A stretch of 40,442 nucleotides of DNA from Cyanobacteriota bacterium (lineage in GTDB: Bacteria > Cyanobacteriota > Cyanobacteriia > PCC-6307 > Cyanobiaceae), in assembly GCA_026389265.1 (NCBI GenBank), contig JAPLIE010000039.1, positions 1-40,442 on the forward strand. Direction: 5' to 3'. Position numbers and translations under genes: made by a program. Positions 1 through 40,442 of this stretch are shown here, piece by piece. The first letter of the stretch is position 1. Every line of letters starts with the position of its first letter. Under the pieces are notes generated by a model. It was not told where the DNA came from and made no database searches. It saw only the letters and a list, made by a program, of their open reading frames with translations.

Positions 1-2
1 GG

Positions 3-1184
3 CTGATCAACCTCCACCTGCTCAGCGGTCAGATCTGCCGGCCCGGTGCCGGGCCCTTCTCCCTCACCGGCCAGCCGAATGCCATGGGCGGCCGGGAGGC
101 CGGTGGGCTGGCTCAGCTCCTGCCCGGCTACCGCTCGGTGGGCGATGCCGGCCACCGGGCCGAGGTGGAGCAGGCCTGGCGGCTGCCACCGGGTGCGATC
201 GCTTCCACCCCGGGTTTGGCGGTCTGGCAGCAGATCGAGGCGATGGAGGCCGGCGCCCTCGACCTCTGGTGGGTGGCAGCCACCAATCCCCTGGTCAGCC
301 TCCCCGATCTGGCCCGGGTGCGCTCCGCCCTGGCGCGCTGTCCCCTTGTGGTGCTGAGTGAGGCCTATGCCGGCAGTGAGACGGCCGCCGCCGCCCATCT
401 GGTGTTGCCCGCGGCCCAGTGGAGTGAGAAGGAGGGCACGATGACCAACTCCGAGCGGAGGATCACCTTCTGTCCGGCCTTCCGGCCACCCCCGGGTGAG
501 TCCCGGCCTGATTGGCAGGTGTTCGCCGAACTGGGCCGCCGCCTCGGCCATGGGAACCTCTTCCCCGCCGAAGCCACTGCGGCCGATGTTCACGCCGAAT
601 TCGTGGCCCTCACCGCCGGTCGTGTCTGCGACCTCTCCGGCCTCAGCCATCAGCTCCTGGCCGAAGCCGGCCCGCAGCAGTGGCCATTTCCTCCTGGCAC
701 CCCGGCCGGCGGGGAAGCTCGGCGCCTCTACGGCGACCGCCACTTCCCCACCCCCAGCGGCCGGGCCCGTTTCCAGTGCGATGCCCCCTTAGGCCTGGCC
801 GAGCCACCCTGTGAGCGCTTTCCGCTGGTGCTCACGGTCGGCCGATACCTCGGCCATTGGCACACCATGACCCGCACCGCTCAGGTGGCCCGCCTCTCGG
901 CCCAGCATCCGGAGCCCCTTCTGGAGATCCATCCCAACGACGCGGTGGCCCACGGATTGGCCGATGGCGCGATGGCCCGGGTCCACTCCCGCCGCGGCAG
1001 TGTGTCCGCGCGGGTTCAGGTCACGCCACGCATCCGGCCCGGCACCCTCTTCCTGCCGATGCACTGGGGCGCCAGTCAGGTCCAGGCCTGCGAAGCCAAC
1101 CTGCTCACCCACGAGCAGGCCTGTCCCCATTCCCTCCAGCCTGAACTCAAGGCTGCCGCCGTGTGGGTGGAGAGCCTGGTCTGA
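3..1184 (+). CDS. narB: Ferredoxin-nitrate reductase NarB, C-terminal part (5' end outside window)
   Basis: Reduces nitrate to nitrite in the cytoplasm with electrons from ferredoxin, using a molybdopterin guanine dinucleotide cofactor and a 4Fe-4S cluster. The frame is open to the left edge, so the cluster-binding N-terminus is missing; about 393 residues remain of a family usually a little over 700. Visible are the late catalytic-domain segment ([19 protein letters not shown] at the left edge), [19 protein letters not shown], and the C-terminal dinucleotide-binding domain with the [15 protein letters not shown] motif and a late MHWGASQ. It converges on nrtD with a 40-nt gap, whereas in model freshwater strains narB is the last gene of the nirA-nrtABCD operon. 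NarB rather than NapA/NasA is inferred from the cyanobacterial nrt neighbourhood. Confidence 0.93.
195..202. repeat. HIP1 octamer, one of at least ten
   Basis: GCGATCGC, the highly iterated palindrome of cyanobacteria. Other copies I located are at 1568, 3670, 12811, 19147, 20480, 21670, 25961, 27343 and 34848 (start positions). Most lie inside coding regions. Roughly one copy per 4 kb or more, well above chance for an octamer. Confidence 0.85.
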
Positions 1185-1224
1185 TCAAGCTTGGGGTCCC
1201 TTCGGAAGTCGTGGCCATGTGGCG

Positions 1225-2052
1225 TCAGGCTTCCTGGTGGGCGTGGCGCCGGTAGAGGAAATCGAGGGCGTGGTTGCGCAGGCGGCCGTAGCGGGGATCG
1301 GACTGGATCTGCTCGTAGCTTCGGGGGCGATCGAAGGGAACGCTGAGGATTTCGCCGATCGTGGCGGCCGGTCCGTTGGTCATCATCACGATGCGGTCGG
1401 CGAGGAACAGGGCTTCATCGATGTCGTGCGTGATCATCAACACCGTGGGTTTCTGTTCCCTCCAGATCGCCAGCAGTTCCTCCTGCAGCTCCTCCTTGGT
1501 GATCGCATCGAGGGCGCCGAACGGTTCATCGAGCACCAGCACCGCCGGATTGACCGCCAGCGCCCGGGCGATCGCCACCCGTTGCTTCATGCCGCCAGAG
1601 ATCTGGCCGGGTCGCTGATCGGCGGCGTCGCTCAGGTGCACCATCTCCAAGTGATGGTCCACCACCCGGCGGCGTGACGCCGGATCTAGCTCGGGCCGTG
1701 CTGCCTTGACAGCGAGTTCCACGTTCTGGCGCACGCTCTTCCAGGGCAGCAGGGAATAGTTCTGGAACACCACCATCCGGTCCGGTCCCGGGCGTTCAAT
1801 CGGCTGACCAGCCAGAAGCACCTCGCCAGCACTGGGCCGCAGAAAGCCCGAAACCATGTTGAGCAGGGTGCTCTTCCCGCAGCCGGAGTGGCCGATCACA
1901 CAAAGGAATTCCCCCTGGTTCACCTGCAGATTGATGTCCCGCAGGGCCTCATAGCGGCCCCGCCGGCCCTCGAAGACCTGGCCGACCTGCTTGAACTCCA
2001 GGAAGCGGGAGTTTTCAGGAGGCCGGGGGGAATCCAGAAGTGGGCTGGTCAT
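1225..2052 (-). CDS. nrtD: Nitrate ABC transporter ATP-binding protein NrtD
   Basis: 275-residue ATPase, one of two different ATPases that power nitrate/nitrite import through NrtB. It shows the Walker A motif [11 protein letters not shown], the Q-loop segment [11 protein letters not shown], the ABC signature [15 protein letters not shown], Walker [13 protein letters not shown] and the switch histidine in MITHDIDEA. Unlike NrtC it ends just after the ATPase domain. Its ATG overlaps the nrtC stop codon by 4 nt (ATGA), so translation is probably coupled. It is the last gene of nrtABCD and converges on narB. Confidence 0.95.
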
Positions 2053-4118
2053 TGCAAGGTGGGCATGGGGACGACGGATGGCGGCAAGGTCACGCTGGCC
2101 AGGGACGGTTGGGTTGCATCCGGCAGGGAGCGGAGGTAGTCGAGGGGGTTGTCCTGGTCAAAGGCGATGCCATCGGCAAGGAGAAAGGGATGGCGATCCG
2201 GCCGCAGGGCGGCATAGCCAGCCCGGGCCAGGGCGCGGTCGCACAGGTCCGGGCGGTAGACCTGCCCCAGCAGTTCCAGCCGGTTCGTGGGGAAAGGGCA
2301 GCGCCCCCAGCGACTGAACTGGGTGAGGATCCAGGCCCCCTCCGCGGGATTGGGCACATGGGCCCGATCGGAGTGGTATCGGTTGAAGTGGAGCAGGGTG
2401 CGGGGCTGCTCGCCGGTACCAGCGTCGAACTGGTTGCGCAGGGCGATGGCGGCCCGGCGTCCCAGCCACTGGGGCTGGCTGAGCAGGGCGGCGAGCTCAT
2501 CGCGTCGACCACCGTCGTCGCAGCGGGCGCCTGCCTGCATCAAACCGGCCCCCAGGGCCTCAAGGGCGTCTGGGTTGGCCTCCGCCCAGGCTTCCGAGCA
2601 GGTGAGCACTTTCTCAGGGTGCCCGCTCCAGATGTCGAGGTCGGTGGCGAGCACATAGCCCTGCCGATCCTCCACCGCCTCAGCCACGCGGTAGCGGCCT
2701 GCCACGAAGCCCTGCACCCGTTCGGTGCGCAGGGCGCCGTGCATCACCATCGGTGAGAGGGCCTCGAAGCGCACCTGTCGCTCAGGGTCGATGCCAGCTC
2801 CGATCAGCCAGTGACGGATGAGCAATTCGGCGATGCCAAAGCGTTGGGGCACGGCCAGGCGCAGAGGTTGTTCGCTCCGCTCCAGCCAGCGGGCCAGGCT
2901 GAGGCGGTCCCTCACCCCTGCCTCGAGCAGGGGGCGGCCCAGGCAGAGGGCATTGCCGTTGCGGCTCACCGTCATCGGCGTGATCGCCGCCCAGGGCTGA
3001 CAGCCTCCGAGACCGAGGTTGAGGGCTAGGGGGGTGGTGGCCGGTGTGATCGCAGCCTGCAGATCACCGGCCACCAGAGCCGCATCGAGCCGCTCCCAAG
3101 AGGCGAACGAGACCGGCACCAACTGCAGGGAGTTCCGATCGAAGAGATCCTGTCCTAAGGCCAGGGCCAAGGGGGCGATGTCCAGGCCCGGCAGGTAGCC
3201 CAGCCGCACCAGGCGCGCTGCCGGCCCCACCCCCGACACCGGCCGGCCAGCCCGGGCAGCCGCGGCCACACCAGCGGACTCCGCCTCCGACGTGGACCCC
3301 GCCGCGGCGATGGTGGCGCGGTCCGTGCGGCGCTGGCGGAGGCGGCGCTGCTGCTGCAGAAAACCGATCAGTTCAGCCCGCAGGCCGTAGTAGGCGGGAT
3401 GCTCCATCACTTCCAGGCGCTGCCGCGGCCTGGGGAAGGGCACCCGCAGGATCTGGCCGATACCGGCCTCCGGTCCGTTGGTCATCATCACCACGCGATC
3501 GGCCAGGAGTAGGGCCTCATCCACGTCGTGGGTCACCATCACCGTGGTGACACCGGCCTCTTGGCAGATCTGCATCAGCTGCTGTTGCAGATTGCCGCGG
3601 GTGAGCGCATCGAGGGCGCCAAAGGGTTCATCGAGCAGCAGCAATCGCGGCTGGATCGACAGGGCCCGGGCGATCGCCACCCGCTGCTTCATGCCGCCGG
3701 AGAGTTCGGCCGGGAGCTTGTCGGCCGCCTGGGTCAGTCCCACCATCGCCAGGCTGCCGTCCACCTTGGCTTTGCGTTCGCTGGCGCTGGCACCGCCCAT
3801 CACCCGGTTCACCGCCAGGGCCACGTTCTGGCGGGCCGTTTGCCAGGGCAGCAGGGAGTAGTTCTGAAACACCACCATCCGGTCCGGTCCCGGTTCGGTC
3901 ACTTGGCGGCCCTCCATCAAAATGCCGCCGCTGCTCGCTTGGGCGAGGCCGGCCATCAAGTTGAGCAGGGTGCTCTTGCCGCAGCCCGAGTGGCCGATCA
4001 ACGCGATGAATTCACCCTGGTCGACCTCCAGGTCGATGTCCTTCAGGGCCACATAGCGGCCACCATTATCGAGCGGAAACTCCTGGCTGACATCATCAAC
4101 CGTGAGGAATGCGGCCAT
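2049..4118 (-). CDS. nrtC: Nitrate ABC transporter ATPase with NrtA-like regulatory domain, NrtC
   Basis: 689-residue fusion protein. Residues of roughly 1-255 form an ABC ATPase ([38 protein letters not shown]). After a low-complexity linker, residues of about 280-665 form a domain related to the nitrate-binding protein NrtA (VRLGYLPGLDIAPLALA, CSEAWAEANPDALEAL, AEGAWILTQFSRWG). In Synechococcus PCC 7942 this C-terminal domain is needed for ammonium-promoted inhibition of nitrate uptake, so the same regulatory role is likely here. Length and domain order match the family. It begins one base after the end of nrtB and overlaps nrtD by 4 nt. Confidence 0.95.
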   Translation of the reverse strand: MAAFLTVDDVSQEFPLDNGGRYVALKDIDLEVDQGEFIALIGHSGCGKSTLLNLMAGLAQASSGGILMEGRQVTEPGPDRMVVFQNYSLLPWQTARQNVALAVNRVMGGASASERKAKVDGSLAMVGLTQAADKLPAELSGGMKQRVAIARALSIQPRLLLLDEPFGALDALTRGNLQQQLMQICQEAGVTTVMVTHDVDEALLLADRVVMMTNGPEAGIGQILRVPFPRPRQRLEVMEHPAYYGLRAELIGFLQQQRRLRQRRTDRATIAAAGSTSEAESAGVAAAARAGRPVSGVGPAARLVRLGYLPGLDIAPLALALGQDLFDRNSLQLVPVSFASWERLDAALVAGDLQAAITPATTPLALNLGLGGCQPWAAITPMTVSRNGNALCLGRPLLEAGVRDRLSLARWLERSEQPLRLAVPQRFGIAELLIRHWLIGAGIDPERQVRFEALSPMVMHGALRTERVQGFVAGRYRVAEAVEDRQGYVLATDLDIWSGHPEKVLTCSEAWAEANPDALEALGAGLMQAGARCDDGGRRDELAALLSQPQWLGRRAAIALRNQFDAGTGEQPRTLLHFNRYHSDRAHVPNPAEGAWILTQFSRWGRCPFPTNRLELLGQVYRPDLCDRALARAGYAALRPDRHPFLLADGIAFDQDNPLDYLRSLPDATQPSLASVTLPPSVVPMPTLQ

Positions 4119-4119
4119 C

Positions 4120-4962
4120 TCAGCGGGCTCCAGTGGCGATGAGGCTGCCGACCCAGGCCACGAGCCGATCGAGGGCCAGACCCACCAGGCCGATCACCAC
4201 GATGGCCAGGATGATCTGGCTGGTGCTGGTGTCGCCGCCGGCATTGTAGGCATCCCAGATGAAGAAGCCGATGCCGCCATCGGCCTTGAGCATTTCCGCC
4301 GCCACGATCGCCAGCCAGGCCAGGCCGATGGCGATGCGAAGCCCGGTGAACACATAGGGAGCTGTGGCCGGCATCAGGATGTCGATGAGATAAGTGCGCT
4401 TGCTCAGGCGCAGCACCCGGGCGACGTTGGTGTAATCCTGCGGGATTTCGTTGATGCCAACGGCCGTGTTGATGATGATCGGCCAGATGGCGGTGATGAA
4501 GATCACGAAGATGGCGGCGCTGTCGGCCTGCTGGAACACCAGGAGCGAGATCGGCAGCCATGCCAGCGGTGGCACGGTGCGCAACACCTGAATCAATGGA
4601 TCGAAGCCACGCCGCAGGAAGCGGTTGGTGCCGATGGCCAGACCCGCTCCGATGCCCACGATTGCTGCGAGGCTGTAGCCCAAGGCGACGCGTTGTAGGG
4701 AAATCAGGAGCTGCAGTCCCAGGCCTTTGGCGGTGCCGCCGGCATCAAAGAAGGGATCCTTGATGTAGGGGTCCCAGGTTTGGACGATTACTTCAACCGG
4801 ACCGGGGAAGCCGTTCCGGTTGATCTGCGTAAGAAGCTGCCAGAGCAGCAGCGTGAGGCCGATGCACACCACCGGCGCCTTGATCTGGTTCGCCAGAGGG
4901 GAGCTCAGCCAGCTCTTTACCGGGCGGCGTGGACTCAGGGTGGAAGGGGGACTTGTGGTCAT
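4120..4962 (-). CDS. nrtB: Nitrate ABC transporter permease NrtB
   Basis: 280-residue inner-membrane permease of the nitrate/nitrite ABC transporter, of the same class as taurine/bicarbonate (SsuC/TauC/CmpB) permeases. It has several hydrophobic helices (VVCIGLTLLLWQLL, LAAIVGIGAGLAIG, IFVIFITAIWPIIINTAVG, IILAIVVIGLVGLALD) and a cytoplasmic EAA-type loop near INEIPQDYTNVARVL. I place the start at the ATG giving MTTSPPSTL; the frame is open to 4989 upstream, but that extension (MLHRRRPRS) is poorly supported. A 215-nt gap with a GC-rich hairpin separates it from nrtA; the gap to nrtC is a single base. Confidence 0.93.
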   Translation of the reverse strand: MTTSPPSTLSPRRPVKSWLSSPLANQIKAPVVCIGLTLLLWQLLTQINRNGFPGPVEVIVQTWDPYIKDPFFDAGGTAKGLGLQLLISLQRVALGYSLAAIVGIGAGLAIGTNRFLRRGFDPLIQVLRTVPPLAWLPISLLVFQQADSAAIFVIFITAIWPIIINTAVGINEIPQDYTNVARVLRLSKRTYLIDILMPATAPYVFTGLRIAIGLAWLAIVAAEMLKADGGIGFFIWDAYNAGGDTSTSQIILAIVVIGLVGLALDRLVAWVGSLIATGAR

Positions 4963-5132
4963 GGATCGGGGGCGCCGACGGTGGAGCAAAGTCGAGCAAT
5001 GGGGAAAGAATGCGCCAACTCTGCGTGGTTCAGAAGGCTGAGCTGGCGCTGGGGTGTTGGGCGTCGGAGCAGGGTGGCGCCTCTGAGACGGTGGGCTCAG
5101 CCGCAGCCCCGCAGTGATCGCACCGGCCGCGA

Positions 5133-5151
5133 GCCGCAGCAGGTCTGCGGC
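5133..5151 (-). other. GC-rich hairpin between nrtA and nrtB
   Basis: A perfect 7-bp inverted repeat, GCCGCAG / CTGCGGC with a 5-nt loop, lies 27 nt after the nrtA stop codon inside the 215-nt nrtA-nrtB gap. No T-run follows it on the minus strand, so it is not a standard intrinsic terminator. A structure here could stabilise the nrtA message or partly block read-through, giving more binding protein than permease. That role is inference. Confidence 0.4.
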
Positions 5152-5177
5152 AGCCGCTGCGGCCTGGGTTCAGCGCA

Positions 5178-6473
5178 TCATTTCAGAGCCTTGATTTTGA
5201 GGCCGTTGAGATAGGCCTGGGGATTGTTGGAGTCAAACTTGGTGCCATCGAAGAACACCTCCAATCCACGGGTATCCCCGGCGGGGCCAGCGCCGTAGCC
5301 ATTGGCTTTGGCAGCGGCTCGCCAGAGGTCGCTGCGATTGACTTGATTCACCAGAGACTTGATGTTGGTTCCCTTCGGCAGATAGCCCCAGCGGATGTCT
5401 TCGGTCACAAACCAGGTGTCATGACTCTTGTAGGGGAAGGAGGCATTGTCAGCCCAGAATTTCATCTTCAGGGCGGGAAGATTCGCAACCTTGCCCGTGC
5501 CAAAATCGATCGTGCCTTGAAGCCGGGGCAGGAGATCATCCACACTCGCCTTCACATACTTGTCTTCAGAGAGGATCTTGGCCAGTTCATTGGTGTTGGC
5601 GGGGTTGTCGGCCCACTTCTGGGCCTGTTGCACGGCCATCAGCAGGCGCAGGGTGGCGTTGGGGTTCTTCTTCACCCAGTCGGCGCGCATGGCGAAGGCC
5701 TTCTCTGGGTGATTCTTCCAGAGCTGACCGGTGACAAGGGCGGTATAACCAAGCTTCTTGTTGACTAAGCGCTCGTTCCAGGGCTCGCCAACACAGAAGA
5801 TATCCATGGTGCCCGACTGCATGTTGGCCACCATCTGCGGCGGCGGGATCACCACCAAGTCAGCCTTTTTGTTGGGGTCGACGCCATTGGCCGACAGCCA
5901 GTAGCGCATCCACAGGTCGTGGGTGCCGCCGGGGAAGGTCACAGCGGCCTTGAACTTGTCTCCGGTTGCATTCTTGCGGTCGACCGCCTTGGCCAGGCCA
6001 GGCGCGGTGACACTGAACTTGTCCTTTAGAAATTCGTTGGAGGCTGAAATCGCCTGACCATTGAGGTTCAATCGCGCCAGGATGAACATCGGCACGGGCT
6101 GCCTGCTCTTGCTGATCGCCCCGGTGGTCAGCAGATAGGGCATCGGTGACAGGATGTGGGCACCATCGATACCGCCGCGGGCACCGCCCAGCTCCAGGTT
6201 GTCGCGGGTCACCGCCCAGGAGGTCTGCTTCTTGAGATCCACTCCGGTCATGCCCTGCTTGACGAAGAAGCCCTTCTCCTTGGCGATGATCAGTGGGGCC
6301 GCATCGGTGAGGGCGATGAAGCCCAGCTCCACGCTGGTGGTTTCGGGCTTGCCGGGGGCCGCTTGGGCGGGGCCGGCGCCCAGCAAGGTTGCGAGACTGC
6401 CGAACTGAACCACCGCACCGGTGGCTGCGGCCAGGCCGGTGCGCAGGGCTTGGCGGCGAGTGAAAAGGGTCAT
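5178..6473 (-). CDS. nrtA: Nitrate/nitrite-binding protein NrtA, apparently not a lipoprotein
   Basis: 431-residue periplasmic substrate-binding protein for nitrate and nitrite. Conserved segments include LGFIALTDAAPLIIAKEKG, TRDNLELGGARGGIDGAH, ILARLNLNGQAIS, TFPGGTHDLWMRYWL and CVGEPWNERLVNKKLGY, which carry nitrate-contacting residues of the Synechocystis protein. The start is the ATG giving MTLFTRRQALRTGL; the upstream open frame to 6707 has no recognisable protein character. The N-terminus has a twin-arginine motif, a hydrophobic stretch and a likely cleavage after GPAQAA. The Synechocystis homologue has a lipobox cysteine here; this one has none, so it may be free in the periplasm or held by an uncleaved signal. 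Confidence 0.94.
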   Translation of the reverse strand: MTLFTRRQALRTGLAAATGAVVQFGSLATLLGAGPAQAAPGKPETTSVELGFIALTDAAPLIIAKEKGFFVKQGMTGVDLKKQTSWAVTRDNLELGGARGGIDGAHILSPMPYLLTTGAISKSRQPVPMFILARLNLNGQAISASNEFLKDKFSVTAPGLAKAVDRKNATGDKFKAAVTFPGGTHDLWMRYWLSANGVDPNKKADLVVIPPPQMVANMQSGTMDIFCVGEPWNERLVNKKLGYTALVTGQLWKNHPEKAFAMRADWVKKNPNATLRLLMAVQQAQKWADNPANTNELAKILSEDKYVKASVDDLLPRLQGTIDFGTGKVANLPALKMKFWADNASFPYKSHDTWFVTEDIRWGYLPKGTNIKSLVNQVNRSDLWRAAAKANGYGAGPAGDTRGLEVFFDGTKFDSNNPQAYLNGLKIKALK

Positions 6474-7033
6474 GGGGGGATCGGTTAGCGGAAAGGGCGA
6501 CCATCGGCCGCCGGGACAGGTACGGAGAGGTGAACAGAGTTGCTGCCGGTCGGCAACACCGGCTTGAGGGTGCGGCCGGCTCCGTCGACGCAGAGCCGTC
6601 TCCAAGCCGGAGATATCAGAGCCAGGAACCCAGCGTGGGAATTCATGGCAGTGACGACATATCTGCAGGCGCTGGCCATGGGTTTCAGATTGGAGACGAA
6701 TTCCCAATCCCAGTGGAAGGGGAATTGGACCTGATGGTGGTCTTTAGGATCGTCTGAAACCCGACGACTCTTGAACTAAACCACCCGGGTTATCACATCA
6801 CCTTCCTTCAGCGTCTTGGGGAGAAGACACTGTTGATAGGCCAGTAAAAACCGTTGTGGGTAGTGCTAGTGAGCAGCTGGTGGATGGAGAGCGACCGGCC
6901 AGCGAGATTAGGGCTTCACAATAAAGAGCCCAAAAAAGATATTTTAATCGGCGCCAATGCTTGCCGACTTAATAAATTAACCATGGCCCCCCACGCCGCG
7001 TCGGTGGCTGTCGTTACAGAAACGCCCCCATCG
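6474..7033. promoter_or_regulatory. nrtA upstream region, about 560 nt, long leader and likely promoter
   Basis: No supportable gene lies here. The part nearest nrtA is GC-rich, while 6900-6985 is distinctly AT-rich. It contains an imperfect NtcA-type site with a downstream TAN3T box (listed separately) and a weak 5-bp stem GGGCT/AGCCC at 6911-6931. If the NtcA-type site drives nrtA, the leader would be about 500 nt long, leaving room for an RNA regulator or a small RNA. Confidence 0.5.
7004..7017 (-). promoter_or_regulatory. Candidate NtcA binding site upstream of nrtA
   Basis: Read on the minus strand the site is GTA-N8-CAC (GTAACGACAGCCAC), five of the six defined bases of the NtcA consensus GTA-N8-TAC. 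After 24 nt follows TAATTT (6979-6974), which fits the TAN3T -10 box of NtcA-activated promoters, where the usual spacing is about 22 nt. The arrangement points toward nrtA. The imperfect half-site, the slightly long spacing and the distance to nrtA make this a candidate only. Confidence 0.45.
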
Positions 7034-7501
7034 TCAGCTTTTCAGGTCAAATTCCTCCAGGGCCCTGGGCATGTTGCGGTGCTCGTGGCCGGGATGGCAG
7101 AGCTTGACGAGAGCGAAACGTTCCAGTTCATCGAGTTGGCTCCAGCGCTCAGCGTGGAGGGTGACACCCAGCTGCTGGCATGACTCCAGCAGGACGTCGG
7201 GGATGGCACCGCATTGGAGCCAGGCCGCGGTGCAGAGGGGATCGATCGCTCGGGCCGGCCCCTGGGGCAGGTCGGCGCTGCGGGCCAACAGCCACCGGCG
7301 CAGCCCCTCCAGCTCGTCAGGGCTGTCGGGCCAGGCCAACAGGTCGCGCCGTTCCGCTTCGCTCAGGCCATGCCAATGCGCCAGCTTGAGTTTCACCCCC
7401 GCCAGATCGAGCTTGCGACGCACCGCCATCGGGATGCAGCGCAGATCGCCGCTGAAGTCGGCCTCGAACGCAAAGAGGCGCCGGTGTTGGTCGCCACTCA
7501 T
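7034..7501 (-). CDS. Nitrate reductase-associated protein (Nitr_red_assoc family)
   Basis: 155-residue protein resembling the small family named for its position beside nitrate reductase genes (Pfam Nitr_red_assoc); its biochemical role is unknown. Typical features are the start FAFEADFSGDLRCIPMAVRRKLDLAGVKL, the WHGLSEAERRDLL segment and the C-terminal LVKLCHPGHEHRNMPRALEEFDL. It has four cysteines and several histidines, so a metal or cofactor role is possible, but this is speculation. Its ATG overlaps the stop of the TrpD-like gene by 4 nt, so the two are translated as a pair. There is no signal peptide; it should be cytoplasmic. Confidence 0.82.
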   Translation of the reverse strand: MSGDQHRRLFAFEADFSGDLRCIPMAVRRKLDLAGVKLKLAHWHGLSEAERRDLLAWPDSPDELEGLRRWLLARSADLPQGPARAIDPLCTAAWLQCGAIPDVLLESCQQLGVTLHAERWSQLDELERFALVKLCHPGHEHRNMPRALEEFDLKS

Positions 7502-8682
7502 GGCGCCAGCTCCTGACGCAGCCGTTCGCCGCAGCGGGCCTGCAGCAGGGCCCGGGCCTGATCCAGGGCCGCCGGCAGACTGCTGAAACGCCGCGCCAGC
7601 CAGAGGTAAGCCCCCAGATTCCAGAGCAGGGCCTCCGCTAGGGGGCCTTCACCGCGCAGCGCTGCCAGACCCTCGCTGCGCCAGGTCTCCAGGTTTGTCC
7701 AGGCCTGCTCAGGGGCGTTGATGCCATGGTCGCGAGGGTGCAACAGGATCCGCTCCACGCTGCCATCACGAACCCGGGCCGTGATCCCCGCCCGCGTGGT
7801 GGGCAGATCGGTGGAGCCCTCCAGTCCCTTCACAGTGAGCAGATTGGTTTCACCGGCTGCTGTCAGGGCCTCCCAGGCGCGGGTTTCCGTGGGGGGATGC
7901 ACGAAGCCGCTCACGAGCAGATGCTCGCCGCGATGCGGAGTCCAGAGCAGTTCCAGGCTGGCTACCGGGGGCCGTTTGCCGATCGCGTCTCGAATCGCGA
8001 CCAGCCGCTCAGCGCCCGGGAAGTGATCGGGTTGGTGGGTGAGGGCCAGGCCATGCCGATCGAGGCGTGCCTGCACGGTGGCCAGGGGCAGGCCACACCA
8101 GTCGATGCCCAGGCTGCGGAACAGCTCCGCCAGGGTCACCCCGTATTTCACAGGCATCGGAGCACCACCGTGAAGTACCACCGGCAGCCCGGCGGCGGCC
8201 AGGCTGAGGGCAAGCAATGGGAGCAGGGGGGCGGTGCGGCTGCGGCCGTCGTAGGGCACACCGAAGCAGAGGGGCGCTGGCCCGCTGCTGGTGAGACTGG
8301 GCCCATGGTTTCTGTAGCTCTCCAGCATGCCGGTGAGCTCCACGGGGGCCGGACGGCGGATGCGGTGGGCGATCAAAAAGGCCCCGATCTGGGCATCGTC
8401 GACCTGACCTGTGAGCATCAGGTCGATGGCCCTGCGGGCTTCTTCGCGGCTGAGGCCGGTGCTCGTGTGTTCACCACTGCCCACCTTGGCGATCAGCTCG
8501 CGGAATAGGGCCCGCTCCGGACCTAGGGCCCGAAGTTGGGCGGCCCGCCGCTCATCGCCGGCCGCTGGCGGAGCCATCTCTGGATCCGGTTCTGGATTTG
8601 GTAGCGATTGCAACAGGTCGCAGCGGGGTCGACGTGATGCCATTGTCACTGAGAGCATGACGGCCAGTCCAAGACGACCCAT
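7498..8682 (-). CDS. Anthranilate phosphoribosyltransferase-like (TrpD2-type) protein
   Basis: Up to 394 residues. Residues of about 55-135 form a helical glycosyltransferase-family-3 N-terminal domain (FRELIAKVGSGEHTSTGLSREEARRAIDLMLTG...FLIAHRIRRP). The main domain follows, but key motifs differ from true TrpD: GVPYDGRSRT replaces the phosphoribosyl-binding GTGGD, and HGGAPMPVKYG replaces KHGNR. Anthranilate phosphoribosyltransferase activity is therefore doubtful. It lies in the nitrate locus, head to head with nirA and 4 nt overlapped with the nitrate-reductase-associated gene, which suggests a role linked to nitrate reduction. The start is uncertain: ATG codons at 8682, 8658, 8643 and 8577 are all possible, and none has a well-spaced ribosome site. 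Confidence 0.75.
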   Translation of the reverse strand: MGRLGLAVMLSVTMASRRPRCDLLQSLPNPEPDPEMAPPAAGDERRAAQLRALGPERALFRELIAKVGSGEHTSTGLSREEARRAIDLMLTGQVDDAQIGAFLIAHRIRRPAPVELTGMLESYRNHGPSLTSSGPAPLCFGVPYDGRSRTAPLLPLLALSLAAAGLPVVLHGGAPMPVKYGVTLAELFRSLGIDWCGLPLATVQARLDRHGLALTHQPDHFPGAERLVAIRDAIGKRPPVASLELLWTPHRGEHLLVSGFVHPPTETRAWEALTAAGETNLLTVKGLEGSTDLPTTRAGITARVRDGSVERILLHPRDHGINAPEQAWTNLETWRSEGLAALRGEGPLAEALLWNLGAYLWLARRFSSLPAALDQARALLQARCGERLRQELAP

Positions 8683-9002
8683 TTCCTTGAACTCATCGTC
8701 AGATCGCCTCTGGTCTGTTTATCGGTTCGGATCGGGATTGGTGTTCGTCTGATTGATGATTAATGGTGCTGGTTTGCCTTGGCCACGGGAGCCTCGATAG
8801 CCATTGATGGCTGCAGGATGCTTCTTGAACTTTCTGGCATTCCGGTCTTGCTCTCCTGAAATTTCTCTGCGCACGGAGGTCTCTTCCTCCGGCGCCGATC
8901 TGCTCTGTCGCTCCGATTCATCAACCATTGTTGGGCGCTCAGCCAGCGCAGGCCTCCCAGGTTCAGCCCCCTTGGCGTTATCCACTCGTCCCCGATCCGG
9001 CC
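8683..9002. promoter_or_regulatory. Divergent promoter region between the TrpD-like gene and nirA
   Basis: About 320 nt between two divergent genes, presumably holding both promoters. I looked for the NtcA consensus GTA-N8-TAC on both strands and found no good match; the segment has essentially no GTA or TAC triplets. No hairpin followed by a T-run was seen. The open frame of nirA reaches back to a TTG at 8928, but this segment does not look like nirA. Confidence 0.4.
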
Positions 9003-10571
9003 ATGTCCGCTTCCTCCACCCCTTCCCCGGACGCCTCCCTTTCCCGTCTAGAGGAGGCCAAGGCTCATTTCAGTGGTCTTGATCTCGCCCCCCGACTGGA
9101 GCAGTTAGGGCGCGATGGCTGGGAGTCCCTCGATGAAATCACCCTCACGGTGCACCTCAAGTGGCTGGGTATCTTCTTCCGGCCGGTTACACCGGGACGC
9201 TTCATGGTGCGCCTGCGCCTGCCCAATGGCGCCATCGAGGCCAAGCAATTGGCGGTGCTTGCTGAGTTGGTCGATCGTTGTGGAGAGCACGGCAGCGCCG
9301 ACATCACCACCCGCCAGAACCTCCAGCTTCGGGGTCTGCTCCTCGAAGACATGGCCCCCCTGATGGCGGCTCTGGAGCGGTTTGGGCTGACCAGCCGTCA
9401 GTCGGGTCACGACAACCCGCGCAATATCACCGGCAACCCTCTGGCGGGGCTGGATCCCGAGGAATGGCTCGATACGCGACCGATCGTGCATGCCATCCAG
9501 AGTGCCCTGCTGGGCCCAGGCGGCCCCCGCAACCTGCCCCGCAAATTCAATGTGGCCGTTGGCGGTGCCCCAGATAGCTTTTTGCTCCACAACGACCTCG
9601 CCTTTTTGCCCGCTCTGCGGGACGGCGAGCTTGGCTTCACGGTGTTGGTGGGGGGCTTTTTCTCCGCCCAGCGCAATGAACTGGCCGTGCCGCTCGGCCT
9701 CTGGCTCCGGCCCGCTCAGGTGCCCGGCTTTACCCTGGCGGTGCTGCATCACTACAGCGCCCATGGCAACCGCTCGGCCCGAAATCGCAGCCGGCTGATG
9801 TATCTGGTCGAGGCTCTGGGCCTCGATGCCTATCGAGCCGCCTTGCGGGCCACCTATCGGGATCTGGGTGGTGACGACCCCGACCTGCTGGATCACGACG
9901 GTTCCCATCTTGTGAACCGGGCCCCTCGCGATCTTTGCGGTGTCCATCCCCAGAAGCAGGACGGCCTGTGCTGGGTGGGGCTGAATGTGCCAATGGGCCG
10001 GCTGGAGGCCGACTCCATGGCGGAGCTGGCTCGCTTGGCCGCCTCCTATGGCAGTGGTGATCTGCGTTTCAGCGAGAGCCAGAACGTTGTGATCGCCGAT
10101 GTGCCCGCCGATCGGGCCGAGGCCCTGCTGGCGGAGCCGCTGCTGCGTCGCTTCCCCGCCGTTCCTGGACCCCTGCTGGCCGAGGCGGTGAGCTGCACCG
10201 GCAATCACTACTGCGGTCTGGCTCTGATTCCCACCAAATCCACGGCCCTGGCGGTGGTGGAGGAGCTGGAGCGCCGACTGGAGCTCCCCGAGGCTGTGCG
10301 CACCCACTGGACAGGCTGTCCGAATGCCTGCGGCCAGCCCTACATGGGGCAGATCGGGCTGATGGGGGCGAAGGCCCGCAAGGATGGACAGATGGTGGAG
10401 GCAGCCCGAATTTTTCTGGGCGGTTCGATGGAGAACGAAGGCCGCCTGGCCGAACTGCACCACAAGGGGGTTCCCCTCGACGAGCTCCCCGATGTGCTGG
10501 AAGCATTGCTGATCGACCACTTCGGTGCCCGTCGGCGATCGGCCGCTGATCCCCTCCCGGTGCCATCGTGA
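9003..10571 (+). CDS. nirA: Ferredoxin-nitrite reductase NirA
   Basis: 522-residue cytoplasmic enzyme that reduces nitrite to ammonium with six electrons from ferredoxin, using siroheme bridged to a 4Fe-4S cluster. The cluster and siroheme cysteines are in CTGNHYC and CPNAC, spaced as in nitrite/sulfite reductases. Other hallmarks are TTRQNLQLRGL (siroheme binding), GHDNPRNITGNPLAG, PRKFNVAVGG and FSESQNVVIAD. Length matches plant-type NirA, with no C-terminal ferredoxin domain. I chose the ATG giving MSASSTPSPDAS; the ribosome site is weak. Two further genes that supply siroheme follow without gaps. Confidence 0.96.
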   Translation: MSASSTPSPDASLSRLEEAKAHFSGLDLAPRLEQLGRDGWESLDEITLTVHLKWLGIFFRPVTPGRFMVRLRLPNGAIEAKQLAVLAELVDRCGEHGSADITTRQNLQLRGLLLEDMAPLMAALERFGLTSRQSGHDNPRNITGNPLAGLDPEEWLDTRPIVHAIQSALLGPGGPRNLPRKFNVAVGGAPDSFLLHNDLAFLPALRDGELGFTVLVGGFFSAQRNELAVPLGLWLRPAQVPGFTLAVLHHYSAHGNRSARNRSRLMYLVEALGLDAYRAALRATYRDLGGDDPDLLDHDGSHLVNRAPRDLCGVHPQKQDGLCWVGLNVPMGRLEADSMAELARLAASYGSGDLRFSESQNVVIADVPADRAEALLAEPLLRRFPAVPGPLLAEAVSCTGNHYCGLALIPTKSTALAVVEELERRLELPEAVRTHWTGCPNACGQPYMGQIGLMGAKARKDGQMVEAARIFLGGSMENEGRLAELHHKGVPLDELPDVLEALLIDHFGARRRSAADPLPVPS

Positions 10572-11917
10572 TGGCGACACGGCTGAGCACTGCCGTGTCG
10601 CGCACCCCCGCCCTGGACGACCTCCTCAACCCCCTCGCCCCCCTCGACCCCGCCGACCTTCCTTCGCCGGCCAGTGCGGATCGTTGGGAGTGGTTGCAAC
10701 GCTTGCGTGCCGGCGTCTTTCCCCTGGAGCCCTGGCTGGCGGCGATCGAGGCTGGTGGCGTGCCGCCCGAGTCCGATCTGATGGTCGTTTTGGCAGAACG
10801 CCTGGATGCTGCCGCCACCGTGCGGTTGCTGCGTTGGTGGCTGGCCCAGCCCCTGCGGAACCCGACCCTTCCGCAGGGCATCGCTGGGCACCGCGATCCT
10901 GTGGTGGCCACGGCCCTGCGCCAGGCCCTCGGCGACCATGCTGACACCGAGGTTCAGGTGGCCTTGTTGCCCTTGCTCGGGCACCAGCGCCAGTCCCTTG
11001 ACTTTGACCTGCTCCAACGCCGGGCCCTGGAGCCGGCGCCACGGCAGCAGCGTTATGCCGCCCTGGAGGGCCTGGGGCTCGGATTGAGCGCCTGGCCCCT
11101 GGGGGCCTTGCGCTCCACCTTGATCCAGCTCGCCACGGATCTGGATCCTGCTCTGGCCGCCGCTGCGGTCGACAGCCTGGCCCGACTTCCCAATGGCCGC
11201 TCCAGTTTGCTGGCGGTGCGTTCGCGGGCCCTGGAACCGACCGTGACGGCGCGGCTCGAGCGTCGTCTGCGGAGTTTGCCGGTCCGTCCACTCCTGTTGC
11301 TGGTGCATGGCCGAGCGCAGGGGGAGATCCCGGCTGAGCTCCGGAGCCTGGCCGCCGAGCTGCAGCAACGGCGTGGGGCTCCGGTGCTGTTGCGGTCTCT
11401 CACGGATCCGCAGCCCGCCGATCTGCCAACCCTGGAGCATCCGCTGGGGCTGGTGCCGCTGTTGCTGCTGCCCGGTGAACACGTGCGCCACGACCTCCCC
11501 CGTCTGCGGCTCGAACTTCGGCCCAGCAGCGGTCTGCGGCTGTTGCCGTTTCTAGGCAGCTGGCCTGTGTGGCAGCGTGCCCTGGCGACTGAGCTGAGCC
11601 GTCAGGTGGCCGATCAGCCGTCGCCGCCATCGAGCCCTCCTTTGCTGCTGCACCACCCCATCACCTCTCCCCTGGGGCGCCGTTATCTCAGGCTTCTCGC
11701 CGCCATCACGGGCGCCACACCCCAGGAGGCTGCCTACGGTTCGGATCGAATCGAGGCCAGTCTCCTGGGGCATCAAGGTGCTGTTCTGCCGCTGGCTTTG
11801 GCGGCCAACCGCCTCACCGAGGCGCTCACCCCCCGCTTCGGTGAGGCGGCGGCCCCCCTGCTCAGCCGTCCGGCCCTGCGCCAGGTGTTGCTGGAGCAGC
11901 TGGAGGCTCTGCCATGA
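10571..11917 (+). CDS. HEAT-like plus CbiX-type sirohydrochlorin chelatase protein
   Basis: 448 residues in two parts. Residues 1 to about 235 are helical, leucine/alanine-rich and repeat-like (HRDPVVATALRQALGDHADTEVQVALLPLL, then ALRSTLIQLATDLDPALAAAAVDSLARL), resembling HEAT or PBS-lyase repeats. From about residue 240 there is a CbiX-like half with LLLLVHGRAQGEIP, VPLLLLPGEHVRHDLP and LPFLGSWPVWQ, and a second histidine segment LLLHHPITS near residue 358. CbiX proteins insert iron or cobalt into sirohydrochlorin. Placed between nirA and cobA, it is a reasonable candidate for the siroheme ferrochelatase step. The ATG overlaps the nirA stop (TGATG), and the stop overlaps cobA by 4 nt. It might correspond to the accessory NirB reported in some cyanobacteria; I could not verify this. 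Confidence 0.72.
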   Translation: MATRLSTAVSRTPALDDLLNPLAPLDPADLPSPASADRWEWLQRLRAGVFPLEPWLAAIEAGGVPPESDLMVVLAERLDAAATVRLLRWWLAQPLRNPTLPQGIAGHRDPVVATALRQALGDHADTEVQVALLPLLGHQRQSLDFDLLQRRALEPAPRQQRYAALEGLGLGLSAWPLGALRSTLIQLATDLDPALAAAAVDSLARLPNGRSSLLAVRSRALEPTVTARLERRLRSLPVRPLLLLVHGRAQGEIPAELRSLAAELQQRRGAPVLLRSLTDPQPADLPTLEHPLGLVPLLLLPGEHVRHDLPRLRLELRPSSGLRLLPFLGSWPVWQRALATELSRQVADQPSPPSSPPLLLHHPITSPLGRRYLRLLAAITGATPQEAAYGSDRIEASLLGHQGAVLPLALAANRLTEALTPRFGEAAAPLLSRPALRQVLLEQLEALP

Positions 11918-12747
11918 CCCTCGTTTCACCTAGCGATCCGGAAGCTCGCCCTTCGGCTTTGCCCGGCCTTTCCTCCCCCGGCACCGTCTATCTCGTGGGC
12001 GCCGGCCCCGGCGACCCTGAGCTGCTCACCCTCAAAGCCCATCGCCTGTTGCGGAGCTGCGATGCCCTCGTGCACGACTCCCTGGTGCCGAAGGCCCTGC
12101 TCGATCTGGTGCCCAGCCACTGCGAACAACACTTTGTGGGCAAGCGCCGCGGCCACCATTCGGTGCCCCAGCCCAGCACCAATGCCCTGCTGGCGGAGCT
12201 GGCCGCCCGCCACCGCACGGTGGTGCGGCTCAAGGGTGGTGATCCCTTCCTGTTTGGTCGCGGTGGCGAGGAGGCGGCCCACCTGGCCCGCCAGGGGATT
12301 CCGGTGGAGGTGGTGCCCGGGGTCACCGCTGGTATTGCCGCGCCGGCCTACGCGGGCATCCCTGTGACTCACCGCCGCGCTGGATCGAGCGTCACCTTCG
12401 TGACCGGCCATGAGGAGATCGACAAGGGCCGTCCTGGGGTGGATTGGCGCGGCCTGGCCCGCAGCAGCGATGGGTTAGTGATCTACATGGGTCTGCACAA
12501 CCTGCGCCGCATCGGCGAGGAACTGGTGGCCGGTGGCCTCGATCCCGCCACGCCAGCGGCGGTGATCCAGCAGGGCACGGTACGGGGCCAGCGGCTCTTG
12601 CTCTCCAGCCTGGGGGAGCTGGCCGATCAGGTGGAAGCGCAGGGGTTCATTTCGCCCTCGATCGTGGTGGTGGGGGAGGTGGTGGCCCAGCGGGTGGAAG
12701 CCTGTGCGCCGGAACCGGCCGACGCCGAGCTGCCGATTCCGTTCTGA
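11914..12747 (+). CDS. cobA: Uroporphyrinogen-III C-methyltransferase
   Basis: 277 residues. Transfers two methyl groups from S-adenosylmethionine to uroporphyrinogen III to give precorrin-2, the first committed step to siroheme and cobalamin. Diagnostic motifs are GTVYLVGAGPGDPELLTLKA at the N-terminus, VVRLKGGDPFLFGRGGEEA, VEVVPGVTAGIAAPAYAGIP and FVTGHE. There is no N-terminal CysG-type dehydrogenase/chelatase domain, so precorrin-2 oxidation must be done elsewhere. It is the third gene of the nirA operon (4-nt overlap), so siroheme supply is co-expressed with its main user. Confidence 0.95.
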   Translation: MTLVSPSDPEARPSALPGLSSPGTVYLVGAGPGDPELLTLKAHRLLRSCDALVHDSLVPKALLDLVPSHCEQHFVGKRRGHHSVPQPSTNALLAELAARHRTVVRLKGGDPFLFGRGGEEAAHLARQGIPVEVVPGVTAGIAAPAYAGIPVTHRRAGSSVTFVTGHEEIDKGRPGVDWRGLARSSDGLVIYMGLHNLRRIGEELVAGGLDPATPAAVIQQGTVRGQRLLLSSLGELADQVEAQGFISPSIVVVGEVVAQRVEACAPEPADAELPIPF

Positions 12748-12772
12748 GGGGAGTTCCGTTCCCCCGCCTCAG
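12744..12772. terminator. Bidirectional hairpin at the cobA / CsgG-like convergence
   Basis: An inverted repeat CTGAGG...CCTCAG encloses a second partly paired GGGGA/TCCCC segment and overlaps the cobA stop codon. The genes converge here, so the structure would be present in both transcripts. No clear T-run follows on either strand, so it may not be a standard intrinsic terminator. Confidence 0.4.
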
Positions 12773-12783
12773 CTGTCAATCAC

Positions 12784-13677
12784 TCACTCCAGCCGCAGCA
12801 CCCCGCCGGTGCGATCGCGCCGCTGCTGATCCTGGGCCGCGAAGCGGGCCAGGCAGTTGCCCCGGGGCGCCAGCACGCAGGCCACGTAGTCGGAGGCATC
12901 GATCAAGGCGGCGCGCAGGGCCTTCGCAGGTGGCGTGCGCTGCACCTCCGAGGAGGAGTTGCCGAAGTTGAGGGTGCCGGCGGCGCCGGTGAGCACTTGG
13001 CCGGTGCGGCCCATGTTGGGGAAGAGCAGCAGGGCGCCGGCCGCCGCCGGCAGCAGGCTCACGCCCTTCTGTTGGGCCGCCGCCACGTTGGAGGCGCGGC
13101 CCTCCACGGTGCGGGCGCCGATCACTTCGCCGGTGGTGCTGTCCACCACGCGCACATCAATGGCGACGTAGTCCTGGGTTTCCTGCTGCTGCTTGTTGTT
13201 ACCGAAGCCCAGCAGGCCGAAGTTGCTGGAGGAGCCCTTCTCTCCCACGCGGGAGTCGAAGGAGGTCACGGTGCCGAGCACGATGTAGCGGGCGCCGGTG
13301 AGCTGGCCCTTGCGCGCCGCGTTGGGCCCCTTGCGCACCAGGCCCATCTCGGCCATCTCCTGTTCGGAGAGCACGGCGCCCACATTCTGGCGTTCCACCA
13401 CCTGCAGCTCCCCGGTGGCCTGCAGCTCATTGGCCAGGGCATGGGCCAGGTCGGTGGCCACCGGCCCCTGCCACCACCAGGTGCTGGGGGTCACGGTGTT
13501 CTTGAAGTCCGGCACCGACACCGTGGGTCGTCCGGCGGCCCGGGAGGCACCGGGCTGTCCCTGCGCCTGAACGGCTTGGCCGACCGCCAGAGGCGCATTG
13601 AGGCTGAGCAGGAGTGGCACGGCGGCAAGCAGCCGCCGCATCGGGGTGGACAAGGGGCTGGAGAGGAGGTGCGCCAT
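12784..13677 (-). CDS. CsgG/HfaB-family secretion-related protein
   Basis: About 297 residues from the start chosen. After an N-terminal secretion signal (MRRLLAAVPLLLSLNAPLAVGQ, internal ATG at 13641) come CsgG-family features: VSVPDFKN, a segment LANELQATGELQVVERQNVGAVLSEQEMAEMGLV, LTGARYIVLGTVTSFDS and AIDVRVVDSTTGEVIGARTVEGR. In enterobacteria CsgG forms the outer-membrane pore for curli; cyanobacterial relatives are mostly uncharacterised. The lipobox cysteine of CsgG is absent, and two cysteines lie near the C-terminus (YVACVLAPRGNCLA). ATG codons at 13737, 13677 and 13641 are all possible. It is divergent from the cupin gene. Confidence 0.75.
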   Translation of the reverse strand: MAHLLSSPLSTPMRRLLAAVPLLLSLNAPLAVGQAVQAQGQPGASRAAGRPTVSVPDFKNTVTPSTWWWQGPVATDLAHALANELQATGELQVVERQNVGAVLSEQEMAEMGLVRKGPNAARKGQLTGARYIVLGTVTSFDSRVGEKGSSSNFGLLGFGNNKQQQETQDYVAIDVRVVDSTTGEVIGARTVEGRASNVAAAQQKGVSLLPAAAGALLLFPNMGRTGQVLTGAAGTLNFGNSSSEVQRTPPAKALRAALIDASDYVACVLAPRGNCLARFAAQDQQRRDRTGGVLRLE

Positions 13678-13879
13678 CGATCGGGGCAAACAGAGGGAGT
13701 GGTCTGGTCGCAGGGATGGGGTTGGTCGTGGTGGCATTCAAGCAACGCCCCTGCGGATTGCCAGCGGGGGAAGTGGTCTGCGGAAACCGGCTTTTGGTAT
13801 CGGCTTTCACTACCTGCAGCACGCCGGTTTCGTTTCACTGGTAGATCAGCTACCGGTTGCGCCCCGTTGCGCCTTCGCC
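13678..13879. promoter_or_regulatory. Divergent promoter region with an inverted repeat at 13837-13857
   Basis: About 200 nt between the CsgG-like gene and the cupin gene. It contains ACTGGTAG-ATCAG-CTACCGGT, an 8-bp-arm inverted repeat with one mismatch, ending 22 nt before the cupin ATG. The position suits an operator or a leader hairpin for the cupin gene. The core looks like GTA-N7-TAC, one base short of the NtcA spacing. Confidence 0.4.
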
Positions 13880-14440
13880 ATGACCGCCACCGTTCCCTCG
13901 CCCAACCTGGCCGCCGGTCTCCCGGAGCTCCCCGCACCGCACCGTTCCCCCAGACCGGCGCCGATGTTCGAGATGATCCCCTATGAGAAGTTCCGCGATA
14001 CCCCCTCGGTCCGTTTCTTCGACATCACCGTGCCCGGTTCCAATGCCCGAGACATGGTGGTGCATGCCGGTCCGGCCATCAGCCCCCCGAATGATCCCGG
14101 GTCTGGGGCCTGGCAGTTCTATCTGCATCCCCACCAGGAGGACAACCTGCTGGCGATGCATGGTGGTCGCACCTTCTATCTGGTGAACCTGGGCTGGAAT
14201 TATCCGTTCCACATCGTGCGACTGGAGAGCGGCGGCGACATCCTGCGCATCCCCCCGGGCACCTTCCACCGCTCCGTGTCCGACCCCGATGGCTCCCTGG
14301 TGCTCAACCAGGCGGTGCGCGAGGAGGGGGCCAGCGTTGTGCGTGAATTCCGCGTCTACAACAGCAGCCGCATCCCAAGGCTGTTCGCCGTCACCTCCCG
14401 CACCGCGCCGCTGCCGAAGCTGCATGGGGTGAGCTGGTAG
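13880..14440 (+). CDS. Cupin-fold protein
   Basis: 186-residue protein whose core is a double-stranded beta-helix (cupin). The first cupin-like motif is around FYLHPHQEDNLLAMHGGRTFYLV and the second is IPPGTFHRSVSDPDG, with histidines that could bind a metal. The substrate cannot be deduced; distant resemblance to RmlC-like sugar epimerases is not enough to assign that role. The ATG giving MTATVPSPN was chosen because the upstream open frame (to 13598) crosses the divergent promoter region and looks non-coding. No signal peptide is evident. Confidence 0.7.
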   Translation: MTATVPSPNLAAGLPELPAPHRSPRPAPMFEMIPYEKFRDTPSVRFFDITVPGSNARDMVVHAGPAISPPNDPGSGAWQFYLHPHQEDNLLAMHGGRTFYLVNLGWNYPFHIVRLESGGDILRIPPGTFHRSVSDPDGSLVLNQAVREEGASVVREFRVYNSSRIPRLFAVTSRTAPLPKLHGVSW

Positions 14441-14521
14441 GTCCTTGGTTGGCTGCGGTCGGCCGGATCAGTCGGCGCGGCCGGAGGAAACCCGGGCCCG
14501 GAACAGCCCAGGGCCGCCGGT

Positions 14522-16537
14522 TCAGCCCAGGCGCAGGTCGATCGTGGAGTCGTCGCTCCGGCGACGGCCCCGCCAGGGCTGGCCCTGGGGCTCGGCCGCG
14601 GCCTCAGTTTCGGCAAGCAGGGCCGTGCCCTCGGGGTTGAGCAGGAAGGACCTGCCCTCGCCCATGCCGTGCAGGCTGAGCACCAGGGGCAGGTGGGGGG
14701 CAATGACCGGGTGCAGGCAGGGATAGAGGCGCTGCAGCCGGTAGCGCACGGCCAGGGGTGAGCCATCGGTGGGCAGACTCAGGGGACGCCCCGAGAGTCC
14801 CAGCCGCCATTCCCGGCGGAAGGCCGCGTTGGCGGTGATCTCGAAGCGGCGTAGGGAGCCATCCACGAAGCGGCTGGTGAAGCCCCCCTCGCGGGGGAAA
14901 TCACAGATCAGCGGCCAGGGCTCCAGGGCCGGACGCACCTCCAGCTCCGCCACCGCCTCCAGGTCGGACCAGAGGGCACTGGGGAGCAGCATCCGGTCGT
15001 GCAGCTCGCAGCCCCAGTCCCGCAGGGTGCTCGGGCGGTGGCGGCGGTCGAGTAGGTGGGTGGCCAGGGCGCTCCAGAGCAGGGCCACGGCGCTGCTCCA
15101 CTGCACGCTCGGCATACTTTCCAGCGCCCGGAACTCCACCAGCCCTAGGCAGCCGGCGGGGGCGCCGGGGTTCCAGAACTTGTCGAAGCTGATCTCGCTG
15201 CGGTGGTTGTTGCCGCTGCGGTCGGCGTGGAGGTGACGCAGGGTTTCCCCGATCACGCCCCGCTGGTCGGAGCCGGGTTGGTCCGGGCCGCCGCCGTCAT
15301 CGGCCTGCTCGAGGCACCGGTAGGCCAGTTCCAGATCGAAGCAGTCGCCGGCGGCCTCATCGGGCCTTGGCGCCTGGGAGGCCGGACCCACGCAGGCGCC
15401 GCTGAACAGGTAGGCGAGGGACGGATGGTGCTGCCAATAGCGGAGGATGCCAGCCAGCCAGCCGGGCCGCCGGAAGAAGGGATGCTCCTCCAGGCTGGGG
15501 CCGCCCCAGAGGAGGTGGTTGCCGCCGCCGGTGCCCTCCTGCCGGCCATCGAGGTCCTGCTTCCAGCTGCGCAGCCCCACCCGTTCGCCGGCCCGCTCCA
15601 GCAGCCGCAGCCAGCGGTCGTAGTCGGCCCAGCCGTGGCAGATCGGCAGGTTGATCTCCAGCACGCCTGGATCGGCGGTGAGACCGAGCATCTGCCAGTG
15701 ACCTTCCCAGTCCACCGGCAGCATGCCGCTCAGCTGCGGCGCCGCGAGGCCCGTGAGGCTGTCGGCCACGGCCTGCAGCAGGGCGGTGAGGGGGCGGCGG
15801 AAGAGGGGCGGCAGGAAGAGCTCCCAGCCTTCGCCGTCGGTTTCCAGGGTGAGCACCTGGCGGGGCACCCCTTCCGGGAAGTGCTCCAGCGGCAGCCGCA
15901 GGCCCGCAGGGCCGGGGGCGCCACTGAGCTGGCGGAGGCTCTCGTCGAGAGGCCAGGCGGCCGGTAGCCACTGGATCGCTGCCGTGGGGAGGTCGGGATC
16001 GGGCTCGGCGGCGCTGAGGGGCACGGCCCACACCCGCCGGCCGGGATCGAGCGGATCCCGCAGCTCCAGCGGTTCCAGGGCCACCCCCAGCAGCTCCGCC
16101 AACCGGGCCAGCCAGGCGGGACCTGCGGCGGGGGCGAGGGCTGCTCCCGGGGGACTAGCGCCGTCCGCTGCTGGCCACCGCACTGCCGGCTGGCCATCGA
16201 GACCGGTGAACAGGCGCAGGGCCCAGCGCGGGTTCACCTCCCCCTCGTAGCGCTTGCCGGGGCAGTAGAGCAGGGTGCTGCCGGGCCAGGCGGTGCGCTG
16301 CAGCTCCCGGGCCATGGCCCGGGCCATCGGCAGCTTGGTGGGGCCATCGGCCGCCACGCTCCATTCCGCGCCACTCGGCTCAAGGGGCACGTAGGTGGGC
16401 TCGCCCCCCAGGGTGAGCCGGATGCCGGCGGCCTCGAGCCGGCGGTCCACCTCCCCGGCCACCCTCCCCATCCACGCCGGGGTATCGGAGGCGCTGGAGG
16501 CTTGCACCATCGGGGGCACGGACAGGGTGGTGGGCAC
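14522..16537 (-). CDS. DUF2126 putative amidoligase, stand-alone form
   Basis: 671 residues. The start LTLGGEPTYVPLE (residues 41-53), DGPTKLPMARAMARELQ, LYCPGKRYEGEVNPRWAL, the central LEINLPICHGWADYDRWL and the late GLVEFRALESMPS (around 465) are typical of DUF2126, predicted by comparative genomics to be a glutamine-synthetase-like carboxylate-amine ligase. In many bacteria this domain is the C-terminal half of a protein of about 1,100 residues with a transglutaminase N-terminus. Here the two halves are separate genes, and the likely partner transglutaminase lies beyond glgP. It begins 43 nt after glgP, so it may be transcribed with it. Substrate unknown. Confidence 0.8.
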   Translation of the reverse strand: MPTTLSVPPMVQASSASDTPAWMGRVAGEVDRRLEAAGIRLTLGGEPTYVPLEPSGAEWSVAADGPTKLPMARAMARELQRTAWPGSTLLYCPGKRYEGEVNPRWALRLFTGLDGQPAVRWPAADGASPPGAALAPAAGPAWLARLAELLGVALEPLELRDPLDPGRRVWAVPLSAAEPDPDLPTAAIQWLPAAWPLDESLRQLSGAPGPAGLRLPLEHFPEGVPRQVLTLETDGEGWELFLPPLFRRPLTALLQAVADSLTGLAAPQLSGMLPVDWEGHWQMLGLTADPGVLEINLPICHGWADYDRWLRLLERAGERVGLRSWKQDLDGRQEGTGGGNHLLWGGPSLEEHPFFRRPGWLAGILRYWQHHPSLAYLFSGACVGPASQAPRPDEAAGDCFDLELAYRCLEQADDGGGPDQPGSDQRGVIGETLRHLHADRSGNNHRSEISFDKFWNPGAPAGCLGLVEFRALESMPSVQWSSAVALLWSALATHLLDRRHRPSTLRDWGCELHDRMLLPSALWSDLEAVAELEVRPALEPWPLICDFPREGGFTSRFVDGSLRRFEITANAAFRREWRLGLSGRPLSLPTDGSPLAVRYRLQRLYPCLHPVIAPHLPLVLSLHGMGEGRSFLLNPEGTALLAETEAAAEPQGQPWRGRRRSDDSTIDLRLG

Positions 16538-16580
16538 GGTCGGGGAGCGCGGTGGACGGATCGGCGGTGATGGGACCGGA

Positions 16581-19013
16581 TCAGCCGGTGGGGCTCGTCG
16601 GCACCCGCCCAGCTTGCACCGGCACGGGGGTCACTTTCCAGATGCGCTCTGCGTAGTCCTGGATCGAGCGGTCGCTGCTGAAGAAGCCGCAGCGGGCGGT
16701 GTTCAGCGCCGACATCGTGCTCCAGCGCTGGGGATCGCGCCAGGTCTCGTCCACGGAGTTCTGGGCGCGGCGGTAATCGCCGATGTCGGCAATCACCCGG
16801 AAGGGATCGTGGCTGCAGAGGTTGGCGAGCAGGGGGTGGAAGAGGTCCCGGTCGCCTTCACTGAAGTGGCCCGAGCCGATCAGGTCGATCGCTTCCTTGG
16901 CGATCGGGTCGTTTTCCAGCCAGGGCAGGGGGTGATAGCCGTTGCGGTTGATCTCGGCCAGCTGGTCGGCGGTGTGACCGAAGAGGAAGAAGTTGTCCTC
17001 GCCCACCCGCTCGCGGATTTCGATGTTGGCGCCATCGAGGGTGCCGATCGTGAGGGCGCCGTTGAGGGCCATCTTCATGTTGCCGGTGCCGGAGGCCTCC
17101 ATGCCGGCGGTGGAGATCTGCTCGGAGAGGTCCACCGCGGGGTAGATCCGCTGGCCCAGCTTCACGCTGAAGTTGGGCAGGAACACCACCCGCAGCCGGC
17201 CACGCATGGCCGGATCGATGTTCACGATCCCGGCGATGCCCACGATCAGGCGGATGATCAACTTGGCCATGTGGTATCCGGGCGCCGCCTTGCCCCCGAA
17301 GATCACGGTGCGGGGCGGTAGGTCCTCGCCGTTGCAGAGGCGCAGGTAGCGCTCCACGATCTGCAGGGCGGCCAGGTGCTGGCGCTTGTATTCATGGATC
17401 CGCTTCACCTGCACATCGAAGAGGGAGGCGGGGTCCACCAGCACATCGGTGTCCTGGCGGATCGTGGCGGCCAGGCGTTGCTTGCTCTGTTCCCGCACCT
17501 GCTGCCAGCGCTCGAGGAAGGCGCCATCGTGGGCGAGGGGTTCGAGGCCCCGCAGCTGGTCGAGGTTGCGGCGCCAGGTGGTGCCGATGCACTCATCCAG
17601 CAGGGCGGCCAGGCCGGGGTTGGCCACCGCCAGCCAGCGGCGCGGGGTCACGCCGTTGGTCACGTTGGTGAAGCGGTCGGGCCAGAGGGCGGCGAAGTCG
17701 TGGAACACGTTCTCCACCAGCAGCTTGCTGTGCAGTTCGGCCACCCCGTTCACCTGGTGGCTGCCCACCACCGCCAGGTGAGCCATGCGCACCTTGCGTT
17801 GGCCACCTTCCTGGATCAGGGAGAGGCGCTCCAGCAGCTCGGGCTGACCCGGATAGCGGATCCGCACCAGGCGCAGGAAGCGGGCGTTGATCTCGTAGAT
17901 GATTTCGAGCTGGCGCGGCAGCAGCTGGCCGAAGAGCTCAAGGCCCCAGGCCTCGAGGGCCTCGGGGAGCAGGGTGTGGTTTGTGTAGCTGATCGCCGCA
18001 GTGGTGATGCTCCAGGCGGTGTCCCACTCGACACCGTGCCCATCGATCAGCAGTCGCATCAACTCCGCCACGGCGATGGCGGGGTGGGTGTCGTTGAGCT
18101 GTACCGCAAACTTGTGGTGGAACTCGGTGGGGGCCATGCCCTGGCCCTTGAGAATGCGGAACATGTCCTGCAGGGAGCAGGACACGAAGAAGATCTGCTG
18201 GCTGAGGCGCAGCCGCTTGCCCTGCTCCATCTCGTCGTTGGGATAGAGCACCTTGGAGAGGGTTTCCGATTGCACTTTCTGCAGCACGGCTCGGGTGTAA
18301 TCGCCGGCGTTGAAGGAGGCGAAATCGAAGGCATCCGGCGCCTGGGCACTCCACAGCCGCAAGGTGTTGGCGGTGTGCACGCCGCAGCCGAGGATCGGGG
18401 TGTCGTGGGCCACGCCGATCACGGTGTGGCCGCCGATTTCCACCGGGTAGCGCCATTCCGGCCGGATCACCTCCCAGGGGTTGCCGCGGGCCAGCCAGGG
18501 GTCGGTGCTTTCCTGCTGGCCCTCCGGTCCGATCTGCTGGCGGAAGATCCCGAATTCGTAGCGGATGCCGTAGCCGATGGCGGGGAGCTCCAGCGTGGCC
18601 ATTGATTCCTGGAAGCAGGCCGCCAGCCGGCCCAGACCGCCGTTGCCCAGGCCGGGCTCCGGCTCCTCCGCGATCAGTTCCTCCATGGAGAGCCCGAGGG
18701 ACCTGCAGGCTTCCTGGGCCTCGGCGTGGATGCCGAGATTCACCAGGTTGTTTTCCAGGTGGGGCCCGAGCAGGTATTCCGCCGAGAGATAGGTGGCGGT
18801 GCGCACATGGGCGCGGGTATAGGTCTCGGCGGTGTCGACCCAGTACTGCAGCAGGCGGTCGCGTACCGCCAGGGCCAGGCTGAGGTAGTAGTCGTGGCGG
18901 GTGGCCAGGGAGGGGGATTTGGCCTGGGAGGAAAAAAGGTGGTGGCGCATCGCGCCCAGCAGACCGCCCTGCCCATGGGGCGAAAGGCTGGTGGCGGTGG
19001 AGGGGGTATCCAT
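16581..19013 (-). CDS. glgP: Glycogen/alpha-glucan phosphorylase
   Basis: About 810 residues. Releases glucose 1-phosphate from the non-reducing ends of glycogen, with pyridoxal phosphate. Recognisable segments are YLSAEYLLGPHLENNLVNLG, EPGLGNGGLGRLAACF, GYGIRYEFGIFRQ, NDTHPAIAVAELMR, the VKRIHEYKRQ segment and the cofactor lysine region EASGTGNMKMALNGALTIG. Length matches bacterial GlgP. The start is uncertain: I chose the ATG giving MDTPSTATS; ATG 19049 and TTG 19079 are alternatives and none has a good ribosome site. It is unusual that this gene sits inside an otherwise coherent ATP-grasp/transglutaminase/amidoligase run. Confidence 0.95.
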   Translation of the reverse strand: MDTPSTATSLSPHGQGGLLGAMRHHLFSSQAKSPSLATRHDYYLSLALAVRDRLLQYWVDTAETYTRAHVRTATYLSAEYLLGPHLENNLVNLGIHAEAQEACRSLGLSMEELIAEEPEPGLGNGGLGRLAACFQESMATLELPAIGYGIRYEFGIFRQQIGPEGQQESTDPWLARGNPWEVIRPEWRYPVEIGGHTVIGVAHDTPILGCGVHTANTLRLWSAQAPDAFDFASFNAGDYTRAVLQKVQSETLSKVLYPNDEMEQGKRLRLSQQIFFVSCSLQDMFRILKGQGMAPTEFHHKFAVQLNDTHPAIAVAELMRLLIDGHGVEWDTAWSITTAAISYTNHTLLPEALEAWGLELFGQLLPRQLEIIYEINARFLRLVRIRYPGQPELLERLSLIQEGGQRKVRMAHLAVVGSHQVNGVAELHSKLLVENVFHDFAALWPDRFTNVTNGVTPRRWLAVANPGLAALLDECIGTTWRRNLDQLRGLEPLAHDGAFLERWQQVREQSKQRLAATIRQDTDVLVDPASLFDVQVKRIHEYKRQHLAALQIVERYLRLCNGEDLPPRTVIFGGKAAPGYHMAKLIIRLIVGIAGIVNIDPAMRGRLRVVFLPNFSVKLGQRIYPAVDLSEQISTAGMEASGTGNMKMALNGALTIGTLDGANIEIRERVGEDNFFLFGHTADQLAEINRNGYHPLPWLENDPIAKEAIDLIGSGHFSEGDRDLFHPLLANLCSHDPFRVIADIGDYRRAQNSVDETWRDPQRWSTMSALNTARCGFFSSDRSIQDYAERIWKVTPVPVQAGRVPTSPTG

Positions 19014-19178
19014 GGCGCTGCCGGGCGGATCGGGGATTGGTGCCTTCATCCTGCGGAACGGGGGGGCTTGCTGCACCAATGGATACCGGCTGCACCAGCT
19101 TTATGGGGGCTTCCGGTTCGGTCCGAACGTTTTGGCAGGGTCGGTGGCGATCGCAGCCCATCCTTGGAGAGAAAGCTG

Positions 19179-19202
19179 TTCCCTTTGAACTTCCCTTTGA
19201 AC
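19179..19202. repeat. Perfect 12-bp tandem repeat upstream of glgP
   Basis: TTCCCTTTGAAC occurs twice in direct succession, followed by the related GTGCCTTTTAAG. It lies in the 275-nt gap between glgP and the transglutaminase gene. Repeated boxes like this can be regulator sites; that is inference. Confidence 0.6.
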
Positions 19203-19222
19203 GTGCCTTTTAAGTTCACGCT

Positions 19223-19240
19223 CGAGGAGTTATAACCTCG
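19223..19240. other. Palindromic element CGAGG-N8-CCTCG
   Basis: Inverted repeat CGAGG/CCTCG around the perfect 8-bp palindrome GTTATAAC, about 50 nt beyond the transglutaminase stop codon. There is no T-run on the minus strand, so it is not a clear terminator. A dimeric-regulator site for glgP is another possibility. Confidence 0.35.
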
Positions 19241-19288
19241 TGATCGCGACCTGGGAGAGAATCCTTGGCAATCTCCAGGATTGCAGGT

Positions 19289-20146
19289 TCACCCCAGGAT
19301 CTCGGGCACGATGCTCCATTTGAACTCGCTCTCCACCCTGGAGGCACCGGAGAAGGTGCCGTTCACGGCGGCGGTGAGATTGGGGTTGGAGGAGGTGGCC
19401 AGGATGATGTAGCGGTCGTCGGTATGGCCCTTGCCGCTGGGATCGAAGCCCCGCCAGCCGGCACCGGGCAGATAGATCTCCGCCCAGGCGTGCAGGTCGT
19501 AGCGCTTCGGGGGCGGTTCCACCAGGTGATAGCCGCTCACGAACCGGGCGGGCAGGCCCACGCAGCGGCAGGCCTCGATCATCAGCATCGCCAGGTCGCG
19601 GCAGGAGCCCACCCGTTCCTTGAGGGTGCGGCCAGCCGGCCAGGCGGGGCCCACATGGCGTTGGGTGTACTTCACCCGGTCCTGGATGATCTCCAGGAGC
19701 TGATCGAGGAAGAGCAGCGCCCGCTGATCGCTGCCCATCAGGGCCTCCTGGGCCAGATCCACCGCGGCCGGATCGTGTTGGCCATTGGGCAGCCAGCCCT
19801 CGATCGCGCCCATCAGGTCGCCGTTGAGACGCCCCACCGGATAGGGGAGCTGGGGTTCGTTGGTGGCCAGGCAGGTGTCCAGCGCCGGTGCCGTGCTGGT
19901 TTCCACCTCGCTGGTCGCCTGCACCAGGAAGATGTCGGTGCTGCCCAGGAAGCGGGCCCGCAGGATCTCATCACCGCTTGCCGCCACCAGGGCATAAAGA
20001 TGGTCGGGCTCGGGGGTGATGCGGCACGCGAAGCTCAGTAGGCGCTGGAAACCGTGGCCGCGGGGCTGGAGGCAGAAGCGGTGGTCGCCGAGCAGAACCG
20101 GGGCGCTGTAGCGGTAGCTGAGGGTGTGGGTTATGCGGGCACGCAT
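19289..20146 (-). CDS. Transglutaminase-family protein (bacterial type)
   Basis: 285 residues. The N-terminal beta-rich domain (MRARITHTLSYRYSAPVLLGDHRF onward) matches the bacterial transglutaminase-like N-terminal family, followed by a transglutaminase core. The catalytic triad is readable: cysteine in RVGSCRDLAMLMIEACR, histidine in DLHAWAEIYLPG and aspartate in WRGFDPSG. Such proteins act as cysteine peptidases or amide-transfer enzymes. The start overlaps the alpha-E gene by 16 nt, so ATP-grasp, alpha-E and transglutaminase form a tight three-gene operon. No signal peptide is evident. Confidence 0.9.
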   Translation of the reverse strand: MRARITHTLSYRYSAPVLLGDHRFCLQPRGHGFQRLLSFACRITPEPDHLYALVAASGDEILRARFLGSTDIFLVQATSEVETSTAPALDTCLATNEPQLPYPVGRLNGDLMGAIEGWLPNGQHDPAAVDLAQEALMGSDQRALLFLDQLLEIIQDRVKYTQRHVGPAWPAGRTLKERVGSCRDLAMLMIEACRCVGLPARFVSGYHLVEPPPKRYDLHAWAEIYLPGAGWRGFDPSGKGHTDDRYIILATSSNPNLTAAVNGTFSGASRVESEFKWSIVPEILG

Positions 20147-21132
20147 GCCGGCTTGGAGGGGGTGGGATGTTCGGGAGCTTCTGGGGCTTCCGGGGCGGGC
20201 GCGATGAAGTAGCGCTGCTCGATCAGGGTGTGGAGCTGGTTGAGATCCTGCTGGAGCTGGTCGATCGCCTCATGGAGGCCGTTGGCGATCAGCTCCTCGA
20301 TCCGGGTGAAGCTCCAACGGGCCAGGGTGAGGCCGCTGAGGCACTCCAGCTCGTCTGGGGCGCCGGGCACGGCGTTGCTGCGCACGATCTTCAGGGTTTC
20401 GCTGATCCGCTCGAGGCAGTAGCGCACCGAGCGGGGGAACACCGGATTGAGAAGCAGGAAGCCGGCCACCGCCTCCGGCGCGATCGCCCGCTGCTGGGAC
20501 TGGCGGAACATCTGGTAAGCGCCGGCGGTGCGCAGCAGGGCGATCCACTGCAGTTCATCGAGCACGCCTCCCACCTCCTCAGGGGTGGGCAGCAACAGGA
20601 AGTACTTCACATCCAGGATGCGCGTTGTCTTGTCGGCCCGCTCCAACAGCCTTCCCAGCCGGCAGAACTGCCAGGAGAGGTCGCGGCTGAGGGTGGCGTC
20701 GGTGATGCCATAGAAGAGCTGGCAGGCGGAGCGGATGTCGCGGAGCTGCTCCTGGGGCGGTTGCTCCCAGAAGCTGGCTTCCTGCAGGCTCCAATAGGTG
20801 GCATTGAGGTGCTCCCACATCTCGGTGGTGAGCACATCGCGGATCTGGCGGGCATTTTCGCGGGCAAAGGCGATGCAGTTCACCACGCTGTTGGGGTTGT
20901 CTTCCCGGCGCACCAGGAAGTTGACCACGTCTTCGGGGCTGGCGGCGGGGCAGAGCGTGTCGAAGAGGTCGCGCTCACCGCTGGCATCAATCAGGGGCAG
21001 CCAGGGTTCGGCGCTGCCGGGCGGGCAGTCGAGGGCCATCGCCTCGCTCACCTCCACGAAGCGGGAGATGTTTTCGGCCCGCTCCACGTAGCGGTTGATC
21101 CAGTAAAGGGAGTCGGCAACGCGGCTCAACAT
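20131..21132 (-). CDS. Alpha-E domain-containing protein (DUF403)
   Basis: 333-residue all-helical protein beginning MLSRVADSLYWINRYVERAENI, the hallmark of the alpha-E family. Further segments are NPNSVVNCIAFARENARQIRD, WSLQEASFWEQPPQEQL, LGRLLERADKTTRILDVKYF and FPRSVRYCLERI. It normally accompanies the circularly permuted ATP-grasp and transglutaminase proteins; its role is unknown, with a part in peptide binding or ligation proposed on genomic context. The same frame stays open upstream to 22350, but that stretch is an antisense-like reading of the ATP-grasp gene. It overlaps the ATP-grasp gene by 7 nt. Confidence 0.9.
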   Translation of the reverse strand: MLSRVADSLYWINRYVERAENISRFVEVSEAMALDCPPGSAEPWLPLIDASGERDLFDTLCPAASPEDVVNFLVRREDNPNSVVNCIAFARENARQIRDVLTTEMWEHLNATYWSLQEASFWEQPPQEQLRDIRSACQLFYGITDATLSRDLSWQFCRLGRLLERADKTTRILDVKYFLLLPTPEEVGGVLDELQWIALLRTAGAYQMFRQSQQRAIAPEAVAGFLLLNPVFPRSVRYCLERISETLKIVRSNAVPGAPDELECLSGLTLARWSFTRIEELIANGLHEAIDQLQQDLNQLHTLIEQRYFIAPAPEAPEAPEHPTPSKPACVPA

Positions 21133-22604
21133 GAGGCGCTGCCTCCGATCGGGGCCGCGGCGGCTTCGATGCCGGCGTCGGAAACGATCCAGGTGTCCTT
21201 GCAGCCGCCGCCCTGGGAGGAGTTCACCACCAGGGAGCCGCGCCGCAGGGCCACGCGGGTCAGGCCGCCGGGGGTCACCCAGTCGCCCTTGCCGCGCAGC
21301 ACATAAGGACGCAGATCCACATGGCAGGGGTAGAGCTCCCCTTCGCTGAGGGAGGGCACGGTGGAGAGCTCCAAGGTGGGCTGGGCGATGAAGTTGCGGG
21401 GATCGGCCTCGATCTTGGCGGCGAAGATCGCGATCTCCTCGCGGCTGGCGTGGGGTCCGATCAGCATGCCGTAGCCGCCCGCCTCCGCCACCGATTTCAC
21501 CACCAGCTCGCTGAGGTGGGCGAGCACATAGGAGCGGTCGTCGGGCCGTGCGCAGAGATAGGTGGGCACGTTCTCGATGATCGGCTCCTCGCTCAGGTAG
21601 TAGCGGATCATTTCCGGCACGTAGGCGTAGATGAGCTTGTCGTCGGCCACGCCGGTGCCGGGGGCATTGGCGATCGCCACCCGGCCGGCCCGGTAGGCGG
21701 CCATCAGGCCCCGCACCCCCAACATCGAATCGCTGCGGAACACAGCCGGATCGAGGAAGTCGTCGTCGATGCGCCGGTAGATCACATCCACCGGCGCCAG
21801 GCCCGTGGTGCTGCGCATCCACACCCGATCGCTCTCGCAGACCAGATCGCGGCCCTCCACCAGCTCGATGCCCATCTGTTGGGCCAGGTAGCTGTGCTCG
21901 AAGTAGGCGCTGTTGAACACGCCGGGGGTGAGCAGCACCACCTTGGGGGTGTCGGTCCAGGGGGCAAGCTCCTGCAGGGTCTGGAGGAGGCGGGAGGCGT
22001 AGTTGTCGATCGGCTGCACGGTGCGGCCGGCGAAGAGGCTGGGGAAGATGCGCTTCATCACCCGCCGGTTCTCGAGGAAGTAGGCCACGCCGGAGGGGCA
22101 GCGCAGGTTGTCCTCCAGCACCCGCCAGGTGCCTTCGCCATCGCGCACCAGGTCGAGACCGGAGATGTGGCACCAGCGGCCCAGGGGTGGGGTGAGGCCC
22201 CGCATCTGGGGCCGCCAGCCCTGGGAGCTCTCCAGGTCTTCGCGGGGCACCACCCCATCGGCGATGATCCGGCCTGGGCCGTAGACATCGGCCAGAAAGA
22301 GGTCGATCGCCTGGAGGCGCTGGAACAGGCCTCGCTCCAATCGGGCCCACTCACCGGCGGCGATCAGGCGGGGCAGGGGATCAAAGGGCAGAATCCGCTC
22401 CACCCCCTGGCTGCCGGAATCATTAAGCCGGAAGGTGGCCCCCAGGCGCTTGAGCAGGGCCCCGGCGGCGGCGTGGTTGCGGTTGAGCTGGTCGAGGCCC
22501 ATCAGGCCGAGGGAGGAGAGAAGGGGCTGCAGGGCGGTCCGGGGCGCGTCGGCGGCGCTGAAGTACTCGTCGTAGCCGTGGTTGGGGCGGTATTCCGTGA
22601 ACAT
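21126..22604 (-). CDS. Circularly permuted ATP-grasp (type 2) protein
   Basis: 492 residues. Predicted ATP-dependent carboxylate-amine ligase that could form peptide bonds; no substrate is established for the family. Characteristic segments are YDEYFSAADAPRTAL at the N-terminus, DGVVPREDLESSQGW, the nucleotide/metal-binding VLEDNLRCPSGVAYFLENR, LTPGVFNSAYFEHSYLA, YRRIDDDFLDP, VADDKLIYAYVPEMIRYYL and KSVAEAGGYGMLIGPHAS. The start is the ATG giving MFTEYRPNHG, preceded by AGGTGAGC; the frame also allows a GTG at 22610, which lies inside that ribosome site. It heads the operon with alpha-E and transglutaminase genes. Confidence 0.9.
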   Translation of the reverse strand: MFTEYRPNHGYDEYFSAADAPRTALQPLLSSLGLMGLDQLNRNHAAAGALLKRLGATFRLNDSGSQGVERILPFDPLPRLIAAGEWARLERGLFQRLQAIDLFLADVYGPGRIIADGVVPREDLESSQGWRPQMRGLTPPLGRWCHISGLDLVRDGEGTWRVLEDNLRCPSGVAYFLENRRVMKRIFPSLFAGRTVQPIDNYASRLLQTLQELAPWTDTPKVVLLTPGVFNSAYFEHSYLAQQMGIELVEGRDLVCESDRVWMRSTTGLAPVDVIYRRIDDDFLDPAVFRSDSMLGVRGLMAAYRAGRVAIANAPGTGVADDKLIYAYVPEMIRYYLSEEPIIENVPTYLCARPDDRSYVLAHLSELVVKSVAEAGGYGMLIGPHASREEIAIFAAKIEADPRNFIAQPTLELSTVPSLSEGELYPCHVDLRPYVLRGKGDWVTPGGLTRVALRRGSLVVNSSQGGGCKDTWIVSDAGIEAAAAPIGGSASC

Positions 22605-22821
22605 GCTCACCTGGGCACTGGGCCGATCCTGATGGGCGAGCTGGCCCTGACCTGGTTGCGGTTGCTACTGTTGAGTCTGACCTATGAGTCAGGCCTAGGG
22701 CTTTGGATCGGGCCCTTGGATAGGCCAGAGTCAGCACTTGCACACTTGGCCCCTGGATTTGGGCGCCTTCCGCCGTTTCCGCTGTTCGGCGTGGTAAATT
22801 CAGGAAAACGAATTCTCTCCA
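22605..22821. promoter_or_regulatory. Divergent region with an imperfect 13-bp tandem repeat
   Basis: About 217 nt between the ATP-grasp gene and the secreted-protein gene. TGAGTCTGACCTA (22672-22684) is followed at once by TGAGTCAGGCCTA (22685-22697), which also creates an inverted CTGAC/GTCAG pair. It may be a regulator site for either gene. From here rightward the base composition becomes AT-richer. Confidence 0.4.
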
Positions 22822-23541
22822 ATGAAATTCGCTCACACTTCACTATTAGGAATCAGCTTGGCCCTTCTGGGTGGCCTAGCTCCCTCTCAAGCCGTTGCAG
22901 CTACTCAGACGGTAGGCGGTTACAGCTTTAAGACCATTGGTCAGACCGCAGTCACCAGCCCGGCAATTTCCATCGCTCCATTCACCGCAGGCGCTCCCAG
23001 TACCCTCATGGCGGTAAGGCTTTATTTTAAGCCATCACCAAAGCCAACTTTTGGCGGTCAGGCTGGGTTGAACTGTGGTTTTGGCTGCAACAGCACTGTT
23101 TTCACCGCAAACGGCACCCCAGCGTTCAATTTCTCTGGGGGCGCTGGGTCCGTCACCACAGACAACCTGGGATTAGTTACGCTCACGCCAAACACTACTA
23201 GTGCGACAGCAATAGCAACTTCTAGTGGATCATTTAACGGAAGCCGACTTGGCGGCATTCCGACAAGTGGTAACGCACCGCTTCAAACATATTTTTCAGG
23301 ATCACCATCGATTTCAAGCTATCAGACCCTGTATTCTGCTCAGACCGTGCCGCCCGGGGCTTCTATTGTTTGGGATGGAATTGTTGGTCAATTCGATCCC
23401 ACAACTCTTGAAGGGGAATTTTCTATCGAGTATGAATACACTGGAGGTGCGTCCGTTCCAGGTCCTCTTCCGATTCTTGGTGCTGGTGCAGCATTTGCCT
23501 ATTCACGGCAAATTCGTAAAAGAATTAAGCAGTCTGCCTGA
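22822..23541 (+). CDS. Secreted protein with VPGPLP (PEP-CTERM-like) C-terminal sorting signal
   Basis: 239 residues. The N-terminus is a clear signal peptide (MKFAHTSLLGISLALLGG, cleavage likely after QAVA). The middle is serine/threonine/glycine-rich with only two cysteines, in NCGFGCN. The C-terminus reads SVPGPLPILGAGAAFAYSR followed by a basic tail (QIRKRIKQ): a short motif, a hydrophobic segment and arginines/lysines, the layout of PEP-CTERM proteins in a variant I recognise from cyanobacteria. The product is probably exported and processed or anchored at the surface. Function unknown. Base and codon use are clearly AT-richer than in neighbouring operons, suggesting a different history. 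A strong terminator follows. Confidence 0.8.
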   Translation: MKFAHTSLLGISLALLGGLAPSQAVAATQTVGGYSFKTIGQTAVTSPAISIAPFTAGAPSTLMAVRLYFKPSPKPTFGGQAGLNCGFGCNSTVFTANGTPAFNFSGGAGSVTTDNLGLVTLTPNTTSATAIATSSGSFNGSRLGGIPTSGNAPLQTYFSGSPSISSYQTLYSAQTVPPGASIVWDGIVGQFDPTTLEGEFSIEYEYTGGASVPGPLPILGAGAAFAYSRQIRKRIKQSA

Positions 23542-23579
23542 CAGCTTAGCCTTAAATTTCTTTACAGTTGACTTGTTTA

Positions 23580-23604
23580 CCCCACTCTTAGAGTGGGGTT
23601 TTTT
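23580..23604 (+). terminator. Rho-independent terminator
   Basis: Perfect 8-bp stem CCCCACTC / GAGTGGGG with a 3-nt loop, followed by six T. It lies 38 nt after the stop codon of the secreted-protein gene and is the clearest intrinsic terminator in the window. Confidence 0.93.
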
Positions 23605-23653
23605 GTAGGCAAGCAAAGGCACCAGCTAACTAAACGGAATTTCTTACGGCGCC

Positions 23654-24598
23654 ATGACTCCAAGCCTGCTTGCGACTTTGTTGTTAAATCTAGCCTTTGC
23701 ATTATTTGCGCTTTTTTTGGGTGGTCTTTTTATTGATATTCTTCCTCCGGCGCTATTGGATTCTGGCTGGATTGTTGCTTCTATAACTAGTTTGGCGAGT
23801 CTAGTTCCACTGCCTCTGCTGGGTTTAATGCTGGTTCATCTAGCGGCTTATTTTTCGCCGACTGGTCGTTTAAAATCAATTCAGTTAAATCTCAGCCGTG
23901 CAGCAGCCGTTGTGGCTGTTGGTTTTTTTCTTCTACTTCCATTGATGGGTTTTTTAGTTGTAAAGAATGCTCAAACTATTGCAGGCAATAATGCCGGAGC
24001 TAAATCTCAAATTACCAGGAAGAGTGAACAGCTTCGCGCTGCTGTGCGTAATGCGAAATCGCCTGCTGAATTGCAGGCCTCCATGCAAACTCTCCAGGGC
24101 CCCGGTGGTTTTGATGCCATCGTTCTGGCAAGGCCGCTGCCACTGTTAAAAGAACAGCTTAACCTCATTATTAATAGAACTGAGCGGTCATCTTTAGAGC
24201 AGCTTCAGGGTCCGTTTTCAACCCAAAATTTCCCTGTCCTGAAGGCATTGCTGCGGACTGCGGTTCAATGTTTGTTCGCTGGGCTTGGCTTTGCTGGGCT
24301 TGCGTGGTCCCCAGTTACCAATAAGATAATGCTTCAATCTTTGCTACTAAGGTACTCTAGCTTTAAATCTGACTCTCCTTTAAAGGTTGTAGTCAAAAAA
24401 ATACGAAATCTTCAGCAGGAATTGCAATCTCGATCCAATAAGGCATCAGTCCGTGAGAGCTTTAAGCAGATCAAAGATAGCCAACGTAAAGTTTTTCTGC
24501 AGAGGGAGAAAGAAGCGAAGCGAAATGAAATCGAGATGCGCAAGCAGCGTGAACGCCTTAAACGTCAGGCTGAGCAGAATGCCAAGCGCAAGGATTAA
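23654..24598 (+). CDS. Membrane protein with C-terminal coiled coil, possibly HpsJ-like
   Basis: 314 residues. Hydrophobic segments lie at about 5-30, 38-68, 82-105 and 203-222. Between them is a soluble region (residues ~107-200), and the last 70 residues are strongly charged and probably a coiled coil (RKVFLQREKEAKRNEIEMRKQ). The arrangement recalls HpsJ-family proteins of cyanobacteria, some of which accompany exosortase-type systems; the neighbouring PEP-CTERM-like gene agrees with that, but the assignment is tentative. It shares the AT-rich composition of its upstream neighbour, from which a terminator separates it. Confidence 0.5.
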   Translation: MTPSLLATLLLNLAFALFALFLGGLFIDILPPALLDSGWIVASITSLASLVPLPLLGLMLVHLAAYFSPTGRLKSIQLNLSRAAAVVAVGFFLLLPLMGFLVVKNAQTIAGNNAGAKSQITRKSEQLRAAVRNAKSPAELQASMQTLQGPGGFDAIVLARPLPLLKEQLNLIINRTERSSLEQLQGPFSTQNFPVLKALLRTAVQCLFAGLGFAGLAWSPVTNKIMLQSLLLRYSSFKSDSPLKVVVKKIRNLQQELQSRSNKASVRESFKQIKDSQRKVFLQREKEAKRNEIEMRKQRERLKRQAEQNAKRKD

Positions 24599-24599
24599 G

Positions 24600-24657
24600 A
24601 GCATTGATCTTGGTGGTCTCTAGCTGGTTTCTTGCTAACTGCTGGTGATCGAATGCT
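24600..24657. other. Long-spaced inverted repeat between the membrane-protein gene and ureC
   Basis: AGCATTGATC (24600-24609) and GATCGAATGCT (24647-24657) are inverted copies with one bulged base, 37 nt apart. They sit where two genes converge and could act as a terminator-like structure for both. No T-run is present. Confidence 0.3.
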
Positions 24658-24696
24658 TGGCTCCACCCGGCGAAATTGTTGGCTGTTCCTGTTGCC

Positions 24697-26325
24697 CTAA
24701 AGCAGGAAATACCGCTGCGCCATCGGCAGCACCTCCGCCGGTTCACAGGTAAGCAGTTCGCCGTTTGCGAACACTTCATAGGTTTGGGGATCCACCTCCA
24801 CCTTGGGCAGGGCGCCGTTGTTGCGCATCGAGGCCTTGCCGATGGCGCGCGTGTTCACCACCGGCACGCACGGACGCCGTAGGCCGAGGCTGCGGGGTAG
24901 GTCGGCATCGAGGGCTGCCTGGCTCACAAAGGTGAGGCAGCTCGGCGCCAGCGCTGCTCCGAAGGCCGCGAACATCGGCCGGCCGTGCACCGGACCCGGG
25001 GTGGGAATCGAAGCGTTGGCATCGCCCATCTGGGCCCACACGATCGAGCCCCCCTTGATCACAAGCTCCGGCTTAACCCCAAAAAATCCAGGCTTCCACA
25101 GCACCAGATCCGCCAATTTACCCACCTCCACCGACCCCACCTGGCTGTCGATGCCGTGGGCGATGGCAGGGTTGATCGTGACCTTGGCGATGTAGCGCTT
25201 CAGGCGCGTGTTGTCGTTGCGGCTGGAATCCTCGCTCAGGCTGCCCCGCTGCACCTTCATCTTGTGGGCCGTCTGGAAGGTGCGGATGATCACCTCTCCC
25301 ACCCGGCCCATCGCCTGGGAATCACTGGCGATGATGCTGAAGGCCCCCAGGTCGTGGAGGATGTCCTCGGCGGCAATCGTTTCGCGGCGGATGCGCGATT
25401 CAGCGAAGGCCACATCCTCCGGAATGCGCGGATCGAGGTGGTGGCACACCATCAGCATGTCGAGGTGCTCCTCCAGCGTATTGTGCGTGTAGGGGCGCGT
25501 GGGGTTGGTGCTGCTCGGCAGCACGTTGGCCTCCCCGCAGATCTTGATGATGTCCGGCGCGTGGCCGCCGCCGGCCCCTTCGGTGTGGAACGTGTGGATG
25601 GTGCGGCCGCCGATGGCGCGGATCGTGTCCTCCACGAAGCCCGCCTCGTTGAGGGTGTCGGTGTGGATGCACACCTGCACATCGAAGCGATCCGCCACTG
25701 AGAGGCAGCAGTCGATCGCTGCCGGGGTGGTGCCCCAGTCTTCATGGAGCTTGAGGGCGCAGGCGCCGGCGGCCTGGAGCATGCGGGCCAGGTGGAAGGC
25801 GCCCGGGGTGCAGGTGGTGGCATTGGTGCCGGTGGCCGGGCCGGTTCCGCCTCCCATCAGCGTGGTGACACCACTGGAGAGGGCCGTTTCGATCTGTTGG
25901 GGGCAAATGAAGTGGATGTGGGTGTCGATCGCGCCGGCGGTCAGGATGTGGCCCTCGCCGGCGATCGCCTCGGTGCCCGGGCCGACCACGATGTCCACGC
26001 CGCTCTGGATATCGGGGTTGCCTGCCTTGCCGATCGCCACGATCCGGCCATCCCGCAGACCGATGTCGGCCTTCACGATCCCCCACCAGTCGAGGATCAA
26101 TGCATTGGTGATCACCGTGTCCACGGCGCCGCCGGCCCGGGTGGTCTGGGCCTGACCCATGCCATCGCGAATCACCTTGCCGCCGCCGAACTTCACCTCA
26201 TCGCCATAGACGGTGTAATCCTTCTCCACCTCCAGGAACAGCTCGGTGTCGGCCAGTCGCAGCCGGTCGCCGGTGGTGGGCCCGTAGGTCTGGGCGTAGG
26301 CCTGGCGGGAGATGCGGTAGGGCAT
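24697..26325 (-). CDS. ureC: Urease subunit alpha UreC with a 27-residue internal deletion
   Basis: Catalytic subunit of urease, which hydrolyses urea to ammonia and carbamate at a di-nickel site. Metal ligands are all present: His136 and His138 (IDTHIH), Lys192 (LKLHEDW, the carbamylated lysine, 217 in Klebsiella), His194, His221 (CIHTDTLNE), His247 (IHTFHTEG) and Asp335 (SDSQAMGR); the catalytic His295 is in MVCHHLD. The protein is 542 residues instead of about 569. All the shortfall falls at [16 protein letters not shown] (junction at 25767/25768), where standard ureases have 27 more residues including a NIGLLGKGN-type barrel strand and the following helix. The frame is preserved. The enzyme may be inactive, altered, or the sequence may be wrong. 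It ends the ureDABC run. Confidence 0.93.
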
Positions 26326-26368
26326 GGCCGGGGGAGTGGGGAGGATGGGGGCCTGGAGAGGCGTGGCG

Positions 26369-26686
26369 TCAATCCAGCGGGCCGTTGATCAGCCCGTTGA
26401 AGCCGAACACCCGCCGGGCGCCGGCGAAGGGCACCAGCTGCACCTCGCGGCTGTCGCCCGGTTCGAAGCGGATCGCTGTTCCCGCCGGGATGTCGAGCCG
26501 CAGGCCGCGGGCCGCCTCCCGATTGAAGTGGAGCGCCGGGTTGGCCTCGTGGAAGTGGAAGTGGGAACCCACCTGCACGGGCCGATCGCCCGTGTTGGCC
26601 ACCGTGAGGATGGTGATCGGCCGGCCGGCATTGAGTTCAAGGTCGCCGGGTTCGGGGATGAGTTCGCCGGGGATCAGGGGGGACAT
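26369..26686 (-). CDS. ureB: Urease subunit beta
   Basis: 105-residue structural subunit. Characteristic motifs are [61 protein letters not shown] and a C-terminal [15 protein letters not shown]. Length is normal for a separate beta subunit. It lies 13 nt after ureA and 43 nt before ureC and is complete, unlike ureC. Confidence 0.96.
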
Positions 26687-26699
26687 GGCTGGTGTGGGA

Positions 26700-27002
26700 T
26701 CAGCGGATCGGGTCGTGCAGGGTCACCAACTTGGTGCCATCGGGGAACACCGCCTCGATCTGCACGTCATGGATCAGCTCCGGCACCCCCTCCATCACTT
26801 GGTGCCGCCCCAGCCAGGTGGACCCTGCTGCCATCAGCTCGGCCACCGTGCGGCCATCGCGGGCCCCCTCCAGCACCTGGAAGCTCAGCCAGGCCACGGC
26901 TTCGGGGTGGTTGAGCTTCAGGCCCCGGTTGAGGCGGCGTTCCGCCAGCAGGGCGGCGGTCACGATCAGGAGCTTGTCCTTTTCCTGGGGGGTGAGGTGC
27001 AT
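26700..27002 (-). CDS. ureA: Urease subunit gamma
   Basis: 100-residue structural subunit that assembles with UreB and UreC into the urease trimer of trimers. It shows [44 protein letters not shown], the [33 protein letters not shown] stretch and normal length. It is separated from ureD by 97 nt, in which I see no obvious terminator. Confidence 0.97.
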
Positions 27003-27099
27003 GCCTCGAGGGTGCGGCGGCAGATGAAGGGTTGTGCGCGCAGTCTGGCAGCGGCATCCGGCAGCGCTCGTTCACCGGGAACCCTCCCCTTCCCTCCCC

Positions 27100-28521
27100 T
27101 CAGCGCCGATCGGCCAGGGTCCGGGCTTGCCCGGCCGCCCCAGCGGCCTCCAGTCCTGCGAAGGGTCTTTCCTGGAAGGGCCACACCCGTGGCAGCTCCG
27201 GCGCCGCCAGCCCCTGGGCTGCCCGGATCCGGGCCCATAGCCGGGTGAACCAGCTGCGGGCCGCCGTGCTCGAGGGGCCCCGGTAGCGCGCCACCAGCCC
27301 CTGTTCCAAGGCGCCGCAGGCCATCGTGCCCTCCAGGCCGGAGCGATCGCCGCGGCAGACCTCCACCAGCTCAGCCAATTCAGCCCCCGCCAGCTTCCGG
27401 GGCGCCACCCAAACCAGCGAGCCGAACACCGGTTCCCCCGCCAGCCCGTGGGCCTCTACCAGGGAGCTGCCCCCCAGTTCCAGGCGATCCACCAGCTCCC
27501 AGCGGTCGCCGCCGGGATCGCGGCGTCGGATCTCCAGCAGGGACCGCCAGCGACCGGCTCCGAGGCTTTCCCCGGCCGCCGTTCGGCCCAGCCGCACCAG
27601 CTCCGCCCCCAGCCAGCCGGCTCCGGGGGCCAGGTTCACCCGGGTGCGTTGTTCGTAGAGACCTTCGCCATACACCACCAGTTCCTGGGGAAGCCATTCC
27701 AGGTCGGCGCCCTCCTCCAGCTGGAAGGCCAGCTCCTGCAGCGCCCAGGCGCCTTCGGGGCGGAGCCGGGAGCGTCCGATCGTGCCATACACCTTCTGGG
27801 CCGCCACGCTGGTGAGCAAGGCCCGGCTTCCGGGCTCCAGGTGAACCGTGATGCTCAGCTGGTCGCCTCCCACCAGGCCGCCGGCTGTGTGGAGCAACGG
27901 CAGTTCACAGCGGCCATCGGCCCGGTTGAAGCCCCGCTGGATCTTCAGCGGGGCGCTGGCGCTGCCCTGGTGGCGGCTGAGGCCATCGCCACCGCGGCTG
28001 AAGCGCAGGCTGGCGCGGCCATGCCAGCTGTCGGATCCGGCGCTGGGGGCCTGGTCGGTGGCCATGAAAGCCGTTGCTTCGGCGTTTGCCTTGGCGCTCG
28101 CTTCGCTGCTCGCCTCTCTGGTTGCTTCGTGGCTCACTCCACAGCTCGCGTCGGCAATGGCTTCGTTCCTTGGTTCGCTGATTCCTTGAGCGCTCGCTCC
28201 GCTGCTCGGTTTGCTGTTTGCTTCGGTACTGGCTTCGCTGCTCGCTTCAGCGCTCGGATTGTTTCTCGCCTTACTGCTCACGTCACGGCTTGCTGGGGCA
28301 CTTGCTTCGCTGCTCGCTTCGCCTCTGGATTCCCTGCCTAACTCGCCGCCTTCCAGCGCTTGCTGGCGCCGCTCTGCTGGGCTGTCCGCAGCCGAGGCGG
28401 CCTGGCCGCTGTCAGGGTCGCCACTCCAATCCGGTGCCCTGCGCTCCACGTTCACCCCTGCGGCCGCCACACTCTGGTGGGTCATGCCTCCGGGAGCCAG
28501 CCGCCTTGCCTGAATCCGCAT
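27100..28521 (-). CDS. ureD: Urease accessory protein UreD with long low-complexity N-terminal extension
   Basis: UreD binds apo-urease with UreF and UreG during nickel insertion. The core (from about residue 165, SWHGRASLRFSRGG) has GGLVGGDQLSITVHLEPGSRALLTSVAAQKVY and LEWLPQELVVYGEGLYEQRT, typical for the family. Total length is 473 residues, against about 280-320 normally. Residues 65-150 are low-complexity serine/alanine/glutamate sequence (EASSEASAPAS, AEASSEASTEAN, EASSEASAKANAEA) encoded by short DNA repeats. The first ATG has a plausible ribosome site (TGAGG, 7-8 nt upstream). The internal ATG at 28065, which would give a normal 321-residue UreD, has none. The long start overlaps the proposed ureE start head to head. 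Confidence 0.87.
   Translation of the reverse strand: MRIQARRLAPGGMTHQSVAAAGVNVERRAPDWSGDPDSGQAASAADSPAERRQQALEGGELGRESRGEASSEASAPASRDVSSKARNNPSAEASSEASTEANSKPSSGASAQGISEPRNEAIADASCGVSHEATREASSEASAKANAEATAFMATDQAPSAGSDSWHGRASLRFSRGGDGLSRHQGSASAPLKIQRGFNRADGRCELPLLHTAGGLVGGDQLSITVHLEPGSRALLTSVAAQKVYGTIGRSRLRPEGAWALQELAFQLEEGADLEWLPQELVVYGEGLYEQRTRVNLAPGAGWLGAELVRLGRTAAGESLGAGRWRSLLEIRRRDPGGDRWELVDRLELGGSSLVEAHGLAGEPVFGSLVWVAPRKLAGAELAELVEVCRGDRSGLEGTMACGALEQGLVARYRGPSSTAARSWFTRLWARIRAAQGLAAPELPRVWPFQERPFAGLEAAGAAGQARTLADRR
28100..28317. repeat. Degenerate short-repeat tract with three perfect 14-bp copies
   Basis: GCTTCGCTGCTCGC occurs perfectly at 28100-28113, 28232-28245 and 28304-28317, with many partial copies (GCTTCG, GCTCGC) in between. 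The tract encodes the Ser/Ala/Glu-rich extension of UreD on the minus strand. It looks like expansion of a short repeat and may vary in length between strains. Confidence 0.75.
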
Positions 28522-29105
28522 CCGGGCCCCTCACCCTCACCCAGCGCTCCAGCACGCCGCCGGCCGGCGCATCGGAACCGGGGCTGCGTCTCTCCCTCGG
28601 CGCCGATGAGCGCACCCGGCTGCGCGGCCATCGCCGTAGCGCCTGCGGTCGTGATCTGCTGCTGCACTTGGAGCGCGGCGAGCCGCTGCAGCCGGGCGAA
28701 TGGCTCAGTGGTGCGCCCGGCGATCCGCCGGTGCGGGTGGAGGCGGCCGCTGAGCCTCTGCTGGTGGTGCGTGCCAGCGACCCCCTCGACCTGCTGCGGG
28801 CGGCCTATCACCTCGGCAACCGCCATGTGGCGTTGGAGGTGTGCGCCGGGGAGCTGCGGCTGCTTGAGGATTCGGTGCTGGCCGATCTGCTGGAGCAGCG
28901 GGGGCTGGAGCTGATGCGCCGCCTGGCTCCCTTCCTGCCGGAGGCCGGGGCCTATGCCGCTGCAGGCGGCCACCGGCATGACGATGGCCACGAGCACGAC
29001 CACGAACAGGTTCACGGCTTGGATCACGGCCAAGGGCAGGGTTACCGGCATGGCCCCGACCAGGCCCACGACCTCGCCCACTCTGATCACCCCACCCATG
29101 GCTGA
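28506..29105 (+). CDS. ureE: Urease accessory protein UreE (nickel chaperone)
   Basis: About 199 residues from a TTG start with a GGGAG ribosome site 9 nt upstream; no ATG or GTG fits the N-terminus. The N-terminal domain (LTLTQRSSTPPAG) is followed by the metal-binding domain LVVRASDPLDLLRAAYHLGNRHVALEV, which contains the conserved GNRH motif, and LEDSVLADLLEQRGL. The last 45 residues are histidine-rich (HRHDDGHEHDHEQVHG and more), a nickel-binding tail. UreE delivers nickel to UreG. It is the first gene of ureEFG, overlaps ureF by 8 nt, and is divergent from ureDABC. Confidence 0.88.
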   Translation: MPESASGPLTLTQRSSTPPAGASEPGLRLSLGADERTRLRGHRRSACGRDLLLHLERGEPLQPGEWLSGAPGDPPVRVEAAAEPLLVVRASDPLDLLRAAYHLGNRHVALEVCAGELRLLEDSVLADLLEQRGLELMRRLAPFLPEAGAYAAAGGHRHDDGHEHDHEQVHGLDHGQGQGYRHGPDQAHDLAHSDHPTHG

Positions 29106-29826
29106 CTCCCCGCCCATGGAGGCCGCCCCGGCCCTCGCCCCTGGGGAGGCGCGCCTGCGGTTGTACCAGCTGGTGAGTCCCGCCCTGCCGGTGGGGGCCT
29201 TCAGCTACTCCGAGGGTCTCGAATGGCTGGTGCAGCAGGGCAGACTCCCCAATGGGGCGGCGGTGCGTGCCTGGCTGGAGGCCGAATGCCGCGCCGGTGT
29301 GCTCCCCATTGAGGCCGCCAGCCTGCCGGAGCTGATGCATCTGTTGCGGCGGGCTTGCGGGGATGGCCCCGGTGCTCGCGACGCCGCCCTGGCGGTGCGG
29401 GAGCAGGACAACTGGCTCCTGGCCCAGCGGGAGGCGCCCGAGTTGCGGGCCCAGCAGCGCCAGATGGGGGGGTCTCTCGGCCAGTTGCTGACGGATCTGG
29501 GCTGGCCCCCGCCGGCGGATGCGGCCCCCCTGGCCTGGACCGCCGCCTGGGCCTGGGCGGGCCTGTGCCTGGAGATCCCGCCCGCTGAGCTGGTGGAGGC
29601 TTACCTCTACGCCTGGACCGCCAGCCAGCTCAGCGCCGCCGTGCGGCTGGTGCCCCTGGGGCCCACCGAGGCCCAGCGGCTGCAGCTGGCCCTGGCCCCT
29701 GGCCTGGCCCGCCGCGCCCGGGAGCTTGTCGCCAACGATCCCCGCAGGCTCTGGAATGGTGGCGTGGGCGCGGGTCTGGCCCAGTTGGGCCATGGGGAGC
29801 TCTACTCGCGCTTGTTCCGCAGTTAA
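29098..29826 (+). CDS. ureF: Urease accessory protein UreF
   Basis: 242 residues from the ATG giving MADSPPMEAAP; a second ATG at 29116 is possible. Typical motifs are LYQLVSPALPVGAFSYSEGLEW near the N-terminus, and later LYAWTASQLSAAVRLVPLG. UreF works with UreD and UreG on apo-urease and modulates the UreG GTPase. The start overlaps the end of ureE by 8 nt, which suggests coupled translation. Confidence 0.93.
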   Translation: MADSPPMEAAPALAPGEARLRLYQLVSPALPVGAFSYSEGLEWLVQQGRLPNGAAVRAWLEAECRAGVLPIEAASLPELMHLLRRACGDGPGARDAALAVREQDNWLLAQREAPELRAQQRQMGGSLGQLLTDLGWPPPADAAPLAWTAAWAWAGLCLEIPPAELVEAYLYAWTASQLSAAVRLVPLGPTEAQRLQLALAPGLARRARELVANDPRRLWNGGVGAGLAQLGHGELYSRLFRS

Positions 29827-29985
29827 AGCACTGCTGGCATCGACCAACGACGCCGGCTTCCCAGCCGGGAGCCTTCCGGGCTGAGCGCGGCGATGGGCGG
29901 TTGTTGCGGCCCGGTGCTGAAGCGAGCGCCGGGCCTCCTTAGCCTGACCCTATCGGCAGGACATCAGCCGGGAGGAGCGGTCGCC

Positions 29986-30633
29986 ATGAGCAAGCTGCGG
30001 GTTGGGGTGGCCGGGCCGGTGGGTTCCGGCAAGACGGCGTTGGTGGAGGCCCTCTGCCGGCGGCTGCGGGATCGCCTGGAGCTGGCGGTGGTCACCAACG
30101 ACATCTACACCCAGGAGGATGCCCAGTTCCTCACCCGGGCCGGAGCCCTTGAGCCTGAGCGCATCCGGGGCGTTGAAACGGGGGGCTGCCCCCACACCGC
30201 CATTCGCGAGGACTGTTCGATCAACCGGGCTGCCGTGGCGGAGCTGGAGGCGGCCTTCCCGGCCCTCGATCTGGTGCTGGTGGAAAGCGGCGGCGACAAC
30301 CTGGCCGCCAGCTTCAGCCCAGAGCTCGTGGATCTCTGCATCTACGTGATCGATGTGGCCGCCGGCGACAAGATCCCCCGCAAGGGCGGCCCCGGCATCA
30401 CCCGCTCCGACCTGCTGGTGATCAACAAGATCGACCTGGCTCCCATGGTGGGCGCCTCCTTGGCGGTGATGGAGCACGACACCCTCCGCATGCGGGCCGG
30501 GCGGCCGTGGTGCTTCACCAACCTCCGCAGCGGCGAGGGGCTGGAGGCGGTGGAGGCTTTTCTGCTGCGGCAGTTGCCGCCGGCCGGGGCGCTCGATGGG
30601 CAGGTGGATGATCTGGGGCGCGCTGGTTGCTGA
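29986..30633 (+). CDS. ureG: Urease accessory GTPase UreG
   Basis: 215-residue GTPase that powers nickel insertion. The P-loop is GPVGSGKT, the metal-binding Cys-Pro-His motif is in [17 protein letters not shown], and the guanine-specificity segment is VINKIDLAP. The ATG at 29986 has a good ribosome site (GGAGGAG, 9-10 nt upstream); the open frame from 29893 is upstream sequence. It is 159 nt downstream of ureF, a gap in which I see no gene. Confidence 0.96.
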
Positions 30634-30783
30634 GGCCACCGTTCAGCGCCGCTTGGTGGCCGGCAATTGTCGGGGTATGAACGTTCCGTTACAAGGGACA
30701 CCAAGCCGCAGGTGTTCCTCTCGATACTGTTCCCCATACAGCGGGGCTGACCGCTTCCCGCAGCCCTTCTTGGAGACACATTC
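30634..30783 (+). promoter_or_regulatory. urtA promoter region with a weak NtcA-like arrangement
   Basis: 150 nt between ureG and urtA. GTT-N8-CAC at 30688-30701 matches four of six NtcA consensus bases and is followed after 23 nt by TACTGT (30725-30730), a TAN3T-type -10 box. Urea transporter genes are NtcA-regulated in several cyanobacteria, so this position is reasonable, but the match is poor. A GGAG ribosome site lies 9 nt before the urtA ATG. Confidence 0.35.
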
Positions 30784-32109
30784 ATGCACCCCTCGGCGAT
30801 TCGGAAGCCCTCGCTTCGTCTGATCGGTGGAGCCACGGCCCTCGCCACCTCCCTCTCTCTGGTTGCCTGCGGCGGCGGTGGTGGAGGGGCACCTACCGCC
30901 AGCGGTGGCGGTGATGCCACCGGCGGCAACTTTGATGGCGAAGTGAAGGTGGGCATCCTCCACTCCCGCTCCGGCACCATGGCCATCTCCGAAAACACGG
31001 TGGCCGAAGCCGAGCTGATGGCGATCGATGAGATCAACAAGGCCGGTGGCGTGGCGATCGACGGCAAGAAACTCAAGATCGTGCCGATCGAAGAAGACGG
31101 AGCCTCCGACTGGCCCACCTTCGCCGAGAAATCTAAGAAGCTGATCGATCAGGACAAGGTGGCCGTGGTGTTCGGCGGTTGGACCTCCGCCAGCCGCAAA
31201 GCCATGCTGCCGGTGTATGAGTCGAAGGATGCCTTCCTCTACTACCCGATCCAGTACGAAGGCCAGGAGTGCTCCAAAAACATCTTCTACACCGGTGCCA
31301 CCCCCAACCAGCAGGCAGAGCCCGCCGTGGAGTGGCTGCTGAAGAACAAGGGTAAGGACTTCTTCCTGGTCGGCTCCGACTACGTGTATCCCCGCACGGC
31401 CAACACGATCATCAAGGAGCAGCTCAAGGCCCAGGGCGGCAAGCTGGTGGGTGAGGACTACCTCCCCCTCGGTAACACCGAGGTGGCGCCGATCATCGCC
31501 AAGATCAAGCAGGCCCTGCCCAAGGGTGGTGTGATCGTGAACACGCTGAACGGCGACAGCAACGTGGCGTTCTTCAAGCAGATGAAGGCCGCCGGCATCA
31601 CCCCCGCCAATGGCTACGCGATCATGAGCTTCTCGATCGCCGAAGAGGAAATCGCCGCCATCGGTCCCGAGTACCTGGAAGGCACCTACGCCGCCTGGAA
31701 CTTCTTCCAGAGCCTCGACACACCCGCCTCCAAGAAGTTCACCGCCGACTTCAAGGCCAAGTACGGCGCCCAGCGGGTCACCAACGACCCGGCTGAGGCC
31801 GCCTACACCATGGTGTACCTCTGGAAGCTGGGCGCCGAGAAGGCCAACAGCGTTGACGACAACAAGGTGCGCGACGCCCTACCTGGCGTGAGCTTCGATG
31901 CCCCCGAGGGCAAGGTGACCGTGCAGCCCAACCACCACATCGAGAAGCTCGTGTTGATCGGCGAGGTGCAGAAGGATGGCATGTTCAAGATCCTCGAGAA
32001 CAAGGGCTTCGTGAAGCCCGTGGCCTGGAACCAGTTCGTGCCCGAAACCAAGGGCTACACCTGCGACCACACCCAGAAGCGTCCCGACGCCGGCAAGTTC
32101 AAGCTCTGA
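30784..32109 (+). CDS. urtA: Urea ABC transporter substrate-binding lipoprotein UrtA
   Basis: 441 residues. The N-terminus is a lipoprotein signal with the lipobox LVAC (cysteine 29) followed by a glycine-rich linker. The mature protein is a branched-chain-amino-acid-type binding protein with VGILHSRSGTMAISE, VFGGWTSASRKAMLPV, LYYPIQYEGQECSKNIFYTGA and GSDYVYPRTANTI, all typical of UrtA. It captures urea for the UrtBCDE transporter. It follows ureG, so urea capture and hydrolysis genes are adjacent. A terminator-like hairpin lies downstream. Confidence 0.96.
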   Translation: MHPSAIRKPSLRLIGGATALATSLSLVACGGGGGGAPTASGGGDATGGNFDGEVKVGILHSRSGTMAISENTVAEAELMAIDEINKAGGVAIDGKKLKIVPIEEDGASDWPTFAEKSKKLIDQDKVAVVFGGWTSASRKAMLPVYESKDAFLYYPIQYEGQECSKNIFYTGATPNQQAEPAVEWLLKNKGKDFFLVGSDYVYPRTANTIIKEQLKAQGGKLVGEDYLPLGNTEVAPIIAKIKQALPKGGVIVNTLNGDSNVAFFKQMKAAGITPANGYAIMSFSIAEEEIAAIGPEYLEGTYAAWNFFQSLDTPASKKFTADFKAKYGAQRVTNDPAEAAYTMVYLWKLGAEKANSVDDNKVRDALPGVSFDAPEGKVTVQPNHHIEKLVLIGEVQKDGMFKILENKGFVKPVAWNQFVPETKGYTCDHTQKRPDAGKFKL

Positions 32110-32138
32110 ATTTCAGCCTCCACGCTGATTGCCTTAAT

Positions 32139-32164
32139 GGGGGGGACCCAGATCCCCCCTTTTT
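32139..32164 (+). terminator. Terminator-like hairpin between urtA and urtB
   Basis: A G-run of seven, GGGGGGG, and a C-run of six, CCCCCC, can pair across the spacer ACCCAGAT, followed by five T. It lies 29 nt after the urtA stop and 37 nt before urtB. Partial termination here would make more binding protein than permease while letting some transcripts continue. Confidence 0.75.
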
Positions 32165-32201
32165 CTTTTGATCCTTTGTTGTCCCGCCGGCGCGGGTCAC
32201 C

Positions 32202-33359
32202 ATGACAGCTCTTTTCGACACGCTCTTCAACGGGCTGGCCATCGGCTCGGTGCTGATGCTCACCGCCCTCGGTCTGGCCGTGGTGTTCGGCCTGATGGGT
32301 GTCATCAACATGGCCCATGGCGAGTTGATGATGCTCGGCGCCTACACCACCTTCGTGGTGCAGAACCTGCTCAAATCCGGCCCGCTGCAAGCTCTGTTCC
32401 CGATCTACATCCTTCTCTCCATTCCGATCGCATTTCTGGTCAGCGGCCTGGTGGGCCTGCTGCTCGAAAAAACGGTGATCCGTCGCCTCTACGGCCGGCC
32501 ACTGGAAACCCTGCTGGCCACCTGGGGGGTGAGCCTGATCCTGCAGCAGTTTGTGCGATCGGTGTCCACGGCCTTCTTCCTCGGCCTGCTGGCCGCCGTA
32601 GCCCTCGGCCTGCTGGCCCCCCGCTTCACCCCGGCCGCCTTGTGGCGCCAGCGCTGGACGCCGCTGCTGAAGGTGGGCAATTGGATTTTGGCCCTGATCG
32701 TTGGGATCGCTCTGGGCTCCTTGCTGGGTGAGCAGCGGGCTCTGCACCAGCCCTGGTTCAGCGCTCGCAACATCGACGTGACCGCCCCCGAGTGGCTGCG
32801 AGGCTCGATTGATCTGGGCGGGGTCACCATGCCCACCGCCCGCTTGTTCATCCTCGCCCTCACCGCTCTTGCCTTGGTGGGGGTCAACTGGTTCCTGCAA
32901 AAGAGCGCCTGGGGGATTCGGATCCGTGCGGTCACCCAGAACCGCTCGATGAGCAGCTGCCTCGGCATTCCCACCGAAACGGTGGATGCCCTCACCTTCT
33001 TCGTGGGGTCTGGCCTGGCGGGCATCGCTGGCGTGGCGGTGTCCCTGCTGGGTTCGGTGGGTCCGAACCTCGGCGGTAACTACATCGTGCTGGCCTTCAT
33101 GGTGGTGGTGCTCGGAGGCCTCGGCAAGCTCTGGGGCACGGTGGTGGCCGCCTTTGTGCTCGGCATTCTCGATTACGTGATCGGCTCCGGATCGTTGCTG
33201 CTGCTGTGGCCTTCGATGCCGGCCGCCCTCAATGGCGTGATCAGCTTCTTCGCCACCACCTCGATGGCCAAGGTTCTCGTGTTTGTGTTGATCATGGTGT
33301 TTTTGCAGTTCCGACCGGCGGGGATGTTCCCGCAGAAGGGCCGCATGGTGGAGGCCTGA
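32202..33359 (+). CDS. urtB: Urea ABC transporter permease UrtB
   Basis: 385-residue inner-membrane permease of the branched-chain-amino-acid class. Hydrophobic helices span the protein, with LGLAVVFGLMGVINMAHGELMMLGAY near the N-terminus, a family hallmark, and RAVTQNRSMSSCLGIPTETVDAL and LGGLGKLWGTVVAAFVLG near the C-terminus. It pairs with UrtC to form the urea channel. Only 3 nt separate it from urtC. Confidence 0.96.
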   Translation: MTALFDTLFNGLAIGSVLMLTALGLAVVFGLMGVINMAHGELMMLGAYTTFVVQNLLKSGPLQALFPIYILLSIPIAFLVSGLVGLLLEKTVIRRLYGRPLETLLATWGVSLILQQFVRSVSTAFFLGLLAAVALGLLAPRFTPAALWRQRWTPLLKVGNWILALIVGIALGSLLGEQRALHQPWFSARNIDVTAPEWLRGSIDLGGVTMPTARLFILALTALALVGVNWFLQKSAWGIRIRAVTQNRSMSSCLGIPTETVDALTFFVGSGLAGIAGVAVSLLGSVGPNLGGNYIVLAFMVVVLGGLGKLWGTVVAAFVLGILDYVIGSGSLLLLWPSMPAALNGVISFFATTSMAKVLVFVLIMVFLQFRPAGMFPQKGRMVEA

Positions 33360-33362
33360 TTC

Positions 33363-34538
33363 ATGTCCGTTTCCGCCACACCGCCCGCCTTTGTTCGCCG
33401 TTGGTGGCCCTGGATCCTGATTGTGGCGGCCGCCCTGATCCTGCCGGTGATCCTGCCTCCCTTCCGGCTCAATCTGCTGGGCCGTTTTCTATCCCTTGGC
33501 ATTGTGGCTCTGGGTGTGGACCTGATTTGGGGTTACACCGGCCTGCTCAGCCTCGGCCAAGGCATCTTCTTTGCCCTCGGTGGCTATGCCCTCGGCATGC
33601 ATCTTTCGCTCAATAGCCTTGAACCCGGTCAGTTGCCGGAGTTCTTCGGTTTGTATGGCGTGAACAGTTTGCCGGCTTTTTGGCAGCCGTTCACATCACC
33701 GCTGTTCACCCTGGCGGCCATCTGGGTGATTCCGGCTCTGGTGGCTGGAATCCTTGGATTTCTGGTTTTCCGCAACCGCATCAAGGGGGTGTATTTCTCG
33801 ATCCTCACCCAGGCAGCCCTGCTGGTGTTCTTCAATTTCTTCAATGGCCAGCAGAAACTGATCAACGGCACCAACGGTCTCAAGACCGACACCGCCAAGG
33901 TGTTCGGGGCGCTGGTGGGTTCTGATGCCATGCAGCGCAACCTCTTCTGGCTCACCGTGCTGCTGGTGATCGCGGCCTGGCTGCTCTGCCGCTGGCTCAC
34001 CAGCGGTCGCTTTGGCGATGCCCTAGTGGCCATCCGCGACGACGAACCCCGCATGCGCTTCACCGGTTACAACCCCACCGCCTACAAGACGTTGGTGTTC
34101 ACCGTGGCGGGAGCCCTGGCCGGTATCAGCGGCGCTCTGTACACCGTGCAATCCGGCATCATCAGCCCCCAGTTCATGGCGGTGCCCTTCTCGATCGAGA
34201 TGGTGATCTGGGTGGCGGTGGGGGGCCGCGGCACCCTGCTGGGGGCCGTGCTGGGGGCCGTGCTGATCAATTACGCCAAAAGCCTGATCAGCGAACAGCT
34301 TCCCGAAACTTGGCTGTTCGTGCAGGGGGCCCTGTTCCTGCTGGTGGTGACGGCCCTGCCCGATGGGTTAGTGGGCTGGTGGCGCCAAGGGGGCCCGGGC
34401 CACATCCTGGCCATGTTCGGCTGGCCGCCCCGCAGCGCCACCTATCCCGGCCTCGACCTCGATCCTTCGATGTTGGCCGAGCGTGAAGCCCTTGAGGGCC
34501 CGTCTTCCTCTGATTCCGCCAGAGGAGGTGAGCGATGA
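33363..34538 (+). CDS. urtC: Urea ABC transporter permease UrtC
   Basis: 391-residue second permease. It contains LGVDLIWGYTGLLSLGQGIFFALGGYALG, the LivM-type hallmark, RDDEPRMRFTGYNPTAYK in the cytoplasmic loop, and VGGRGTLLGAVLGAVLIN. Several membrane helices are visible throughout. The stop overlaps the urtD start by 4 nt (ATGA). Confidence 0.96.
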   Translation: MSVSATPPAFVRRWWPWILIVAAALILPVILPPFRLNLLGRFLSLGIVALGVDLIWGYTGLLSLGQGIFFALGGYALGMHLSLNSLEPGQLPEFFGLYGVNSLPAFWQPFTSPLFTLAAIWVIPALVAGILGFLVFRNRIKGVYFSILTQAALLVFFNFFNGQQKLINGTNGLKTDTAKVFGALVGSDAMQRNLFWLTVLLVIAAWLLCRWLTSGRFGDALVAIRDDEPRMRFTGYNPTAYKTLVFTVAGALAGISGALYTVQSGIISPQFMAVPFSIEMVIWVAVGGRGTLLGAVLGAVLINYAKSLISEQLPETWLFVQGALFLLVVTALPDGLVGWWRQGGPGHILAMFGWPPRSATYPGLDLDPSMLAEREALEGPSSSDSARGGER

Positions 34539-35338
34539 CCACTCTGCTCGAACTGCGCGGCGTGAGCGTTAGCTTCGATGGCTTTCTCGCCCTCAACGAT
34601 CTCAACCTCAGCCTCCAACCCGGTGAGCTGAGGGCGGTGATCGGTCCGAATGGTGCCGGAAAGACTACCTTTCTCGATGTGATCACCGGCAAGGTGCGCC
34701 CCACCCAGGGCGATGTGTTCTTCCGGGGGCGTTCCCTGGTGGGTACCAGCGAACATCGCATCGCCCGGCTCGGCATCGGCCGCAAGTTCCAGACCCCCCG
34801 CGTCTATCAGAACCTCACGGCTCGCCGCAACCTGGAGCTGGCGGTCAGCGATCGCTCCCCCTTCGATCTGCTCTTCCGCGGCCTCGATGGCAGCAGCCAG
34901 GATCGGGTGGCCCAGCTGCTCAAGGTGGTGGGCCTGGCGCCCCAAGCCCAGCAGCTGGCCGGTGGCCTCTCCCATGGCCAGAAGCAGTGGCTGGAGATCG
35001 CCATGCTGTTGGCTCAGGATCCTGATCTGCTGCTGGTGGATGAACCGGTGGCGGGTCTTTCCGATGAGGAAACGGAGCGCACCGGCGAGCTGCTGCGCAG
35101 CCTGGCGGGGGATCACACCGTGCTGGTGATCGAGCACGACATGGAGTTCATCCGCAACCTTGACAGTCCGGTCACGGTGCTGCATGAGGGCCATGTGCTC
35201 TGTGAGGGCAGCATGGAGGCGGTGCAGAGCGATCCCCGCGTGATTGATGTGTATCTCGGCGTTGACGATGACTTGGAGCCTGGAATCGCCCCGCCCTCCG
35301 GCCTTCCCGATCGCCCGTCCAGTGAGCTGCAGCCATGA
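34535..35338 (+). CDS. urtD: Urea ABC transporter ATP-binding protein UrtD
   Basis: 267-residue LivG-type ATPase. Motifs: Walker A GPNGAGKTT, signature LSHGQKQWLEIAM, Walker B LLLVDEPVAGLS and the switch region VIEHDMEFIRNL. The C-terminal tail (about the last 25 residues, proline-rich) is beyond the ATPase fold. Overlaps of 4 nt with both urtC and urtE indicate a tightly coupled operon. Confidence 0.96.
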   Translation: MTTLLELRGVSVSFDGFLALNDLNLSLQPGELRAVIGPNGAGKTTFLDVITGKVRPTQGDVFFRGRSLVGTSEHRIARLGIGRKFQTPRVYQNLTARRNLELAVSDRSPFDLLFRGLDGSSQDRVAQLLKVVGLAPQAQQLAGGLSHGQKQWLEIAMLLAQDPDLLLVDEPVAGLSDEETERTGELLRSLAGDHTVLVIEHDMEFIRNLDSPVTVLHEGHVLCEGSMEAVQSDPRVIDVYLGVDDDLEPGIAPPSGLPDRPSSELQP

Positions 35339-36093
35339 CCGTGATCACCACCCCCCCATCCCTGGCCCATCCCTGCCACGAAGGCGGCGATCTTCTCGGC
35401 ATTCGCAACTTGAATGTGTATTACGGCGAAAGCCACATCCTGCGCAATGTCGATCTCTCGATTGCGCCCGGCCAGATGGTGTGCCTGATCGGCCTCAATG
35501 GGGTCGGCAAGACCACCCTGCTCAAGTCGATCATCGGCCTGTTGCAGCAGCGCAGTGGCACCATCGTGCTAGCTGGAGCGGATATCTCCTCCCAGCCCCC
35601 CCATCAGCGGGCCCGCGGTGGTATCGGCTACGTGCCCCAGGGGCGAGAGATCATCGCCCAGCTCACCGTGCGAGAAAATCTCCTTCTGGGTCTGGAGGCC
35701 CAGCCCGGTGGCATCACTCGCAACCGTCACATCGATCCGCTGGTGTTTGAGCTGTTCCCGGTGCTGGAGAAGTTCCTCAATCGGCGGGGCGGCGACCTTT
35801 CCGGCGGTCAGCAGCAACAGCTGGCGATTGCCCGGGCCCTCCTCGGCAAGCCCCGCCTGCTGCTGCTCGATGAGCCCACCGAAGGCATCCAGCCCTCCGT
35901 GGTGCTCGACATCCAGCGGGCCGTGGCCCGCATCATCCGCGAGACGGGTATCAGTGTGCTGTTGGTGGAACACCACGCCAGCTTCGTGCGCCAGGCTGAT
36001 TGGTATTACGCCATGCAGAAGGGTGGTGTGGTGGCCAGCGGCCCCACCAGCGAGCTGAGCAAGGAAGTAATCCAGCGCTTCCTGAGCGTCTGA
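35335..36093 (+). CDS. urtE: Urea ABC transporter ATP-binding protein UrtE
   Basis: 252-residue LivF-type ATPase, the second motor of the urea transporter. Motifs: NLNVYYGESHILRNVDLS at the start of the domain, Walker A GLNGVGKTT, signature DLSGGQQQQLAIARAL and Walker B LLLLDEPTEGIQPS. It begins on the ATGA overlap with urtD and is the last gene of urtABCDE. An N-terminal extension of about 20 residues (MTVITTPPSLAHPCHEGGD) precedes the usual ATPase start. Confidence 0.96.
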   Translation: MTVITTPPSLAHPCHEGGDLLGIRNLNVYYGESHILRNVDLSIAPGQMVCLIGLNGVGKTTLLKSIIGLLQQRSGTIVLAGADISSQPPHQRARGGIGYVPQGREIIAQLTVRENLLLGLEAQPGGITRNRHIDPLVFELFPVLEKFLNRRGGDLSGGQQQQLAIARALLGKPRLLLLDEPTEGIQPSVVLDIQRAVARIIRETGISVLLVEHHASFVRQADWYYAMQKGGVVASGPTSELSKEVIQRFLSV

Positions 36094-36198
36094 GCAGCGG
36101 CGGGTGTTTGTTTGCTCCGGTGTTTATTTGCTTCTGTTTGCGGCCGGCGTCTGGTTCAGGGGGTTTGCTATGGGTTGGTGGAACCCCGTTGACCCTTT

Positions 36199-36681
36199 AT
36201 GGCCTCGCCCCTTTCGAGATCGCCTCTGGCGCTCGCCTCCCTGCTGGGTGTCGCCCTCGCTTCCAGCCTCGCCACTCCCGCCGCCCTCGCCGGCAGCTGT
36301 GAATTCCTCTCGCCGGTGGGGGGTGATGGTGTGTCTCCGATCGTCACCAAGACGATCAGCACGGGCAATCCCCTCGGTCGGCCGAACTGGAACACGGATT
36401 TCTACGTGACCAAGCCCTACAGCAGCTACAAGCTCTTCTTCACCGCCGATTCCTCGAAGAGCGCCACCTATCCGGTGGAGGCCTACCTCAAGTTCACCGA
36501 TGGCTCCAACCTGAGGGTCTTCAACGCCAACATCGCTCCTGAGCCCGGCACCGGCGGCGGCAAGGACGTGCCTGCGGTGCCCGGCAAGCAGGTGAGCCAG
36601 GTGAACATCAAGGTGGGCTCCGGCGACAACATGGCCGCCACCGGCTTCACCTACCGGGTGTCGGTGCAGGGCTGCCGTTGA
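36199..36681 (+). CDS. Small secreted protein of unknown function
   Basis: 160 residues. The signal peptide is convincing (SPLALASLLGVALASSLATPAALAG, cleavage near ALAG|S). The mature part of about 130 residues appears beta-rich and has just two cysteines, SCEF near its start and QGCR at the very end, which could form a disulfide closing the domain. Segments such as NWNTDFYVTKPYSSYKLFFTADSS and YPVEAYLKFTDGSNLRVFNANI do not match a family I recognise. It follows urtE after 105 nt. Its position near a nutrient operon may be coincidence. Confidence 0.7.
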   Translation: MASPLSRSPLALASLLGVALASSLATPAALAGSCEFLSPVGGDGVSPIVTKTISTGNPLGRPNWNTDFYVTKPYSSYKLFFTADSSKSATYPVEAYLKFTDGSNLRVFNANIAPEPGTGGGKDVPAVPGKQVSQVNIKVGSGDNMAATGFTYRVSVQGCR

Positions 36682-36728
36682 GGTCATTCCGGACCGGGAC
36701 CCAGGGCTAGCTGGTTAGGGCCTGCCCG

Positions 36729-36744
36729 CTGCGGGGCTCCGCAG
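36729..36744. other. 6-bp hairpin at the convergence of the secreted-protein gene and pabC
   Basis: CTGCGG-GGCT-CCGCAG is a perfect 6-bp GC-rich hairpin with a 4-nt loop. It lies in the 77-nt gap between two converging genes and could stop or stabilise either message. There is no T-run. Confidence 0.4.
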
Positions 36745-36758
36745 GGTTGAGGGCGCGA

Positions 36759-37634
36759 TCAGGGCCTGGCTCCTTGGAGCAGCTCCCGCCAGAGCTGCTC
36801 GGCCTGGCCGGATGGGACCTGTGCCAGGGCGTTGCCATCGCAGCGGTGGATCGGCCGGCAGCCCAGGCTGTTGATCAGCACGGCTCCTTCGCATGTCTCC
36901 AGGTCGCTTGGCTCTAGCGGGCCTTCGTCGGCGCGGCCGAGACGCAGGGCGCGGCCGCGCATCACCCCGGGTAGGCAGCCGCTGGCCAGGGGTGGGGTGG
37001 TCCAGCGGCCCTGCTGGCGCACCAGCAGGTTGGCGGCGCTGCCGCAACACAGTTCCCCATGGCTGGAAAGGAGCAGGGCATCGTGAGCGCCGGCGGCCTG
37101 GGCTTCCCGCCGGGCCTGCACCTGGGCGGTGTAGGCGAAGCTCTTGCAGCGGCTCAGCCGGCTCGCCGTATTGCGCCGCTCCTGACGGCTGATCCAGGTG
37201 GTCACCGCTTCGAACTGCGGGGCGGTGGCGGTGAGTTGTAGCCAGAAGCGATGGGCCGGAGCGGCTTGCGCCGGGGCGGGAAGATCCAGCCCCCTTCCGC
37301 CGCAGCCACGGCTCCAGTTCAGCCGGAGCGCCCCGGTGCGAATGCCGCTGCGGGCGATGGCCTCCGCCACCAGCGGCAGGATCAGGGTCTGGTCCGGGGG
37401 AGGCGCCATCGCCAGCAGCTCAGCCGAGCTGCGCCAGCGCTCCAGGTGCTCTTCCAGCAGCTGGAGCCGGCCCTCCTCAAGCAGCACGGTTTCGAACAGG
37501 CCATCGGCCAGCAGCAGGCCCCGGTCGGCCAGGGGCAGGGCCAGCTCGCCGGGATCGCCCCACTGACCCTGGGGGAGCGCTGCGGCGGGCACATCTGCTG
37601 CGCTTGCGGCGATCCAGGCGATCGTGCCGCTCAT
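36759..37634 (-). CDS. pabC: Aminodeoxychorismate lyase-like class IV aminotransferase
   Basis: 291 residues. Fold-type IV PLP enzyme (branched-chain aminotransferase/ADC lyase family): LADRGLLLADGLFETVLLEEGRL near the N-terminus, the cofactor lysine in LSRCKSFAYTAQVQARREA, and GELCCGSAANLLV followed by LASGCLPGVMRGRAL. The expected reaction releases pyruvate from 4-amino-4-deoxychorismate to give p-aminobenzoate for folate. Assignment as PabC rather than a D-amino-acid or branched-chain aminotransferase rests mainly on the 4-nt overlap with pabB. Confidence 0.87.
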   Translation of the reverse strand: MSGTIAWIAASAADVPAAALPQGQWGDPGELALPLADRGLLLADGLFETVLLEEGRLQLLEEHLERWRSSAELLAMAPPPDQTLILPLVAEAIARSGIRTGALRLNWSRGCGGRGLDLPAPAQAAPAHRFWLQLTATAPQFEAVTTWISRQERRNTASRLSRCKSFAYTAQVQARREAQAAGAHDALLLSSHGELCCGSAANLLVRQQGRWTTPPLASGCLPGVMRGRALRLGRADEGPLEPSDLETCEGAVLINSLGCRPIHRCDGNALAQVPSGQAEQLWRELLQGARP

Positions 37635-38995
37635 GCCAGGGCCTCCAGCAGCGGCCGGATCTTCCAGCCCATCTCCAGGGCCTCACCGGCGGGGTCGGAG
37701 TCGGCCACCACCCCTCCCCCTGCCTGCACCCGCAGCCGCCGCCCTTTCACCATCACGCTGCGGATCAGGATGCTGCTGTCGAAGCTGCCATCGGCGGCCA
37801 GGTGGAACAGGGAGCCGCAGTAGGGGCCCCGCGGCACCGGCTCCAGAGCGGCCAGCCGCTGGCAGGCCCGCAGCTTCGGCGCGCCGCTGATCGAGCCCCC
37901 CGGCCAGCAGGCCCGCAGCAGGTCGGTGATGCCCTTCCCCGCCGCCAGCTGCCCGGTGACCACCGAGGTGAGATGGTGCACCTGGGCATAGCTCTCCAGC
38001 CCCACCAGCTGGGGCACCTGGATCGAACCGGGGCGGCAGACCCGGCCCAGGTCGTTGCGCAGCAGGTCCACGATCATCACGTTCTCGGCCCGGTCCTTGG
38101 GATCGCACACCAGCTCCGCCGCGGCATCCGCATCAGCGGTGGGATCGCCATGGCGCGGACGGGTTCCCTTGATCGGCCGAGTCTCCACGCTCCCGGCCGT
38201 ATCGCAGCGCAGGAAGCGCTCCGGCGAGGCCGACACCAGCGCCTCATCCGCCGTGATCGCCAGGCCCGCGAAGGGAGCGGGGCAGTGCCGGCGCAGTCGG
38301 CCATGCAGGGCCAGGGGATCCGGTGGTTCCGTCAGGTTGGTTTCGCAGCAGGCGGTGAGGTTGGCCTGGAAGATGTCGCCGGCGGCGATCCAGCCGAGCA
38401 GGGTTTCCACCTGGGCCGCATAGCGCTCCGGTGGCGTGTGCCAGTGCCAGGCCTCCAGGGGAATGGCCGCCATCGCGGGCTCCGGGGGCAGATCACGGCC
38501 AGGACCACCGCCCGGCGGCTCGGCAGGCCGGTCGTTCGGATCGGGTGGGGCTCCGAGGGCGTTCAGCCGGGCCGCCATCGCCGCCAACCGATCGGGATCC
38601 TCCCCCTCCAGCCAGCAGCGCCGGCTGGAGCGCTCGAAGTGGATCAGCGGATCATGGCGGGCCGCCCACAGGGTGGCCATGTCGCCGGGGCGCCAGTGGT
38701 CGGCCGGTTCCACCCAGGCACCGGCCTCAAAGGCCAGCCAACCCAGCCAGGGCCCTCCCCGCCGCTCCAGTTCCGCCAGGGCCGCGAAGGGATCGCTGGC
38801 ACCGGTCTCCCCAGGCAGACCCTCGCAGCGCACCTGCTCGATCGGATCGATGCCCAGCACGGCCCGCTGGCCAAAGGTCGAGCCATCCCCTTCCAGCAAC
38901 ACGAGGCCTTCCCGGCCTCCGTGGCGGGTGAGGGCCCGGGTGAGGTTCCAGGGTTCCCACCAGGGAAGATCAAGGCGGAGGCGCGACGTGCTCAA
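37631..38995 (-). CDS. pabB: Aminodeoxychorismate synthase component I
   Basis: 454 residues from the proposed TTG start. Chorismate-binding enzyme that aminates chorismate to 4-amino-4-deoxychorismate. Key motifs: [28 protein letters not shown] (the PIKGT lysine separates PabB from anthranilate synthase), [15 protein letters not shown] and [14 protein letters not shown]. The frame is open upstream to 39139, but that part lies inside queC and is arginine-rich nonsense. The TTG at 38995 overlaps the queC stop codon and gives a normal family length, although no ribosome site is evident. No PabA glutaminase subunit is in the window. Confidence 0.88.
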
Positions 38996-39714
38996 GGATC
39001 GGAGGGTGTGGGCTCCAGTGGCGGCGCGGTGGTGCCTCCGCGGCTGGCCAGGTCGGGCCGGCCGGCCTCGATCAGGGCGGCATCGCGGATCCGGCAGCTG
39101 TCGCAAACCCCGCAGGGTTCCGAGCCGCCGCTGTAACAACTCCAGGTGTCGGCGATCGGCACCCCCAGCCGCAGGGCCTGGCGCACGATCTCGGTCTTGC
39201 TCCAGTGAACCAGGGGCGCCCAGAGGCGGGTGCCCTCCCCCTGGCGGCCGGCACGGGTGGCGAGATCGGCGAGGCTTTGAAAGGCTTCGAGGTAGTCGGG
39301 GCGGCAGTCGGGGTAGCCCGAGTAATCGATCGCATTCACCCCCAGCACCAGCCGCTGGGCGCCGCGGGCCTCCGCCAGGCTGAGGCCGATGGCGATGAAC
39401 ACCGTGTTGCGCCCCGGCACGTAGGTGCTGGGAATCGCACCCTCCACCACCCCGCCCGTGGGCAGGGCCAGGTGGGCATCGGTGAGGGAGGAGCCGCCCC
39501 AGGCGGCCAGGTTCACGGCCACGGTGTGATGTTCGGCGAGCCCGAAGGCCCTGGCCACACCTGAGGCCGCCTCCAGTTCGCGGCGGTGGCGCTGGCCGTA
39601 GTCGAAGGAGAGGCCAATCACCCGGTGGCCCGCTTCCAGGGCCAGGGCGCAGGCGGTGGCGGAGTCGAGGCCCCCGGAGAGCAGGGCCACGGTGGTGGTG
39701 GGTGGGGCTGCCAT
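38992..39714 (-). CDS. queC: 7-cyano-7-deazaguanine synthase
   Basis: 240 residues. Converts 7-carboxy-7-deazaguanine to preQ0 with ATP and ammonia, on the route to queuosine in tRNA. The PP-loop is [15 protein letters not shown], followed by [38 protein letters not shown] and the C-terminal zinc-binding cysteines in [22 protein letters not shown]. The last part of the gene overlaps the proposed pabB start by 4 nt, making queC-pabB-pabC an apparent operon. Confidence 0.96.
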
Positions 39715-39803
39715 GGGGTCAGGCTGGCAGATTCCGGCCCCCTTCCGCCTCGACGCCGGTGTTCCGGCTGATCAAGATGCGGGGGATCCCTTGTTGCCGT
39801 GCC

Positions 39804-40433
39804 ATGGCTTCCCTGCGTTCCGGTGGAGGTGCCCGACCGTCTTTCCTGTGGCGATGGGGGGCTCATCGGGCGCCGTCCCCCGGCACCGGGCTGCGGTCCT
39901 GGGAACGTTGGGCCGGAGGGGCCGGCCTGCTGCTGGCGGGGCTCCTTCCCCTGTGGACCAGCCTCGCCCCAGCACCGGCCCTGGCCATTCCCCGGCTGGA
40001 TCTGAAGCCCTATCCCGCCCCGGCCCCTGGGGAGCGCCGCTGGGTGATCCAGCTGAGTGGCCTGCTGCCGCCCAGCCCGGATCCGGCCCTCTCCGCCAAC
40101 CCGGCCGACTGGCGTGTGGAGCTGATCGCGGGCCGCAACCTCGAGCTCGACTGCAATCAGGTGATGTTCTCGGGCCGAATGCGCAGCCAGCCCGTGGCCG
40201 GCACCCAGCTGCGGGTGGTGCAGATCAGCGAGGTGACCCCGCCGGCCTCCACCCGCATGGCCTGCCCCCCCGGGGAGCCGAAGCGGCGGGCCTTCGTGCC
40301 GATGGGCGGCAAGCCCTTCGTGGTGCCCTACGACGTGAGCCGCCCGATCGTGCTCTATGCCCCGAAGGATCTGGAGCTGCGCTGGCGCCTCTGGAAGGCC
40401 GAGCGGCGTCAGTGGCCGGCTCGCGAGTTCTGA
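39804..40433 (+). CDS. eco: Ecotin-like serine protease inhibitor with P1 arginine
   Basis: 209 residues from the ATG giving MASLRSGG; ATG 39777 is also possible. A basic N-terminal stretch precedes a hydrophobic export signal (AGLLLAGLLPLW...PALA). The mature part follows ecotin: LKPYPAPAPGERRWVIQLSG, ELIAGRNLELDCNQ, PASTRMACPPG and IVLYAPKDLELRWRLWKAE. The two disulfide cysteines (in LDCNQ and MACPP) are present. The reactive bond aligns with E. coli Met84-Met85, but P1 here is arginine, which predicts strong inhibition of trypsin-like proteases. It should act in the periplasm against foreign or leaked proteases. It is divergent from queC. Confidence 0.88.
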   Translation: MASLRSGGGARPSFLWRWGAHRAPSPGTGLRSWERWAGGAGLLLAGLLPLWTSLAPAPALAIPRLDLKPYPAPAPGERRWVIQLSGLLPPSPDPALSANPADWRVELIAGRNLELDCNQVMFSGRMRSQPVAGTQLRVVQISEVTPPASTRMACPPGEPKRRAFVPMGGKPFVVPYDVSRPIVLYAPKDLELRWRLWKAERRQWPAREF

Positions 40434-40442
40434 GGTTCCCGG

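Follow-up and report, generated by a model that had tools for sequence, protein, structure and literature searches.

The urease alpha-subunit gene (ureC) of the cyanobacterial draft genome under study (G000) is assembled with an in-frame gap of 81 nt that is very probably an artefact of the genome assembly, because similar clean gaps hit the essential genes rpsC and murF in the same draft. Judging from the sequence comparisons, the gap is present in the sequence file and most likely absent from the organism. A preliminary description of this DNA had offered three readings, i.e., a recent deletion by slippage, a truly altered barrel and an assembly error. The last is the best supported, since rpsC, murF and further genes of this draft are likewise broken by clean deletions.

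The gene is located on the minus strand at positions 24697-26325 of the window (the whole stretch of 40,442 nucleotides that was analysed) and consists of one open frame. As assembled it codes for 542 aa, which is 27 residues too few. The product exceeds the cut-offs of two curated families, NF009686 (984 bits, cut-off 354) and TIGR01792 (911 bits, cut-off 680), and is thus a member of the urease alpha subunit family. A search across the draft itself found no second ureC, the gene being present in a single copy. In a phmmer comparison with UreC of Klebsiella aerogenes, the query aligned as two pieces, with the query numbered +2 relative to the K. aerogenes chain before the gap and -25 after it, and with 27 residues absent in frame directly after MLQAA. 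The offsets claimed in the preliminary description were thereby reproduced, and the in-frame loss of 27 residues was borne out both by this numbering and by DNA alignment, where the 81-nt gap appears at the join against all six relatives aligned (two of which also have a small gap elsewhere). By alignment to G023, the closest relative found in this analysis, the 81 nt are absent between 25771 and 25772 (minus strand). Should the missing bases have been like those of the three relatives that carry a 5-bp repeat at the edges, the join may be placed as far along as about 25766/25767, so that the range 25767-25772 allows a 5-base slide, and the position first proposed, 25767/25768, was correct within a few bases of slide. 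The nickel ligands of K. aerogenes urease, given in extracts of PMC7433671 as His134, His136, Lys217, His246, His272 and Asp360, map to H136, H138, K192, H221, H247 and D335 of the short protein. The six columns, including the position of the carbamylated lysine, are all invariant in an alignment of 38 sequences, in agreement with the earlier statement that all metal ligands had been retained.

The neighboring genes are those of a urease and urea-transport locus. On the minus strand are found ureB (beta subunit, 26369-26686, NF009682), ureA (gamma subunit, 26700-27002, NF009712) and ureD (27100-28521, PF01774 at residues 209-418), the last with a long low-complexity N-terminal part. On the plus strand are the open frames containing ureE (28218-29105, PF05194, with PF02814 below its cut-off) and ureF (28954-29826, PF01730 at residues 101-248), both of uncertain start position, followed by ureG (29893-30633, TIGR00101) and the urea transporter genes urtABCDE (30784-36093; TIGR03407, TIGR03409, TIGR03408, TIGR03411 and TIGR03410). 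Two length differences from G023, both in frame, were observed within this locus. A low-complexity stretch rich in Glu, Ala and Ser in the N-terminal part of ureD (28114-28342), built on a degenerate 12-bp repeat, exceeds its counterpart by about 228 bp, and the His-rich tail at the end of the ureE frame (28990-29105) is about 90 bp longer. His-rich tails of the ureE kind bind nickel.

The protein resembles other picocyanobacterial UreC (NF009686, TIGR01792), with 96% and 97% protein identity to that of G023 on either side of the gap, and the locus shares with picocyanobacterial urease loci the same neighbor genes and the same ligands. The difference lies in the 27 residues that it has less than the relatives for which both flanks were found. 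We used the short UreC as a probe, which is expected to match an intact relative twice but only once where the gap is shared. Matches were obtained in 39 of the 42 genomes of the genus search, and the flanks were separate in all the genus mates where both sides were seen (33/33). Of 386 genomes sampled across the phylum the probe matched 170 and, judged by the number of matches per genome, a single strong match occurred in G000 alone, while in two others of the 170 the single match was weak (E about 6e-4). The missing segment is present in the 37 other UreC loci of the protein alignment, which took in 37 of the 80 loci returned by the homologue search. A short UreC specific to the clade was therefore rejected, with no case among the 33 genus mates and none besides G000 among the 170 matching phylum genomes. 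A short form common to close relatives, as had been envisaged earlier, is contradicted by the same 33 genomes.

Outside the gap, ureC does not look dead. Crude parsimony counts, in which codons 364 and 457 were scored on both branches, gave 42 synonymous versus 6 nonsynonymous changes on the G000 branch and 16 versus 6 on the G023 branch. The gene thus appears constrained and a decaying ureC was rejected, nonsynonymous change not being in excess on these counts. Constraint of this kind would mean either that the gap is very young, or that the protein still works, or that the organism itself does not carry the gap. The first would correspond to a real, recent deletion of 81 bp that removed strand 3 and helix 3 of the barrel and left an inactive urease in a urea pathway otherwise maintained, which we consider improbable. 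An otherwise intact and constrained gene is what a very young loss would leave, and the ureF frame, where synonymous and nonsynonymous changes are equal in number on the G000 branch (12 each) but 15 and 6 on that of G023, could hint at relaxed constraint. However, nonsynonymous change is not in excess in ureA, ureB, ureG or the transporter genes, which look constrained, and the counts of ureF, whose start is uncertain, and of ureD, swamped by its low-complexity part, say little and are not clear evidence. The ureC join also resembles clean deletions that destroy needed genes in the same assembly.

These deletions, of 55, 98, 142 and 155 bp, interrupt genes that are uninterrupted in G023. The first affects rpsC, coding for ribosomal protein S3 (NCBIfam match above cut-off), with the join at 18711-18712 of stretch L231, on contig 21 of G000 (55 bp). 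Among 12 further genomes, 11 have S3 unbroken and one, G007, gave no match, whereas in G000 it occurs at one locus, in two frames, and this is the sole copy found. In the same way, murF (NCBIfam match above cut-off) is cut by a 155-bp deletion at 12388-12389 of L237, on contig 27, and appears in G000 at one locus in two frames, the other matches being weak paralogues. It is open and free of flagged stops in six of eight genus mates (G001, G002, G003, G006, G007 and G008, where a single open frame was matched in one piece or in two), while G004 has one flagged TGA and G005 weak paralogues only. An MsbA-like exporter (NCBIfam match below cut-off) has lost 98 bp at 3965-3970 of L155, on contig 5, at a join with a divergent right flank, and is split in G000 and intact in 8/8 genus mates. 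A gene with weak similarity to FAD-dependent oxidases has lost 142 bp at 13051-13052 of L253; among 14 other genomes of the genus, three have it whole, one has it with a single stop, nine show weak matches and one shows none. In G000 the piece is absent, yet an open frame of 512 aa runs through, and the loss of frame is deduced from the gap length alone.

S3 and MurF are indispensable to any living cell. As both are broken in the draft, some of its deletions must be assembly errors, and the same kind of join as that of ureC is found in these two genes. None of the four other deletions is divisible by three, unlike the 81 bp of ureC, and one in-frame deletion among five is close to the expectation by chance. 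Claims of gene loss from the G000 assembly consequently need read support.

The comparison with G023 covered, besides the window, another 60 stretches of G000 contigs (671,637 bases, including 21,039 N) and 62 stretches of G023 (1,223,710 bases), itself a draft with N gaps. A total of 158,330 bases of G000, window included, aligned to G023 with a mean identity of 92.4%. Of the ten runs of N in the sampled G000, nine span entire contigs and one is a block of 4,000 bases, presumably sequence that was withheld, and no scaffold gap was found remaining in the 60 sampled stretches and the window. The contigs go down to 1,510 bases and follow no size order, a pattern that seems to resemble that of a metagenome bin. 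We also counted the frames of each genome that were split across several frames in the other, which were 12/97 in the G023-to-G000 direction versus 7/102 for G000 frames in G023. This points in the right direction, but the frames were picked mechanically, many do not correspond to real genes, and gaps that keep the frame, like the one in ureC, escape the count. As a proof of artefact the plain count was discarded, and we relied on rpsC and murF. The formal tally of large gaps is one-directional, covering deletions of G000 versus G023 only; stretches present in G000 and absent in G023 were seen in L155 (96 and 105 bp), in L253 (63 bp) and in the window near 19149, 28116 and 28990, the last two being those already described for ureD and ureE.

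The anatomy of the joins provides a second line of comparison. Against G023, microhomology was zero at all five (ureC, rpsC, murF, exporter and oxidase-like), i.e., they are blunt. A run of 140 bp identical to G023 (25631-25770) ends within one base of the ureC join, and four of the five joins, ureC among them, are adjoined by identical runs of 140–232 bp (random-position P 0.0008–0.006 each), compared with a median of 20 bp and a 99th percentile of 125 bp at random positions, although the runs are the best of several offsets and thus slightly flattering. The run at the murF join was not unusual (P 0.31), nor were those at four further gaps outside the five (P 0.24–0.69). Recombination with DNA of a G023-like strain could also have produced real deletions, through homology at one end and an illegitimate join at the other, and the identical runs at four of the five joins are what such events would be expected to leave. 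We regard such an origin as extremely improbable, as it would have had to break the sole copies found of rpsC and murF.

The preliminary description had leaned to slippage, with GC-rich repeats at the flanks. The ends of the ureC gap show a direct repeat of 5 bp in three of the six relatives (L146, L147 and L148) and of 0 bp in the other three (L149, L150 and L144, the latter being G023). In one relative's stretch, 1.5% of random 81-bp deletions have a 5-bp end repeat. Slippage between CAGGCCGCC-type repeats was considered less likely, the repeat being seen in half of the relatives and missing in the nearest one. For the real deletion considered above, the repeat in three of six relatives speaks in favor and the blunt join against G023 speaks against. 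This repeat and the conserved frame of ureC also count against the artefact, as do the G000 frames found split in G023 (7/102).

A second in-frame gap, of about 99–102 bp, was observed in the window at 14940-14960, in a conserved DUF2126 gene that in G000 is without 33 residues. Across this spot the gene is in one piece in 12 of 14 other genomes of the genus, cut by contig ends in one and unmatched in another. Repeats of some 13 bp can be read by eye near the ends of this gap, and the exact fit leaves 1 bp of microhomology. It could possibly be an artefact of the same kind or a real slippage, and on account of its repeats it was kept out of the five joins. Also left out were gaps near 3912 of L253 (140 bp, 3 bp microhomology) and at 13702-13706 of the window (116 bp versus G023), where no gene was established, as well as those near 2453 of L262 (771 bp) and near 16992 of L249 (not clean).

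To return to the assembly artefact, a plausible sequence of events can be proposed. The assembly may have broken at the identical runs, read as sequence common to two closely related strains of one sample, and the pieces would then have been joined across the break with the bases in between dropped, for example by closing a scaffold gap to nothing, which would fit the lack of scaffold gaps in the sampled G000. The organism would in that case possess an ordinary full-length urease, the frame in ureC having been kept by a one-in-three chance. Local assembly errors that give incorrect protein-coding genes have been described for metagenome-assembled genomes (extracts of PMC7111523). The likeness lies in a consensus with incorrect genes and in errors of assembly and scaffolding, the types listed in these extracts being unsupported consensus, Ns inserted although the sequences overlap, incorrect numbers of repeats and chimeric joins. 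In its main text the word “deletion” does not appear, and the blunt loss of 55–155 bp beside sequence shared by strains is our own description.

What the short protein lacks can be seen in the AlphaFold model of an intact homologue, that of Synechococcus sp. 8F6 (L031), the best-ranked homologue match, taken as a control. Between the edges of the gap lie a strand (192-198) and a helix (204-212), in agreement with the loss of a strand plus the next barrel helix claimed earlier. They are strand 3 and helix 3 of the barrel, and the unit immediately precedes the strand carrying the nickel-bridging lysine. The standard UreC barrel, which consists of eight alpha/beta units, is thus incomplete as assembled. 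The model of the short form had a mean pLDDT of 64.0 and a pTM of 0.74, versus 80.0 and 0.87 for the control, the input alignments being comparable but shallow (38 and 37 rows, respectively). Residues 155-175, before the join, fell below 50 in the short form only; residues 272-343 did so as well, in a region where the control is also partly weak (303-325 and 330-339). The lower confidence is only suggestive, but speaks against a working barrel, and would also suit a real deletion with a dead enzyme.

One could still imagine a functional urease with a barrel of seven units, having lost one strand-helix unit and closed up the rest around an intact dinickel site. The cut takes exactly one strand and one helix, the frame and all six nickel ligands are kept, and L157M, one of five changed codons, is on the neighboring strand 2. 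Nevertheless, we give this very little credence. No relative with both sides of the gap seen has such a barrel, the lost segment holds N192, K198, G199 and N200, invariant in the 37 other sequences, and model confidence falls below that of the control. The altered but working barrel of the preliminary description is for these reasons not favored. In the literature found on urease in picocyanobacteria or on urease structure, as far as its accessible parts go, no shortened UreC is named, and none was found linking urease alpha subunit, deletion and TIM barrel. Overall, a deletion truly in the cell, nearly always as a dead urease, appears unlikely, although not negligibly so.

Were the deletion real and the enzyme working, the loss of an entire unit from a conserved barrel would make a striking case. 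The example calls for caution, as a lone in-frame deletion seems meaningful until the same assembly is checked at genes such as rpsC and murF, a check that requires only a close relative and is widely usable on draft genomes. For this cyanobacterium, the comparison of sequences indicates that the gap in ureC is most likely neither a real feature of the organism nor a new kind of enzyme.
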